This document shows positions 1 to 64,000 of a DNA stretch of 64,000 bases, one piece after another. A program made the translations under genes and the position numbers. This stretch comes from Lacticaseibacillus pabuli (lineage in GTDB: Bacteria; Bacillota; Bacilli; Lactobacillales; Lactobacillaceae): contig NZ_CP117884.1 of assembly GCF_028736235.1 (NCBI RefSeq), positions 2,046,001 through 2,110,000 of the forward strand, in the 5' to 3' direction. The notes beneath the pieces were generated by a model. It was not told the origin of the DNA and searched no databases. It worked only from the letters and a program-made list of their open reading frames with translations. The first letter of the stretch is position 1; every line of letters begins with the position of its first letter.

Positions 1-502
1 GATAGTCATCCGCTTTACCAGCTTCAGCACTTAACGTTAACTGAATCTGAGCCATTGCATCTGTATCCTTGGTATCCGCCTTTTGAGACTTCACCAGCTC
101 ATCAAAACGCGGTGTCACATCATAAACTTTCCAAGTCGATCCGTTAACTCCCGCATTAAAAGTGCTGGCAAGCTCTTTGTCAGCCGCTCCTTGGGTAGGC
201 GTTACTTGATGGATCTCAATAACTTGCTTCACAGCCTGTTCTGCCTCAGCAGGAGTCAACAGCACTTTGGTAGCCGTCACCGCTTCGGTCTCAGAACTGC
301 TTGAGCTTGAATCAGTATCCTGAGTGATCACGTTTGCTTCATCGCCGCCCTCCTCAGAAGCATTACTGTTTACAACGCTCGAGCTACTAGCTACTGCGAC
401 ACCAGTATCAGTCGATGCAAACACGGTCGCACTTGAGCCCATACTCAGTGCAACGCCGCAAATAAATAACGCCGAGACGACGCTTTGCTTACTTAGTTGC
501 AT
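1..502 (-). CDS. Secreted surface protein of the pilus cluster, N-terminal part (3' end outside window)
   Basis: Reading on the minus strand from the ATG at 502, 167 codons stay open to the window edge. The N-terminus (MQLSKQSVVSALFICGVALS...) is a signal peptide ending near TVFAS, followed by a Ser/Thr/Glu-rich low-complexity stretch and then a more ordered region (STWKVYDVTPRFDELV). It starts inside the last 14 bp of the sortase gene, so it is translationally coupled and belongs to the pilus operon. It is probably another cell-wall-anchored protein or ancillary pilin, but the anchor region lies outside the window and I see no family-defining motif. Confidence 0.75.
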   Translation of the reverse strand, partial: MQLSKQSVVSALFICGVALSMGSSATVFASTDTGVAVASSSSVVNSNASEEGGDEANVITQDTDSSSSSSETEAVTATKVLLTPAEAEQAVKQVIEIHQVTPTQGAADKELASTFNAGVNGSTWKVYDVTPRFDELVKSQKADTKDTDAMAQIQLTLSAEAGKADDY

Positions 503-1325
503 TGTTTCCCTTCTTTCTCCATTTCGTGATGATAAACGCCACCAACGGAATCACCAATAAGATAACGGCCACAATCAACTCAAGCCGATAATTCATCAAG
601 TAAGCCCAAAATGAGATTTGCTTTTGCTGACCATCATATGCCACTCGTTTGGCCGTGACGTGCAACCGTTGCTTGTTTTGGAGTAACGGATAGCAGGTGA
701 TCAACGTCAACAGGTCTTGCCCCTTTTTTGGTGATAAATCTTTTACATAGGTTGGTGCATGCACGCCATCTCCTTGCTTGGCACGATTGATGACCTTATA
801 TTCCAGCATCTTTTTCCCAGCCTTAATATAAATTTTGTCCCCATTTCTCAGATCAGAGATCCAAGTAAACAAAGGCTTGGTCTTACCTGAATGTCCATCA
901 ATAACCGCGTGCGTTCCTGCACCTCCACCTAAAGGCGATGAGGCCGGCAACCAACCTGCCCCAATCTCCAATGCAGCATCGGAAGAATCAGAAAAGATCG
1001 GCAAGCGTAGGGCAATCTTTGGAATCATGACCGCACCAATGGTTTTCAACTGCTGATTCTGAAGATTGATATCGCTAGTCGTCCCTTTGGTTTGCTTTCG
1101 TGCTTGCTGCTCAATTACCGCACCTTGATGGTCTAGGCTATTAATATCAATCTGCTGTTGGCGATAAGTTTCAAATTGGGTGTATCCGTAGTAGCCAACT
1201 GCGCTTAATACGACGACTAGACAAGCCACAAACAAGATCCACATGCCACGACGCCGTCTGCTGTTGTGGTATGCTGTTAGCTTCGTCGCCGTGTCTAATA
1301 ATGTCTTTGGTTGTCTATTTGGCAT
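489..1325 (-). CDS. Class C (pilus-polymerising) sortase
   Basis: This 278-residue membrane transpeptidase would link pilin subunits through isopeptide bonds. There is an N-terminal membrane segment (about residues 28-48) and a C-terminal one (about 249-271), the two-anchor layout of class C sortases. The catalytic residues are visible: His145 in VIDGHSG, Cys211 in TLITCYP and Arg220 in NKQR. A canonical DP(F/W) lid motif is not obvious upstream of the core. The start lies 3 nt after the backbone-pilin stop, with AAGGTGG as ribosome site, and the gene overlaps the next surface-protein gene by 14 bp. The neighbouring LPNTG pilins are its likely substrates. Confidence 0.93.
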   Translation of the reverse strand: MPNRQPKTLLDTATKLTAYHNSRRRRGMWILFVACLVVVLSAVGYYGYTQFETYRQQQIDINSLDHQGAVIEQQARKQTKGTTSDINLQNQQLKTIGAVMIPKIALRLPIFSDSSDAALEIGAGWLPASSPLGGGAGTHAVIDGHSGKTKPLFTWISDLRNGDKIYIKAGKKMLEYKVINRAKQGDGVHAPTYVKDLSPKKGQDLLTLITCYPLLQNKQRLHVTAKRVAYDGQQKQISFWAYLMNYRLELIVAVILLVIPLVAFIITKWRKKGNNATK

Positions 1326-1328
1326 ATA

Positions 1329-3380
1329 CTAAGCCACCTTGTGCTTCTTGACCTCGTAGACACTAATTGCCGCTACACCAGCGACAACGACAATGCTAAT
1401 GGCGATCATCGCCTTGAATTCATTGGACCCCGTATTTGGCAAGGTAGGCTTTGCATCGTCGCTGGCAACATAGACCGTGTTCGTGTAAGTGTTCGGCCCA
1501 ACGACGAATTTCTGGCTATGATTATTGAGTTCATAACCAGTTGGCGCCTTCACTTCTTGGAGAATGTAATTGCCAGCAATTAAACCTTTGATAGCAAAGT
1601 TCCCATCCTTATCAGAAGTCAAAATTCCCGCTTTGACATCAGAGGCTTTGTCAACCCATTGGGCTTCCGCAATCGCATCATCGTCAGCACCGTCCTTAAA
1701 TCCATTGAAGAACTTGCCATCAGCATTTTTGACAACAAATTGTGCCCCTTTAAGCGGCGTGCGCGCAATCCCAGTCCCAAAGAGTCCCGAAGACTGCTTC
1801 GTGAACCGAGCGCCATACGTGTAGACGGGAACTTTGTGCTTGATGTGACGAGTATGTTGCTTTCCGACAGTGGTTGGATGGTTCTGATACCCAAGATCAA
1901 ACGTGTTGTACAAGGCGGAGTCAATCATCGCATCATTATTGATCACTTCTGAGTAGGTGAGATTGATATCGCCCCCTTGATACTTGGCCACAGTATTGGA
2001 GACCTTGCCATCATTGACAATAAATTGAATCTTGTAGCCTCGACCATCAGCAAGATCAGTCAATGTATAGTCGGTGCCTTCTTTTAACGTCACATCACCA
2101 TCATCGACTTTGTTATTGCTATTAATATCAATAGTCGCCTTGAAGTTTGCTTCCGCACGATCCCAGGTTAACCCTGCATCGGCGGTATCAGTCCCTTCAA
2201 AAATCCCGTAAGGCTCAGTGATATACGACTGCCCAGCAATCTCGCTGCCAGTGCCACCATTGATATCATTCGGGATATGAATCGTGGTCTTGAAGTCCGC
2301 TAGTGTCCCTTCGGTGAAGGAGTTGTGGTCGTCTTCCAAAGTCTTTTGCATGTCTGGGGCATGATAGTTCATCACGTCTGCGTGTAGCGTACTTGGATCT
2401 ACACCATCCTCACCAATACTAAAGGTCAGCTTATTAGCACTGTCATTACGCGCATCTGCCCCTAACAAATAGGTCGCTTCGCTATCACTATCAATATCTG
2501 CAACATCTGATGACGCTTCTTCTACGAAGTAATAGTCGCCTCGTACCAAACCACTTACGGTCAACGCACCATTAGCATCAGTCTTAACGACTGTGCCAGT
2601 CGCTTTGCCAGAGCCCGGCTTTCCCGTGTACAACTGAAATGGGATCCCCGACAAGTAACTGGTCTTGCCGTCCCCAGAAGGACTATCGCCATGCTTGGTC
2701 AACGTAAACTTCAACTGCTGTACGATGTTCTTGGGATAGCCATTGGATTCGGTTTGCCATGCCGTTCCTGCTGTATTCGTCAACGGTAAAGCAACTACAA
2801 TCGGTTGTGAAATCTGGGTAACCAAACCCTTTGGATGAGTCGTTTCAATGATGACCCAAACATGGTGTTCGGCGTTGTCATCGCTGGCTGCAAGATTCTT
2901 GAATGTGGTAGTAGATCCGCTAGTAATGAACTGTTCAGCAGTCTTTGTCTGCGCATTCTTTACATAGTAGTTTCCGGTTGGATCCTTGGCAATATCATCA
3001 CCAATGGTCTTTAGTCCTGCATCGGTCATGTCGCCCGATTCAATCGTGTTGGTGATATCATAGGCCGTGTAGCCGACCTTCCCGTATTTAGTGGGATCAA
3101 AGTCGGTCGTATCGTTGTTCCATGACTGGGTGTTGCCATCATCAACCACCGAGGCTTGTGTCTTTCCAAGCAGCGTCATACCTTTATGCACGGTATAGTT
3201 GACCGTAGTCGGCGCCAATCGAGCAAAATCACTATTGGCATCGAGCTGCACTTCTGCAGCATGTACTGTTGCGCCGGTCGTAGCATTAATGACAAAGGCG
3301 CTTCCAGCGCCTAAAGCCAACGCCATGCCGCAAACAGTAAAGGCTAACCGCAGATGTTTTACTTTCTTCACTTGACTCAT
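1329..3380 (-). CDS. LPXTG backbone (major) pilin
   Basis: This is a 683-residue surface protein. It has a signal peptide (cleavage near HAAEV, about residue 42), a pilin motif GYPKN whose Lys217 is the expected isopeptide donor, Cna-B-like domains, an E-box (LQEVKAPTGYEL) near the C-terminus, and a sorting signal LPNTG at about residue 647 followed by a membrane helix and a KKHK tail. These are the marks of SpaA/FimA-type shaft pilins polymerised by a class C sortase. Its ATG directly follows the TAA of the tip-adhesin gene, preceded by AAGGGGAA. The sortase gene starts 3 nt downstream. Confidence 0.93.
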   Translation of the reverse strand: MSQVKKVKHLRLAFTVCGMALALGAGSAFVINATTGATVHAAEVQLDANSDFARLAPTTVNYTVHKGMTLLGKTQASVVDDGNTQSWNNDTTDFDPTKYGKVGYTAYDITNTIESGDMTDAGLKTIGDDIAKDPTGNYYVKNAQTKTAEQFITSGSTTTFKNLAASDDNAEHHVWVIIETTHPKGLVTQISQPIVVALPLTNTAGTAWQTESNGYPKNIVQQLKFTLTKHGDSPSGDGKTSYLSGIPFQLYTGKPGSGKATGTVVKTDANGALTVSGLVRGDYYFVEEASSDVADIDSDSEATYLLGADARNDSANKLTFSIGEDGVDPSTLHADVMNYHAPDMQKTLEDDHNSFTEGTLADFKTTIHIPNDINGGTGSEIAGQSYITEPYGIFEGTDTADAGLTWDRAEANFKATIDINSNNKVDDGDVTLKEGTDYTLTDLADGRGYKIQFIVNDGKVSNTVAKYQGGDINLTYSEVINNDAMIDSALYNTFDLGYQNHPTTVGKQHTRHIKHKVPVYTYGARFTKQSSGLFGTGIARTPLKGAQFVVKNADGKFFNGFKDGADDDAIAEAQWVDKASDVKAGILTSDKDGNFAIKGLIAGNYILQEVKAPTGYELNNHSQKFVVGPNTYTNTVYVASDDAKPTLPNTGSNEFKAMIAISIVVVAGVAAISVYEVKKHKVA

Positions 3381-5348
3381 TTAGTTGTTCCCCTTTTTCT
3401 TATTGATAACCAGTGATACCCCGATAGCTGAAGCCCCAAGCATCGCGACAATCACGACGACCGCCAATTCTGCAACATCTTGCGAACCAGTGTTTGGTAA
3501 CTTGATTTTGCTTTGGTTGACGACTGTGTATGTGTTATTCGCGCCGGTATCACCAGCTGAAATTGCACTGCCCTTCGTCAAGAGTTGATGATCCTTATCA
3601 GTCGAGATTTCATCGAAGTAGTACGTCCGATCAGTCTTGGAGATAGGTTTCACAATGTTAGACCAAGTTGCAATTCCTTTGTCATTAGTTGTAGCAACAT
3701 AGTCTTGTAAGTTGCTTGAATAACCCGCTTGGCCGGGAAAGACAACCGTCTTACCATCGGCAGCCAACTTCAAGAACTTGCCTGCAATCAGATCTGCTTT
3801 ATTATCAGAAATTTTGAACTTAATGCCAGCAAGGTCTTTCCCATTTTCGTCAGTTTTATGAATCGAAATCTGATCTGGAATCACCTTGTCTTTAACCGTG
3901 ATTACGTTGGTGTTGGCATAACCATCTTGCTTGGTGCGCGTGAAGGTCCCAGAAATCACTGCACTATTAAGCTGATAGCCCTTTGGTGCAGTTGTCTCGA
4001 CTAACGTATACGCATCGCCAACCGCAAAGTTTGCACTTGATACTGCGATACCGTTATTGTCAGTCGTCAACGTTGCAGAAACTCCGGTTGTCGTATCTGT
4101 TAGTTTGAAGACTGCACCAGCAAACGTGTTGCCGTTCTCTGGCTTAGCGCCAGTCAAGGCATCTTGTTTGTCAATCTTGATCCGTGCATGGTAAATGTAG
4201 CTGTCCTTAATGGTTGCAGTGGCTTGGACTGACGCTGCATTGTAGCTAGTATCACCACTGGCATGCGTAAATGTTCCGGTTACTGGCGTCGTATTCAACT
4301 TGTAACCAGTCGGCGCCTTGGTTTCAACAATACTGTAACCATCGCCGATAGCATGTTTCCCACTCACGGCATTCCCTGCTGCATCCGTAGTCAAGGTTTC
4401 CGTCGCACCTGTTTTGGTATCCGTCAGCTTGAACGTGGCACCTGCGAATGTTGAACCGTTTTGTGCCGTACCCGTTTCCGCATCTTGTTTCGTCAGCTTA
4501 ACGGTCCCATAGTGGATCACATTGACATTGACGGTAAATTTCTTGAATGTTGGATCGATCTTCGGCAAGATTACGGTCTGAAAGCCAGGTCGTGTATAGA
4601 GCAACGCAGCGCCTTCATAGGTGGCTGCAATATTGTCAGCAAACTTAATCGCGCCGCCAGATACTACTGCGTTATTTGCGGCAGTAATGTTAAGCGAATT
4701 ACCAGAAATCGTCGCTTTGATTCCTGCCGGTGTCGAAGCTGCTGTTGATGCATAAGTAGACAGCGAGCTATTGGCATCGTTCAAAGTCTTGGTAGTGCCT
4801 GCATCAACATTAACAGTCGTATTATTAAACGATGGTGCTTTGTCATACGCAGCAACCTTAGCATTCACGTTTGCCTTCCAAGCGTTGTACTGCGCGGTGA
4901 GCGGTGAGCTGACATAAGTGTCACCGAGATACTGCCAAATTGCCCACTGTGTAAACATTTCATTTGTATACGTGTGGCTTTGCGCATAGTACCCGTAGTA
5001 AGCAATTTCTGAAATATGCTTGTGTTGCGCATCAGTGACTGAGGTAGCAGTAAAGCCCGTATTCAGATTGTTGTTTAACGGCGCACCCAGCTGGACACAA
5101 AATAGTACTGTGCCGTTTGCCGAACCGTCGCGCTTACGCCACCAACCGTCTTCAGTGATAGATGTCCCGCTAGCGTTTTTCCATTTAGATGATGTTGCTA
5201 AATCGGCGGCGCCTGAATTAATCCAAACCGAAGCTGCATGTGTGGTATGGATGTTGGAGAATCCTAGAGCCGCAATAAACGCGATCAAACCCATAAAAAA
5301 AAGCGCCAACGTTTTTAAGCGTGGGCGCTTGCACAAAATGTTGTGCAT
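3381..5348 (-). CDS. Thioester-domain pilus tip adhesin with Cna-B repeats and LPNTG anchor
   Basis: I start the gene at 5348 (MHNILCKRPRLK), because AGGAGGAATTTGT sits directly before it; an in-frame start 14 codons upstream lacks a ribosome site. The product has 655 residues: signal peptide (ending THAAS), an N-terminal thioester domain with the reactive pair visible as Cys in LFCVQLG and Gln in TQWAIWQ, two closely similar Cna-B domains (both with an E-box-like VET.AP.GY.LN), a third domain (DQISIHKTDENGK), and LPNTG at about residue 617 plus membrane helix. Such thioester proteins bind host or surface amines covalently at the pilus tip. The two Cna-B domains look like recent duplicates. 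Confidence 0.92.
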   Translation of the reverse strand: MHNILCKRPRLKTLALFFMGLIAFIAALGFSNIHTTHAASVWINSGAADLATSSKWKNASGTSITEDGWWRKRDGSANGTVLFCVQLGAPLNNNLNTGFTATSVTDAQHKHISEIAYYGYYAQSHTYTNEMFTQWAIWQYLGDTYVSSPLTAQYNAWKANVNAKVAAYDKAPSFNNTTVNVDAGTTKTLNDANSSLSTYASTAASTPAGIKATISGNSLNITAANNAVVSGGAIKFADNIAATYEGAALLYTRPGFQTVILPKIDPTFKKFTVNVNVIHYGTVKLTKQDAETGTAQNGSTFAGATFKLTDTKTGATETLTTDAAGNAVSGKHAIGDGYSIVETKAPTGYKLNTTPVTGTFTHASGDTSYNAASVQATATIKDSYIYHARIKIDKQDALTGAKPENGNTFAGAVFKLTDTTTGVSATLTTDNNGIAVSSANFAVGDAYTLVETTAPKGYQLNSAVISGTFTRTKQDGYANTNVITVKDKVIPDQISIHKTDENGKDLAGIKFKISDNKADLIAGKFLKLAADGKTVVFPGQAGYSSNLQDYVATTNDKGIATWSNIVKPISKTDRTYYFDEISTDKDHQLLTKGSAISAGDTGANNTYTVVNQSKIKLPNTGSQDVAELAVVVIVAMLGASAIGVSLVINKKKGNN

Positions 5349-5383
5349 ACAAATTCCTCCTCGTGAGTTGTCGATTTCGAGAG

Positions 5384-5419
5384 TCAACAATTCCGCGGTT
5401 CTTCTCGAATTCTATGCAT
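5384..5419 (-). other. Possible 11-codon leader ORF before the tip-adhesin gene
   Basis: After the sortase stop comes AAGGAGG, six bases, then ATG encoding MHRIREEPRNC and a stop. The ribosome site is as good as those of the real genes around it. The ORF overlaps two alternative stems, TTCGAGA/TCTCGAA and TTGTTGA/TCGACAA, in which one arm of the first lies in the loop of the second. It could be a translated leader that affects tip-adhesin expression, or chance. Confidence 0.3.
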
Positions 5420-5435
5420 TCATATCCTCCTTAGC

Positions 5436-6125
5436 TTACTTCACTGTCAACTGTATCTGCGCGCTGTCACGAACTCCAAGCCTAGTTAGCTGGACCTTGA
5501 TCAGATGCGCTTGAACAACATAGCGAATCGTCGGGTGTTTATCCTTTGTATATGGGCATGTATATAAGTGTAATTTCCTTGGTTCACCAGCTTCTCCTTG
5601 AGCAGTTACCGTCGAGTCAGTTGCCTTCACGGTATACGCTTCATCAGCTCGATATGTGTACTTAGCCTCACGCGTGTAGAGATACACCAAGCCGCCAACG
5701 CCTTTCCCGCCCTTGTAATCGTTAGGCCGATATGGCGCTCCATCATGAATCACATAGCCAGATGATGCCCTTAGTTTGAATAGATTGCTAAACCAAACTC
5801 CCGAAATATAGCTAGAATGGCCCGCAATAACAAAATTATTGTTCACATCGCCACTGCCATAGACCCCATAGTTTAATCCACTCGGCATCGAATAAACTGG
5901 CTGATAGATTCCGACGGTAGGTATACTAACGACAGTTTCCGGTTGTTTGTGGTCCATTGAACCTGTGGTAGTCACAGCTTTCCTAAATTTTTTTGCTGTA
6001 GTTTCGGCTTGATGTGAGTCGATTACTTCTTGCACTGTTGATCCCGAAGCCAGCCAAAGGCCACCAAGAGTACCAACCACACATATGACCAGTGTCACCC
6101 ACGTCCTCCAGCGATGTTGCTTCAT
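5436..6125 (-). CDS. Second sortase of the pilus cluster
   Basis: This is a membrane-anchored sortase, 229 residues from the ATG at 6125. It has one N-terminal membrane segment (WVTLVICVVGTLGGLWLA) and the catalytic set His103 (IAGHSS), Cys190 (HLYTCPY) and Arg201 (HPTIR). The motif around the cysteine is LYTCPY rather than TLITC, so I do not assign a class. An in-frame ATG at 6197 exists, but it would place a terminator-like hairpin inside the coding region. The ribosome site GGAGGTGG (about 6146-6153) is too far from the ATG at 6125, so the true start is uncertain. A role in anchoring or in a dedicated linkage of the neighbouring pilins is inferred. Confidence 0.85.
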   Translation of the reverse strand: MKQHRWRTWVTLVICVVGTLGGLWLASGSTVQEVIDSHQAETTAKKFRKAVTTTGSMDHKQPETVVSIPTVGIYQPVYSMPSGLNYGVYGSGDVNNNFVIAGHSSYISGVWFSNLFKLRASSGYVIHDGAPYRPNDYKGGKGVGGLVYLYTREAKYTYRADEAYTVKATDSTVTAQGEAGEPRKLHLYTCPYTKDKHPTIRYVVQAHLIKVQLTRLGVRDSAQIQLTVK

Positions 6126-6160
6126 CTTTCCATGGCGAGCGATTACTTCCACCTCCAAAC

Positions 6161-6192
6161 AAAAAAGACGACCAGAAGAATTCCTAGTCGCC
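6161..6192 (-). terminator. Terminator-like hairpin between lipoprotein and sortase genes
   Basis: On the minus strand GGCGACTA pairs with TGGTCGTC (two G-U pairs) around a 10-nt loop and is followed by TTTTTTG. It may terminate lipoprotein transcripts or attenuate the pilus genes downstream. Confidence 0.5.
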
Positions 6193-6229
6193 AACATTCA
6201 TGCAATATGCATGCTAAATAAGTATCTAA

Positions 6230-7009
6230 TTAATCACCGAGAGTGGTCGGTTCCCATGACCATTCCATCGAACCATCGCTCATATACACCGAAAATACGT
6301 GCCCCGCACCATACGTGTTGCTCGCCATTACTGCCGCAACTTCAGCAGAGCGTGCCGCTTCAAACGTCTTAAAAAGTCCACCCGAACCAACTCGTTCCGT
6401 AGCATGAACTGGTGTCGGTGGTGCTATGGATTTGGTGTTTATCGTAGTTGACGAGGAACTGGCCGTTGACTTCGCAACCGATGCGGTGTGATCACTCGTA
6501 CTCGAAACAGCAGGTGATATCTTAGCCGATGAACTCACGACCGGATTCTGCTTCGGTGTTGTAGTCTTTACCGATGTCGCCGCATGCCCAGAAGAATTAG
6601 CGCTACCCGCTTTGCTTGCAGAAACCCTTAGCTGATTCTTCGCGGTATCTCCCGCTTTAGAAGATTCTTCAGCACTGGTAGAATGCTTGGTTGCAACAAC
6701 CTTTTCGGGAGCACTATTAGCTTTGGGCTTCGATTTATCCGACGTTTTTGATCCACTACTAGTCGCCGATTCGTCTTTGTCACGATCAGCACTCGTCTTA
6801 GATTCATCACTACTTTTCTTGCTTGAACCAGCCTTATCTTTATCAGCAGTATAAGCGCTTGACGTTTGACGCTTTGAAGGTGCTGTTACTTGGGATTGAG
6901 TTTGACTGGACTTCGCCCTTTCTGATCCACAACCAGCAAGCGACAATATCGAAACACTGGTCAGCAATATGGTGAATGTGCCCGTAATTTTCTTTGTCAT
7001 CATCCTCAT
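6230..7009 (-). CDS. Ser/Thr/Lys-rich lipoprotein of unknown function
   Basis: This 259-residue exported lipoprotein has a lipobox, ILSLAGC, with the lipidated Cys near residue 27. About 160 residues of Ser/Lys/Asp/Thr-rich, presumably disordered linker follow, then a compact C-terminal segment (GGLFKTFEAARSAEVAAVMAS...FSVYMSDGSMEWSW). The N-terminus offers three nearby ATGs after GGAGAGG, so the start is uncertain by a few codons. It is the first gene of the pilus cluster on this strand and is separated from the sortase by a terminator-like hairpin. I do not recognise the C-terminal segment as a named domain. A wall-spanning or sensor role would be speculation. Confidence 0.75.
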   Translation of the reverse strand: MRMMTKKITGTFTILLTSVSILSLAGCGSERAKSSQTQSQVTAPSKRQTSSAYTADKDKAGSSKKSSDESKTSADRDKDESATSSGSKTSDKSKPKANSAPEKVVATKHSTSAEESSKAGDTAKNQLRVSASKAGSANSSGHAATSVKTTTPKQNPVVSSSAKISPAVSSTSDHTASVAKSTASSSSTTINTKSIAPPTPVHATERVGSGGLFKTFEAARSAEVAAVMASNTYGAGHVFSVYMSDGSMEWSWEPTTLGD

Positions 7010-7115
7010 CCTCTCCGTCCATTTATCACTCCCGCTTTAACAATTAAAGAATACGCCTGACCTGACCGCGTGTCACGCAGGCGCAATCCCTTGTGCCACA
7101 TCGGATTAGCCAATC

Positions 7116-7124
7116 TGTGGATAA
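7116..7124 (-). promoter_or_regulatory. DnaA-box-like site
   Basis: On the minus strand this reads TTATCCACA, a perfect match to the DnaA-box consensus TTATNCACA. It lies upstream of the lipoprotein gene. A single copy is weak evidence, but two more occur beside the integrase gene. Confidence 0.35.
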
Positions 7125-7161
7125 CTTTTTCGGCCTTACCACCACTAATTCAGGTGATAAA

Positions 7162-7256
7162 CGTCGCCAAAAGGAGTCGAACCTTTCCTTGCTGAGAACC
7201 TCAGCGTCACCGGAAGCAACATGACTGACCTTGATTTGTGGTCAAGGTCAGCGACG
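7162..7256 (-). ncRNA. Degenerate class II tRNA-like structure (Ser-GCU-like)
   Basis: The minus strand can fold into a 95-nt tRNA-like shape. It has an acceptor stem CGTCGCT/GGCGACG, a D-like hairpin CTTG/CAAG extendable to 10 bp, an anticodon-like loop TTGCTTC (GCU, serine) on a stem with a bulged G, a six-pair variable arm GCTGAG/CTCAGC, and a perfect T arm AAAGG-TTCGACT-CCTTT. The long variable arm and the GCU loop agree with tRNA-Ser. The D loop lacks GG, the linker before the anticodon stem is too long, and no CCA is encoded. It is either a decayed tRNA or a tRNA mimic. The rest of 7010-7504 holds no convincing gene. Confidence 0.5.
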
Positions 7257-7303
7257 ACAACAGGGGGGACTGTAATCATCAAGATTGAGCTGGGGCAAGC
7301 TCT

Positions 7304-7328
7304 AAAAACTACCAGCATCACTGCTGGT
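7304..7328 (-). terminator. Rho-independent terminator after tRNA-like module B
   Basis: On the minus strand ACCAGCA-GTGA-TGCTGGT is a perfect 7-bp stem followed by AG and TTTTT. It lies directly after the T-arm module at 7330-7373, which suggests that module is the 3' end of a real transcript. Confidence 0.7.
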
Positions 7329-7329
7329 A

Positions 7330-7373
7330 TGCTGCCGAAGGGAATCGAACCCTCCCGCACACCATGGGCAACA
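7330..7373 (-). ncRNA. tRNA-like module B: acceptor-like stem enclosing a T arm
   Basis: On the minus strand TGTTGCC pairs with GGCAGCA (7 bp) around a T arm GAGGG-TTCGATT-CCCTT, with no room for D and anticodon arms. It is followed at once by a terminator. Upstream (to about 7500) further stems are possible, for example GATCG/CGATC inside GACTC/GAGTC, and an ATCAT-rich hairpin. It looks like the 3' part of a structured RNA of up to about 190 nt rather than a normal tRNA. Confidence 0.45.
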
Positions 7374-7504
7374 CGCCATCATTATTATCATGATGATGAC
7401 AGGATTGGAGGAGTACGACTCTGCGCGATCGTTTTCCGCCGATCAATCTGGAGTCTGTTTAATTGCGCATGCTAAAAGTAAACTCATAGGGTCCTGCTAA
7501 CGGA

Positions 7505-7843
7505 TCACATCTCAGCTAAATGCCACGCAATGATTCCTGACGTAAGTGCGCATGCAATTTTTGCTTTTTCACCGCTGAGAGGCGTTAGTATCCGTTCACG
7601 ATGCTCATGCTGATCATCTTGAAGCAAATGCACCAACATCTGATTTGCCTGTTCAAGAGTGACTTTAACCTGCGATTTTTGCAGTTCACCAAGTACCGAA
7701 AAGTAAACATGATGCGTCGCAGTCAACCAAAATGGATCACTAAAGTCACTAGCCTCAATGTTAGAGAGTGACCCAAGCATCGTTTTTGCTAAATCATCAA
7801 ATTCAAAAATTCCATCTATGACTTCGTTCTGTGCATCCTGCAT
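7505..7843 (-). CDS. Hypothetical protein, 112 aa
   Basis: This is a mostly helical, soluble-looking 112-residue protein without a recognisable family motif. It has an acidic N-terminal half (NEVIDGIFEFDDLAK) and a C-terminal hydrophobic helix (IACALTSGIIAWHLAEM). AAGGAG just before the ATG overlaps the end of the upstream membrane-protein gene (3-nt gap), so the two are probably co-translated. It belongs to the small accessory genes of the integrative element, and function cannot be inferred. Confidence 0.6.
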   Translation of the reverse strand: MQDAQNEVIDGIFEFDDLAKTMLGSLSNIEASDFSDPFWLTATHHVYFSVLGELQKSQVKVTLEQANQMLVHLLQDDQHEHRERILTPLSGEKAKIACALTSGIIAWHLAEM

Positions 7844-7845
7844 TT

Positions 7846-8076
7846 TTATTGCTTCTCCTTGCTTATCCCATTTGTCTTTGTGGATGAATCCAAATCAATT
7901 GTGACGGTAGCAAGTATTATCGTTCCAACGAAGACAATACCAACCACAAACATTCCCGACAACCACGACGTGTGACAAAAGATAAACAACACGTTATTCA
8001 TCCAAAACAACGTATCATCGAGAATTACCCCAAAGACTGTTAGGTTAATTAAGCGCTGAATTATCGCTTCACGCAT
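7846..8076 (-). CDS. Small membrane protein, 76 aa
   Basis: The 76 residues include two hydrophobic segments (about LTVFGVILDDTLFWMNNVLFIF and GMFVVGIVFVGTIILATVTI) and a polar, lysine-containing C-terminus. It overlaps the preceding small ribbon-helix-helix-like gene by 8 bp and is followed after 3 nt by the 112-aa gene, so all three form one unit. I do not recognise it. A toxin-like or entry-exclusion-like role would be guesswork. Confidence 0.6.
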   Translation of the reverse strand: MREAIIQRLINLTVFGVILDDTLFWMNNVLFIFCHTSWLSGMFVVGIVFVGTIILATVTIDLDSSTKTNGISKEKQ

Positions 8077-8266
8077 GTTGTCGCCCCCGTCCTTGAGCTT
8101 TATGGGTCACAAAACCACGTCGAATCAACATTGCTTCACATTCGATCAATCGACGAATCAATTCTGATGATGCTTCGCCTGTTGATTGACAGATCAATTT
8201 AATTTCAGTAGCAGTGGCTGGCGTCAACGTGAATTGACGACGAAACTTATCTTTCCCAACAACCAT
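8069..8266 (-). CDS. Small DNA-binding protein, probably ribbon-helix-helix
   Basis: The start at 8266 (MVVGKDKFRRQFTL) is preceded by AGGAGGTCCACA. An upstream in-frame start has no such site. The 65 residues read as a short basic beta strand (KFRRQFTLTP) followed by two helices (ATEIKLICQSTG, SSELIRRLIECEAML) and a basic tail, the pattern of RHH/CopG-MobC-type proteins. Such proteins act as autoregulators or relaxosome accessory factors. Two related palindromes lie upstream and could be its operators. It is first in a three-gene unit. Confidence 0.6.
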   Translation of the reverse strand: MVVGKDKFRRQFTLTPATATEIKLICQSTGEASSELIRRLIECEAMLIRRGFVTHKAQGRGRQHA

Positions 8267-8302
8267 TGTGGACCTCCTAAACATTATCATGCAATTCCTG
8301 TG

Positions 8303-8346
8303 TGGTGATATCACCAAATTGATATATCAGTAAATGGTGACGTCAC
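8303..8346. promoter_or_regulatory. Paired palindromes upstream of the RHH-type gene
   Basis: TGGTGATATCACCA (8303-8316) and GTGACGTCAC (8337-8346) are related palindromes of the form GGTGAYRTCACC. Their centres are 32 bp apart, about three helical turns, and they sit just upstream of the small DNA-binding protein gene. They are candidate operators for that protein. Confidence 0.45.
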
Positions 8347-8362
8347 TTAATCCATCAGGTAT

Positions 8363-8596
8363 ATGGCAGCAGGGAATCGAACCCCGCTCTGCCGAAAATA
8401 TCGGCGATCCTACGACCATACTGACATTTATTAGCGATACATATTCTTCCAACGCGCAAGTCCTGTTTATCTTTACTACAGGAAGATAGACGGCATTCGG
8501 TTAGCCGACGACCTAGGGAGTACCATCACCTCTTGTCCCAATACGCTCGAAAGTGATGGTCAACTAAGGCAATAGTTCCCTTGTTTAATGTGCCAT
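8363..8596 (-). ncRNA. Candidate structured RNA with tRNA-like ends (module C)
   Basis: On the minus strand ATGGCA (8591-8596) can pair with TGCCAT (8363-8368) next to a T arm CGGGG-TTCGATT-CCCTG (8370-8386). Between them lie a hairpin GCCGA/TCGGC (8391-8405), an H-type pseudoknot (TATCTT/AAGATA with TCCTG/CAGGA, 8461-8488) and a perfect 8-bp stem ACCATCAC/GTGATGGT (8522-8560). An acceptor-plus-T-arm with pseudoknots recalls tmRNA, but the acceptor does not begin GGG and I find no tag reading frame. The upstream stretch to about 8790 is also hairpin-rich (for example GTCGT/ACGAC), so the RNA may be longer, like the large ornate RNAs of Lactobacillales mobile elements. The 8318-8838 gap holds no gene. 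Confidence 0.45.
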
Positions 8597-8838
8597 ACTG
8601 CTTCCCGTTCAGGCTTCTAGCACTGCCTATGCGTTGGTCTATACTTTTGGCAGCAACCGCGGCGGTATGGCGCGTGGCGGGCTAGGTTTTGTGCTATTCA
8701 AGTGTCAAAGAACAATCCTGGTGCGCGACCTGGGTCGTACACTCACGACTACCATCAACTCAATAAAGTTAATGGCACCCGTGACATGAGAGTTTGAAAT
8801 AGTCTCAACTTGTCAAATTCAACATAATCTGGCCGAGA

Positions 8839-9003
8839 TCAACGACTGCGGCTAGAAAACAGCTTAGCAACTGCTTTACGCAAAGCGAGGTAGTCAGGGT
8901 CATCATCTGGCGCCTTGACTATTGAGCCGTATCGGGCCTCTAACACCCACAACTTTGCTTCCCATTCTGGAACATTCCGATGTGGATTAAGATTAACCGC
9001 CAT
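8839..9003 (-). CDS. Hypothetical protein, 54 aa
   Basis: I start at the ATG at 9003 (MAVNLNPHRNVPEWEAK): GAGGTG lies six bases before it and directly follows the stop of the upstream gene, while a longer GTG start would overlap that gene by 110 bp without a ribosome site. The 54-residue product is charged and helical with a basic end (KAVAKLFSSRSR). Family and function are unknown. It is coupled to the 99-aa gene. Confidence 0.5.
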   Translation of the reverse strand: MAVNLNPHRNVPEWEAKLWVLEARYGSIVKAPDDDPDYLALRKAVAKLFSSRSR

Positions 9004-9013
9004 CTTCAACACC

Positions 9014-9313
9014 TCACTTAGGGACAAATTCAACTCGATCAAGGCGATCATCGGATCGACGCCGTCTAGCAATAATTCGCCGATGACCGTCAAGAACGAT
9101 CCTTGCTCTACGATAAACTTCACTCAATGACACGACGGCTATCTCATGAGTTTCAGGAAATGCTTGTAATGTGAAGTACCCGTTGTCATTGTTGATCCAC
9201 ATTCGACCTGCGCCGTCTTCAACAAATATTCCTAGTTGCATCATGTCCATCATCGAAAATCTGGATACGCGGCGTTCGTGATATTTCCGCCGATCAAATC
9301 GTCTAGTGTTCAT
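9014..9313 (-). CDS. Hypothetical basic protein, 99 aa
   Basis: The start at 9313 (MNTRRFDRRKYHERR) has GGAGGTAGCG directly upstream. The 99 residues are strongly basic at both ends (RRFDRRKYHERRVSR and RRIIARRRRSDDRLDR) with a middle part resembling a small beta-sheet domain (IFVEDGAGRMWINNDNGYFTLQAFPE). It may bind nucleic acid, but I know of no family. It is followed by the 54-aa gene after 10 nt. Confidence 0.55.
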   Translation of the reverse strand: MNTRRFDRRKYHERRVSRFSMMDMMQLGIFVEDGAGRMWINNDNGYFTLQAFPETHEIAVVSLSEVYRRARIVLDGHRRIIARRRRSDDRLDRVEFVPK

Positions 9314-9435
9314 CGCTACCTCCTTTTGCACAATATCTACTCGTCGGGCACTAGCCCAGCTGACATCTAATGCGGGGGAAAGCTTCACGTCACTATCGTA
9401 GATATATATGTATTGGCAGTTTGCATATTTAACGG

Positions 9436-9660
9436 CTAATGATTTCCACCGTTTAGGTACAGATCCAAATCAAAAGCTTGAATCATAATGAATACCAATA
9501 ATCGCAGACTTTGATATTCGTCTTCATCCAAATATGTTCGTCCATACCTCGCATTATTTTTAATAAGCGGGTCAAATTTTTTCATCAGTTGCGTCATCGC
9601 TGCTGGATCGCCTGACTGAGCTTTTCGAATTATGGGAACGAGGTTTCGTGTCTGGCTCAT
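9436..9660 (-). CDS. Helix-turn-helix protein of Tn916 Orf8 type
   Basis: The 74-residue protein (LVPIIRKAQSGDPAAMTQLMKKFDPLIKNNAR) matches the pattern of the small HTH proteins that accompany the sigma-like Orf7 in Tn916-family elements, where it resembles sigma region 2. Its ATG overlaps the upstream sigma-like gene's stop, so the two are translationally coupled. A role in controlling element excision or transfer is inferred from that family and this context. Confidence 0.7.
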   Translation of the reverse strand: MSQTRNLVPIIRKAQSGDPAAMTQLMKKFDPLIKNNARYGRTYLDEDEYQSLRLLVFIMIQAFDLDLYLNGGNH

Positions 9661-10088
9661 TAGCGAATTCCTCCATTGAAATCATCTTGATAGACTTTCA
9701 ACAGCTTTTTATATACACGTTGCCGCAGTTTGCTAATTGCCGAGCGACTACTTCCTAACAATTTCCCGATTTCTGAATCTGTCATGGTCTCCACGATTTT
9801 GCAATAAACGATAAGCTTCTCTTTGTCATTTAGTCGTGCGATTGCGTCTGATAACCGATCGTTCACAACGTATTCTTCAAGATGCGAAATTTGATTGATT
9901 GGAATAGTTTCAAGTAAACGCGCAGGATCGGGAAGCTGTAAACGATCCATCAATTGCAGTTCCATCGGGTAAATCGGCATCATTTTGGCTTGCTTATCTC
10001 GCTTTCGGTACGAATCAATGCGCGCATGACGCACACCACTCGCAATAAACTGAACAAATATCCTTGAAACATCTATCTCAGTTTTCAT
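9660..10088 (-). CDS. Sigma-70-like regulator of Tn916 Orf7 type
   Basis: The start at 10088 (MKTEIDVSRIFVQFI) has GGAGGACTGTT directly upstream. An upstream in-frame start reads through non-coding sequence. The 142-residue length is right for the Orf7 sigma-like proteins of Tn916 relatives. The C-terminal third is a clear sigma region 4 HTH (LNDKEKLIVYCKIVETMTDSEIGKLLGSSRSAISKLRQRVYKKL). It is transcribed away from the excisionase gene. An 11-bp motif, TTTCGACTGTA, occurs upstream of both divergent units and may be the site through which they are co-controlled. Confidence 0.8.
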   Translation of the reverse strand: MKTEIDVSRIFVQFIASGVRHARIDSYRKRDKQAKMMPIYPMELQLMDRLQLPDPARLLETIPINQISHLEEYVVNDRLSDAIARLNDKEKLIVYCKIVETMTDSEIGKLLGSSRSAISKLRQRVYKKLLKVYQDDFNGGIR

Positions 10089-10127
10089 AACAGTCCTCCT
10101 GTAGTTGTTCTTTCCCCCTTCAACAAT

Positions 10128-10288
10128 TACAGTCGAAAAAAATGACAAATATGGGACACTCAATTCCAAAATATTTATATTTCGGTCACTCAACACACAT
10201 AAAGATGCAATCATTAGATAACAAAAAAACAGCCCCGTTGAAAAAAATCAACGGCGCTGTCACATTATCTTCGAAAATTTCGACTGTA
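10128..10288. promoter_or_regulatory. Divergent pair of 11-bp motifs between sigma-like gene and xis
   Basis: TTTCGACTGTA occurs at 10278-10288 on the plus strand, facing xis, and again at 10128-10138 on the minus strand, facing the sigma-like gene. Each copy lies about 40-55 bp before the start codon it faces and in the same orientation to it. The plus-strand copy is followed by CATAATAAAG. The pair could be promoter elements or operators used by an element-encoded regulator. Confidence 0.45.
10223..10260 (-). terminator. Strong hairpin terminator, minus direction
   Basis: The 13-nt arms (12 of 13 paired) close a short A/T loop, and the minus strand continues with seven T. No minus-strand gene lies immediately upstream, so it probably insulates the sigma-like operon from antisense transcription of the integrase region. 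Confidence 0.75.
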
Positions 10289-10343
10289 CATAATAAAGAA
10301 CTACGAACAAATCACACAGTTTGTAAACGAGGAGATTCTATCC

Positions 10344-10646
10344 ATGGGAACAATACATCAAAACACGCTATCAATCGTCTTATCAGATGAGCAACTCACT
10401 GAACTTCGCGGAGAAATTTACCAAATGATCCTGACTGAAACCAAGCATGTACGTGCCGATATGCTAATCAACGTTCGCTATCTGTCAAAAAAAGAAACAT
10501 GCGAATATTTAGGAATTGCATACAATACGCTGACTGTTTGGATTGAAATGGGACTTCCCCAGATTGTCGTAGGTGGAACGATTCGTCTAGATCGAGTTGA
10601 AATTGATAAATGGATGCACAAGATGTCCGAACAACAGCGTATCTAG
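10344..10646 (+). CDS. xis: Excisionase-like HTH protein
   Basis: The 100-residue protein carries a MerR/excisionase-type HTH (YLSKKETCEYLGIAYNTLTVWIEMGLPQIVVGGTIRLDRVEIDKWM, about residues 49-93). This is the form used by recombination directionality factors and by replication or conjugation accessory proteins. GAGGAG precedes the ATG. It stands directly before the integrase gene, with two DnaA-box-like sites between them, and is divergent from the sigma-like gene. It most probably steers the integrase toward excision. The longer N-terminus suggests it may also bind elsewhere. Confidence 0.75.
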   Translation: MGTIHQNTLSIVLSDEQLTELRGEIYQMILTETKHVRADMLINVRYLSKKETCEYLGIAYNTLTVWIEMGLPQIVVGGTIRLDRVEIDKWMHKMSEQQRI

Positions 10647-10680
10647 CCGTTATCAGAGCGTGTCAAATAATCTTCAGTAC

Positions 10681-10700
10681 TTATCCACAGTTTATCCACA
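10681..10700 (+). promoter_or_regulatory. Two tandem DnaA-box-like sites
   Basis: TTATCCACA occurs at 10681-10689 and again at 10692-10700, in the same orientation with 11-bp periodicity, and both match TTATNCACA perfectly. They lie in the xis-int gap (10647-10804), where no gene is apparent. DnaA binding could link the element to host replication. Confidence 0.5.
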
Positions 10701-10804
10701 AGTGAAATTCGCCAATAATGCAAGTTCAAGCAGTAGATGGTATGATGACCTCGTAGTTTTCTTACGTTCTACCATCAAATCACTGATTGTAGGAGGTAAA
10801 TAAC

Positions 10805-12073
10805 ATGACTATTCATGAAACTAAGGCTGGTAACTATCGCGTTGAAGTCTTTTTCCCCAAAAACGTACGGGATATTCTTGCAAACGGAGAATCACGCTTC
10901 CGCAAGACAGTTCCAACAAAAGCAGAGGCACAACGCCTAGAAAGAGAGATACAAACAAAAATTGAAACCGTAACACAAACCGGAACAGATCGCGTGATGT
11001 CAATCAAAGGAGAAATATCATTCAAAGATTTTTATGAAACACTCTGGCTTCCACTTTACGAAGCTGGTGGCAGTGGCCGGATTCGAACGATTCCAACAAA
11101 AGCCACCGTCGAACAAACGAAGAATATATTTAGACTCCACTTGCTCCCCCTATTTGGAAGTTACTCACTAACCTATCTTAACGAACACAATCAGTTTGTC
11201 ATGCAAGAACTGGCAATCTTAGGCGAGCAATACGCCAATATCAAAACTATCAAAAGCTATGTCGGTCAACTGTTTGACGTAGCAGAAGCGGCTGACTTCA
11301 TCGAGGTTAACCGAATCGCCAAAATTTTGCGCTTTATCAATGCACCGAAGAAAAAGCGTCTTCATGATAAGCGCGTAGCCGAAGGTGAGGCTTTGACCGC
11401 AGATGAATTGATTGCTTGGATTGATGCTGCCAGAACAGATCTTGATTCTGGAAAGCTCTCCGAAGAAGAATATTTGCTTTTCGTCCTAACGCTGAATCTT
11501 GGCGACCGTAAAAGCGAATCATACGGATTACGCTGGCGCTATGTTGATCTCGAAAACGGGTATATTTATGTAATGAACGCACTAAATAAACACAAGGAAC
11601 TCGGGCCAACCAAAGGTCATAAACAAACTAAGATCGAGGTGCCAGAATTTATTGTGGAATTACTACAACAATGGAAGGAACATCAAGCCGATGAATTAGC
11701 TTCAGTTGGCATCACGAAGCTAGATGGTGAACAATTTGTTTTCACTTATACGGATAATCGCGGTCATATGAACCAACCGCTTCATGCTGACTTCTTAAAC
11801 TATCGACTAAACTCCATAGAAAAAAGACATCCAACGCTACGTCATGCCTATCCTCATAAGTTACGCCATACGTACTCAACGTTAGCATTAGAAGGTGGCG
11901 CAACTATGGAAGCAATCTCTGCAGCGCTAACGCATTCTGATGTGACAACGACTCGTATCTATGTTAATACACCGGACATTGTGTCCTTGACGACCAACAA
12001 CATGTTTGCCAAACGAATTGCGGAGGCTCGTGCTAAAGCGGAAGCCAAAGAAATGGCATCACATTTGTCATGA
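10805..12073 (+). CDS. int: Tyrosine integrase
   Basis: This 422-residue site-specific recombinase has an AP2-like arm-binding N-terminus (KAGNYRVEVFFPKNVRDILANGESRFRKTVPTKAEAQR), a SAM-like core-binding domain (about 70-175) and a catalytic domain. The catalytic residues are visible: Arg235 (GDRKSE), His351-X-X-Arg354 (HKLRH), His377 (LTHSDV) and the nucleophile Tyr386 (TRIYVN). AGGAGG precedes the ATG. Its 3' end faces the 3' end of rpsI about 180 bp away, with repeats and terminators between, so the element very probably integrates at rpsI by recombination within that gap or the end of the gene. Confidence 0.93.
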   Translation: MTIHETKAGNYRVEVFFPKNVRDILANGESRFRKTVPTKAEAQRLEREIQTKIETVTQTGTDRVMSIKGEISFKDFYETLWLPLYEAGGSGRIRTIPTKATVEQTKNIFRLHLLPLFGSYSLTYLNEHNQFVMQELAILGEQYANIKTIKSYVGQLFDVAEAADFIEVNRIAKILRFINAPKKKRLHDKRVAEGEALTADELIAWIDAARTDLDSGKLSEEEYLLFVLTLNLGDRKSESYGLRWRYVDLENGYIYVMNALNKHKELGPTKGHKQTKIEVPEFIVELLQQWKEHQADELASVGITKLDGEQFVFTYTDNRGHMNQPLHADFLNYRLNSIEKRHPTLRHAYPHKLRHTYSTLALEGGATMEAISAALTHSDVTTTRIYVNTPDIVSLTTNNMFAKRIAEARAKAEAKEMASHLS

Positions 12074-12198
12074 ATCCGCCCAACACAACGTAAAAACTCG
12101 CCGACCAATTCAATATTAAAATCTAGATAAAAAAAAATCGGCCCAAAATCGGGCCAATTTATAGGAGAAAAAAGTGATTGAACGGAAATCCGCCCAAC
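12073..12198 (+). repeat. 12-bp direct repeats between int and rpsI
   Basis: AATCCGCCCAAC occurs at 12073-12084, overlapping the end of int, and again at 12187-12198. AATCCGC also occurs inverted just at the rpsI stop (about 12250-12256). Repeats in this position are typical of integrase arm-type binding sites or attachment-site sequence. Confidence 0.45.
12129..12157 (-). terminator. Terminator, minus direction, in the int-rpsI gap
   Basis: On the minus strand TTGGCCC/GGGCCGA (one G-U) closes a GATTTT loop and is followed by nine T. It would stop rpsI-rplM transcripts from running into int as antisense. Confidence 0.75.
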
Positions 12199-12222
12199 CA
12201 CTTTTGACAAAGATATTCGCAT

Positions 12223-12244
12223 AAACGCCGATATATCGGCGTTT
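12223..12244 (-). terminator. Perfect 22-bp palindrome after rpsI
   Basis: AAACGCCGATA and TATCGGCGTTT form an 11-bp inverted repeat just after the rpsI stop. It ends in TTT but has no long T-run. It is a probable rpsI terminator or part of the attachment site. Confidence 0.5.
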
Positions 12245-12255
12245 CTCGTAGCGGA

Positions 12256-12651
12256 TTAACGCTTTGAGAATTGACTTGCCTTACGAGCCTTCTTAAGACC
12301 TGGCTTCTTACGTTCCTTCATACGAGGGTCACGTGTGAGCATGCCGGCCTTCTTAAGGGCGCCACGGAAGTCTGGGTCTACGGTAAGCAATGCACGGGCA
12401 ATACCGTGACGAGTTGCACCCGCCTGACCTGTGAAACCACCACCATTGACGTTAACGAGAACGTCATACTGACCCTTGGTTTCGGTCAGATCGAATGGCT
12501 GGTTCATGTCAGTGATAAGTGTTTCGAATGGAAGGTATGCACGAACATCCTTACCGTTCATGGTAATCTTGCCGGTACCTGGTACGAGACGTACACGGGC
12601 AACGGAGTTCTTGCGGCGGCCTGTGCCGCTGTATGCTACAACGTCTGCCAT
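12256..12651 (-). CDS. rpsI: 30S ribosomal protein S9
   Basis: The 131-residue uS9 subunit carries the family signature [19 protein letters not shown] and the basic C-terminal tail [12 protein letters not shown], which reaches the P-site tRNA. It is the last gene of the rplM-rpsI operon, 11 nt after rplM, with an AGGAGG site. Its intact 3' end is the boundary of the integrative element, so insertion has not truncated it. Confidence 0.97.
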
Positions 12652-12662
12652 GATATTCCTCC

Positions 12663-13109
12663 TTAGATACGATCCTTGATGTCGAGTACTTCAGGCTTCT
12701 GAGCAGCATGATCATGCTCTGCACCTGCGTATACGTGCAGCTTCAGGAACTGAGCCTGGCCAAGAGTGTTCTTGGTAGGCAGCATCTTCTTAACTGCGTA
12801 TTCGATAAGACGTTCAGGGTTGTTTTCCTTAAGATCCCCTGCGATCTCCTTTTTGAGACCACCTGGGTGCTGGCTGTGACGGTAGTAAATCTTGTCAGTA
12901 GCCTTCTTACCGGTCAGCTTAACCTGAGCGGCGTTAATAACGATAACGTTATCACCAGTATCTACGTTAGGGGTGAATGTTGGCTTGTTCTTGCCGCGAA
13001 GAATAGATGCTACGACAGATGCAAGACGACCAAGAGAGATGTCGGTTGCGTCAATGACGTACCACTTGCGTTCGATTTCACCTGGCTTAGCCAAAAATGT
13101 TGTACGCAC
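12663..13109 (-). CDS. rplM: 50S ribosomal protein L13
   Basis: I use the GTG start at 13109 ([17 protein letters not shown]) because GGAGGAAACACATC lies before it and it gives 148 residues, the normal L13 length. A longer frame starting at 13181 runs through the leader. Family motifs [15 protein letters not shown] and [10 protein letters not shown] are present. The protein binds 23S rRNA early in 50S assembly. It is transcribed from the promoter at 13193-13221, and its leader of about 75 nt is the usual place for L13 autoregulation in Firmicutes. Confidence 0.96.
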
Positions 13110-13192
13110 GATGTGTTTCCTCCAAATTTCTGTGTTTGTTTGACACTCATAAGATTTCCGGGGCTTACGTGGGGCAAACAATACCAGCTACT

Positions 13193-13221
13193 AGAATAGC
13201 AAAAATACCGTTCCACGTCAA
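13193..13221 (-). promoter_or_regulatory. SigA-type promoter of rplM-rpsI
   Basis: On the minus strand TTGACG, a 17-nt spacer and TATTCT precede the rplM leader. Confidence 0.85.
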
Positions 13222-13275
13222 CGGCTCCGGGCGGTTCATTTGCCCGCTTCGGCCATGAATCCGATTCCAGGATGC

Positions 13276-13314
13276 AAAAAGTCCGGCCGCTGTCAACTGA
13301 CAACCCGGCCGGAC
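13276..13314 (-). terminator. Terminator after the MFS transporter gene
   Basis: A perfect 9-bp stem GTCCGGCCG/CGGCCGGAC around a 16-nt loop is followed by TTTTTG on the minus strand. It separates the oxidase/transporter operon from rplM. Confidence 0.9.
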
Positions 13315-13368
13315 ATCATCGCGCTCCCAGCTTGTCTAACTATACACGCTGAGACGCCCGATTTCTAT

Positions 13369-14736
13369 TTAATTTTGATTACTTTTAGGCAGTGTCATCG
13401 CCAGCAGCAGGCCGCAAAGTCCAACTACCGCAAAGACACCGTAAGTCAGGGCAAAGCCCCCACTGCGACTACCTAATCCCCTTTGCGCCGCGCTAAGAAT
13501 CAGCGTTGCTGCGAGCACCCCGGCTGACCCGAACAATTGCCGCGCCGTCGTGGTCACCGCTGTCCCATGCGAGATGAGATTCTCAGGAAGGGCGTTCGCA
13601 CCAGCCGTGACAGAAGGCATCATGACAAAGGCGTTACCGGCCTCACACATCGCAGCCAAGAGAATAGCCAGCACCAGTGGCATGTGACCCGCAAACAGAG
13701 CGAGGAGCCCAAAGCCGGCCACAATGAGGATCATCCCCAGTGAGGCCACTGGACGAGGACCAAGTCTGTCAAGCATGCGCCCGCTAATTGGATTCAGAAA
13801 ACTGAGCAGCACAGCTGCCGGTACCAGCGACAGGCCAGAGACTAGTGGTGCGACCTTCAACACCGTTTGGAAGTACAGGGGCATTAAAATGGTCGTGACA
13901 ATCAGGGCGATGTAGGAAATCCCCGTCAGGAACACGGCCTTGGTGAACATCCCCGTCCCGAGCACCCGCAACTGGAGCATCGGGGTTTTCAGGCCGAACT
14001 GGCGCCGTGCAAACAGCGCTGAAAGGAGAATACCGACGACCAGGAGCACAATGCCCATGGTCCGGTTGTTCCCCTTCGTGATGAAGCTGGCCGCTAATAG
14101 GATCAGCGGGAGCCCGGTACTCAGAATGACGGAGAGCCAATCCAAGTGACTGGGCTTTGCCGGCATCACAGACGAAATGGTCTTCACGGACACAGCCAGC
14201 ACAGCCAGGGCGACCAGCAGGAAGAAGACAAACAGTGCCTGCCACGAGAACCACGTCAGTAGCACACCCGAGATAATCGGGCCAACCGCCAATGCAGACC
14301 CCATGACCAATCCGGCTGTCCCCATCACACGGCCCCGGTGTTTCTCATCCGTAATGGTGAGTAACACGGTCTGGTAACTGGGGAAGATAATGCCAACACC
14401 AACCGCTTCGAGCAAGCGCCCAACCATGAGAACCGTGAAGCTAGGTGCCCAGACACACAGGCCCGTCCCAATCGCGAAGATGAGCTCGACGGTTTGGAAC
14501 AGACGCTTAAACGGCACGTTGTTCAGCAACCACGGACTGATGGGCATCATGAGGGTCATCATCAGCATAAAGCCAGTGGTGAGCCAGGCAACCGTATCAG
14601 CCCCGAGGTTAAAGCTACGCATAAAGCTTGGGTACGCGGTGCTGAGTGCCGATTGCGAAATCGACATGGAGAATGTCCCCGTCAGCAGCGTTGCCACAAA
14701 CGGGGTGCGTTTGAAGTTATCGCTCGTATTCTGCAA
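13369..14736 (-). CDS. MFS transporter, DHA2 (EmrB/QacA-like) family
   Basis: This 455-residue integral membrane protein has about 14 hydrophobic segments, the DHA2 number, and the MFS motif A-like region (NNVPFKRLFQTVELIFAIG) and motif C-like GPIISGVLL. Such proteins export drugs or small hydrophobic compounds with protons. The TTG start at 14736 comes 3 nt after the oxidase stop, with only AAGG nearby, so translation probably depends on coupling. The shared operon suggests export of a substrate or product of the oxidase. The real substrate cannot be read from sequence. Confidence 0.85.
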   Translation of the reverse strand: MQNTSDNFKRTPFVATLLTGTFSMSISQSALSTAYPSFMRSFNLGADTVAWLTTGFMLMMTLMMPISPWLLNNVPFKRLFQTVELIFAIGTGLCVWAPSFTVLMVGRLLEAVGVGIIFPSYQTVLLTITDEKHRGRVMGTAGLVMGSALAVGPIISGVLLTWFSWQALFVFFLLVALAVLAVSVKTISSVMPAKPSHLDWLSVILSTGLPLILLAASFITKGNNRTMGIVLLVVGILLSALFARRQFGLKTPMLQLRVLGTGMFTKAVFLTGISYIALIVTTILMPLYFQTVLKVAPLVSGLSLVPAAVLLSFLNPISGRMLDRLGPRPVASLGMILIVAGFGLLALFAGHMPLVLAILLAAMCEAGNAFVMMPSVTAGANALPENLISHGTAVTTTARQLFGSAGVLAATLILSAAQRGLGSRSGGFALTYGVFAVVGLCGLLLAMTLPKSNQN

Positions 14737-14739
14737 ACC

Positions 14740-16275
14740 TTACATTTTCATCCCCATCTTTTTGTAGGAATCCATCCCAGCCATCCACAGCTGATCTTCA
14801 GGGATTCCACGTTCTTCAGACAACGCCTTCATCAGCTTGTCCATCGTCATCAAATCGTACTTTGGCCGTGGCTTACCGGGAACATATGTCTCAATCTGGG
14901 CCATCATGCCGCCATCTTCATGTTCAATAATGTGGCAGTGGTACATGTAAACCCCGGGCAGGTCAAAGCGGACGAGCAAGCGAACTGTTTCGCCAGGGTT
15001 TACCCCAACCGTATCCTTGTAGCCATGCTCATTCGGATATGGTGCCTTGCCATCACGACTGACCACGAGGAACTGTGTCCCGTGGCAGTGGAATGGGTGC
15101 ACCATCCCTGGCTTGTCATTGGCGTTCACGACGTCCCAGTATTGCGCCTGACCAACTGGCTGCTCGGCATCAATCCGGTCCATCTTGAACTTCTTGCCGT
15201 CAATGGCGACACTCTCGTCCATCCCAGACATGACAATCCGGCGAACAGGCGTCCCAGGATCAACGGTAGGTGCTTTGATGTCCAGCAAATGTTCAGGCAC
15301 TGGTCCGTTAACGCGTTTGAATTCGTGGATGCGGAAGGTGACCACTTTCTTGTCATCAGTCAACAGTGTCACTTCATCACCGGGCTTGCAGTCGCTAAAG
15401 TCGACCACAATCTGAGCCCGCTCAGCACACGTCAGCATGAGGTGTGTAAAGTGAACGGGTTCTGGAAGCAAACTGCCGTCGCCAGCAACCTGAACGAATT
15501 CGCGGTCATCACTGAAGTGCAAGCGCCATTCGCGGCGGTTGGCACCATCAAGCAGGCGCAAACGCACCTTGGTTGTTGTGACGTCAAAGTATGGGTTAAT
15601 CGTGCCGTTAATCATTGCGGTTGGCCCCGCAACGCCATCGGGATCATAATCGGCCCGGTAGTCCCACTGGTTGTTTTCGTGGAAACGACGGTCCTGCAAA
15701 ACCAGTGGAATGTCATCGACACCGTATTCGCGTGGCAAGTCCAGACTGGCTTCATGGGCATCCGTAACGTAGACGATGCCGGCCAGCCCGTGCCAAACCT
15801 GCTCGGCGGTTGATGGGCATGGGTGCGCGTGCAACCAAACCATGGCGGCAGGCTGATTCAGGGTGAAGTCAATTTGCTTACTCTCACCTGGATAAACCGG
15901 CGCGTGGCAGCCACCATCAACGATTGGTCCGGAAACGTTCAACCCATGCCAATGGAAGGTGGTCAATTCAGGTAATTCATTCTTGAGGGTAATGTGGTAA
16001 TGCTTACCATCCTCAAAGTGAATCGTGGGACTCAGCAGGCTGGTGTTATAACCCCAAGTTTTGGTCTTGGCACCAGGCAATAGCTGGGTTTCCCCTGCCT
16101 GCGCAGTAATGGTGTAGTAAACGTCGGTGGGCGTCTCCTTGTCAGCCTTCAGCAGCGGTGGCACCCCTAATGGTTTGGCCGGTGCATCAGCATCTTCAAG
16201 CGGCACGTAGCCACCATCGTGATAATCATAAGCCGGTTCATCGAAGAAATAGTTCTTGTAAATGGTGTTCGACAT
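14740..16275 (-). CDS. Multicopper oxidase (CotA/bilirubin-oxidase-like)
   Basis: This 511-residue oxidase has three cupredoxin domains. All copper-ligand motifs are visible: HWHGL and WLHAHP (type 2/3), HPFHCHG, and the C-terminal HCHIIEHEDGGMM, which contains the type 1 Cys, His and axial Met. It would oxidise metal ions or phenolic compounds and reduce O2 to water. No signal peptide is seen, so it is probably cytoplasmic. GGAGGAAAAGGT precedes the ATG. It leads a two-gene operon with the MFS transporter, inserted between truA and rplM, which are usually adjacent in lactobacilli. A palindrome upstream may be its operator. Confidence 0.92.
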   Translation of the reverse strand: MSNTIYKNYFFDEPAYDYHDGGYVPLEDADAPAKPLGVPPLLKADKETPTDVYYTITAQAGETQLLPGAKTKTWGYNTSLLSPTIHFEDGKHYHITLKNELPELTTFHWHGLNVSGPIVDGGCHAPVYPGESKQIDFTLNQPAAMVWLHAHPCPSTAEQVWHGLAGIVYVTDAHEASLDLPREYGVDDIPLVLQDRRFHENNQWDYRADYDPDGVAGPTAMINGTINPYFDVTTTKVRLRLLDGANRREWRLHFSDDREFVQVAGDGSLLPEPVHFTHLMLTCAERAQIVVDFSDCKPGDEVTLLTDDKKVVTFRIHEFKRVNGPVPEHLLDIKAPTVDPGTPVRRIVMSGMDESVAIDGKKFKMDRIDAEQPVGQAQYWDVVNANDKPGMVHPFHCHGTQFLVVSRDGKAPYPNEHGYKDTVGVNPGETVRLLVRFDLPGVYMYHCHIIEHEDGGMMAQIETYVPGKPRPKYDLMTMDKLMKALSEERGIPEDQLWMAGMDSYKKMGMKM

Positions 16276-16337
16276 ACCTTTTCCTCCTCAGTTAGTGCTT
16301 AGATATTTGCGTACATCCACATTCTACACCTTATAAA

Positions 16338-16353
16338 TGCCGGTGCACCGGCA
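16338..16353. promoter_or_regulatory. 16-bp palindrome in the oxidase promoter region
   Basis: TGCCGGTGCACCGGCA is a perfect palindrome about 62 bp before the oxidase start, close to AT-rich promoter-like sequence (TTATAAGG, TAGAAT on the minus strand). It is a candidate repressor or activator site for the oxidase-transporter operon. It is not the CopY consensus. Confidence 0.5.
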
Positions 16354-16372
16354 CTTTGCCCGTTCAAACAAT

Positions 16373-16418
16373 CAAAAATGACGCAAACATCATATGTTTC
16401 AAGGGTTTGCGTCATTTC
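16373..16418 (-). terminator. Terminator of the ecf-truA operon
   Basis: A perfect stem of about 13 bp (AAATGACGCAAAC and its complement) with a 16-nt loop is followed by TTTTTGATT on the minus strand. Confidence 0.85.
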
Positions 16419-16427
16419 TAAAAAAGA

Positions 16428-17216
16428 TTATTTATTTTGAGATGAATCCGCGGCAGCGCCACCTGGTGTCGTTGCGTCATCATAGTAAACTTCCTTCAGG
16501 TAAAGGCCCGACGCAGGTGCGGTCCCACGCGCTTGTTGCCGATCCTTCACCTCAAAAAGCCGCTTAAAGTCATGGACATCGCGCCGGCCATTGCCAATTT
16601 CTAAGGCCGTAGCGACAAGGATACGGACCATGTTGTACAGAAAGCCGTTGCCATAAAACTCCATAATGAGTTCGTTGTTGGTCTCGTCCACGGTGCAGGT
16701 TGCATCGTATATGGTTCGGACCTTGTCGACAATGACACCCCCGCTCGCCGCAAAACTCGTAAAGTCGTGGGTGCCAATGAGGTCCTTTAGTGCGGTCTGG
16801 ATACGGCTGGGTTCAATGTGATACGGGTAATGTCCGGTATATAACCGTTTAAAAGGATCCGTGTACTTACCGAGCGCCACCTTGTACATGTATCGTTTGC
16901 CCTTCGCAGAGTATCGTGCATGGAAGTCTGCGTCGGTGTATGCGACATCCTTGATAATAATGTCGAGTGGCATCATCGAATTAAGCCCCATCAGCATGTT
17001 CTTGGGGGGAATATTTCCCGGGTAATCAAACGAAATGACTTGGCCAAGTGCATGCACGCCTGAGTCTGTCCGGCCAGACCCGTCGACATGAACTGGTTGC
17101 TTGGCCATTTTGCCAAGTGCATGTTCCAGCACCCCTTGGACAGTGCGCTGTGCCGGTTGAACCTGGTAGCCAGCAAATTTGGTGCCATCATAGGCCAGTG
17201 TTACTTTGTAGTGCAA
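16428..17216 (-). CDS. truA: tRNA pseudouridine(38-40) synthase
   Basis: The enzyme isomerises U38-U40 in the anticodon stem-loop of many tRNAs. The 262-residue length is usual. The catalytic Asp51 lies in [14 protein letters not shown], and the second conserved block is YMYKVALG. Translation starts at a TTG preceded by GGAGGAG. It follows ecfT in the ecfA1-ecfA2-ecfT-truA operon, the normal arrangement in lactobacilli. The usual next genes rplM-rpsI are displaced here by the oxidase/MFS insert. Confidence 0.95.
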
Positions 17217-17233
17217 AGGAACTCCTCCAGTCT

Positions 17234-18028
17234 CTATTTCCGCAAGAACATCAGGCCAATTGTCAGTACCGCCATGAGTCCGAGCGTCAGCAGATCGCCC
17301 CGCCCGTAACGTAAAACACGGTAGCGGGTCCGGCCATAGCCGCTCTGGTAGCCGCGCGCCTCCATTGCGGTTGCGAGGTCGTCCGCCATTGCAAAGGCAG
17401 AGACGAATAGCGGAATGAACAATGGAACAATCGCTTTAACCTGTGCCACCAGACCGCCGGAGCCAAAATCGACCCCACGTGCCCGTTGCGCGTTCATGGT
17501 CTTCGTCGTCTGGTCCATCAGCGTTGGCACAAAGCGCAATGCAATGCTGAGCATCAAGGCAACTTCAGTAACGGGAAAATGAATCTTCGCCAGTGGCTTC
17601 AGCAAAGACTCCACCGCATCCGCGAGGGACAGGGAAGGCGTCGTCAGGGTCAGCAGCGTTGACATAAAGATAATGAGAACCAGTCGGATGAAGATATAGG
17701 CCCCATTAATCAAACCAGCTGAGCTCACTGAAAGCCAGCCCCACGCCCAGTAAACATGGCCACCGGTAGTGAAGAACACTTGCAGCAGGACGGTGAAGAT
17801 AATCAAAAACAGCACGGGCATCAGACCGCGCAAGAAGAAGCGCAGCGAGACTTTCGCGAGTGGGATGATGGCCAGTGTCACGGCCGAAATCAACAAGTAA
17901 CTCTGCCAGTTGTTTGCCAAAAAGACAATGGCAATGTAGTAAAAAGTTGCCAGTAACTTTGTTCGTGGGTCCAGACGGTGTATGAATGAGTCGCCAGGAA
18001 TGTAGCGGCCAAGAATCATCTTATTCAT
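17234..18028 (-). CDS. ecfT: ECF transporter transmembrane subunit EcfT
   Basis: This is the membrane scaffold of group II ECF vitamin/metal importers, which links the two ATPases to exchangeable substrate-binding S components. The 264 residues have several membrane helices and the two Ala-Arg-Gly coupling motifs (AQRARGVDF and EARGYQSG) that contact the ATPases. I take the ATG at 18028, with AGGCGGTGG before it, over a GTG three codons earlier. It overlaps ecfA2 by 8 bp. No S component is encoded in the window. Confidence 0.93.
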
Positions 18029-18884
18029 GGGTACCACCGCCTAACTGCTGGCGCAATGCGTCGACCAGCTCGTTTTCCCGAATCGGCAGCCGCGCGAACT
18101 TGAAACCACGCGCTTGCAGCTTACGGGCAAATGCTGTTGTCTGCGGCAAACCCAGCTGGTGTCCTAACAGCCACTCAGCGTCCTGAAACAGGTCACGCGG
18201 CGTGCCACTCCGGACGAGCTTGCCATGATCCATCACGAGGACGGAATCCGCAAAATCGGCCACGTCGTCCATCTGGTGCGTCACCAGCACGATGGTTTGA
18301 CCTTGTGCGTGCAGGTCGGCAAACAACTGCATCATCTCGTGACGTCCCAATGGGTCCAGGCCGGCGGTTGGCTCATCCAGAACCAAGACGTGCGGCTGCA
18401 TCGCCAGTACACCAGCAATCGCAACCCGCCGCATCTGACCACCTGACAAATCAAAGGGTGACTTGTCGAGGACGTCGTCAGGCAGTCCCACCTTCTTCAC
18501 CGCATCCGCAGCGAATTGCATGGCTTCGTCTCGTGCCATGCCAAAGTTTTGTGGGCCGAATGCCACGTCACGCTGTACGGTTGATTCAAACAGCTGGCTC
18601 TCCGCAAACTGGAAGACCATCCCGACTTGCTGCCGCAGCGGCTTAAGATGCTTGTTAGAGGTCGAGCTGGTGATTTCGCGGTCGCCAATCCGTACCGTAC
18701 CCTGCGTCGGTTTCAGCAAGGCGTTCAAATGCTGGAGCAATGTCGACTTACCTGAACCCGTGTGTCCGATAATCGCGGTATATTCACCGCCACGAATAGT
18801 AAACGAGACATCGTCCAGGCCAAGACTAGCCATGGGCGTTCCCGCCTGGTAAGTGTAGCTTACATGGTCGAAGACAATGTCCAC
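18021..18884 (-). CDS. ecfA2: ECF transporter ATPase EcfA2
   Basis: This 287-residue ABC ATPase has Walker [10 protein letters not shown] (about residues 40-48), signature [13 protein letters not shown], Walker [13 protein letters not shown] and the switch His in LVTHQMDD. It forms a heterodimer with EcfA1 and powers the ECF transporter. The GTG start overlaps the ecfA1 3' end by 25 bp, so the genes are coupled. Confidence 0.95.
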
Positions 18885-19696
18885 AGGTAATCCACCAACC
18901 CTTCCTCACTTAAATAGTCAGACGGCATATCCAGGCCGTGTGCCCGCAAACCTTCCTTCAGTCGTTCGGCATAAGGCACATCAAGACCGTATTTTGCGAG
19001 TTGCGACCCGCTAGCAAAAATTTGTGCCGGACTCCCGGTCTGAACAACGTGTCCGTTGTCCAAGACAATCACATCGTCTGCACGCGCCGCCTCTTGCAAA
19101 TCATGGGTGATTGACAGCACGGTGAGATTCATCTGGTCTTTCAACTCATGAATCAGGTTCACGACATCCCGCCGGCCAGCCGGATCCAACATCGATGTCG
19201 CCTCATCTAGAATGAGAACCTGAGGACGCTGCGCAACAACGCCCGCAATCGCAACCCGTTGCTTTTGCCCGCCAGACAAATGTGCTGGTTCACGGTTGGC
19301 AAACTCCGACATTTTGACCGTCTTGAGGGCATCCGCAACCCGCTGAATCATCTCATCACGCGGGACTGCCCGATTTTCAAGGCCAAATGCCACGTCATCG
19401 GCGACAGTCGCCCCCACAAACTGGTTGTCGGGGTTCTGGAAAACTATCCCGACTTGCGCCCGAATGTCCCAGACGGTCTGCTCGCTCAGCGTCATCCCGG
19501 CAATTTGGATTTGACCCGCACTAGGCTCAAGGAGACCGAGCATATTTTTGGCCAGGGTGCTCTTGCCGCTCCCATTATGGCCAATGACAGCCACCCAGTC
19601 GCCAGCCTCGACCTGAAGACTAACATCATCGAGGGCGGGTTGTTGCGCCTCGGGATAGGTATAGCTCAAGTTATTAATTTGAATAATCTTGCTCAT
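18860..19696 (-). CDS. ecfA1: ECF transporter ATPase EcfA1
   Basis: I start at 19696 ([15 protein letters not shown]), which has AGGAGGCTAGCACCG upstream. A longer frame has no ribosome site. The 278-residue ATPase has Walker [10 protein letters not shown], signature [13 protein letters not shown], Walker [13 protein letters not shown] and switch His in SITHDL. It is first in the ecf operon. In related genomes it follows rplQ directly. Here an ISL3 element separates them, so the operon must rely on a promoter in the about 100 bp between 19697 and 19799 (TAAAAT is one possible -10). Confidence 0.95.
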
Positions 19697-19798
19697 CGGT
19701 GCTAGCCTCCTGTCACGAATATTTAAAACACCTAATTTTATCACAGACTTAGACCATGCGTCCGCCACACGCAACAGATGTCACGTTATCAATCGGAA

Positions 19799-19806
19799 AC
19801 AAAAAG
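19799..19806 (+). repeat. Left 8-bp target-site duplication of the IS
   Basis: ACAAAAAG lies immediately outside the left inverted repeat and is repeated exactly at 21258-21265. Eight base pairs is the usual duplication length for the ISL3 family. Confidence 0.9.
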
Positions 19807-21257
19807 GGGTCTACACTTTTTGGTGTTGAAATCATTCAGCCAAATCGTGTGGATCCTTTTTTCGAAAACAAAAAGGGCATCCGCCCTCATTACTAGTGCT
19901 ATTCTTTAAGCGACGAAACCTAAGAAAGCTGGTAATGAACAGATGTCCCAAACTGATAATATACTTAAACTCCTTGAAATTCCAGACACTAACATCACGG
20001 TGCAGGGCATTTATCAAGAATTACGCGGGCGTGGCGCCGGACGCAAACGGGTTCAGGTGATTACGGCGACCTTGTCCTACGGCCTAGCCCAGTGTCCTAC
20101 TTGTGGTTTCAACACCTTGCATCCGAACGGTCACAAGCGGACTCACATCAAGGTTAAGGGTGCCACGGATAAACCAATTATCATTGATCTTAATAAGCAG
20201 CGCTGGCGTTGCGCAAACTGTCAAAGCACCACCATGGCGACCACTCCGCTCGTAGCCCGTGGTCACGCAATTGCCAACAACATGAGTGCCTATGTCATGA
20301 AACTACTCAAACTTGGAACACCGGTCACGCACGTTGCCATGGTCACTGGCATCTCAGCGTCTTCGGTTCAACGTATTTACCAACATGAACTGAGACTAAC
20401 GCCGGCCAAGCATTTACCCATGCATTTGGCCTTTGATGAATTCCGGTCAGTAGCTGGTCGCTTTGCGTTCATTTGTATCGATAGCGACTCACACCGGTTG
20501 GTCACCATGTTAGACAATCGCTGGAATAAAACCATCAAGGAGTTCTTCATGAATCGGTATTCTAAGGCCGAACGTGAGGCAGTCCAGAGCGTATCGATGG
20601 ATATGAACGCGGCCTATCAAGCGATTATTCCAGAAGTGTTCCCCAAAGCCCAAATTATCATTGATCGATTCCACATTATTCAGCTACTCGGTCGAGCCCT
20701 GGATCAGGTGCGGGTCAGTGCCCTGAGGGAACTGAAGAACCATAGTAGCCGGCAATACAAAGTTCTCAAAGCCGATTGGCGTTTATTCCACAAAACAAAT
20801 CCCGAAGGCCAGCAACGTACATTCCATCAGGCATTGAAGGAACAACAAACTGATTATGAACTGATGGAAATTGGCCTCAAAGATCAGCCCACATTACGCG
20901 TAGTGTATGAAGAGTACCAAGCCCTCCATGAGGCCATCATGGGGCACCATACAAAACGTGTGACTCGAATCCTCCGGTCCTATCGAGACAATAAATCGCC
21001 ATTGGATGTCGCCGTGCATACACTTGTTAAAAATATGTCGGGTGTGCTGGCAGCAGTCACCGCGGAATACTCTAATGGTCCCATCGAAGGTATTAACCGG
21101 CGGATTAAGTGTTTGAAACGGTCGTGTTATGGCTTTAAGAACCCGATGAACATGTTCTTAAGAACCTATCAACTCTTCGCATAACAAAATACAGCCCTCC
21201 AAAGGAGAGCTGCATCAGTACTAGTAAATTGGAATCAACACCGTTTGACGAAGACCC
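19807..21257 (+). mobile_element. Intact ISL3-family insertion sequence (1451 bp)
   Basis: The element begins GGGTCTACAC and ends with the complement of GGGTCTTCGT. Its imperfect terminal inverted repeats (about 23 bp) share GGGTCT at the tip and GGTGTTGA further in. It carries one full-length transposase gene and is flanked by perfect 8-bp duplications, so it inserted recently. The insertion point is the U-tract of the rplQ terminator, and the duplicated bases rebuild that U-tract. Confidence 0.93.
19943..21184 (+). CDS. ISL3-family transposase
   Basis: The 413-residue DDE-type transposase has an N-terminal zinc finger (CPTC...CANC, about residues 51-92), an HTH ([20 protein letters not shown]), and the catalytic carboxylates in [14 protein letters not shown] and [15 protein letters not shown], all typical for ISL3. 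The frame is intact. It is the only gene of the IS and the only plus-strand gene in this stretch of the ribosomal region. Confidence 0.95.
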
Positions 21258-21265
21258 ACAAAAAG
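21258..21265 (+). repeat. Right 8-bp target-site duplication of the IS
   Basis: ACAAAAAG is identical to the left copy. On the minus strand it supplies the TTTTTGT tail of the rplQ terminator. Confidence 0.9.
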
Positions 21266-21284
21266 CGCCCGCTCTCGCGGACGC
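21260..21284 (-). terminator. Terminator of the rpsJ-rplQ superoperon
   Basis: On the minus strand GCGTCCGC-GAGA-GCGGGCGC (one G-U) is followed by TTTTTGT. The IS sits immediately beyond, and the terminator is preserved through the target duplication. Confidence 0.85.
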
Positions 21285-21581
21285 ATTATGTAAAATCATT
21301 TGAGATGGAGGACCGGGTTGCCTCGGTACTCGCAAGCTAGACTAAGAGGATTACTCCCGGCGCGGGATGCGCCCTACCCAACCAGGGATTGAACGGGTAG
21401 CCATCATCGTAACGCTCCATCGATCAAATGATCAAAGTGAACCAGCCAAACGAGGGTCAGTTCGTTTTACTTTGTGGACGCGCGATTGCTCGTTCGTCCG
21501 CTTGGTTAGTCCGGGGGGAATCCGGACCGGGACCAAAGCCCCAAAGTAAGGTCAGTATGCTAAGCACGCCAACCGGCAGTA
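21285..21581 (-). other. Structured non-coding stretch downstream of rplQ
   Basis: About 300 bp between the rplQ stop and its terminator has no plausible gene but several consecutive hairpins: GTCCGG/CCGGAC, GGACG/CGTCC, CTACCC/GGGTAG and GGCGC/GCGCC. It is either a long structured 3' UTR or a separate small RNA. Confidence 0.4.
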
Positions 21582-21962
21582 CTAAACGAGCTCGATGATA
21601 ACCATTGGTGCAGCGTCACCACGACGAGGGCTCGTCTTGAGAATACGGGTGTAACCACCTTTGCGGTCAGCGTAACGCGGTGCAACATCGCTAAAAAGCT
21701 TCTGCAGAGCGGACTGAACAACAACAGTGTCATCCTTGTCAATCACGTTAGCAACTTCCTTACGAATGAAGGCAGCTGCCTGACGACGTGCATGGAGATC
21801 TCCACGCTTGCCGAGAGTGATCATTTTTTCAGTCGTTGAACGTACTTCCTTAGCGCGAGCTTCGGTAGTGATGATACGTTCGTTGATAATTAGGTCAGTA
21901 GTAAGGTCACGGAGAAGTGCCTTACGCTGGGAACTGGTACGTCCCAATTTCCGGTAACTCAT
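21582..21962 (-). CDS. rplQ: 50S ribosomal protein L17
   Basis: The 126-residue bL17 opens with [20 protein letters not shown], the strongly conserved N-terminus, and ends near [13 protein letters not shown]. It sits near the peptide exit tunnel of the 50S subunit. It follows rpoA by 22 nt with AGGAGGCC as ribosome site and is the last gene of the ribosomal superoperon before the structured tail and terminator. Confidence 0.97.
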
Positions 21963-21984
21963 TAATTTTGGCCTCCTTTACGAA

Positions 21985-22923
21985 TTAGTCATCCTGGCGC
22001 AGACTGAGACCCAAGTCGGAAAGCTTGTTCTTAACTTCCTCAAGAGACTTGCGACCCAAATTGCGCACCTTCATCATTTCAGCTTCAGTCTTATCGGTGA
22101 GTTCCTGAACCGTGTTGATACCAGCACGCTTCAAGCAGTTGTAAGAACGCACGGAAAGGTCAAGCTCTTCGATTGTCATCTCGAGCATCTTTTCCTTGTG
22201 ATCTTCTTCCTTCTCAACCATGACTTCGGTGTTCTTAGCTTCGTCAGTCAGGTCCACGAAGATTGACAGGTGTTCTGTCAAAATCTTTGCGGCCAGGGCG
22301 ATTGCTTCGCGTGGGTTAATTGAACCATTAGTCCAAACGTCGAGCGTGAGCTTATCAAAGTCACTCCGACGACCAACACGTGCGCTTTCAACCTGGTAGT
22401 TAACCCGGCTAATTGGGGTAAAAATCGAGTCAACAGCGATAACGCCAATTGGCATGTCATCGTCCTTGTTCTGATCAGCTGGAACGTAGCCACGTCCCGT
22501 CTTCACATTCATCCGCATGTGCAATGAAGCACCTTCAGCTACTGTGCAGATGTACTGCTCAGGGTTAAGGACATCGACATCAGCATCAGTCTTGATATCG
22601 GCTGCCGTAACAGTCGCAGGACCTTCAATGTTAATTTCAGCTGTCTTATCGTCATCACCGTGCATCTTCAAAGCAAGCTTCTTGATGTTAAGGATGATTT
22701 GGGTGACGTCCTCGAGCACCCCATCGATTGTGGAGAACTCGTGGAGCACGCCGTCAATCTGGATGCTTGAGACCGCGGCCCCAGGCAAAGATGAAAGTAA
22801 AATTCGCCGCAACGAATTGCCGAGTGTTGTACCATACCCGCGTTCGAGTGGCTCAATGACAAACTTCCCGTAGTTGCTGTTTTCTTCAACCTTGGTGATG
22901 TTTGGCTTTTCAAATTCGATCAT
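21985..22923 (-). CDS. rpoA: RNA polymerase alpha subunit
   Basis: The 312-residue subunit has an N-terminal dimerisation/assembly domain ([28 protein letters not shown]) and a C-terminal domain (about 245-310: [23 protein letters not shown]...[15 protein letters not shown]) that binds UP elements and activators. It lies between rpsK and rplQ as usual in Firmicutes, which ties polymerase and ribosome synthesis together. Confidence 0.98.
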
Positions 22924-22998
22924 CTAAAGTGTACCCCTTTCAGAACGAGAGTGTCGTCAGCTTACCCAATCTCCAAATGAGACATACGGGCATGCGAA

Positions 22999-23388
22999 CT
23001 ACACCCGACGCCGCTTTGGAGGACGAGAACCGTTGTGAGGCACTGGCGTAACATCGCGGATAGCGGTGACGTCGATACCAGCAGCTGCAATCGCACGGAT
23101 AGCAGCTTCACGGCCTGAACCTGGTCCCTTAACAGCTACTTCAACGGACTTCATACCGTGTTCCATAGCTTCTTTGGCTGCAGCTTCTGCGGCCATTTGG
23201 GCAGCAAATGGTGTGGACTTACGGGAACCCTTGAAACCAAGAGCACCAGCGGAAGACCAAGCAATTGCGTTACCCTGAGGATCAGTGATCATAACCAGGG
23301 TGTTGTTGAAAGTGGAGTGGATGTGAGCGACACCGGCTTCGATGTGCTTACGAACACGACGCTTACGTGTTGTCTTACGTGTTGCCAT
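22999..23388 (-). CDS. rpsK: 30S ribosomal protein S11
   Basis: The 129-residue uS11 has the family blocks [28 protein letters not shown] and [18 protein letters not shown]. It belongs to the 30S platform next to the mRNA exit. The gene lies 16 nt after rpsM and 75 nt before rpoA. Confidence 0.97.
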
Positions 23389-23404
23389 CTAATACAGACC
23401 TCCT

Positions 23405-23770
23405 TTACTTCTTCTTCCCGGCAATGGTAGTTTTCTTACCTTTGCGGGTACGAGCGTTGTTCTTGGTATGCTGACCGCGAACTGGAAGACCCTTACGGTG
23501 ACGGATGCCACGGTAAGCGCCAATTTCCATGAGCCGCTTGATGTTGAGGTTAACTTCACGACGAAGGTCACCTTCGACGCGGATGTTATCAACACCTTGG
23601 CGGATCTTATCTTCCTGGTCTGGTGTAAGGTCAGAAACGCGAACGGTCTCTGGAACACCGGCATCAGCCAGAACCTTCTTAGCAGTCGTGTTGCCGATAC
23701 CGTAAATGTAAGTCAGACCAATTACGATCTGCTTGTTACGGGGCAAGTCGACACCTGCGATACGAGCCAT
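23405..23770 (-). CDS. rpsM: 30S ribosomal protein S13
   Basis: The 121-residue uS13 starts [26 protein letters not shown] and carries the basic tail [24 protein letters not shown]. It sits at the 30S head, bridging to the 50S and contacting P-site tRNA. It is preceded by AGGAGGTG and follows rpmJ. Confidence 0.97.
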
Positions 23771-23796
23771 GTTATGACACCTCCTATAATTTTAGA

Positions 23797-23916
23797 TTAT
23801 GAGCCCTGACGCTGCTTGTGCTTTGGGTTTGCGGAGCAAATAATCATAACGCGACCCTTGCGGCGTACAACTTTGCAGTGCTCGCACATTTTCTTAACTG
23901 ATGGACGTACTTTCAT
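23797..23916 (-). CDS. rpmJ: 50S ribosomal protein L36
   Basis: This is a 39-residue gene between infA and rpsM, reading [20 protein letters not shown] and ending HKQRQGS. The CxxC...C...H zinc ligands ([13 protein letters not shown]) mark the zinc-binding form. AGGAGG lies upstream of the ATG at 23916. The last residues (QRQGS) are slightly longer than in many L36 proteins. Confidence 0.95.
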
Positions 23917-23940
23917 TGTTGTTAAAGCCTCCTGTCTTGG

Positions 23941-24159
23941 CTACTTGAAACGGTAGGTGATTCGGCCTTTCGTCAGGTCGTACGGTGACAGTTCAACTGT
24001 CACACGGTCACCTGGCAGAATCCGAATATAATGCATACGAATTTTGCCGGAGACGTGGGCCAAAACCTTGGCACCATTCTCAAGCTCGACTTGGAACATC
24101 GCGTTGGGTAGGTTATCCACCACGGTGCCCTGAATTTCAATGACATCGTCTTTTGCCAC
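23941..24159 (-). CDS. infA: Translation initiation factor IF-1
   Basis: The 72-residue OB-fold protein ([29 protein letters not shown]...[13 protein letters not shown]) occupies the ribosomal A site during initiation. It is preceded by GAGGAGG and by a promoter-like sequence in the adk-infA gap, and is followed by rpmJ, the standard order. Confidence 0.97.
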
Positions 24160-24245
24160 GGAACTTTTTCCTCCTCGTCCGATTGGTCAATATACAATAG
24201 CGCCCAATATGCTTGGACTTAGACCTTGTGACGCACTGAGACAGT

Positions 24246-24274
24246 GTATCACATTCTTGACGCGTTGAAAACAA
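24246..24274 (-). promoter_or_regulatory. Possible internal promoter upstream of infA
   Basis: On the minus strand TTGTTT, a 17-nt spacer and TGATAC lie in the 147-bp adk-infA gap, the largest gap inside the superoperon. The match is only fair. Confidence 0.4.
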
Positions 24275-24306
24275 GTAGGTCCGGGAGCGGCGATGCCACC
24301 CTCGAA

Positions 24307-26295
<1,989 letters not shown>

Positions 26296-26296
<1 letters not shown>

Positions 26297-26736
26297 TAGA
26301 TCACCTCAATCGAACCGCCTGCAGCGACGACAGCGTCTTGCGCTGCCTTGGATGCCTTAGCTACTTTGATAGAAAGCTTCTTGTCAAGCTGACCGTTACC
26401 GAGCAACTTAATGCCGTCGCGTTCGTTCTTAACAAGGCCTGCTTCAACGAGCATAGCTGAGTTAACTTCAGTGCCATCATCAAAACGGTTAAGGTCGCCC
26501 AGGTTAACTACGGCGTATACCTTGCGGTTAATGTTGTTAAAGCCGCGCTTTGGCATACGACGGAAGAGTGGCATCTGGCCACCTTCGAAACCGAGACGGG
26601 TCTTACCACCCTGGCGAGCAAGCTGACCCTTAGTACCACGACCAGCAGTCTTACCCTGACCGCTAGAAGTACCACGGCCAAGACGCTTGATGGAATGACG
26701 GGAGCCTTCACTTGGTGTCAATTCGTGCAGTTTCAT
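26296..26736 (-). CDS. rplO: 50S ribosomal protein L15
   Basis: I start at 26736 ([15 protein letters not shown]), with AGGAGGTGCGAATTTTC upstream, giving the usual 146 residues. A start four codons earlier overlaps the ribosome site. The protein has the glycine-rich N-terminus ([20 protein letters not shown]) and the L15 C-terminal block ([17 protein letters not shown]). Its stop overlaps the secY start. Confidence 0.96.
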
Positions 26737-26769
26737 GAAAATTCGCACCTCCTTGTTCTAGGTTATAAA

Positions 26770-26955
26770 TTAGTCCTTAATTTCCTCGACGGAAACAAGG
26801 TGGGAAATCTGGAAGATAACACCGCGGGTAGCGGCGTTGTCTGGCTTGATAACAGAACTGTTAACACGGCCAAGACCGATTTCCTTGACGATTTTGCGTT
26901 GCTTAGGCAGACGGTGAACCGCGCTCTTAATCAACGTAATCTTCAATTGAGCCAT
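26770..26955 (-). CDS. rpmD: 50S ribosomal protein L30
   Basis: The 61-residue uL30 ([45 protein letters not shown]) is in the standard rpsE-rpmD-rplO order, 13 nt after rpsE. Confidence 0.96.
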
Positions 26956-26968
26956 TGTTGTCTACCTC

Positions 26969-27472
26969 CTAGTCTTGCAGGTGCGCAACGGACACACCAC
27001 GGAGATCCGCAACGTCTTGAGCAGTCTTAAGCTGTGTAAGACCATCAATCGTAGCACGGATCATGTTGATAGCGGTGTTCCGTCCGAGGGACTTGCTGGT
27101 AACATCATTGATGCCGGCGAGTTCCATAACGGCACGAACTGCACCACCAGCGGCAACCCCAGAACCTTCAACGGCTGGCTTCAGCATAACTTCACCAGCA
27201 CCGTAATGACCGAGAACTTCGTGAGGAATAGTAGTACCCACGAGCGGAACTTCGATCAGGTTCTTCTTAGCGTTTTCAACGGCCTTGCGGATAGCTTCAG
27301 GAACTTCCTGGGCCTTACCGGTACCAAAGCCAACGTGACCAGCCTTGTCACCGACAATCGCGATAACTGCGAAACGCAGACGACGACCACCCTTAACAAC
27401 TTTGGTAACACGGTTGATGGAAACAACGGTGTCTTCCAATTCAAGCTGGTTTGGATCGATGTAATTTGCCAT
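26969..27472 (-). CDS. rpsE: 30S ribosomal protein S5
   Basis: The start at 27472 ([14 protein letters not shown]) has AAAAGGAGGATATCCAACAC upstream and gives the normal 167 residues. An upstream frame extension is not translated in related proteins. The S5 signatures [13 protein letters not shown] and [30 protein letters not shown] are intact. The loop mutated in spectinomycin resistance (VKGGRR) looks wild type. Confidence 0.96.
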
Positions 27473-27494
27473 GTGTTGGATATCCTCCTTTTCC

Positions 27495-27854
27495 TTAGAA
27501 TTCGAGACCGTTCTCACGAGCAGCTGCAGCAAGTGCAGCTACACGCCCGTGATAGAGGTATCCACCACGGTCAAAGATGACGTTTGTCTTACCGGCAGCA
27601 ACCGCACGCTTGGCAACGAGTGCACCAACCTGCTTAGCCTGTTCGGTCTTGTTAGCGTCATCGCTAACTTCTTTATCAAGAGTGGAGGCACTTGCTAGCG
27701 TCACACCCGCTACGTCATCAATCAACTGAGCGTAGATGTTTTTGTTAGAACGGAATACGTTCAAGCGTGGGCGCTCGCTCGTACCAGAAATCTTGCCCCG
27801 TACACGCGCATGGCGCTTTGCACGAGTCTTGTTCTTATCTGGCTTAGAAATCAC
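27495..27854 (-). CDS. rplR: 50S ribosomal protein L18
   Basis: I use the GTG at 27854 ([17 protein letters not shown]), spaced correctly from AAGAGGTG. The GTG three codons earlier is part of that ribosome site. The 119-residue uL18 binds 5S rRNA. It ends 22 nt before rpsE. Confidence 0.95.
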
Positions 27855-27900
27855 AATGTTCACCTCTTGTTTATTTGTGGAAACTAGAATTCATCTAGTT

Positions 27901-28431
27901 TTACTTACCAGTCTTACCTTCCTTACGACGGACAACTTCGTCCTCGTAACGAATACCCTTACCCTTGTAAGGTTCAGGGGCGCGAACGGAACGAATTTCC
28001 GCTGCGAACTGGCCAACTTCTTGTTTGCTAATACCGCTAACTACGATACTAGTTGTGGAAGGAACTTCGACGCTAACGCCTTCTGGTGCTTCCATCTCAA
28101 CTGGGTGGGAGTAACCAACGTTAAGCACGAGCTTCTTACCCTGCATCTGGGCACGGTACCCAACCCCAACCAGGGTCAAGTTCTTTTTGAAACCATCCGT
28201 AACACCTTCAACCATGTTGCTGAAGTTAGAACGGGTAGTACCGTGCACAGCCTTAAAGGAATCATCTTCACGAGTGAACTTTACTTCGTCGCCTTCAACG
28301 CTCATTTGGATATCAGCGCTGAATTCGCGGGTAAGTTCGCCCTTGGGACCCTTAACCGTAACTTCGTTGCCGTTTTCGTTAACGGTAACACCGGCAGGAA
28401 TCTTAACAACTTTATAACCGATACGACTCAC
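27901..28431 (-). CDS. rplF: 50S ribosomal protein L6
   Basis: The 176-residue uL6 has the duplicated fold and the C-terminal signature [25 protein letters not shown]. It lies near the 50S stalk base and the elongation-factor site. It is placed between rpsH and rplR. Confidence 0.96.
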
Positions 28432-28460
28432 AGGTGCGCACCTCCTTCTTTATTTGTATA

Positions 28461-28859
28461 TTACCAAACGTAAGCGAGAACTTCGCCGCCGACGTTCTTA
28501 GCGCGGGCTTCCTTATCGGTCATAACACCGGTGGAAGTGGAGATGATGGCAATACCAAGACCGTTCAGGACCTTAGGCACTGCATCAGCCTTAACGTACG
28601 TGCGCAGGCCAGGCTTGGAAATACGCTTCAAACCAGAAATGACACGTTCGTTGTTCTTGCCATACTTGAGGAAGACACGGATTTCGCCTTGCTTGTCGTC
28701 TTCGATGACTTCATAGTCGCGGATGAAACCTTCACTCTTCAGAATCTCTGAAAGTGAGATCTTCATCTTGGACGCAGGAATTACAAGACTTTCGTGGCGA
28801 ACCATGTTCGCGTTACGAATGCGGGTCAAGTAATCTGCAATAGGATCAGTCAGGACCAT
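28461..28859 (-). CDS. rpsH: 30S ribosomal protein S8
   Basis: The 132-residue uS8 has [29 protein letters not shown] and the C-terminal signature [31 protein letters not shown]. It binds 16S rRNA helix 21. In related operons S8 represses the spc operon by binding mRNA near rplE; I did not identify that site here. Confidence 0.96.
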
Positions 28860-28888
28860 TGATTAAACCTCCTTTGGTTAGGTAAATG

Positions 28889-29074
28889 CTACCAGCTAGC
28901 CTTCTTCAGACCAGGAATCTGTCCAGCATGAGCTAACTCGCGAAGGCAAATCCGGCAAAGCTGAAACTTGCGGTATACAGAGTGTGGCCGACCACAGCGT
29001 TTGCAGCGGGTGTATTCCTGCACTGCAAACTTAGCCGGGCGCTCGTTCTTGATAATGAGAGACTTCTTAGCCAA
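28889..29074 (-). CDS. rpsZ: 30S ribosomal protein S14, zinc type
   Basis: The 61-residue short form of uS14 has CxxC...CxxC zinc ligands ([20 protein letters not shown]). This is the ancestral zinc-dependent form found in the spc operon of Firmicutes. No zinc-free paralogue is in the window. Confidence 0.95.
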
Positions 29075-29088
29075 GTGGTAGACCTCCT

Positions 29089-29631
29089 TTATTTAGCAAA
29101 TGGCATCCCGAATTGTGTAAGCAATTCGAGTGCTTCTTCATCAGTGTTAGCAGTTGTAACGATTACAACGTCCAAGCCGCGTACACGGTTGACCTGATCG
29201 TAGTCGATTTCTGGGAAGATCAATTGTTCGCGTACACCAAGTGTGTAGTTACCGCGACCATCAAAACTCTTAGCAGAAACACCACGGAAGTCACGCACAC
29301 GTGGAAGTGAAACATTGATGAGCTTGTCAAGGAAGTCGTACATACGATCGCCGCGAAGTGTTACCTTCGCACCGATAGCCTGACCTTCACGCAGACGGAA
29401 GCCCGCGATAGACTTCTTAGCCTTGGTGATGAGTGGCTGCTGGCCAGAGATAAGCTTGAGCTCTGCAACTGCTTCGTCAAGGAGCTTAGCATTCTGAGTA
29501 GCGTCACCGACACCCATGTTCAAGACAATCTTGTCAATCTTTGGCGTCTGCATTGTTGACTTGTATGAAAACTTGTCAGTGAGTGCAGGTGCGATTTCTT
29601 TGCTGTAGCGTTCTTTTAAACGGTTAGCCAT
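29089..29631 (-). CDS. rplE: 50S ribosomal protein L5
   Basis: The 180-residue uL5 ([36 protein letters not shown]) binds 5S rRNA and contacts P-site tRNA. It follows rplX by 23 nt and precedes rpsZ. Confidence 0.97.
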
Positions 29632-29654
29632 GAAAATTGGGTCCTCCTTCCTGC

Positions 29655-29966
29655 TTACTTGTCAAGTGCGTCGCCGGACTTCTTGGCTACACGCACACGC
29701 TTGCCGTCAGTGACCTGCACGCCAACACGAGTTGGTTTGCTGTCCTTAGGGTCAAGCAACATTACGTTAGACACGTGGATTGCTGCTTCCGTATCGATTA
29801 CACCGCCATTGGGGTTAACCGTCGTTGGCTTCACGTGCTTTTTGATCATATTGACACCTTCGACAACCACACGGTCCTTACCTTTAAGGATCTTGGTTAC
29901 GGTGCCTTCCTTGCCAGCGTCTTTTCCACGCATAACTCGGACTTTATCACCAGTTTTGATAAACAT
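29655..29966 (-). CDS. rplX: 50S ribosomal protein L24
   Basis: The 103-residue uL24 has the KOW motif ([20 protein letters not shown]) near its N-terminus. It starts 50S assembly at the 5' end of 23S rRNA. It lies between rplN and rplE. Confidence 0.96.
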
Positions 29967-29991
29967 GTTGCACCTCCTCTAGTGGGGAAAA

Positions 29992-30360
29992 TTACAGAAC
30001 TTCGGGTGCCAGGGAAACAATCTTCATGAAGTCCTTGTCACGCAGTTCACGAGCGACAGGGCCAAAGATACGCGTACCCTTAGGCGACTTGTCGGCATTG
30101 ATGATAACGGCTGCGTTTTCATCGAACTTGATGTAAGAACCATCGTTACGACGTGCACCAGACTTGGTCCGGACAATCACGGCCTTAACGACGTCAGCTT
30201 TCTTGACAACACCACCTGGCGTAGCCTGCTTAACAGTTGCTACAACGACATCACCGATGTTACCGGTCTTGTGGAATGAACCGCCAAGCACCTTAATTAC
30301 GAGGATTTCGCGTGCACCGGAGTTGTCTGCCACTTTGAGGCGACTTTCTTGTTGAATCAC
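29992..30360 (-). CDS. rplN: 50S ribosomal protein L14
   Basis: The 122-residue uL14 ([27 protein letters not shown]...[20 protein letters not shown]) lies at the subunit interface and is also the binding target of the silencing factor RsfS. It is in the standard place after rpsQ. Confidence 0.97.
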
Positions 30361-30391
30361 TATTGTGTCCTCCTTTCGTCACGGAATTCTG

Positions 30392-30655
30392 TTAAATGAT
30401 AACTGCTTTCTCAACGATCTTGAGCAAGCGGAACCGCTTCTGCTTAGATAGCGGACGAGTTTCCATAATCTGAACGGTATCGCCAACTTTGGCTTCGTTC
30501 TGTTCGTCGTGGGCGTAGTACTTTTTGGAGTACTTAACGCGCTTGCCATACGTTGGGTGAGTCTTAGTTGTGCTGACCTCAACGGTGATGGTTTTGTCCA
30601 TCTTAGCAGAAACCACGCGTCCCTGATAAACTTTGCGACTGTTGCGTTCTTCCAA
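30392..30655 (-). CDS. rpsQ: 30S ribosomal protein S17
   Basis: The 87-residue uS17 has the signature [16 protein letters not shown] and the ending [15 protein letters not shown]. It is an early-binding 16S protein. It follows rpmC by 16 nt. Confidence 0.96.
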
Positions 30656-30671
30656 GGTTAAGTCTCCTTTC

Positions 30672-30866
30672 CTACTTGCTCAATTCCTGCTGACGCAGGA
30701 CCGTCTTAATCCGGGCAATGTTCTTCTTGACCTGCTTTAAACGAGCAGTGTTTTCAAGTTGACCGGTAGCTTGCTGGAAACGCAGATTGAAGAGTTCTTC
30801 TTTGTACTGCTTTTCCTTATCAAGCATTTCAGCAGCGCTCAATGCGGTAATTTCTTTAGCCTTCAT
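30672..30866 (-). CDS. rpmC: 50S ribosomal protein L29
   Basis: The start at 30866 ([20 protein letters not shown]), after GTAGGTGGGCAATCAA, gives 64 residues and overlaps the rplP 3' end by 11 bp. The two-helix uL29 ([31 protein letters not shown]) lies at the exit tunnel near the trigger-factor site. Confidence 0.95.
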
Positions 30867-31290
30867 TTGATTGCCCACCTACTTCCTCACGCTTAATAAT
30901 CTTGGTACGGATTGGGAGTTTGTTGGATGCAAGACGCAGAGCTTCACGAGCGACGTCGGCTGGAACACCAGCAACTTCGAACATGACCTTCTCGCGCTTA
31001 ACAACGGCTACCCAGCCAGTTGGTGCACCCTTACCATTACCCATACGAACCCCAACACCCTTACTGGTGTAGGACTTCTGTGGGAAAATCCGAATCCAAA
31101 CCTGACCGCCACGTTTCATGTAACGAGTCATAGCAACACGGGCAGCTTCAATCTGACGGTTTGAAATCCAGTGGGATTCCAAAGCTTTCAGACCGTATTC
31201 CCCGAAACTAACTTTTTTGCCGCCTTTAGCGGCACCACGCATCTTACCACGGAATTCGCGGCGATGTTTTACACGCTTAGGTACAAGCAT
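30856..31290 (-). CDS. rplP: 50S ribosomal protein L16
   Basis: The 144-residue uL16 ([23 protein letters not shown]-like [22 protein letters not shown] [18 protein letters not shown]) helps form the A-tRNA site. It overlaps rpmC and starts 3 nt after rpsC. Confidence 0.97.
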
Positions 31291-31293
31291 CGG

Positions 31294-31950
31294 TTACTTC
31301 GCTCCCTTCGCAGAGTTCTTCTTGTCTGGAAGAATTTCGCCACGGTAGATCCAGGTTTTAACACCCAGCTGACCATATGTGGTACGAGCTTCCACCCAAG
31401 AGTAGTCAATATCCGCACGCAATGTGTGCAGAGGAACAGTTCCTTCAGCGTAATGTTCACGCCGGGAAATGTCAGCACCGTTCAAACGGCCGGAAACCTG
31501 GGTCTTAATACCCTTGGCACCTGCACGCATGGTACGCTGCATGGTCTGCTTCATTGCGCGACGGAAGGCGATCCGCTGTTCAAGCTGCTGGGCGATGTTT
31601 TCGCCGACAAGCTTGGCATCCAGATCAGGCTTCTTAATTTCAACAATGTTAATGTGCACGTTGCGGCCGGTAAGTTCAGCAAGCTGCTTACGCAGTGCTT
31701 CAACTTCAGAACCACCCTTACCGATAACCATACCTGGCTTAGCGGTGTGAATGGAAATGTTGACCTTGTTTGCGGCACGTTCGATTTCGATGGTCGAGAC
31801 AGACGCATCGGCTAACTTCTTATTGATGAAGTCCCGAATCTTGATATCTTCGTGCAGGAAAGTAGCGAAATCCTTTTCAGCATACCACTTAGCTTCCCAG
31901 TCACGAATAACACCAACACGGAATCCATTTGGATTAATCTTGTGACCCAC
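31294..31950 (-). CDS. rpsC: 30S ribosomal protein S3
   Basis: The 218-residue uS3 has an N-terminal KH domain ([19 protein letters not shown], with the GKGG loop) and the C-terminal S3 domain ([18 protein letters not shown]). It surrounds the mRNA entry channel and contributes to helicase activity. Confidence 0.97.
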
Positions 31951-31963
31951 GCTCTATCCCTCC

Positions 31964-32317
31964 TTATGCTTCTTTTTCTGCAACAGTCACAGTGATGTGG
32001 CTAGTGCGCTTGTTGATTGGTGATGCAGAACCCTTAGCACGAGGACGGAACCGCTTGAGGGTTGGGCCTTCGTTAACATAAGCGTCCTTAACGTACAGAT
32101 TCTGTGCGTCAAGATCAAAGTTGTTCTCGGCATTTGCAATGGCACTCTTCAGTACCTTTGTAATAATAGGTGAACCAGCGCGAGGCGTGAATTCAAGAAT
32201 AGCGAGAGCTTCATCTGCTTGGCGACCGCGGATCAGATCGATTACAAGACGTGCCTTGCGGGCAGCAATCCGAACCGTCTTCGCTGTAGCGGTTGCTGAG
32301 GTAATTGTTTCAGCCAT
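31964..32317 (-). CDS. rplV: 50S ribosomal protein L22
   Basis: The 117-residue uL22 ([53 protein letters not shown]) has a beta hairpin that lines the exit tunnel. No insertion in the hairpin of the kind seen in macrolide-resistant strains is evident. Confidence 0.97.
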
Positions 32318-32334
32318 GATTAGATTGCTCCTTT

Positions 32335-32616
32335 CTAACGGCGTACCGTCGTCTTGTCGTCAATTGCGTGACCACGGAAGGTACGGGTTGGTACGAATTC
32401 ACCGAGCTTGTGACCAACCATGTCTTCGGTAACGAATACCGGGACGTGCTTGCGACCGTCATAAACGGCAAAGGTGAACCCGATGAAACTTGGGAAAATG
32501 GTTGAACGACGTGACCATGTCTTGATGACAGGCTTGTTGTCGTTATCTTGCATTGCTTCAACCTTCTTAAGAAGGGAAGCATCTGCAAAAGGTCCTTTTT
32601 TAAGACTGCGACCCAT
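32335..32616 (-). CDS. rpsS: 30S ribosomal protein S19
   Basis: The 93-residue uS19 ([61 protein letters not shown]) sits in the 30S head and bridges to the 50S. It is placed between rplB and rplV. Confidence 0.97.
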
Positions 32617-32646
32617 TGTGTGACCTCCTTAACGTATGCTAGTAGC

Positions 32647-33480
32647 TTACTTGTGCTTACGGTGACGAATAATGAACTTCTCGGACTGAGCCTTGTGACT
32701 ACGGGTCTTCTTACCAAGAGTCTTCTTACCCCATGGGGACAGAGGACTTGGACGACCGATAGGAGCCTTACCTTCACCACCACCATGTGGGTGATCGTTA
32801 GGGTTCATTACAGAACCACGAACGGTAGGACGGAAGCCGAGCCAGCGTTTGCGACCAGCCTTACCAATTGAGATAAGGGCATGTTCGGAGTTACCAACTT
32901 CACCAATGGTTGCGCGGTTAACGGCGAGGATCATACGAACTTCACCGGATGACAGACGTACTGAAACGTACTTGCCATCATGACCAAGAACCTGTGCGGA
33001 AGCACCGGCACTACGAGCGAGCTGACCACCCTTACCAGGCTTGAGTTCGATGTTGTGAACGGTAGTCCCATCAGGAATTTCGGAAAGAGGCATGGTGTTA
33101 CCAACTTTGATATCAATACCAGAGCCGGAAACAACGACGTCCCCTGCCTTAAGACCCTTAGGTGCGATGATGTAGGTCTTAACCCCATCTTCGTATGTGA
33201 GCAGGGCAATGTTTGCCGTGCGGTTTGGATCGTATTCAATGGCTGTAACCTTAGCGTTTACGCCATCTTTCTGCCGCTTGAAGTCAATCACACGGTAGAA
33301 CTGTTTGTTACCACCGCCACGATGACGGACAGTAATCTTACCACGTGCGTTACGGCCGGCAGTGTGGCTCTGGCTTTCAAGAAGTGTCTTTTCAGGCTTC
33401 TTTTTGGAGATACCAGCAAAGTCAGATACTGACATGTTCCGGCGGCCGTTTGTGGTTGGTTTGTACTTAATAATCGCCAC
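32647..33480 (-). CDS. rplB: 50S ribosomal protein L2
   Basis: The 277-residue uL2 is close to the peptidyl-transferase centre and needed for subunit joining. The signature [26 protein letters not shown] includes the essential His. An oligonucleotide-binding N-terminal domain and an SH3-like middle domain are present. Confidence 0.97.
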
Positions 33481-33502
33481 GATTTTTACCTCCTATTTAG
33501 AA

Positions 33503-33787
33503 TTAATCGCCAAAGATTTGAATGTCTTTGGAGTCTTTCGTCAGGGTTACGATGGCCTTGCGACGACGACGCGTCACACCTTCATAACGACCCTGGCGCT
33601 TCTTCTTACCGCGAACATTCGCAATGTTAACGTTCTTAACGTTTACACCGAAGATTTCTTCAGCAGCACGACGAACTTGCGTCTTGTCTGCATTCAGAGC
33701 AACTTCAAAGGTGTACTTGCGGTTGTCCATTTCGGCGGTAGACTGTTCGGTAATGATCGGGCGAAGAATTACATCGCGTGCATCCAT
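33503..33787 (-). CDS. rplW: 50S ribosomal protein L23
   Basis: The 94-residue uL23 ([54 protein letters not shown]) is the docking site for trigger factor and SRP at the exit tunnel. Its ATG overlaps the rplD stop by one base. Confidence 0.97.
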
Positions 33788-34410
33788 TATGCGAACACCT
33801 CCTCAATCTTTTGGAGAGCTGCCTGTGTTACAACCAGCTTCTTTGCGTTGACAATGTCGAGTACGTTGATGCCTTCTGCTTCAACGACCTTAACGTTTGG
33901 CAAGTTGCGTGCTGAAAGAGCAGCGTTATCGTTGCCTGATTCCAGAACAACAAGTGCCTTCTCGTCAGCCTTAAGACTCTTGAGAGCCTTGGCAAAGTCG
34001 GCGGTCTTAGGAGCATCAAAGCTCAAAGCGTCAACTGCAACGAGTGCGTTGTCTGCAACCTTTTCAGAAAGTACGGACTTGAGAGCCAAGCGACGTACCT
34101 TCTTAGGAAGCTTGTAACTGTATGAACGTGGGTGTGGTCCGAAGACGATACCACCGCCACGCCATTGTGGGGAACGGATTGAACCCTGACGAGCCCGACC
34201 AGTACCCTTCTGACGCCATGGTTTGCGGCCACCACCAGAAACTTCGTGGCGGTTCTTAACCTTGCTAGTACCCTGGCGAAGAGAAGCACGCTGCATGATG
34301 ATAGCGTCGAATACGACGTTATCGTTTGGTTCGATGGCGAAAATTGCATCGTTTAATTCAACTGAGCCGTTTTCTGAACCATCTTGCTTGTACAAAGTAA
34401 CGTTAGCCAT
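33787..34410 (-). CDS. rplD: 50S ribosomal protein L4
   Basis: The 207-residue uL4 has the extended loop ([21 protein letters not shown]) that reaches into the exit tunnel near the macrolide site, and this loop looks wild type. In some bacteria L4 also regulates its operon by binding the rpsJ leader. That is not shown here, but the about 160-nt leader leaves room. Confidence 0.97.
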
Positions 34411-34433
34411 CTGTTAATGTCCTCCCTTCGTAA

Positions 34434-35069
34434 TTATTTGTGATCTGCTTTAACAGCAGTCCGGACGGTGACAAAAGACTTGTTTGCTCCAGGGACGTTA
34501 CCCTTAATGAGCAATACGTTGTGGTCAAGGTCAGCGGATACGATTTCGAGGTTCTGCATGGTAACTGTCTTGTTACCCATGCGGCCAGGAAGCTTCTTAC
34601 CCTTGAAGACCTTGTTAATGATGGCACCGAGTGAACCAGGACGACGGTGGTAACGAGAACCGTGGGCCATAGGACCGCGGGACTGTCCGTCCTTCTTGAT
34701 GTTACCCTGGTAACCGTGACCCTTCGTTGTCCCAGTAACATCAACGATGTCGCCAGCAGCGAATGTGTCAGCCTTAACTTCAGAGCCAACTTCGTAATCG
34801 CTAAGCACTACATCGCGGAGTTCCTTAATGAAGCGCTTAGGGGTGGTGTTCGCCTTCTTAGCGTGCCCTTGAGCAGGCTTGTTGGTCAGAACTTCACGCT
34901 TGTCGCCAAACCCAAGCTGAACGGCTTCGTAGCCATCAGTTTCGTTTGTCTTAACCTGGAGAACAACGTTAGGTGTTACATCAACAACAGTAACAGGAAC
35001 GAGTTCGCCGTTTTCGGTAAAGACTTGGGTCATGCCGACCTTTTTACCTAAGATTCCTTTACGAAACAT
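34434..35069 (-). CDS. rplC: 50S ribosomal protein L3
   Basis: The 211-residue uL3 ([61 protein letters not shown]) reaches the peptidyl-transferase centre through its central extension. It follows rpsJ in the S10 operon. Confidence 0.97.
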
Positions 35070-35095
35070 GGGTGCACCTCCAATTTCCTAATAGA

Positions 35096-35404
35096 TTAAA
35101 GTTTGATCTCAATGTCAACGCCGCTTGGAAGATCAAGCTTCATCAGCGCGTCAACAGTTTTTGGTGTTGGGTTTACAATATCAATGAGACGCTTGTGCGT
35201 ACGCATTTCAAACTGTTCCCGAGAATCCTTGTACTTGTGGGGAGAACGCAGCACCGTGTAAAGTGTACGTTCTGTTGGGAGTGGGATTGGGCCTGAGATA
35301 GCAGCGCCGGTGCGCTTAGCTGTCTCAACAATCTTCTCCGCGGACTGATCGAGAATCCGGTGTTCGTAAGCCTTAAGCCGGATCCGAATCTTTTGATTTG
35401 CCAT
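35096..35404 (-). CDS. rpsJ: 30S ribosomal protein S10
   Basis: The start at 35404 ([24 protein letters not shown]) has AAGGAGGAAACACA upstream and gives the normal 102 residues; a longer frame runs into the leader. S10 is part of the 30S head and, as NusE, of antitermination complexes. It is the first gene of the S10-spc-alpha superoperon. Confidence 0.97.
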
Positions 35405-35572
35405 TGTGTTTCCTCCTTCGTCTATTATCAGTAGTAGACTAGCTCCGTGAAAATTACCAACTCGCTGCCGTGGCAAAGCGGCCGGGCGTGTCGCAACCTC
35501 TCACATCCACGCTACTCCGCGCCAACAACCATCAGGACGCACAGGACGTCCTTGATAATCAGCACTCCTAAT

Positions 35573-35601
35573 ACTATACAGCACGTAAAGGCCGATATCA
35601 A
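35573..35601 (-). promoter_or_regulatory. Promoter of the S10 superoperon
   Basis: On the minus strand TTGATA, a 17-nt spacer and TATAGT precede an about 160-nt leader that contains possible hairpins (GTCTA/TAGAC near 35425-35445 and a GGACG/CGTCC pair near 35535-35550). The leader is a candidate for ribosomal-protein autoregulation. Confidence 0.85.
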
Positions 35602-35684
35602 GCCTTTTATACAGACTTTTTCACTGGCTCGGAAAATTCTTTTCAGGCGGGCGAAAGACCGTTTCCAAAATTTTCATTTTGGAC

Positions 35685-35712
35685 TTGTACGACGTGTCAA
35701 GACAGGTATAAT
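35685..35712 (+). promoter_or_regulatory. Promoter of the nicotinamidase gene
   Basis: TTGTAC, a 16-nt spacer and a perfect TATAAT, about 44 bp before the start codon. It diverges from the S10 promoter within the 35405-35755 gap, which holds no other gene. Confidence 0.8.
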
Positions 35713-35755
35713 TTGGCTTAAATAACCGAATTTAAACTCGAAAGAAGGAATTCCC

Positions 35756-36304
35756 ATGTCGAAGGCCCTACTCATCATCGATTATACCAACGATTTTGTC
35801 GCAACGGATGGTGCTTTAACAGCAGGAAAACCCGCGCAAGCCATCGCGCCACGAGTCAACGCACTCGCCCAGCAATTTTTGACTGCCGGGGATTTTGTTT
35901 TTCTACCGACTGACCAACACGTACCGGGTGACCCCTACCACCCCGAAACAAAATTGTACCCACCGCATAATGTTGAAGGCACGCCAGGTCGTGATTATTA
36001 TGGGGAACTTCAGACCTGGTATGAGGCCAACAAGGGCAACGCCCGCGTCATGGCATTCCCGAAACATCGGTACTCTAGTTTTGCCGGGACACCCTTAGAT
36101 CAGTGGTTACGTGAACGTGGTGTTACCGACGTGCACATCATTGGTGTCTGCACGGATATTTGTGTCTTGCACACCGCAATTGATGCCTATAACTTGAACT
36201 ACAAGATTACCATTCACCAAGATGCCGTCGCAGCATTCAATCCTGAGGGCCAAACGTTTGCACTCGCCCACTTCAAAAATGTTTTGGGTGCTACCGTCGT
36301 CTAG
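35756..36304 (+). CDS. pncA: Nicotinamidase / isochorismatase-family hydrolase
   Basis: This 182-residue cysteine hydrolase would convert nicotinamide to nicotinate for NAD salvage. The Asp-Lys-Cys triad is visible: Asp in LIIDYTNDF, Lys in FPKHRYSSF and Cys in GVCTDICVLHTA. A metal site of the D...H...H type (TDQHVPGDPYHPETKLYPPH) separates nicotinamidases from plain isochorismatases. It has its own promoter and shares a bidirectional terminator with fusA. Its place between the S10 and str operons is not functionally informative. Confidence 0.85.
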   Translation: MSKALLIIDYTNDFVATDGALTAGKPAQAIAPRVNALAQQFLTAGDFVFLPTDQHVPGDPYHPETKLYPPHNVEGTPGRDYYGELQTWYEANKGNARVMAFPKHRYSSFAGTPLDQWLRERGVTDVHIIGVCTDICVLHTAIDAYNLNYKITIHQDAVAAFNPEGQTFALAHFKNVLGATVV

Positions 36305-36428
36305 CGGGAGTTCCCTCTATTATAGAAGAAACGAATTCTTCACGATCACTTTGTCCCCGCACGCGGATACTCCTGCCGATAGACGCTGCTGGCTAGAGCG
36401 TCCCTGCATTGATGACACACTGCAACGC

Positions 36429-36467
36429 AAAAACGCCGCCCGCAACTGAATGCGGACGGCGTTTTTG
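36429..36467. terminator. Bidirectional terminator between pncA and fusA
   Basis: AAAAACGCCG/CGGCGTTTTT with an inner CCGC/GCGG stem gives T-runs on both strands, which suits the convergent genes on either side. The rest of 36305-36494 appears empty. Confidence 0.9.
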
Positions 36468-36494
36468 TGTGAACTTTAGCAAGTAATCAGATGA

Positions 36495-38582
36495 TTACTG
36501 GCCACCGTTCTTCTTGATGATTTCTTCTTGGATGCTCTTTGGCACTGCTTCGTAGTGGTCAAAGGTCATCGTGAAGGTACCACGACCCTGGGTAGCGGAA
36601 CGAAGTGTCGTCGCGTAACCGAACATTTCAGCAAGTGGCACCATAGCGTTAACCGCCTGGGCGTTACCACGTGCTTCCATACCTTCGACACGACCACGAC
36701 GAGCCGTAACCTGGCCCATGATGTCCCCGAAGTTATCTTCAGGTGCGATAATTTCAACCTTCATGATAGGTTCGAGGATAACGGCGCCGGCATCCTTAGC
36801 AGCGTTCTTAAGGGCCATTGATGCGGCAACCTTAAATGCGGCTTCAGATGAATCGACTTCATGGTAACTACCATCGTAGAGCTTAGCCTTAACGTCGATC
36901 AGAGGGTAACCTGCAAGAACACCATTTTCCATGGATTCCTTCAGACCTTGTTCAACGGATGGGATGTATTCACGAGGAACAACACCACCGACAATGGCAT
37001 CTTCGAACTCGAAGCCCTTGCCTTCTTCGTTAGGTGTAAATTCAACCCAAACATCACCATACTGACCTTTACCACCAGACTGGCGAACAAACTTACCTTG
37101 GGCGGAAGCTGACTTCGTGAAGGTTTCACGGTAGGCAACTTGTGGTTCACCAATCTGCGCGTCAACGTTGAATTCACGACGCATACGGTCAACCATGATG
37201 TCCAAGTGCAATTCACCCATCCCGGCGATCAGAGTTTCACCGGTTTCAGGGTTCGTTTCAGCACGGAAGGTTGGGTCTTCTTCAGAAAGCTTCTGAATCG
37301 CAACATCCAGCTTGTCCCGGTCTTCCTTGGACTTAGGTTCAACGGAAACTTGGATAACTGGTTCTGGGATTTCCATGGATTCAAGAATCAATGGGTGATC
37401 CTTATCGGTCAGGGAGTCACCAGTTGTGGTGTTCTTCAAACCGATAACAGCAGCGATATCACCAGAGAAGACTTCAGGGATTTCCTGACGGTGGTTACTG
37501 TGCATTTGCAGCAGACGACCAACACGTTCACGGTTGTCCTTGGACGTGTTCTGAACGTATGAACCGGCTTCAAGAGAACCCGTGTAAACACGGATGTAAG
37601 TCAAACGACCAACGAATGGGTCGGTAGCAATCTTAAATGCAAGGGCAGCAAATGGCTTGTCGTCCCCAGCAATCAAGGCAACTTCTTCACCAGTATCTGG
37701 GTCAGTCGCGTTGTATGGCTTAACGTCCAATGGGCTTGGCAGGTAGTCAACAACACCGTCAAGCAGCATCTGAACACCCTTGTTCTTGAAGGCAGAACCC
37801 GCAAATACAGGGAAGAATTCGAGGTCGATGGTGGCCTTACGAATTGCCTTGCGCAAGTCTTCAACAGGAATGTCATCCCCGTTGAGGTAACGGTCCATGA
37901 TACCATCGTCAACATCGGCAATGGCTTCAATCAGGTCCGTACGTGCAGCCTTAGCATCGTCAAGGTACTCGGCAGGAATGTCAACAACATCCCATTCGGA
38001 ACCAAGTTCGTCTTCGTCGTAGAGGTCAGCCTTCATATCAAGGAGGTCGATAACCCCTTCGAAGTTGTCTTCAGCACCGATTGGGAGCTGAACGGCATGG
38101 GCGTTTGCACCAAGACGGTCGTGGATGGACTGAACAGAGAACTTGAAGTCAGCACCAATCTTATCCATCTTGTTAACGAAAACAATCCGGGGAACACTGT
38201 AGGTGGTAGCCTGACGCCAAACGTTTTCAGTTTGTGGTTCTACACCAGCCTGGGCATCCAGAACAGTAATCGCACCGTCAAGGACACGGAGGGAACGTTC
38301 AACTTCCATTGTGAAGTCAACGTGCCCTGGGGTGTCGATGATGTTAACACGGTGGCCCTTCCAAACAGCGGTGGTCGCAGCAGAAGTGATGGTAATACCA
38401 CGTTCCTGTTCCTGAACCATCCAGTCCATTTGAGAAGCACCATCATGGGTTTCACCAATCTTGTGAATCTTACCCGTGTAGTAGAGAATACGTTCGGTCG
38501 TCGTGGTCTTACCCGCATCAATGTGGGCCATGATCCCGATGTTCCGGGTCTTTTCAAGTGGGAATTCACGCTTGTTAGCCAT
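36495..38582 (-). CDS. fusA: Elongation factor G
   Basis: The 695-residue translocation GTPase has G1 [13 protein letters not shown]3 DTPGHVDF and G4 NKMD, followed by domains II-V ending [19 protein letters not shown]. It is the last gene of the str operon rpsL-rpsG-fusA. tuf is not next to it in this window. Confidence 0.98.
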
Positions 38583-38704
38583 GTGAAAAATTTTCTCCTC
38601 TCAATTTTTTGCTTAGTTAAGCAACTGAGTTTTTGTAAGTGACGTTTTTATGAAGAAAAAGGCTACTATATGACGAAAGTGCCCGCATATAATAGCCAAA
38701 TCTC

Positions 38705-39175
38705 TTACCAACGATAATGTGCAAATGCCCGGTTGGCATCTGCCATCTTGTGGGTATCTTCACGCTTCTTAACTGCGGCACCAGTGTTGTTCGCAGCATC
38801 CATGATTTCGCGCGCAAGGCGTTCGTCCATGGTGTGTTCACCGCGCTGACGTGAGTACTGCACAAGCCAGCGAAGGCCGAGCGTCGTACGACGTTCTGGG
38901 CGTACTTCGATAGGAACCTGGTAGTTAGAACCACCGATACGACGAGCCTTAACTTCGAGGACAGGCATGATGTTCTTCATCGCCTCTTCGAAAACTTCGA
39001 CAGGTTCGTTACCGGTTTGCTTCTTGATGATGTCAAAAGCATCATAAAGAATAGTTGAAGCCTTACCGCGCTTACCATCAATCATCAAGTGGTTGATCAA
39101 GCGACTTACCAGTTTTGAATTGTAAACTGGGTCTGGCAGGACATCTCGTTTTGATACATTGCCTTTACGTGGCAT
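38705..39175 (-). CDS. rpsG: 30S ribosomal protein S7
   Basis: The 156-residue uS7 ([40 protein letters not shown]) nucleates assembly of the 30S head. It sits between rpsL and fusA. The 122-bp gap to fusA contains no gene. Confidence 0.97.
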
Positions 39176-39239
39176 CCTGATAGCCTCCTATTTCCCGTTA
39201 TGGGAGTAGATTTTTTACGAGATTAAATATTGTTGTTGT

Positions 39240-39653
39240 TTACTTCTTAGGACGTTTCGTACCGTACTTAGAGCGACTCTGCATACGACCGTCAACACCG
39301 GCTGTATCGAGCGCACCACGAACGATGTGGTAACGTACACCAGGCAAATCCTTAACACGGCCCCCACGGATCAGGACAACAGAGTGTTCCTGAAGGTTAT
39401 GGCCGACACCTGGGATGTAAGCAGTAACTTCAATCAGGTTGGACAGACGCACACGAGCGTACTTCCGCAAAGCGGAGTTAGGCTTCTTAGGTGTCATGGT
39501 CCCAACACGAGTAGCAACACCGCGCTTCTGAGGTGCGGGGTTAGTTGTGAGGGACTTGTTCTTGCTGTTGTAACCGAAGTTCAAAGCTGGAGAGTTTGAC
39601 TTGGTTGTGTGAGATTTACGACCTTGACGTACTAATTGGTTGATAGTAGGCAT
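39240..39653 (-). CDS. rpsL: 30S ribosomal protein S12
   Basis: The start at 39653 ([14 protein letters not shown]) has AAAGGAGGAACCTTGGAA before it and yields 137 residues. Both lysines whose mutation gives streptomycin resistance are wild type ([11 protein letters not shown] and [12 protein letters not shown]). S12 monitors decoding in the A site. It is first in the str operon. Confidence 0.97.
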
Positions 39654-39842
39654 TTCCAAGGTTCCTCCTTTCAAATTATGTGCTGTTTTATGTCCACACA
39701 TCCAGGCGGTTCATTTTTTGCGATAAAAAATTGGCCAGCCAGGCGAGCAGATTACTCTAGTGCGTGAGTTATCACAGTGATAACCCGCAATTCGTACCAG
39801 CGCGTCCGGCGACCCGAATAAACTGGAAAAAGCACCTTTGAT

Positions 39843-39872
39843 AGTATAACCAGGTTTGCATGCGAATGTCAA
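39843..39872 (-). promoter_or_regulatory. Promoter of the str operon, with long leader
   Basis: On the minus strand a perfect TTGACA, an 18-nt spacer and TATACT start an about 180-nt leader. The leader contains a perfect 18-nt palindrome (GTTATCAC-TG-TGATAAC core, near 39766-39785) and T/A-rich sequence before the ribosome site. A small AACAC/GTGTT hairpin with a T-run lies just upstream. The 39654-39977 gap has no other gene. Confidence 0.85.
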
Positions 39873-39977
39873 ACAAAAAACACGCCCGGATGTGTTTTCT
39901 ACAAATTTAGCGTCATATCACGGTTTAACGCGTGGTGAAAACGGTGTATTTTGCGGAATATATACCGAGGTGATGAA

Positions 39978-40409
39978 ATGCTAACATTCGAACTCATGCT
40001 CTTTTTCAGTGGACTATGCGTATTATCATACCACGATGCGCGCAAGCAGTCAGTGCCAGCCAGAATAATCGACCCCTGGTGCTGCCTGTGCGTTGGCATC
40101 GGTATTTGCCAGTTCAATTTCATCCAAACGGCCACCACCGCCATTTTGCTTGCCGCACTCGCCTATTATGCCTGGCTAACTCGTGGTATCGGGAGTGCGG
40201 ACATCATGGTTGCTGCCGCGCTGGGGGCGCTATTCGGCCCGGATGCACTTCTTTGTGTGATTCTCCTAGCCGCCCTGAGTGGTTTAATCTGGGCACTCAG
40301 CCTACACCAGCAGCGATTGGCGTGGATTCCCCACCTACTGTTTGGTAGCGTCATCGTCACCCTTGGCGCATTCTTGGCACCCGCCGTTCGTTTTTTTCTT
40401 TTAGTGTAA
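39978..40409 (+). CDS. comC: Type IV prepilin peptidase-like protein (A24 family, ComC type)
   Basis: I start at 39978 (MLTFELMLFF) with GAGGTGATGAA before it; an upstream start is less likely. The 143-residue membrane protein keeps both catalytic aspartates of the A24 family, in SYHDARKQSVPA and GIGSADIM. It lacks the N-terminal methylase domain of larger enzymes. In Lactobacillaceae such proteins process ComG-type pseudopilins for DNA uptake. No pseudopilin gene is in the window. Confidence 0.75.
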   Translation: MLTFELMLFFSGLCVLSYHDARKQSVPARIIDPWCCLCVGIGICQFNFIQTATTAILLAALAYYAWLTRGIGSADIMVAAALGALFGPDALLCVILLAALSGLIWALSLHQQRLAWIPHLLFGSVIVTLGAFLAPAVRFFLLV

Positions 40410-40484
40410 CGCAAAAACAGAAGGCCATCCGCACGACTGCCGCCGTTTGAATAGTCTCCTGCTGAAATATCGTTGGCCTGTCCG

Positions 40485-41438
40485 TTAATCCCGCGTCGTC
40501 CCCCGCAAGATTAGCTCTGGGGTCAGCATCAGTTCACCCTGCTGTGCACCGGACTGGGCAATCTTTTGTAGCAACATCCGTGCAATATGTTCACCGAGTC
40601 GTTGCACTGGCTGCCGAATGGTGCTGAGCTGTGGATTCGATACCTGATCGAGGAAGACACCATCAAAGCCGATGACCCCAAAGTCCACAGGGATATTTCC
40701 CCCATTATGGAGAATCGCACGCACCACCCCGACGGCCAAACGATCACTTGCACAGATGAAAATCGTGTTGCGCGCAAATTCACGCCAATGTTCATTAATG
40801 AATTTCTGCGACAAGTGCGAGTGGTTCGCCATGCGGTGGATGCGCGGAATCATCTGGTGCTGCTGCATCGTGTTGATGTACCCCGCCTCTCGCGAATACT
40901 CGAACGGCTCCTTCACGTCAATGCCGATAAAGATAATCGATTGGTAGTTTTTCGCGATGGCAAATTCAGTCGCCATCTTGATGCCCTCTTTGTTGTCCGT
41001 ATCAATAAAATCAAAGCCACTGCGATTTTCACCAAACACCACGACGGGCGCTTGCAATGAGGCCAAGAGCTCGCTGTCTGTATTCCGTGCACCGGTGATG
41101 ATGTAACCGTCTGGATCGCCTAGCTTCAAATCCTCACGTTCTGTCACCAGTTGCAGGGCATACTGCTGTTTGTCCAGTCCTTTGGCAATGCCGAACAATA
41201 GGCTCATGTAATAGGGCTCGGTAATGCCCACGTCCTCTAAAATCACAACCTTGACCACGTTTGTCCGGTTGTATGCCAGCGCCTTGGCAGCAGAGTTTGG
41301 CCGGTAATCCAGCTCCTCCATGGCGTCTTCAACTAATTCACGTAGCTCATCGGTGACCTGCTCCGGATGATTAATCACCCGCGACACTGTCATCTTGGAA
41401 ACATTTGCTTTTTTTGCAACATCAGACAGAGTAATCAA
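40485..41438 (-). CDS. malR: LacI-family regulator of the maltodextrin locus
   Basis: I choose the TTG at 41438, spaced correctly from GGGAGG, giving MITLSDVAKKANVSKMTVSRVINHP, the standard LacI HTH start (317 residues). An ATG nine codons upstream would include the ribosome site. The HTH is at 4-23, the hinge with the minor-groove helix at about 47-58 (YRPNSAAKALA), and the ligand domain follows. Its place directly after malG and the shared KGTTACCGYT-like motif upstream of two operons suggest it controls maltose/maltodextrin use. The symbol is given by context. Confidence 0.8.
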   Translation of the reverse strand: MITLSDVAKKANVSKMTVSRVINHPEQVTDELRELVEDAMEELDYRPNSAAKALAYNRTNVVKVVILEDVGITEPYYMSLLFGIAKGLDKQQYALQLVTEREDLKLGDPDGYIITGARNTDSELLASLQAPVVVFGENRSGFDFIDTDNKEGIKMATEFAIAKNYQSIIFIGIDVKEPFEYSREAGYINTMQQHQMIPRIHRMANHSHLSQKFINEHWREFARNTIFICASDRLAVGVVRAILHNGGNIPVDFGVIGFDGVFLDQVSNPQLSTIRQPVQRLGEHIARMLLQKIAQSGAQQGELMLTPELILRGTTRD

Positions 41439-41482
41439 GACTGGTGCCTCCCAATTTTCTTTCAAAACATCCGTATCAGTTT

Positions 41483-41511
41483 ACCATAGCCGCAGTTATT
41501 TTTCTTCACAA
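41483..41511 (-). promoter_or_regulatory. Promoter of the LacI-family gene
   Basis: On the minus strand TTGTGA, a 17-nt spacer and TATGGT lie about 45 bp before the start codon. Confidence 0.6.
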
Positions 41512-41607
41512 ATAATTGTCTAGACCGCTCGCACTAGTCGCACAGGTAAACCATAATTTGCCACGTGTGTTTTTTAATTTTACATTTAACCACCCAATTG
41601 CCAACAC

Positions 41608-41638
41608 AAAAGCACCGAACCAATTATGATTCGATGCT
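41608..41638 (-). terminator. Terminator after malG
   Basis: AGCATCGAA/TTCGGTGCT (one G-U) with a 10-nt loop is followed by TTTTGTG on the minus strand. It separates the transport operon from the regulator gene. Confidence 0.8.
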
Positions 41639-41657
41639 TAAATCTAACATTTTGTTA

Positions 41658-42515
41658 TTAACCCTTGTCAGCACCGGCAGTAATCCCATTGACATAGAAT
41701 TTCTGCATGATGACAAACAGGACGGTGATAGGAATCGCGATGATGACACACCCGGCAATGAACTGGGTGAAGTACATCGTTGAAGTCCCCTTTGTGGCAT
41801 GCACCATGTTGTACAACCCGTACGCGATGGTGTAACTCTTAGCATTCCCCGACGAGGAAAGGATGATGCCGGAGAAGATGAAGTCAATCCAAGGTCCGAT
41901 AAACGCCATCAGGGCCGTGTAAACAATGATTGGCCGGGACATTGGCAACCCAATATGGATGAAGGTTTGCCATTGCGTCGCCCCGTCCATCTCGGCGGCT
42001 TCGTCGATAGCGGTTGGAATCGTGTCGAAGAATCCCTTGGCAACGTAGAATCCAAGACCCGCACCACCGACATAAACCAGAATCAAGCCGAAGAGATTCA
42101 ACATGTTAAAGCTCTTCAAGATGTAGTACAACGCGATCATTGACATGAATCCTGGGAACATCCCCAGGACCAAGGCAATCTGCAGGAACGGCTTGCGCAT
42201 CCGAAAACGGAGGCGGGATAGCACATAGGCCACACAGATGGTTACCAATGTCGAGAGTGTCGCAGAAACGACCGAGACAAACGTGGTGTTCAGGATCCAG
42301 TTAACGAACGGAAACTGTTTGCTCGTGAAGATGCCGATATAGTTCTGCAAGGTGAATTTGTTGGGAATGATTGTCGAAACAAATCCCGTGTCATTGTAAG
42401 AAAAGCTGGCGAGGACAATCCACACAATTGGGAAAATCCAGACGATGGCCAAGATTACCAGCAAGATGTAACGCAGAATCAGCGATAAACGCCGTTGTGC
42501 TGTATAAGACTTCAT
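41658..42515 (-). CDS. malG: Maltodextrin ABC transporter permease, MalG type
   Basis: The 285-residue membrane permease has six hydrophobic helices and the EAA loop EAAEMDGATQWQTFIHIGLPMSRP that docks on the ATPase. It pairs with MalF, whose gene ends 4 nt upstream. The substrate is taken from context (adjacent maltose-binding protein and glucosidases). Confidence 0.92.
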   Translation of the reverse strand: MKSYTAQRRLSLILRYILLVILAIVWIFPIVWIVLASFSYNDTGFVSTIIPNKFTLQNYIGIFTSKQFPFVNWILNTTFVSVVSATLSTLVTICVAYVLSRLRFRMRKPFLQIALVLGMFPGFMSMIALYYILKSFNMLNLFGLILVYVGGAGLGFYVAKGFFDTIPTAIDEAAEMDGATQWQTFIHIGLPMSRPIIVYTALMAFIGPWIDFIFSGIILSSSGNAKSYTIAYGLYNMVHATKGTSTMYFTQFIAGCVIIAIPITVLFVIMQKFYVNGITAGADKG

Positions 42516-42519
42516 GGCA

Positions 42520-43878
42520 TTAACCCTCCTTAAATGCGTTCGTCCGCCGGTATGCGATTAACGAAACCGTTGCGCTGATGATGAAGATCAGAATCCCCAG
42601 GACAGCTGATGCGTTGTACCGCTGCGTTTGACCGAAGACCAAGTTGTACAGCCAGGTAACCAGTAAGTCGGTATCCCCAGCACCATTGTAGTTATTGTTC
42701 ATTGGGTACCCACCCGTCAACAGGAAGATAACATTAAAGTTGTTGATGTTACCGATGAACTGCTGAATCAAGGCTGGTGCCATGACGAACAGAATCTGTG
42801 GGAACGTGACGGAGCGGAAAATCTGGAATGCATTCGCGCCGTCAATCCGTGCAGCCTCAATCTGGTCTTGCGGCAGGTTCTGGATAATTGCCGTTGACAC
42901 CAGCATGGAGACTGGCACCCCAATCCACATGTTCACGATAATGACCGTGATCCGAGCCACCATCGGATTTGCCGAGGCACTAATGAAGTTGATTGGGTGT
43001 GCAATCCAGCCCCAGTTCAGGAGCAATGTGTTCAGTGGACCTTGCAGATCCAGGAACTGCGCCATCATGAGCAGTGAAATGAACTGTGGTACCGCGTAGA
43101 CAATGACGAAGATTGTGCGCCAGAAGCCCTTGTGCTTGATACCCTTTGACTCAATCAGCATGGCGAGCAAGACACCGAAGAAGAAGGTGGTTGCCGTCGC
43201 ACAGATGGCCCAGACCAGCGTCCAACCCAGAACTGGGAAGAACGTACCGGCCAAGTCCCCACTCAGGACGTTCTTGAACGCGGCAAAACCTGTCCAAGAA
43301 AATCCGATTGGGTGTTTTGAGTCATAGTTCGTAAACGCCATGGAAATCATGTAGACGGTTGGCAAGATGGTAAAGGCAACGACACCGGCAATTGGAATTG
43401 CCAGAAGTGTGCCGTACAGCTTCTTGTCCAGCAAAGACGCCAGGTCCTCGCCGTTCGTTGGGACGTGCTCGCCATCACGTTTCAGGGCGTAAAGGTGCCG
43501 CACCGAGCGCAGGTTCGCAACGTACAGACCGATCATGGCAATCACTAGGATGACCGCCAGGACACCGAATAACAGGATGACAACTGAATTATCCGGCATC
43601 TTGGTAATGTAGACACCCTGCGTCTTATCAAAGACGACCTGCTTGTGCTTTATTGTTCCCAAAGTGGTCAGCATACTGAGCGCACTGACACCGCTAAACA
43701 CCATCCATATGAGGAAGACGACCTCGGTAATCAAGAACGACAGCCCTTTAACCCACTGTTTATTCTTTAACTGCGCAAAACCCATGATGAAGAAGGAAAG
43801 CTTGGTGGCGAGATCGCCATGCTGCCAGACTTCTCGATATGTCGCTTCTTTGGGCTTCTTGGCTTTTCGTTTAAACAT
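42520..43878 (-). CDS. malF: Maltodextrin ABC transporter permease, MalF type
   Basis: The start at 43878 (MFKRKAKKPKEATYREVW) follows GAGGAGGGTGAAACA. The 452-residue permease has extra N-terminal membrane helices before the core, as MalF does, and an EAA loop (EAARIDGANAFQIFRSVTFPQI). It lies between malE and malG. Confidence 0.92.
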   Translation of the reverse strand: MFKRKAKKPKEATYREVWQHGDLATKLSFFIMGFAQLKNKQWVKGLSFLITEVVFLIWMVFSGVSALSMLTTLGTIKHKQVVFDKTQGVYITKMPDNSVVILLFGVLAVILVIAMIGLYVANLRSVRHLYALKRDGEHVPTNGEDLASLLDKKLYGTLLAIPIAGVVAFTILPTVYMISMAFTNYDSKHPIGFSWTGFAAFKNVLSGDLAGTFFPVLGWTLVWAICATATTFFFGVLLAMLIESKGIKHKGFWRTIFVIVYAVPQFISLLMMAQFLDLQGPLNTLLLNWGWIAHPINFISASANPMVARITVIIVNMWIGVPVSMLVSTAIIQNLPQDQIEAARIDGANAFQIFRSVTFPQILFVMAPALIQQFIGNINNFNVIFLLTGGYPMNNNYNGAGDTDLLVTWLYNLVFGQTQRYNASAVLGILIFIISATVSLIAYRRTNAFKEG

Positions 43879-43979
43879 TGTTTCACCCTCCTCGTGCTTG
43901 GCATGCGTCACCCTCGTCGTTGTGACAACGGGGGGCGTCCGTTAATGCTGATGCACTTTAGTAAGCTCAATCGATCTGA

Positions 43980-45209
43980 CTAGTTCTTCTTAGAAATGGC
44001 GTCTTGGAATGTCTTCAGCTTAGCGCTGTAGTCACTTGCCTTGATAGAACCGGTGTATGAACCGTTAAGCAGTGGTGCGGACAGGTTCCAGAAGGTAGCC
44101 ATCTGGGACATCTTAGGCATCAGGACAGAGTTTTCAGGCTTTGCCATGGTCATGATTGCCTGGGCAGCCTTGTCATTGGCAACGGTGCTGCTCTTCTGAG
44201 CGGACTTGTCGACTGGAATCTGGCCAGACTGCTTGTAGACGATCAGCTGAGACTGCTTGTTGGTGATGAACTGAGCCAATGTTGATGCGGCCTTCTGATC
44301 CTTCGTTGGGGTGTGAGAGTTAACCGCGAAGGCTTCGATACCCAAGAATGCCTTCATCTGAACGTTCTTGCCGCCAACCTTGATTGTTGGGTACTTCGCA
44401 ACACCGAAGTTCTTGCCCAAAATCTTCTTGATGTTCGCTGTGTTCCAAGGACCGTCGATTGTAGCTGCCGCGTTGCCAGACTTGAGCTGGTTCAACGTGT
44501 TGGATGTCTGCATAACGTTCTTGTTGCTCTTCTGCTGTGCAAGCCATGTCAGGGCGTTAATCCCCTTCTGGTTGGCAACGTTTGTGCCCTTCAAGGTTTC
44601 ACCGTTCTTACCGTAGAGGTTAGTGCCAGCGGAGAAGAAGATTGGGTAGAAGTTGTAGGCGTTCGTAAAGTCGGTTGCCAAGGTTGCCTTAGAGGTCAAA
44701 GTATCCCATGACTTAACGTCTTCTGCTGAAAGCTTGGACTTGTTGTAGTAAAGGGTCTGCGCCTGTTCAGCAAATGGGTAGCCGTACATTTGGTTCTTCC
44801 AAGTTACACCCTTAACGGACGTTGCCACGTTGTCTGACTTAACCGTCTTGGTTGCGTCTGGAGACAGTGGGTTGATGTAACCCTGGTCAGCCATTGAACC
44901 CAACTGGTCGTTTGGCACTTCGAAGACGTCGGCTGCCTTAGCTGGGTCTTTCCCGACATCGGTCTTAGCGTTTGCTGAACCGTTTGGACTCTGGGTGACC
45001 TTGACGTTAACGTCAGGGTACTTCTTGTTAAAGTTCTTGACGATTGTCTTGTAGTAAGAAACTTGGGTCGTATCAACCCAAAGCTTAACGTCACCACTGA
45101 CCTTCTTGGAGCTAGTATCTGATGAGCTTGAGCTCTTGCCACAAGCGGCGAGTAAAGTCATCGCAATGACGGCGCTGCTGCCAAGTGCAATCTTCTTGAT
45201 CAATTTCAT
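43980..45209 (-). CDS. malE: Maltose/maltodextrin-binding lipoprotein, MalE type
   Basis: The 409-residue lipoprotein has lipobox LLAACGKS (Cys23) and then a Ser-rich linker and the family 1 solute-binding fold (GDVKLWVDTTQVSYYKTIVKNFNKKYPDVNVKV; ATIDGPWNTANIKK). It captures maltodextrins outside the membrane and hands them to MalFG. AGGAGG precedes the ATG. The gene follows the alpha-glucosidase by 27 nt, and a 100-bp gap precedes malF. Confidence 0.93.
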   Translation of the reverse strand: MKLIKKIALGSSAVIAMTLLAACGKSSSSSDTSSKKVSGDVKLWVDTTQVSYYKTIVKNFNKKYPDVNVKVTQSPNGSANAKTDVGKDPAKAADVFEVPNDQLGSMADQGYINPLSPDATKTVKSDNVATSVKGVTWKNQMYGYPFAEQAQTLYYNKSKLSAEDVKSWDTLTSKATLATDFTNAYNFYPIFFSAGTNLYGKNGETLKGTNVANQKGINALTWLAQQKSNKNVMQTSNTLNQLKSGNAAATIDGPWNTANIKKILGKNFGVAKYPTIKVGGKNVQMKAFLGIEAFAVNSHTPTKDQKAASTLAQFITNKQSQLIVYKQSGQIPVDKSAQKSSTVANDKAAQAIMTMAKPENSVLMPKMSQMATFWNLSAPLLNGSYTGSIKASDYSAKLKTFQDAISKKN

Positions 45210-45236
45210 GATAATTTCCTCCTGATATTGAAACTT

Positions 45237-46865
45237 CTACTTTTTAACTTCAACGACAAACGCTTCATATGGTGCAAGGTTCATTTTGCTTAAATCTAAA
45301 TCGGGTAATTCATAATTGCTGATGATTAACTTTGTTACTTGGTCCGTTAGGCTAATGTCCTGGCCTTTACCAGACAGGTTCGCAACCACCAACCACCTTT
45401 GATCCCGATAGGTGCGGTAGTATGCCATCACCGCAGTTGGCACATCTTGAATCGCGGTGAAACTGCCTTCTGTGAGAATGGCGTTGTCATGGCGGAGTGC
45501 CACTAGCCGCTGATACGTGTGGAATACAGAATCCGGAACAGCCATGGCGTTATCGACGTTAATAGAATGATAATTGCTGTTTAGGTGCAGCCATGGCTTA
45601 CCCGTTGTAAACCCGGCCTCATCTGAATCCGACCACTGCATCGGCGTCCGCGCATTGTCGCGGCCCTTGGCGTTAATTGATTTCAGCACATCGGCTTGGT
45701 CGTACCCAGCGGCAACCCGCTCGTGGTACATGTTGACGCTCTCGATATCCTCGACCTGGTCAATCGATGTGACCGGGTCGTTGGTCATGCCAATTTCCTC
45801 GCCTTGGTAAATGTACGGCGTGCCGCGCAAGCCGTGTCCCAAGATGGCAAACATCTGGGCACTTTTAACGCGATACTGCTGATCATTACCCCATCGCGAC
45901 ACGATGCGCGGCAGGTCGTGGTTGTTCCAGAACAAGCTATTCCAACCTGCCGAGTAGTCCAGCTGTGTCTGCCACTTGACGAGCACATCTTTGAGCTCCG
46001 CATAATCGAGTGGTTTTAAGTCCCACTTCTCTTTGCCTGGCTGTTGGTCAAGTTGCATGGCTTCAAACTGGAAGACCATGGACAATTCGTGACGCTTTGG
46101 ATCGGAGTACAACTGCGCAATGGCCGGTGTTGCACCCCACGTTTCACCCACAGTCATCAAATCCTGATTGCCAAAGGTGTGGGCGTTCATTTCCTGCAGG
46201 TACTCATGGAGATGGGGACCATTCTCGCGAATCTCTTCGTCTGGAATCTTCCCAATCAGGTCAATCACGTCCATGCGGAACCCGCCAACGCCCTTGTCAA
46301 TCCAGAAGTTCATCATGCGATAAACAGCTTGCCGAACCGCGGGATTTTCCCAGTTAAGGTCCGGCTGCTGCGGGCTAAACAGGTGCAAGTAGTACTGATC
46401 CGTTTGCGAGTCGTACGTCCAGGCAGACCCCGAAAACGTTGAGGTCATGTCGTTAGGTGGGCCTCCTGCCGGATTACCATCGCGCCAGACGTAGTAATCA
46501 CGATACGGGTTGTCGCGGGATTGCCGCGATTGCTTGAACCAGTCGTGCTGGTCTGACGTGTGGTTCACGACGAGATCCATAATGATACGAATCCCGCGCG
46601 TTTTTGCTGCAGCAATAAGTCGATCCATGTCTGCCATCGTGCCGTACTGGGGATCAATGGCTTCATAATCCGCAATGTCATACCCATTATCGACGCCTGG
46701 CGACTGATACACTGGGCTAAGCCAGATGGCATCAATGCCAAGTGCTGCCAGGTAATCAAGACGAGAGATGATTCCGGGAATATCCCCGATACCATCACCG
46801 TTGCTGTCCTGGAAACTACGTGGATAGACTTGGTAGATGACTGCGTTGCGCCACCATTCTGTCAT
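45237..46865 (-). CDS. GH13_31 alpha-glucosidase, probably alpha-1,6-specific
   Basis: The 542-residue cytoplasmic GH13 enzyme has all catalytic regions: nucleophile Asp in GGFRMDVIDLIG, acid/base Glu in TVGETWG and the stabiliser Asp in FWNNHDLPR. In this subfamily Val right after the nucleophile, as here (DV), goes with alpha-1,6 cleavage, so isomalto-oligosaccharides or dextran-derived sugars are likely substrates. That specificity is inferred, not shown. It lies between the ATPase and malE genes. Confidence 0.88.
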   Translation of the reverse strand: MTEWWRNAVIYQVYPRSFQDSNGDGIGDIPGIISRLDYLAALGIDAIWLSPVYQSPGVDNGYDIADYEAIDPQYGTMADMDRLIAAAKTRGIRIIMDLVVNHTSDQHDWFKQSRQSRDNPYRDYYVWRDGNPAGGPPNDMTSTFSGSAWTYDSQTDQYYLHLFSPQQPDLNWENPAVRQAVYRMMNFWIDKGVGGFRMDVIDLIGKIPDEEIRENGPHLHEYLQEMNAHTFGNQDLMTVGETWGATPAIAQLYSDPKRHELSMVFQFEAMQLDQQPGKEKWDLKPLDYAELKDVLVKWQTQLDYSAGWNSLFWNNHDLPRIVSRWGNDQQYRVKSAQMFAILGHGLRGTPYIYQGEEIGMTNDPVTSIDQVEDIESVNMYHERVAAGYDQADVLKSINAKGRDNARTPMQWSDSDEAGFTTGKPWLHLNSNYHSINVDNAMAVPDSVFHTYQRLVALRHDNAILTEGSFTAIQDVPTAVMAYYRTYRDQRWLVVANLSGKGQDISLTDQVTKLIISNYELPDLDLSKMNLAPYEAFVVEVKK

Positions 46866-46895
46866 GACAACACCTCCTAAAATTGGCGAGTCGGC

Positions 46896-48053
46896 TTATT
46901 CTGCAGCCGCCTCTGCTTCTGGTGCAACTTCGCCTGCCATCGGACTGTCCTCGACGATGGCGTTGGTCGTGTCCTTGTCGAAGAAATGCCCTTTGTTAAC
47001 GTCAAAGCCCATGTCGACTTTTTCACCCGGCTGGTGCAAGTCACGTGCTGGCACCATGGAGATAAACTCCGTGTCGTCAACCTTCATGTACATCTGCAAG
47101 GTAGCGCCGAGCAGTTCGGACACAACGACTTCGGACTTCACGACCTGGTCAGGCCATGTTTCAAGGAAGGCCTCTTCGTTATGGATGTCTTCTGGACGAA
47201 TCCCAAAGATGACTTCCTTGCCGCTGTAGCCGTGTTCTTCAAGCATCTTCGCCCGGCCAGCTGGTACTGCCAGTTCCAAGCCCTTTCCATCCGTAATCTT
47301 GCCGTTGTCGTATTTGACGGTGAAGAAGTTCATTGCTGGGGAACCAATGAACCCTGCGACGAATTGGTTCTTGGGGTGCTGGTAAATGTCGGCGGGGGTG
47401 CCGATTTGCTGAATCTTACCAACGGACATGACAACCACCCGGTCAGCCATCGTCATCGCTTCGGTTTGGTCATGCGTCACGTAAATCGTGGTGGTGTTAA
47501 GCCGCTTGTGTAGCTGTGCGATTTCGGCACGCATGGAGATGCGGAGCTTGGCGTCCAAGTTAGATAGCGGTTCGTCCATGAGGAAGATGGGTGCATCACG
47601 GACAATCGCACGGCCCAACGCAACACGTTGGCGCTGACCACCAGATAGGTCAGCTGGTTTACGTTCCAGAAAATCTGTTAGGCCAAGGATTTCAGCGGAT
47701 TCATGCACCCGCTTATCAATTTCGTCCTTCTTGTAATGCCGCAGTTTCAACCCAAACGCCATGTTGTCATACACGCTCATGTGTGGGTATAGCGCGTAGT
47801 TCTGGAAAACCATCGCAATGTTGCGATCCTTTGGGGCCACATCGTTCATGACTTTGTGGTCAATTTCGAGCTTCCCCTCAGAAATATCTTCCAGCCCAGC
47901 AACCATCCGCAGTGTCGTTGACTTACCACAACCTGATGGGCCAACGAAAACAATGAATTCCTTGTCCTTGATGTGGAGGTCGAAGTCCTTAACGGAATAA
48001 TCGTCGGCGTGATCGTATTTCTTATAAAGGTGGTCCAAATCAATTTCAACCAT
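46896..48053 (-). CDS. msmX: Multi-sugar ABC transporter ATPase, MsmX/MalK type
   Basis: The 385-residue ATPase has Walker A GPSGCGKST (38-46), signature LSGGQRQRVALG, Walker B IFLMDEPLSNLD, the switch His (YVTHDQTEAM) and a C-terminal TOBE/OB regulatory region ending in an acidic tail (EVAPEAEAAAE). It powers MalFG and possibly other sugar importers, since MsmX-type ATPases are often shared. Confidence 0.93.
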   Translation of the reverse strand: MVEIDLDHLYKKYDHADDYSVKDFDLHIKDKEFIVFVGPSGCGKSTTLRMVAGLEDISEGKLEIDHKVMNDVAPKDRNIAMVFQNYALYPHMSVYDNMAFGLKLRHYKKDEIDKRVHESAEILGLTDFLERKPADLSGGQRQRVALGRAIVRDAPIFLMDEPLSNLDAKLRISMRAEIAQLHKRLNTTTIYVTHDQTEAMTMADRVVVMSVGKIQQIGTPADIYQHPKNQFVAGFIGSPAMNFFTVKYDNGKITDGKGLELAVPAGRAKMLEEHGYSGKEVIFGIRPEDIHNEEAFLETWPDQVVKSEVVVSELLGATLQMYMKVDDTEFISMVPARDLHQPGEKVDMGFDVNKGHFFDKDTTNAIVEDSPMAGEVAPEAEAAAE

Positions 48054-48076
48054 TACGCATCTCTTCTTTCTTAATT

Positions 48077-48751
48077 TTATGAGCCCTGAAGCTGGTGGTG
48101 ATACGCCGCCTCAGCGTCATCCAAATGCAATGCTGCGGTGTCGGGGACAATGTAATCCGCTTGGTGTAACACCTGCGCATCCCCAATCCCAACGGCAAAC
48201 TGATGGGCCGCTTTGATGGCGGCAACGCCGGTCGAAGCATCTTCAAAGCTAATCACTTCATCAGCGTTCAATCCCAATAGGTTTTGTGCGGCGATGAAGA
48301 TTTCGGGGTCCGGCTTACCATGCTTCAAAGTCTCTGGATCCACGATGTCGGGGAAATAGTCTTCCAACTGCAGGTTGTGCAAGATGGTCGGCGCATTCTT
48401 CGAGGCGGACGCAATCGCTAAGCGCAGGCCCTGCTGCTGAGCTTCCTGTAGCAAGTCGAGCATGCCAGGTAACACATCAGCGCGCGTCATAGCCTTAATC
48501 GACTGCCGGTACGCCTTGTTTTTTCGCTCGGCAAGTTCATCAAGTTCTGCCTGCGAATACTTGCCGACCTGATCGCCATACTGCAAGATGACGTTCAGCG
48601 AATCCATCCGGGACCGGCCACGCAAGGCGTCATTTGCCTCAGGAGGTAATGTAATGCCAATTTCCTGAGCCAACTGATTCCAGGCGGCTAAGTGATAGCT
48701 AGCAGAGTCAGTGATGACACCGTCGAGATCAAATATTAATCCTTTGAGCAT
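48077..48751 (-). CDS. pgmB: Beta-phosphoglucomutase
   Basis: The start at 48751 ([17 protein letters not shown]) follows GAGGAGGGTGCGGCAC. The 224-residue HAD enzyme has nucleophile Asp8 and acid/base Asp10 in [10 protein letters not shown], and the later motifs SASKNAP and [11 protein letters not shown]. It turns beta-glucose-1-phosphate from maltose phosphorylase into glucose-6-phosphate. It overlaps mapA by 23 bp, which fits their coupled chemistry. Confidence 0.95.
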
Positions 48752-51005
48752 GTGCCGCACCCTCCTCTAGATGAATCATTTTGCCGCTAACTGTGACATC
48801 AATTGCCGGGCCTGCGATGAGTTCAAATTCTGCTGTATCACCAACCGTGACGGCAATAATCCGGCCCTGGTAGTTCAGTTTGAAACTGTAGCCTGACCAG
48901 TTCGTTGGTAAGAACGGCTTGAAACGCAAACCATGTTCGTCATACCGCATGCCGGCAAACCCTTGAACAATTGCGAGCCAGCCACCACTCATGGATGTGA
49001 TGTGTAACCCATCGTCGGTGTCGTTGTTGTAGTTGTCCAAATCCAGGCGCGCCGTCCGGGCATATAGCTCAACGGCCTTTTCTTCCTTACCAAGTTCAGC
49101 GGCAAGGATGGCATGAATCGAGGCACTCAGGGAGCTCTCGTGAACCGTCAGTGGCTCGTAAAAGTCGAAGTTGGCCTCTTTCTGTTCCTTGGAGAAGCGG
49201 TCATTCAGGAAGTAAATGCCTTGCAGCACGTCTGCCTGCTTGATGAATGGTGACCGCAAAATGCGATCCCATGACCAGTGCTGGTTAATCGGACGCTGGT
49301 CGGCAGGGATGGAACTCGCTGGCCGAATGTCCTTGTCCAAGAAGGTATCGTGTTGAACGAAGATACCCAATTCGTGATCAACTGGCTTGTACATCCGGTC
49401 GATGATGTCCTGCCAGTGGTCCGCTTCCTCAGGGGAGACGGCCAGTTTGGCAACAACATCCTGATCACCCTTAGGCAGACGGGCGAGCGCGTACTCGAGG
49501 CACCATGACGCCATCGTGTTTGTGTACCAATTGTTGTTCACGTTGTTTTCATATTCGTTGGGGCCGGTCACACCGTGAATCATGTACTGTTGTTTCCGCT
49601 GGCTGAAGTGAACGCGGTCTGCCCAGAAACGAGCAATGCCGACGAGGACTTCTAGGCCGGGGCCATTTACATAACTCTCATCCCCAGTGTAGGCGGTGTA
49701 CTGGTAAACCGCGAAAGCAATGGCTGCGTTGCGGTGTAGCTCTTCAAAAGTGATTTCCCATTCGTTGTGACACTCAATGCCGTTGAAGGTCACCATCGGG
49801 AACAAGGCACCGGCGAGATTTTGTTGCTGGGAGTTGTGATACGCCCCTGGCAGCTGGTCATGCCGATATTCAAGCAGCCCCTTGGTAACACTTGGTGGTG
49901 TCACGGCCAGATACATCGGCACAACGTAAGCTTCGGTGTCCCAGTACGTTGCGCCACCATATTTCTCACCGGTGAAACCTTTGGGCCCCATGTTCAGTCG
50001 CTTGTCCTCACCGTAGTAAGTCATAAACATCTGAGCGATGTTGAACCGAATGCCCTGCTGCGCCGCGTCGTCGCCGTTAATGGCAACGTCGCTCTGCGCC
50101 CAGCGCTTTGCCCAAACGGCAGTGTGCGCGTCAAGGCTTTGTGCGAAGGTATTTGCCTGAGCCGCCTGCATCAATGCGGTTGCACGACTGGCTTGCTCGT
50201 CTGGCTTCACGTCGCGGCTGGTGACAACGACGACATCCTTTTCGAGGTGTACACCTTCACCCGCATCGCACAACATTTCCAGTTGCTCGTGCAGCTGACC
50301 AGGTGCTGTGGTTCGCGTGCCAACTGCTGGCTCCCCGTCCAATCGCAATGCCTGCATCACGGTGATTGTGAACTGCGGCACCTTGAAGGGATTTGGTTTG
50401 GTTGTCATTTGAATGAAGCCTTTGTCCGCATCCTCTTGATCTGGTACCCAGAAATGTTCGTCGTAGTTGCTGTCCTCGTTCACGACATTGCCATTGATGC
50501 CAGCATCAAACTTGATTTTGGCGCGCCCGCTGATGACTTCGGCGGCGACATCAATGAATGCAGCTTCTTTGATCACAGCGCTCAGGAACCTTCTGAAGGT
50601 CAAACGCACCTCGGCGCCCTCAACCTCAGCGATGAAGCTGCGGGTCAGCAAACCTTGATGCATGTCGAGTGCGAGGTCAAAATCGCGCGTCTTCGTTTTG
50701 GCGAGGTCAATGGTCTCACCGTTAATCTGAATTCCGATATCGATGAAGCTTGGGGCGTTGATGACTTTCCCGAAGTACTCGGGGTAGCCATTCTTCCACC
50801 AACCAACACGTGTCTTATCCGGATACCAGGTTCCGGCAATGTAGGTGCCTTGCAAGTAATCCCCGGAGTAACCCTCCTCGAAATTCCCACGCATTCCCAT
50901 ATAGCCGTTCCCAATCGCGGTGATGCTTTCCTGTAATCGTTTATCTGCTTGATCGAACCGATGAGTCTGAATCAGCCACGGATCGATTTCAAATATTCTT
51001 TTCAT
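48729..51005 (-). CDS. mapA: Maltose phosphorylase (GH65)
   Basis: The start at 51005 ([17 protein letters not shown]) follows GGAGAAGACA. The 758-residue length matches GH65 maltose phosphorylases. The general acid Glu lies in [20 protein letters not shown], and the His-Trp substrate motif region (FKGHEIW-like [11 protein letters not shown]) is present. It splits maltose with phosphate into glucose and beta-glucose-1-phosphate. pgmB downstream overlaps it. Kojibiose or trehalose phosphorylase activity is possible in GH65, but the malto context favours maltose. Confidence 0.93.
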
Positions 51006-51153
51006 TGTCTTCTCCATCCCTGAGCAAGGTCGTAACGAATCGCCCAGGTTATTAATGGCTTGATATCCCTCATCGCGGCAAGCCTGCGTCTATGAATTAC
51101 GAGCGCGCAACTTGATTTGCTTGCCCCTTGCTACGTTCTTTATTATGTCGGCA

Positions 51154-51167
51154 GGAAAGCGCTTTTA
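51154..51167 (-). promoter_or_regulatory. cre-like site upstream of mapA
   Basis: TAAAAGCGCTTTCC on the minus strand has the AAGCGCTT core of a catabolite-responsive element with mismatched ends. It is followed by CATAATAAAG, a possible -10. The mapA transcript probably starts just downstream. Confidence 0.5.
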
Positions 51168-51200
51168 CTACGCCATAATCTTTGTTACCGCTATCAGGAA

Positions 51201-52946
51201 TTATCCTTGCGCAATGACAAAGCCATTTGGTGCCAGCTGAGCATCGGCAAATCCCTGTTCTAGCAAGGCTTTGGCCCGCAATGGCACTGCTGCCCCCGTC
51301 GTGTTGAAATAAGCGACTAGGTGTTCTTCGCCAATCCGGTCAACCCGAATTAGGCCGTCGTCTGTAATGTTAAACGATGTGATGCCTTTACCCAGCGTCT
51401 CAGCGTGGTCCCGGCGCGTCTGAATGAGTGCTGCGATGCGCTGCCAGGTTGACCCGCCCAACTGCGTCCAGTCCATTGGCTTGCGATCATCAGGGTCATT
51501 GCCGCCGTCCATCCCCATCTCAGTGCCGTAGTAGATGCATGGGGCACCGGTTTGCATGAAGACGAAGGCCAACGTTTGCACGGCCAGGTCTAAATTATCG
51601 CCGGCCTGGGTGAGCAGGCGCGCCGTATCATGGGAATCTAGCATGTTCAACATGACCTGGTTCGTCTGATCGCGGTAAAGCATGAGCTGGTCAGTGAGCC
51701 GGTCGATCATCTCAGTGGCGGTCTGGCTGTGTTTCAAGAAGTGATCCATGACCAACTGGGTGTACGCGTAGTTCATGACACCGGAGAACTCATCGCCGTT
51801 CAGCCACGGCTGGCTGGAATGCCACACTTCGCCGAGTACGTAGAAATCAGGCTTCACACTCGTCACTGCCGTGTAGAACTTACGCCAGAAGTGGTGATCA
51901 ATCTCGTTTGCCACGTCCAGACGCCATGCGTCAATGTCAAACTCCTCAATCCAATACTTGGCGACAGACAGCAGGTAATCCTGAACTTCGGGATTAGCGG
52001 TGTTGAGCTTTGGCATGTGGGACTCGAAGCCAAACGTGTCGTACTGGGGCTCGCCCTCACCCTTGATGGGGTCACGGAAAGGCGTCACTGGAAATTCATG
52101 AATGTGGAACCAGGAAGCAAATCGCGATTCGGCGCCGTTTTGCAACACATCCTGCCACTGCATGGACTCATAACCCATGTGATTGAAGACGGCGTCCAGC
52201 ATGATTTTCATGCCCCGTTCGTGCGCGGCGTGAACCAACTTGGCAAACAAAGCCTTGTCCCCAAATGCGGGGTCAATCTCCAAGTAATCAATCGTGTCAT
52301 ATTTGTGATTGGAGCTGGCGGTAAAGACTGGGCAGAAGTACAGGCCATTGATACCCAGCTTTTGCAAGTCATCGAGGTGATCCAGCACACCCTGCAAATC
52401 CCCGCCGTAAAAGTCTTCACGGCCAGGATGGTCTTCGGGCTGCCATGGTTTGGTACCGGCAGGATCATTTGACTTGTCGCCATTCGCAAAGCGTTCAGGG
52501 AAAATCTGGTACCACACCGTCTGCTTGACCCAATCAGGTGTTTGAACCATGTCAACGGTCTGGAAGAATGGCACCCGGAAGTAGTTGGACATCTCCAGCC
52601 GATTTGCCGGCGTGTCTGCCCGCAGACCACGATCCCCAACCAATGTTGTGTTGCCAGCCGTGTCGGTGGCCAAGAATAGGTACTGTTCGCGCCGGTATGG
52701 GGCGGTCAACGTGACTGTCCAGTGATCGGCCGTTTCGCCAACCCCCGTTTTCACCATGTCGGCGGTGTCGTACTGAAAGACCACGTCGCCATCCGCGTTA
52801 GGTAGTGTCCAATAAGGATCGCCATACAAAATTGTCACCTTTTGCAAATCACCTTTTGCTGAGTGAAACCGAATACGCAGGTGCTCAGGGTCGTACAAAA
52901 AGCTGTCTTCGCTTTCGGGGCGATGGGTCAAAGCTGCTGAATTCAT
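51201..52946 (-). CDS. Neopullulanase / maltogenic amylase (GH13_20)
   Basis: The start at 52946 (MNSAALTHRPESEDSFLYD) follows GGAGGAATCACA; a longer frame reads from inside the upstream gene. The 581-residue enzyme has an N-terminal CBM34-type domain (about 1-120) and a GH13 barrel with Asp (DAWRLDVANEI), Glu (LGEVWHSS) and Asp (MLDSHDTAR). There is no signal peptide, so it degrades imported maltodextrins or cyclodextrins to maltose inside the cell. Confidence 0.93.
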   Translation of the reverse strand: MNSAALTHRPESEDSFLYDPEHLRIRFHSAKGDLQKVTILYGDPYWTLPNADGDVVFQYDTADMVKTGVGETADHWTVTLTAPYRREQYLFLATDTAGNTTLVGDRGLRADTPANRLEMSNYFRVPFFQTVDMVQTPDWVKQTVWYQIFPERFANGDKSNDPAGTKPWQPEDHPGREDFYGGDLQGVLDHLDDLQKLGINGLYFCPVFTASSNHKYDTIDYLEIDPAFGDKALFAKLVHAAHERGMKIMLDAVFNHMGYESMQWQDVLQNGAESRFASWFHIHEFPVTPFRDPIKGEGEPQYDTFGFESHMPKLNTANPEVQDYLLSVAKYWIEEFDIDAWRLDVANEIDHHFWRKFYTAVTSVKPDFYVLGEVWHSSQPWLNGDEFSGVMNYAYTQLVMDHFLKHSQTATEMIDRLTDQLMLYRDQTNQVMLNMLDSHDTARLLTQAGDNLDLAVQTLAFVFMQTGAPCIYYGTEMGMDGGNDPDDRKPMDWTQLGGSTWQRIAALIQTRRDHAETLGKGITSFNITDDGLIRVDRIGEEHLVAYFNTTGAAVPLRAKALLEQGFADAQLAPNGFVIAQG

Positions 52947-52971
52947 TGTGATTCCTCCGTCTATGAAATGA

Positions 52972-54624
52972 TTAATTGTTAGCAAGTAACACGACGCCGC
53001 TCTGCGGGCCCAATTCGACCCAATCAGCAAACGACTGACAGGTGCCACTGACGAGTAACTGCTGGTATTCACCGCTTGGAATGGACACACGTTTTGTCTG
53101 CTCGCTCAGATTGGCCAGGACAATCGCAGTCTGGTAGTCATCAGCGCGGGTGTAAACAAACGTGTCATCATCCGTTGGTAACAAGCAGTAGTCACCCTTT
53201 TGGAAAATTGGCAATTTCTTTAGCGCAATGAGTTGCTTGTAGAAGGTCAACATACTTGTCGGCTCCTCATGTTGTGCAGCGACCGTTGCTGTCATCGCCT
53301 CATGCCCATCCAACCAGGGCTGGCCAGTCGTAAAGCCATGATGCGCGGTGTCGTCCCAAATCATTGGGCCGCGCGCTGGCATCTTGTGGTGTTTACTTAT
53401 GGTTGCCAAGGCGGTTGGCTGGTCCATTGTGGTCTGTTTGAGCGCTTCAGTGACTGTCTTATCCTGAAACTGTTCGGGAGTATCAAACTGGAGATTTTCC
53501 ATGCCCAGTTCTTCGCCGTAGTAGATGATAGGAATGCCGCGCTGCAGGTACATCAGCATCGCCAGGCTCTTGGCACCGGTTGGTGTGTGTGCCACCCGCG
53601 TCATCATCCGCGACATGTCGTGGTTCCCCCAGTACAGAACAGGCTGAGAGACGTTGGCTAAGGTTTGTTGCCAGACGACCTGCCCCTTCTTGAACTCGGG
53701 CCAATCCATGTCTTCGGAATGCAAGATGGCGGGCAAGTTTGCCTCATCAGGATGCTGCACGGTCGGGAAATACCGGAACGTAATGACTGAATCCATCATG
53801 CCGGCGTGTTTGCTGGTGTAGTCCACGGCCAAATTGACATTGGCGCTAGCGGCCTCCCCCAGCAAGAAGGTATCAGGATAATCGGCCTTAATCCGTTGAC
53901 TGAACGGCCGGAGCCATTCCTGGACGTTAGGCAGATTAGCATAAAATGGTTCAGCAATCACCGCTTCATCGTCGCCGTGCTCGGAAGGAAAGTTCTGGTG
54001 CAAGTTGGCCTTAGCGATATGGATAAAGGCATCAACGCGCAGTCCATCGATTCCCTTTTCCAACCAGAACTTGGCGATGTCTTCCATGGATAAACGGACT
54101 TCCGGGTTCTCCCAATTCAGGTCCGGCATATGCTTATCGAAGAGGTGAAAGTAGGACTGACCGGTACCAGCAGGATCTGGTGACCAAACGGAGCCGCCAA
54201 AGAAACTGCCCCAGTTGTTGGGCTTTTGCCCATCATGGCCCTCAAAAATGTAGTAATCCCGGTAAATACTGTCGGGGTTGCTGCTGGCATCCTTAAACCA
54301 AGGGTGCTGATCAGATGTGTGGTTCATGACAAAGTCCAAGATGAGGTGGATGCCGGCAGCATGCAATTCGCTGATTAAAGCTTCCATCTCATCCATGGTG
54401 CCAATCTGGTCATCAATGGCGTAGTAATTGGCTACGTCATAGCCGTTGTCAATTTGCGGTGAAACGAACACTGGATTCAACCAGACGGCGTTAATCCCTA
54501 ATTCCTGCAAGTATGGAATCCGTTGCCGAATTCCGTTTAAGTCACCAATGCCATCCCCATTGCTATCCTGGAATGACTTGGGGTAAATCTGATAAATAAT
54601 GGCGTGATCGTACCACGAGCTCAT
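52972..54624 (-). CDS. GH13 alpha-glucosidase, probably alpha-1,4-preferring
   Basis: The 550-residue cytoplasmic enzyme has the catalytic Asp in GLRVDAFIHIAK, Glu in FLLGEAASANVN and Asp in WGNHDMSR. Ala follows the nucleophile (DA), unlike the DV of the second glucosidase in the locus, which suggests preference for alpha-1,4 links such as maltose and short maltodextrins. It is the first gene of the maltodextrin locus and has a promoter with a cre site. Trehalose-6-phosphate hydrolase is an alternative, but no trehalose PTS is nearby. Confidence 0.88.
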   Translation of the reverse strand: MSSWYDHAIIYQIYPKSFQDSNGDGIGDLNGIRQRIPYLQELGINAVWLNPVFVSPQIDNGYDVANYYAIDDQIGTMDEMEALISELHAAGIHLILDFVMNHTSDQHPWFKDASSNPDSIYRDYYIFEGHDGQKPNNWGSFFGGSVWSPDPAGTGQSYFHLFDKHMPDLNWENPEVRLSMEDIAKFWLEKGIDGLRVDAFIHIAKANLHQNFPSEHGDDEAVIAEPFYANLPNVQEWLRPFSQRIKADYPDTFLLGEAASANVNLAVDYTSKHAGMMDSVITFRYFPTVQHPDEANLPAILHSEDMDWPEFKKGQVVWQQTLANVSQPVLYWGNHDMSRMMTRVAHTPTGAKSLAMLMYLQRGIPIIYYGEELGMENLQFDTPEQFQDKTVTEALKQTTMDQPTALATISKHHKMPARGPMIWDDTAHHGFTTGQPWLDGHEAMTATVAAQHEEPTSMLTFYKQLIALKKLPIFQKGDYCLLPTDDDTFVYTRADDYQTAIVLANLSEQTKRVSIPSGEYQQLLVSGTCQSFADWVELGPQSGVVLLANN

Positions 54625-54648
54625 AAACGTCGCCTCCTTACTCTTAAG

Positions 54649-54677
54649 ACTGTATCCGTTTCCACAAGCGGCAACAA
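54649..54677 (-). promoter_or_regulatory. Promoter with overlapping cre site
   Basis: On the minus strand TTGTTG, a 17-nt spacer and TACAGT precede the GH13 gene. TGGAAACGGATACA (54651-54664) matches the cre consensus TGNAANCGNWNNCA fully and overlaps the -10, the usual place for CcpA repression. GTTACCGTTA (54691-54700) just upstream recurs as GTTACCGCTA at 51184-51193 and may be a site for the LacI-type regulator. Confidence 0.75.
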
Positions 54678-54729
54678 CGGATTGGGGTCTGTTACCGTTA
54701 ACATAAAGGATGGCCGGCTGTCATGAGAT

Positions 54730-54768
54730 AAAAAAACGCCGCTCGCGGGAGCTATCCCGTAAGTGGCG
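54730..54768 (-). terminator. Terminator upstream of the maltodextrin promoter
   Basis: CGCCACT/AGCGGCG (one G-U) stacked on CGGGA/TCCCG with loop TAGC is followed by seven T on the minus strand. rpoC already has its own terminator at 55770-55800, so this one suggests a separate minus-strand transcript between them. Confidence 0.8.
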
Positions 54769-54821
54769 AAATGCTTTCTGGTGATAACAGTGTGACGTGT
54801 TGACTGGGTCCGGGCCGGGCT

Positions 54822-55053
54822 GGGGCCGGGACTGGTCGGCATGGGGGCGGCGTGGACGGACGGCTGGAACGCGCTCGGCCGCTTCGGAGCAATTCGAGCA
54901 AAGACCGCTCGTATTGCTCCTCTCGCTAAGAATTAAGCCATTTTATAGAACGAAAATGTCTTAATTCTTGCCGGTATTGATGGCAAGTGCTGCCATCAAT
55001 ACTTCAGCGCTGAGCCTGTCCACGCCGCCCCCACGCCGACCAGTCCCAGCCCC
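54822..55053 (+). repeat. Large palindromic element, copy 1
   Basis: A 232-bp element closed by 36-nt arms (54822-54857 and 55018-55053, 34 of 36 paired) encloses three hairpins: GGAGCAAT...ATTGCTCC, AAGAATTAAG...CTTAATTCTT, and an 11-bp TATTGATGGCA/TGCCATCAATA. The core (GGACGGACGGCTGGAACG, CGGCCGCTTCGGAG, CTCTCGCTAAGAATTAAG) is nearly the same as in copy 2, but the closing stem has different sequence. It encodes no protein. Confidence 0.9.
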
Positions 55054-55520
55054 TCTTTCTACAACTTCAGTTACCAAAATATCGACCTCTTAATCCAGAG
55101 AAACTCGAAACAAATTCATTCCTATTTAGACCATATCCCGCCTATTCAACCTGCATGAAAGCCACGAGTCCATGAAAATTTTCCATGAACCTGCATATCA
55201 ATCTTCGATCAAAAGTATTGAACACTACAAAGAAAGAATCACGCAGTTCCATCGAGTGAACCAAAACATTTGGTCCTCATCACTATTACCTTTTCAGTAT
55301 GTATCAGTAACCTGCAATCAGTGACTACTACTCCAATGGGCTTGGTTAGAATGGTTAATTTTCCGCCAGTTCCAACAACTAGGAAGTGAACTCCGAGTCA
55401 TGCGCGGTGGATCAAATTAATCGTGAACTGGTGAATACATCCAACATAACGAATTCATAAATCGAAACGGAAAACCGGTCACGTGTTGCTCGATTCGGGT
55501 CACACAAAGCATCAATGGCG
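55054..55520. other. AT-richer spacer between the two palindromic elements
   Basis: These 467 bp have no intact gene and lower GC than both flanks. One plus-strand frame (about 55198-55425) reads protein-like (SIKSIEHYKERITQFHRVNQ and, after a stop, WLEWLIFRQFQQLGSELRVM) and could be the remains of a decayed gene, but this is weak. Confidence 0.35.
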
Positions 55521-55749
55521 GACTGGGACTGGCAGGTGCGGGGCTGGGGGTGGACAGGCTCAGTGCTGAAGTATTGATGGCGATTTTTGCCATCAATACC
55601 GGCAAGAATTAAGCCATTTTCGAACTTTAAAATGGCTTAATTCTTAGCGAGAGGAGCATTTTGAGCGGTCTTTGCTCAAAATCTCCGAAGCGGCCGAGCA
55701 CGTTCCAGCCGTCCGTCCACCCCCAGCCCCGCACCTGCCAGACCCAGAC
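55521..55749 (-). repeat. Large palindromic element, copy 2 (inverted relative to copy 1)
   Basis: A 229-bp element with 35-nt arms (55521-55555 and 55715-55749, 33 of 35 paired) and the same three inner hairpins as copy 1, read on the minus strand. Hairpin 1 is changed on both sides (TTTTGAGC/GCTCAAAA), hairpin 2 is a perfect 17-bp stem, and hairpin 3 has 10 bp. Pairing is kept although sequence differs, the sign of selection on structure or of stem-copying replication. Confidence 0.9.
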
Positions 55750-55769
55750 CAATCAGGCCTCCCGCACAC

Positions 55770-55800
55770 AAAAAGGCCCCCACAATGAAGTGGGAGCCTT
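55770..55800 (-). terminator. Terminator of rpoBC
   Basis: AAGGCTCCCAC/GTGGGGGCCTT (one mismatch or wobble) with a 6-nt loop is followed by TTTTTG-like sequence on the minus strand, 25 bp after the rpoC stop. Confidence 0.9.
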
Positions 55801-55824
55801 CTTCAAGCCACGTCCAGCAAAGAA

Positions 55825-58800
55825 CTAATCCTTGCTATCCTTAGCCTTATCATCGTCCTTCGCCATCTGCTGCTCCATGTCGGAGATTGAGTAGACGTTG
55901 TCGGACATTGCACCAACCGTCTTTGGTTCCATGTGACGGTAGGTTGCCATACCAGTACCAGCAGGAATGATCTTCCCGATGATAACATTTTCCTTGAGAC
56001 CGAGCAGTGGGTCGTTCTTGCCGCGGATGGAAGCGTCCGTGAGAACACGGGTGGTTTCCTGGAATGACGCAGCAGAAAGGAAACTGTTGGTTTCAAGAGA
56101 AGCCTTGGTAATCCCGAGGAGGACAGCCCGGCTAGTTGCTGGGGTGCCACCCTTGATCAGGGTTTCGCGGTTTTCGTCGGTGAAGTCACCGATGTCAAGC
56201 AGCGTCCCTGGCAGGATGTCGGTGTCGCCTGGGTCCATGACACGAACCTTACGCAACATCTGACGAACCATAACTTCAATATGCTTATCGCCAATTTCGA
56301 TACCTTGCATACGGTAAACCTTCTGAACTTCGCTCAGCAGGTAGTTTTCCGTATCCATCACGTTCGTTACCTTGATCAGTTCCTTAGGGTCGATAGAACC
56401 ACCGGTCAAGCGTTGGCCACGCTTGATGGTGTCGCCTTCAGCAACTGCCACACTAGATGCGTATGGTACGGAGTATGAACGTTCGTCAGTACCGCCCTTA
56501 ACGGTAATCTCACGGGTGTGTTCTGCGGGGTTCTCATCGATACCGGTGATTTCACCAGCAACTTCAGAGATAACCGCAAGCCCCTTAGGATTACGTGCTT
56601 CAAAGATTTCCTGAACACGAGGAAGACCTTGGGTAATATCTTCACCACCGGCAACACCACCGGTATGGAAGTTACGCATGGTCAGCTGTGTACCAGGTTC
56701 ACCAATTGACTGAGCCGCGATGGTACCAACGGCTTCACCAACTTCAACCTGAAGGCCAGTAGCCAAGTTACGGCCGTAGCACTTCTGGCAGACACCATGC
56801 TTGGTGTTGCAGGTGAAGACGGAACGAATGGTAACACTCTCAACACCGGCGTCGACAATCCGCTGGGACATGTCTTCGTCAAGCAAGGTGTTACGAGGAA
56901 CAATCACTTCGCCAGTCTTAGGGTCACGAACGGACTTCTGGGTGTAACGGCCAAGCAAACGGTCGTACAGAGGCTCGATCATTTCGTTACCTTCGCGAAT
57001 CGCGGAAACAACGAGACCACGTTCGGTACCACAATCTTCTTCACGGACAATGACATCCTGAGCAACATCGACAAGACGACGGGTCAGGTAGCCAGAGTCA
57101 GCGGTCTTCAGCGCGGTATCAGTCATACCCTTACGAGCACCATGAGTACTCATGAACATTTCCAAGACGGACAGGCCTTCACGGAAGTTAGAGATAACTG
57201 GAACTTCCATCATCCCACCGTTAGGCGCAGCCATCAGACCACGCATACCGGCAAGTTGGGTAAAGTTAGAAATGTTACCACGGGCACCGGAATCACTCAT
57301 CATAGAGATAGGGTTCTTCGGGTCAAAGTTGTCGACCAGCTTTTGCTGGATTTCATCCTTGGCCTTGTTCCAGATGCTGATAACACGTTCATGACGTTCG
57401 TCGTCGGTGATAAGACCACGACGGAACTGCTTCGAAACGGTTGCAACCTGCTTGTGGGCATCGTCAACGATTTCTTGCTTTTCAGGAACGTGAGGCACAT
57501 CGGCAACCCCAACGGTGAGGCCGGAGTTAGTGGACTGGGTGTAACCCAGCGTCTTCATGTCATCAAGCAAGTCGGAAGTCCGCTGAACCTTGTAGGTCTT
57601 GAAGACTTCGGCAATGATATCGGACAAGAAGCCCTTCTTGAATGGCTGGATGAATGGGGTGTTTTCGAGGTAACCCTCGATGTCCTCACCCTTGTCCAGG
57701 AAGTACTTGTCAGGCACACCGTTAACGATGTTGTCGACAGTTGGCTCGTTCAGGAATGGCAGACCCTCTGGCATGATTTCGTTAAAGATAACCTTACCAA
57801 CGGAGGTAACCATAATCTTACCGCGCTGAGCTTCGGTAAATGGCTTGTTAGGCATTGAGTCAACAGCCAAACCGATACGGGTGTGCAAGTGCACGTCGCC
57901 GTTCTCATGGGCAAGGATTACTTCGTTGGCGTCCTTGAAGATCATACCTTCGCCGACACGGCCAGCTTCTTCCATCGTCAGGTAGTAGTTACCAAGCACA
58001 ACGTCTTGAGAAGGCGTAACGATTGGCTTCCCATCCTTAGGGGTCAGGATGTGGTGCGCAGCAAGCATGAGCAGACGTGCTTCAGCCTGAGCTTCGTCAG
58101 ACAGTGGCACGTGGACAGCCATTTGGTCACCATCGAAGTCAGCGTTGTAAGCTTCACAAACGATTGGGTGCAGACGGATGGACTTACCATCAACCAGGAC
58201 AGGTTCGAAAGCCTGAATCCCGAGACGGTGCAAGGTAGGTGCACGGTTCAGAAGAACCGGACGCTCCTTGATTACATCTTCAAGAACATCCCAGATGTCG
58301 TCGTCTTGACGATCAATCTTACGACGGGCGTTCTTGATGTTGCTTGCCATATCGCGCTTAACGAGTTCACGCATCACGAATGGCTTGAACAGTTCAAGGG
58401 CCATTTCACGAGGAAGACCACACTGGTAGAACTTCAGTGTAGGGCCAACATCGATAACTGAACGGCCAGAGTAGTCAACACGCTTACCAAGCAAGTTCTG
58501 ACGGAAACGACCTTGCTTACCCTTCAGCATGTGAGACAGACTCTTGAGCGGACGGTTACCAGGGCCGGTAACTGGACGACCACGACGGCCGTTATCGATC
58601 AGCGCATCGACAGCTTCCTGCAGCATGCGCTTTTCGTTCTGAACAATGATGCTTGGTGCGTTCAGGTCAAGCAAACGCTTGAGACGGTTGTTACGGTTGA
58701 TGACACGACGGTACAAATCGTTCAGGTCGGATGTGGCAAAACGGCCACCTTCAAGCTGAACCATTGGCCGCAAGTCGGGTGGAATGACGGGAATGGTATC

Positions 58801-59484
58801 CATAATCATCCAGGAAGGCTTGTTGCCGGACTTGTAGAAAGCATCGAGGATGTCCAGACGACGGATAGCGCGTGTACGCTTCTGACCCTGGGCGGACTTC
58901 AGAGCTTCCTTCAATTCCTTAACTTCAGCGCCGAGGTCAACGTCGTCAAGGAGTTCCTTAACGGCTTCAGCACCCATCTTCGCGTTGAAGGTGTTGCCGT
59001 ACTCGTCGCGCTTCTCACGGTATTCGCGCTCGGTGAGCAACTGCTTCTTAGCAAGCGGTGTGTCACCAGGGTCGATTACAACGTATGAAGCAAAGTAAAT
59101 GACTTCTTCGAGGGAGCGTGGGGACATGTCAAGCACGAGACCCATGCGGCTAGGGATACCCTTGAAGTACCAGATGTGTGATACAGGAGCAGCCAATTCA
59201 ATGTGGCCCATCCGCTCGCGGCGAACCTTAGAACGTGTTACTTCGACCCCACAACGGTCACAAACAATACCCTTGTAGCGGATACGCTTGTACTTACCAC
59301 AAGCACATTCCCAGTCCTTGGTTGGGCCAAAGATCCGTTCGTCGAACAAACCATCGCGCTCAGGCTTGAGCGTCCGGTAGTTGATCGTCTCGGGCTTCTT
59401 GACTTCCCCGTATGACCAGCTGCGGATTTTGTCTGGTGATGCCAGACCAATCTGCATGCTTTCAAACTTGTTGACGTCAATCAC
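55825..59484 (-). CDS. rpoC: RNA polymerase beta' subunit
   Basis: The 1219-residue subunit starts at a GTG after AGGAGG. It has the zinc ribbon ([23 protein letters not shown]), the catalytic magnesium motif [12 protein letters not shown], and the second zinc-binding cluster (CGTERG...[13 protein letters not shown]). It is co-transcribed with rpoB, 11 nt upstream, and followed by a terminator and the palindromic elements. Confidence 0.98.
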
Positions 59485-59495
59485 AGGGTATCCTC

Positions 59496-62400
59496 CTATT
59501 CTTTATCTTGGATTTTGCTATCTTTACTATCTTTATTGTCGCCGGAAGTTGCCTGGTCGCCTTCTGCAGCAGCCTTCTTTTCTTCCTGTTCTGCAGCGAA
59601 CTTAGCGAGGGCATCAACGTTTACCACGTCGTCGTCATCGTCGTCCATGTCGCGCAGTTCGATTTCTTGATGGGCAGCATCCAGAAACTTCATGTCCAGA
59701 CCAAGTGCCTGCAGTTCTTTAACAAGAACGCGGAAACTTTCTGGTACGCCAGGCTTAGGAATTGGTTCGCCCTTCACAATGGCTTCGTAGGTCTTCACAC
59801 GACCCACAACGTCATCAGACTTGTAAGTGAGGATTTCCTGCAAGGTGTAAGCAGCCCCGTAAGCTTCAAGGGCCCAAACTTCCATTTCACCGAAACGTTG
59901 GCCACCAAACTGAGCTTTACCACCCAGTGGCTGTTGCGTAACGAGAGAGTAAGGTCCAATTGAACGTGCATGGATCTTATCATCAACCATGTGAGATAGC
60001 TTCATGTAGTACATGACACCAACAGAGACACGGTTTTCAAATGGTTCACCAGTACGGCCATCGTACAAGATGTACTTACCATCAGACGGCATGCCGGCTT
60101 CCTTAACGGTATCCCACAAGTCATCTTCACGAGCACCATCAAAGACAGGCGTTGCAACGTGGATACCCAAGTTACGTGCGGCCATCCCCAAATGCAATTC
60201 GAGCACTTGCCCGATGTTCATACGGGAAGGCACACCCATTGGCGACAAGCAAATGTCAACTGGGGTACCATCTGGCAGGTATGGCATGTCTTCTTCAGGT
60301 ACAACGATAGAAACGGTACCCTTGTTACCATGACGTCCGGCCATCTTGTCACCAACCTGAATCTTACGCTTCTGGGTGATGTAGACGCGGACCATCATGT
60401 TAACACCAGGTGACAATTCGTCGCCGGCTTCACGAGTGAAGACCTTAACGTCCTGGATAATACCGCCACCACCATGAGGAACACGGAGGGAGGTGTCGCG
60501 AACTTCGCGGGCCTTCTCACCGAAGATGGCATGGAGCAAACGCTCTTCAGCGGAGAGTTCGGTAACACCCTTTGGCGTTACCTTACCAACCAAGATGTCA
60601 CCGTCGTGGACTTCGGCACCAATCCGGACAATCCCGAATTCGTCAAGATCCTTGAGGGCTTCATCCCCAACGTTAGGAATTTCGCGTGTCACTTCTTCAG
60701 GTCCAAGCTTGGTATCGCGGGCTTCTGATTCGAGTTCCTCGATATGGATAGATGTGTAAGCATCTTCCTTAACCAGCTTTTCGGAGAGGACAATCGCGTC
60801 TTCGTAGTTGTACATGTTCCAAGTCATGAACGCGATAATTGGGTTCTGGCCAAGTGCCAGTTCCCCATTATCCATGGCTGGCCCATCAGCGATGATTTCA
60901 CCTGCATCAACCTTGTCGCCGAGGCGAACGATTGGTGTCTGGTTGTAGTTCTTACCGGCGTTAGACCGACGGAACTTCATCAAGTGGTAGGTATCTTCAG
61001 TTGCATCTTCACGGCGAACTTTGATGGTCTTGGCATCAACGAAGGAAACCGTGCCGGCGAACTTAGCCTGGATGGCAGTCCCGGAGTCATGTGCAGCCTT
61101 GTATTCCATACCAGTCCCAACAAGTGGGGCGTGTGGCTTGATCAGTGGCACAGCCTGACGCTGCATGTTAGCACCCATGAGGGCACGGTTGGAGTCATCG
61201 TTTTCCAAGAAAGGAATGCAGGCGGTCGCAACAGCAACTACTTGCTTAGGTGAAACGTCCATGTAGTCAACGCGCTCAGGTGAAACTTCGATGTTATCAT
61301 CCTTGTGACGTGCCAGAACGGTACTGTCAACGAATGAACCATCGTCGTTCAGTGGTGAGTTCGCTTGTGCCACGATGTAGTTATCTTCTTCATCAGCGGT
61401 CAGGTAATCGATCTTGTCGGTAACCTTGTGATCTGACCAGCTAACACGACGGTATGGGGTTTCAATGAAGCCATATGGGTTCACAACCGCATAGCTCGCC
61501 AGAGAGTTAATCAGACCAATGTTAGGACCTTCAGGGGTTTCGATAGGACACATACGGCCGTAATGGGTGTAGTGAACATCTCGAACTTCATACCCGGCAC
61601 GGTCACGCGTCAAACCACCAGGTCCAAGGGCGGAGAGACGACGCTTGTGCGTGAGTTCCCCGAGTGGGTTGGTCTGGTCCATGAATTGTGACAGCTGGGA
61701 TGAACCGAAGAATTCCTTAATTGAAGCCACAACAGGGCGAATGTTAATCAACTGCTGTGGGGTAACGGTGGTGACATCCTGGATGGACATGCGTTCGCGA
61801 ACGACACGTTCCATACGGGACAGACCAATGCGGAACTGGTTCTGCAAGAGTTCACCGACGGAGCGAATCCGGCGGTTACCCAAATGGTCAATATCATCCG
61901 TGTTACCAATGCCTTCTTGAAGGTTCAGGAAGTAGTTCACGCCGGCAAGAATATCTGCAGGTGTGACGTGCTTAACCTTCTTATCGATGTTGCCGTTACC
62001 GATTAAGTTAACTTCCTTATCAGGTGTGATCTGGGAGTAAACCTTGATAACCTGCAAGTCGATTGGGTCCTTCAATACAGCGTCGTCGTTTGGCTGGTAA
62101 GTTACCGTCTTGAAGTCATCGCGGTCCAGGTATTCGCCCAGAGTATCCATGATTTCGCGGGTAATCTTTTCACCCTTCTTCACAATCACTTCACCAGTAT
62201 CTGGGTCAGCGAGTGTTTCAGCAATGGTGAGGCCAAGCAAACGGTTCTTAAGTTGGAGTTTCTTGTTAACCTTGTAACGACCAACCTTGGCGAGGTCGTA
62301 ACGCTTTGGATCAAAGAAACGCGCGTACAGCAAGGAACGGCTGGAATCAGCGGTCTTTGGTTCGCCAGGGCGTAGGCGTTCGTAGATATCCTTCAACGAT

Positions 62401-63107
62401 TCGTCAGTGCGGGAATCATTGGTATCCTTGTAAACATCCTTTTCCAGAGTGTTCATCAAAGAATCGTTGTCACCGAACATGTCGATGATTTCCTGATCAG
62501 AACCGAAACCAAGGGCACGAACAAGTTCGGTCATTGGAATCTTACGGGTCCGGTCAATACGAACGTAGGAAATATCCTTCGCGTCAGTTTCAAATTCGAG
62601 CCATGCCCCACGGTTAGGAATGAATGTCGTTCCCCATGTGGTCCGGCTGTTCTTATCAACAGCACTGTTGAAGTAAATCCCAGGTGAACGAACAAGTTGT
62701 GAAACGATAACTCGTTCCGCACCATTAATAATGAAAGTACCCTGTTCGGTCATCAGTGGGAAGTCACCAAAGAACACGTCCTGAGACTTGATTTCGCCAG
62801 TTTCGTGGTTCGTCAAACGCAGTGTTACGTGTAATGGTGCGGAGTAGTTTGCGTCGTGCTGACGCGCTTCTTCCACTGTGTATTTTGGTTCAAGTAACTG
62901 ATAGTCGACGTACTCAAGACTCAGGTTACCCTGGAAGTCCGTGATCGGCATGATATCGTCGAACATTTCCTTCAAGCCTTCGTCGAGGAACCACTGGTAA
63001 GAATTCGTCTGAATCTCAATCAAGTTTGGGAGATCCAGAACCTCCTTGATACGGGAGAAGGAACGTCGTGTGCGGTGTTTGCCGTAGTTGACTAAGTGTC
63101 CTGCCAA
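59496..63107 (-). CDS. rpoB: RNA polymerase beta subunit
   Basis: I prefer the TTG start at 63107 ([20 protein letters not shown]), spaced correctly from AGAGGGGTG and equal to the usual N-terminus, giving 1203 residues; an ATG nine codons earlier overlaps the ribosome site. The rifampicin cluster ([20 protein letters not shown], then [10 protein letters not shown]) looks wild type. A long acidic Asp/Lys/Ala C-terminal tail is typical for lactobacilli. Confidence 0.97.
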
Positions 63108-63210
63108 GTTATTCACCCCTCTAATAAAATGCAATCAACAGTTAAATTATGATATTGTCCGTGCATGTTACAGTTTGATTACAATTTGCATAATCAGTGC
63201 TTTTTGGGCA

Positions 63211-63257
63211 AAAGAAAAGCAAAAGTAGCACGTTCTAAATGCTGCTACTTTTGCTTT
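63211..63257 (-). terminator. Hairpin terminator between clpC and rpoB
   Basis: A perfect 15-bp stem (AAAGCAAAAGTAGCA and its complement) with a 12-nt loop is followed by TCTTTTG on the minus strand. It ends clpC transcripts but also lies downstream of the promoter at 63327-63355, so it may act as an attenuator in the rpoBC leader. Confidence 0.85.
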
Positions 63258-63326
63258 CTCTTCGCGCTGTCCATGGACAATAGATCATGGACTGCGCCTG
63301 ACTGTAACGATACACAACTGTGTGTA

Positions 63327-63355
63327 ATCATATCAGCCTTTATTTAGTTTGTCAA
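63327..63355 (-). promoter_or_regulatory. Strong promoter upstream of rpoBC
   Basis: On the minus strand a perfect TTGACA, a 17-nt spacer and TATGAT lie immediately after the clpC stop, giving an about 210-nt leader before rpoB. A weaker promoter could exist after the hairpin (CATAAT near 63147-63155). Confidence 0.85.
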
Positions 63356-63357
63356 CG

Positions 63358-64000
63358 CTACGCCTTCGCACTACCAGCGAGCGGCCGTTCAGCCTTCGTC
63401 TCTGGGTGCTTGGTGTTGAAGGTCAGCTTACCCTTTTTGGCACCAATGGTAATGGTGTCACCAGGCTTAGCCTCACCGGAGAGTAGCAATTCGCTCAGCG
63501 GATCTTCGACGTTGCTCTGGATTGCACGACGCAGTGGCCGTGCCCCGTATTCTGGGTTGAAACCAGCCTTGGCAACGGCATCGATAGCCGCTGGGGTCAC
63601 CTTCACGTTCATGCCCTGTTCGCGGACACGGTCGAGCAGATTCTTGGCCATGATCTTCACAATCTGGCGCAGGTCATCCTTGCCCAGGCTGTGGAAGACA
63701 ATCGTGTCATCGATACGGTTCAGGAATTCAGGACGGAAGAAGCGCTTGGTCGAAGCCAAGATGCGGTCCTTCATCGCCTTGTATGAGTCGGCTGCATTTT
63801 CAGCGCCAAAGCCCACACTCTTTTCCTGATCCGCTGGGTTGGCACCCAGGTTCGACGTCATGATGAGGATCGTGTTACGGAAGTCAACGGAGCGACCCTT
63901 GGCATCCTTCAAGAACCCGTCATCGAGGACCTGTAGCAGCAAGTTGAAGACATCTGGGTGGGCCTTTTCAACTTCATCCAGGAGAACAACGGAGTATGGC
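63358..64000 (-). CDS. clpC: ATP-dependent Clp protease ATPase ClpC, C-terminal part (5' end outside window)
   Basis: The frame is open from the window edge (PYSVVLLDEVEKAHPDVFNLL) to a stop at 63358, 214 residues. It covers the second AAA+ domain from Walker B (VVLLDEVEKAHP) through sensor 1 (TILIMTSNLGA), the Arg finger region (RPEFLNRIDD) and the D2-small domain with sensor 2 (GARPLRRAIQ). ClpC unfolds proteins for ClpP. clpC next to rpoB is the usual order in lactobacilli. Confidence 0.96.
   Translation of the reverse strand, partial: PYSVVLLDEVEKAHPDVFNLLLQVLDDGFLKDAKGRSVDFRNTILIMTSNLGANPADQEKSVGFGAENAADSYKAMKDRILASTKRFFRPEFLNRIDDTIVFHSLGKDDLRQIVKIMAKNLLDRVREQGMNVKVTPAAIDAVAKAGFNPEYGARPLRRAIQSNVEDPLSELLLSGEAKPGDTITIGAKKGKLTFNTKHPETKAERPLAGSAKA

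Follow-up and report, generated by a model that had tools for sequence, protein, structure and literature searches.

Why do two neighbouring palindromes share a near-identical core and yet carry closing stems that differ in sequence and still pair? The question was raised by an earlier note on 64,000 nt of the Lacticaseibacillus pabuli genome (the window, by which we mean the whole stretch of DNA that was analysed), which suggested that the two elements could be a structured RNA family, a non-autonomous mobile element with arms copied through a hairpin, or a DNA cruciform or protein-binding structure.

The pair in the window

The two palindromes lie between ORFs of 1219 aa and 550 aa, both on the minus strand in the ORF list, which we take to be rpoC and a glycoside hydrolase gene, respectively. 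An inverted-repeat search of the window recovered both palindromes, each with a closing stem of 36 nt that is 94% complementary, and showed that one copy is the inverse of the other across a 134-nt block (89%) and a 41-nt block (95%), so that position, opposite orientation and near-identical core are as first described (Table 1). The arms were folded on the strand taken as the folded one, which is minus for arm 1, as assigned from the family-wide mismatch asymmetry described below, and plus for arm 2. They gave fold z-scores of -15.0 and -14.3, respectively, and none of 200 dinucleotide shuffles was equally stable in either case.

The closing stems are indeed unlike in sequence yet paired. The change of hairpin 1 on both sides together, and the hairpin 2 loop that reads GAAC in one copy and GTTC in the other, are directly visible in the window sequence. 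Stems that differ between near-identical cores fit a process in which one arm serves as template for its partner, without proving it. Hairpin P4 of arm 1 has a C/U mismatch (G/A on the folded strand) that is present in most family members, as judged by eye from the alignments.

Table 1. Features of the pair, in window positions unless a genome position is given
Feature	Position	Strand or orientation	Basis and remarks
Arm 1 (P1 with hairpins P3, P4 and P5)	54822..55053	folded strand minus, outward leftward	inverted repeats; R1 match; fold z
Arm 1, R1 match	G000:C1:2100856-2101023	+	R1 built on opposite strand
Arm 1, P1 (closing stem) outer arm	54822..54857		inverted repeat
Arm 1, P1 inner arm	55018..55053		inverted repeat
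Arm 1, hairpin P3 (hairpin 1 of the earlier note)	54886..54920		sequence and fold
Arm 1, hairpin P4	54928..54969		direct and inverted repeats; family alignments by eye
Arm 1, hairpin P5	54974..55002		repeat search
AT-rich spacer separating the arms	55054..55519		sequence; consensus promoter scan without sites
Arm 2	55520..55750	folded strand plus, outward rightward	inverted repeats; R1 match; fold z
Arm 2, R1 match	G000:C1:2101550-2101716	-	R1 built on opposite strand
Arm 2, P1 inner arm	55520..55555		inverted repeat
Arm 2, P1 outer arm	55715..55750		inverted repeat
Arm 2, hairpin P3	55653..55686		same sequence as P3 of copy G000:C1:1853039-1853205 (L027 vs L029)
Arm 2, hairpin P4	55604..55645		direct and inverted repeats; fully paired, usual mismatch absent
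Arm 2, hairpin P5	55571..55599		repeat search

A consensus scan found no promoter-like site at 54600-55900 (shuffles gave a mean of 1.2), and a terminator scan of the same interval was empty, so the terminators mentioned here are our own reading of the sequence. Left of arm 1, at 54730-54769, a GC-rich hairpin comes after an A-tract; judged by eye, this is a minus-strand terminator, which the scan did not list. The sole Rfam match of the window at the cut-off was an L13 leader (RF00555; 13129-13185, minus strand, 51.7 bits).

Copies, distribution and arrangement of the family

The pair is not alone in its genome. A blastn search gave 16 matches in the host genome, and R1, a covariance model constructed from eight host copies, identified 27 full-length copies, including the two of the window, and 2 partial ones (32 matches at E up to 0.1, three of them reverse strands of counted copies). 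The search for further copies that had been set as a test was therefore positive. The copies are probably non-coding and intergenic, like the window pair with its place between ORFs, and the layout common to the host subfamilies is a closing stem with hairpins P3, P4 and P5. R1 matched 19 of 30 genomes of the host genus, host included, with 31 and 21 matches in two of the others. A second model, R2, was constructed from 59 sequences of other species (alignment A3), and matched 83 of 301 Lactobacillaceae genomes, in 14 of 40 genera; as at most 11 candidates were scored per genome, R2 copy numbers are lower bounds. In an order-wide sample 3 of 148 genomes matched, all three of them Lactobacillaceae, and a pattern scan of an 84,980-species collection detected at least 120 stretches, the 80 with titles among the matches listed all being from Lactobacillaceae.

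Judged by the plasmid records, the family is rare outside chromosomes: three queries against 72,556 records returned five matching records, two of them weak or partial. The window copy and the L120 unit described below drew no plasmid match. Viral contigs yielded no exact pattern match, and phage records no match for element L060. None of the 4227 models of Rfam 15 matched the window elements or 15 related loci at the gathering score (three weak matches lay below threshold), and the literature searched, from which subscription papers were largely absent, held no description of the family. The family is a large and apparently undescribed one of small mobile repeats in Lactobacillus-type bacteria, in which the elaborate fold is retained through extensive sequence change.

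Some members depart from the common layout. Element L072 (1499-1664) has a second long hairpin inserted within P5, giving 166 nt against about 120, and loci L070, L078 and L083 of genome G017 form a subfamily with cores of about 190-200 nt and 700-900 bp of similar flanks, perhaps larger units.

The convergent arrangement seen in the window is general. Among 150 R2 matches at 80 named loci, 44 of the 46 neighbours less than 800 bp apart were convergent, one was tandem in each direction and none was divergent; neighbours beyond 800 bp showed no such convergent arrangement. Eight of the 158 model matches were excluded from this count as weak or cut by an end, and by position four of these would add convergent neighbours. 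By R1 match positions, all seven close pairs of the host are convergent. The spacer measured about 64-85 bp in 25 of the 46 close neighbours. In 12 of 27 host elements five consecutive T occur no more than 40 nt beyond the outer arm, against 4 of 27 in the mirrored test on the inner side, an excess from which, by our own reading, many host elements seem to sit directly behind gene terminators; target choice and tolerance would both seem able to account for this. A group II intron, suggested by this position, was dropped, as the Rfam scans contained no such match.

Comparison between copies revealed a mosaic pattern. Copy 2 of the window (L027) and L029 have identical P3 hairpins and 98% identity across P4 and P5, with 60% in the outer arms (shuffled arms, 54%), and L033 and L036 are 100% identical in P3 and 52% in the remainder. 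Across the 300 pairs of 25 host elements (two of the 27 had no P3 under the expression used), 14 pairs have P3 hairpins at least 90% identical, with a median arm identity of 0.61 against a background of 0.56. Shared P3 hairpins beside unlike arms indicate that modules have seemingly been exchanged while the stems are copy-specific. The pattern itself is plain, and the process behind the swapping of hairpin modules among copies would probably be gene conversion. The two copies at one orthologous site (L073/L183) show differences, by eye, but none that is two-sided; at a site of less certain orthology (L077/L079) the arms are strongly different and pairing is kept.

Mobility in Lactiplantibacillus

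The case for mobility comes from Lactiplantibacillus songbeiensis and L. dongliensis, where the unit is about 400 bp in length with terminal inverted repeats ACGCTTGGTGCTAGTT. A 396 bp unit of L. songbeiensis (L120, 1177-1572) is matched by a clean empty site in L. dongliensis (L150), and the 9 bp ACTTATTTC is duplicated at its edges. Counts of the inner 13-mer of ACGCTTGGTGCTAGTT in these genomes were 87 and 76, against 0 for the reversed control, and it usually lies 38 nt beyond a core. We found 51 distinct units bounded on either side by ACGCTTGGTGCTAGTT with few mismatches; their lengths are 215-406 bp, in most cases 392-406 bp, and they contain no transposase. Exact target duplications of 7-9 bp flank 16 of the 51 (seven of 7 bp, four of 8 bp and five of 9 bp) and are absent from the other 35, while shuffled partners gave a mean of 0.34 and a maximum of 3 of 51.

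A candidate for the enzyme was found in the sister species L. nangangensis, in which an IS982-family element of 958 bp (L346) has an open frame, a 7 bp duplication and ends that match those of the unit at 16 of 16 positions on both sides. Of eight IS982-type loci in three species, five have no more than two end mismatches per side relative to the unit ends, and a 7 bp duplication was present in two of the five measured. The L. dongliensis loci carry a variant end, with 2 base differences in the closest case, and the one IS982-type locus found in L. songbeiensis is a broken element whose ends have 1 and 4 mismatches. None of the eight contains the fold, so there is no sign that the units arose from IS982 through a simple internal deletion, and the possibility raised beforehand that the arms are ordinary ends of a known IS gained nothing from these eight loci. 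The units lack the transposase and shared internal sequence by which IS982 membership is recognized. In addition, the 30 genomes of the host genus gave no IS982-type match above the cut-off, and three of five stretches between distant end repeats (L264-L266), read for ORFs as possible autonomous copies, contained, on our reading, no transposase.

Inverted ends, target duplications with an empty site, shortness and an IS982-family element with the same ends together make the Lactiplantibacillus unit a MITE-like transposon, as far as genome comparison with one empty site can tell. A second candidate empty site (L096/L119) was rejected as a deletion inside an element. L. songbeiensis and L. dongliensis also carry units at different points of the same stretch between genes (L163 2880-3290 against L114, reverse, 250-670), by their look separate insertions; the region is a possible insertion hot spot.

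The same signature was not found in the host, where none of seven pairs has a duplication or a clear end repeat, the window pair included. Age may have erased ends and duplications, and we therefore file the host subfamily as homologous to a MITE-like family and not as a proven MITE. The suggestion of a mobile element consequently stands for the Lactiplantibacillus family, with its empty site, target duplications and IS982-family ends, and is unproved for the window pair, which shows no duplication.

A strand-specific fold and its possible roles

Covariation, which had also been set as a test, was assessed in alignment A3, derived from 158 pattern hits in fetched loci through 112 clusters and 71 thinned sequences to 59, with 12 divergent or long-insert sequences left out and the pattern matches L186 and L194 judged to be chance. 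It should be noted that, as the sequences were found by pattern, GGCTGGAACGTG and CACTGAGCC are invariant by construction. Both-sided changes occurred in 30 of 41 pairs, and counted by cells (461 altered on both sides) they were far above the one-sided count. The covariation score was 0.481, against 0.133 for shuffles, which ignore relatedness, and at most 0.105 for slid partners, and by this score the refuting outcome of no covariation did not occur.

The strand that folds can be read from isolated mismatches in the closing stem. On the strand carrying GGCTGG, A.C outnumbered G.T by 27 to 9 in the 27 host elements, 23 to 6 in 25 elements from relatives within the genus, 25 to 9 in a further 58 named elements and 80 to 34 in 84 elements of L. 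songbeiensis and L. dongliensis, the last set being dominated by shared ancestry. Pooling the first three gives 75 to 24 (binomial p 2.8e-7, kinship ignored). In the consensus fold of A3, the complement had a G.U/A.C of 91/25 and the GGCTGG strand one of 24/65; the corresponding values for the host copies were 21/3 and 2/8. As a control, Lactobacillaceae RNase P, aligned from 26 of 61 genomes, gave 243/16 sense and 65/76 antisense. The mismatch asymmetry and the consensus folding identify the folded strand as the complement (GGCTCAG ... CGTTCCAGCC), and on these comparisons its direction in each arm is away from the spacer.

Further features recur on this strand. The closing stem frequently contains a symmetric 3x3 loop, TCC/TCC, or GGA/GGA on the folded strand, which is present in 17 of 27 host elements, 13 of 25 from relatives, 24 of the further 58 named elements and none of 84 in L. 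songbeiensis and L. dongliensis. Host closing stems are very long (median 44 bp) and almost without wobble pairs, and single-stranded junction bases are kept across genera in A3, partly fixed by the search pattern. Covariation and one-strand G.U tolerance, by which a structured RNA is recognized, were both found, with a G.U share of 5.4 and 8.3% that is below the 15.2% of RNase P. From this comparative evidence, the fold is a selected, strand-specific feature of the family.

We favour, at a probability of roughly two in three, the reading that the pair in the window is one copy, probably an old one, of a MITE-like, fold-back, non-autonomous element family of the Lactobacillaceae, the following steps being taken jointly. 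The unit would consist of two homologous multi-branched arms, convergent around a usually AT-rich spacer. In L. songbeiensis and L. dongliensis, genome comparison shows a unit of about 400 bp with ACGCTTGGTGCTAGTT ends and 7-9 bp target duplications, for whose movement in trans an IS982-family transposase is the likeliest enzyme, given the identical ends of the intact element in L. nangangensis. Each arm folds as an outward-reading single strand with its 3' end at the unit edge, as the mismatch asymmetry shows, and selection on that strand would keep the helices paired despite sequence change. As copies drift without compensation at one clear orthologous pair, the fold may serve the element's own spread, either as an outward transcript or as an exposed end strand. 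Copies would exchange hairpin modules, probably by gene conversion, with the long closing stem staying copy-specific, and the host subfamily, by homology, would move or have moved likewise.

What the fold does could be read in several ways. The arms could be a structured ncRNA family, in which transcription running from the spacer towards the unit edges yields small RNAs or leaders of use to the host or to the element, with the mobile unit as vehicle. Strong covariation, an excess of G.U over A.C like that of RNase P sense (91 to 25 and 21 to 3) and conserved non-canonical spots such as the GGA/GGA loop in 17 of 27 host elements all agree with this, whereas drift without compensation in the L073/L183 orthologues and the lack of an Rfam family do not. 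As promoter-like sites are absent at 54600-55900, spacers of about 64-85 bp leave scant room for two promoters and the wobble share is low, we keep this reading below certainty, and consider it possible but doubtful. Of the proposed structured RNA, then, the conserved, covarying, strand-specific fold is upheld, and action as RNA is not, the promoter scan of that interval being empty.

The strand that DDE transposases join to the target is the one with its 3' end at the element edge. It is conceivable, though we hold the idea tentatively, that this strand folds as ssDNA in transposition or replication, bound or protected, with no need of RNA. The outward-reading strand is alike at both ends, as a joined strand would be, and the nearly wobble-free closing stems and a wobble share below that of a real RNA, RNase P, are consistent with such a role; against it, same-end IS982-type elements have no fold (0 of 8), and the fold is therefore unneeded for that transposase in general.

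An absence of function appears improbable. Hairpin-templated repair or replication errors could recopy one arm, so that palindromes stay perfect and seemingly covary, which would explain the preponderance of both-sided changes in A3 and the wholesale difference of closing stems between near-identical cores. However, strand-blind repair predicts equal numbers of A.C and G.T, not 75 and 24, and should erase the 3x3 loop that stays unpaired within otherwise perfect host stems; nor does it account for the conserved junction bases. Finally, it is very improbable that the folds represent the termini of an ISLre2-family element (ISLca4) and the window pair its remnants, since the 1.74-kb block (98.7% identity) in which two plasmids carry the fold beside an ISLre2-like transposase is limited to those 2 records, and none of 30 (by R2) or 24 (by R1) loci of ISLre2-like proteins has the fold, which rules this family out as a general partner. 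The block spans L272 2914-4648 and L270 2913-4652, on plasmids NZ_CP033886.1 and NZ_CP151093.1 of L. brevis and L. plantarum, and an IS30-type element seemingly lies at its right edge.

Returning to the MITE-like reading, the family can be compared with known systems. REP/BIME elements are inverted pairs of palindromic units with strand-specific single-strand recognition, a likeness to which we add that the units of our family are many times longer and have end repeats and target duplications. The IS982 family shares with the L. songbeiensis/L. dongliensis unit the exact ends of L346 and a 7 bp duplication, and differs in the 958 bp length of L346, its transposase gene and the lack of a fold match. 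Prokaryotic MITEs, as described in a review (PMC10969869), are likewise short, non-coding, folded, bounded by terminal inverted repeats and moved in trans by IS, and have target duplications of comparable length (7-9 bp in QMITE2); the word Lactobacill- is absent from that review. Set against the MITEs described there, our family has two homologous convergent arms with their own multi-branched folds, compensated changes across genera, strand-specific pairing and a copy-specific closing stem around exchanged hairpin modules. Pneumococcal BOX and RUP (PMC3049150) are also high-copy intergenic repeats with extensive secondary structure, slow insertion and IS-like ends, which resemble those of ISSpn2 and IS630-Spn1, and are set apart by the boxA, boxB array and boxC layout and by another host group. 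Repeated folded intergenic families of Firmicutes were catalogued as stem-loop families (Petrillo type), among which, in the text consulted, the sole Lactobacillus family, Lac-1 of L. johnsonii, sits in coding regions, unlike the intergenic window pair (PMC2267715).

We raise only tentatively the idea of a new kind of mobile element, in which a multi-branched nucleic-acid device, conserved and specific to one strand, would be encoded by the arms across at least 14 genera (as folded transposon-end DNA or a mobile structured RNA), with lineage-varying ends, a core swapped between copies and a closing stem of which every copy renews both sides to match. The family is common in the sampled lactobacilli, and supplies numerous compensated changes, a folded strand that can be measured and, for Lactiplantibacillus, a specific transposase as candidate. 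The general question of why some bacterial miniature transposons keep an elaborate fold that is absent from IS with the same ends thereby becomes testable, and the covariance model of the family is usable for annotating intergenic repeats in food and probiotic bacteria.
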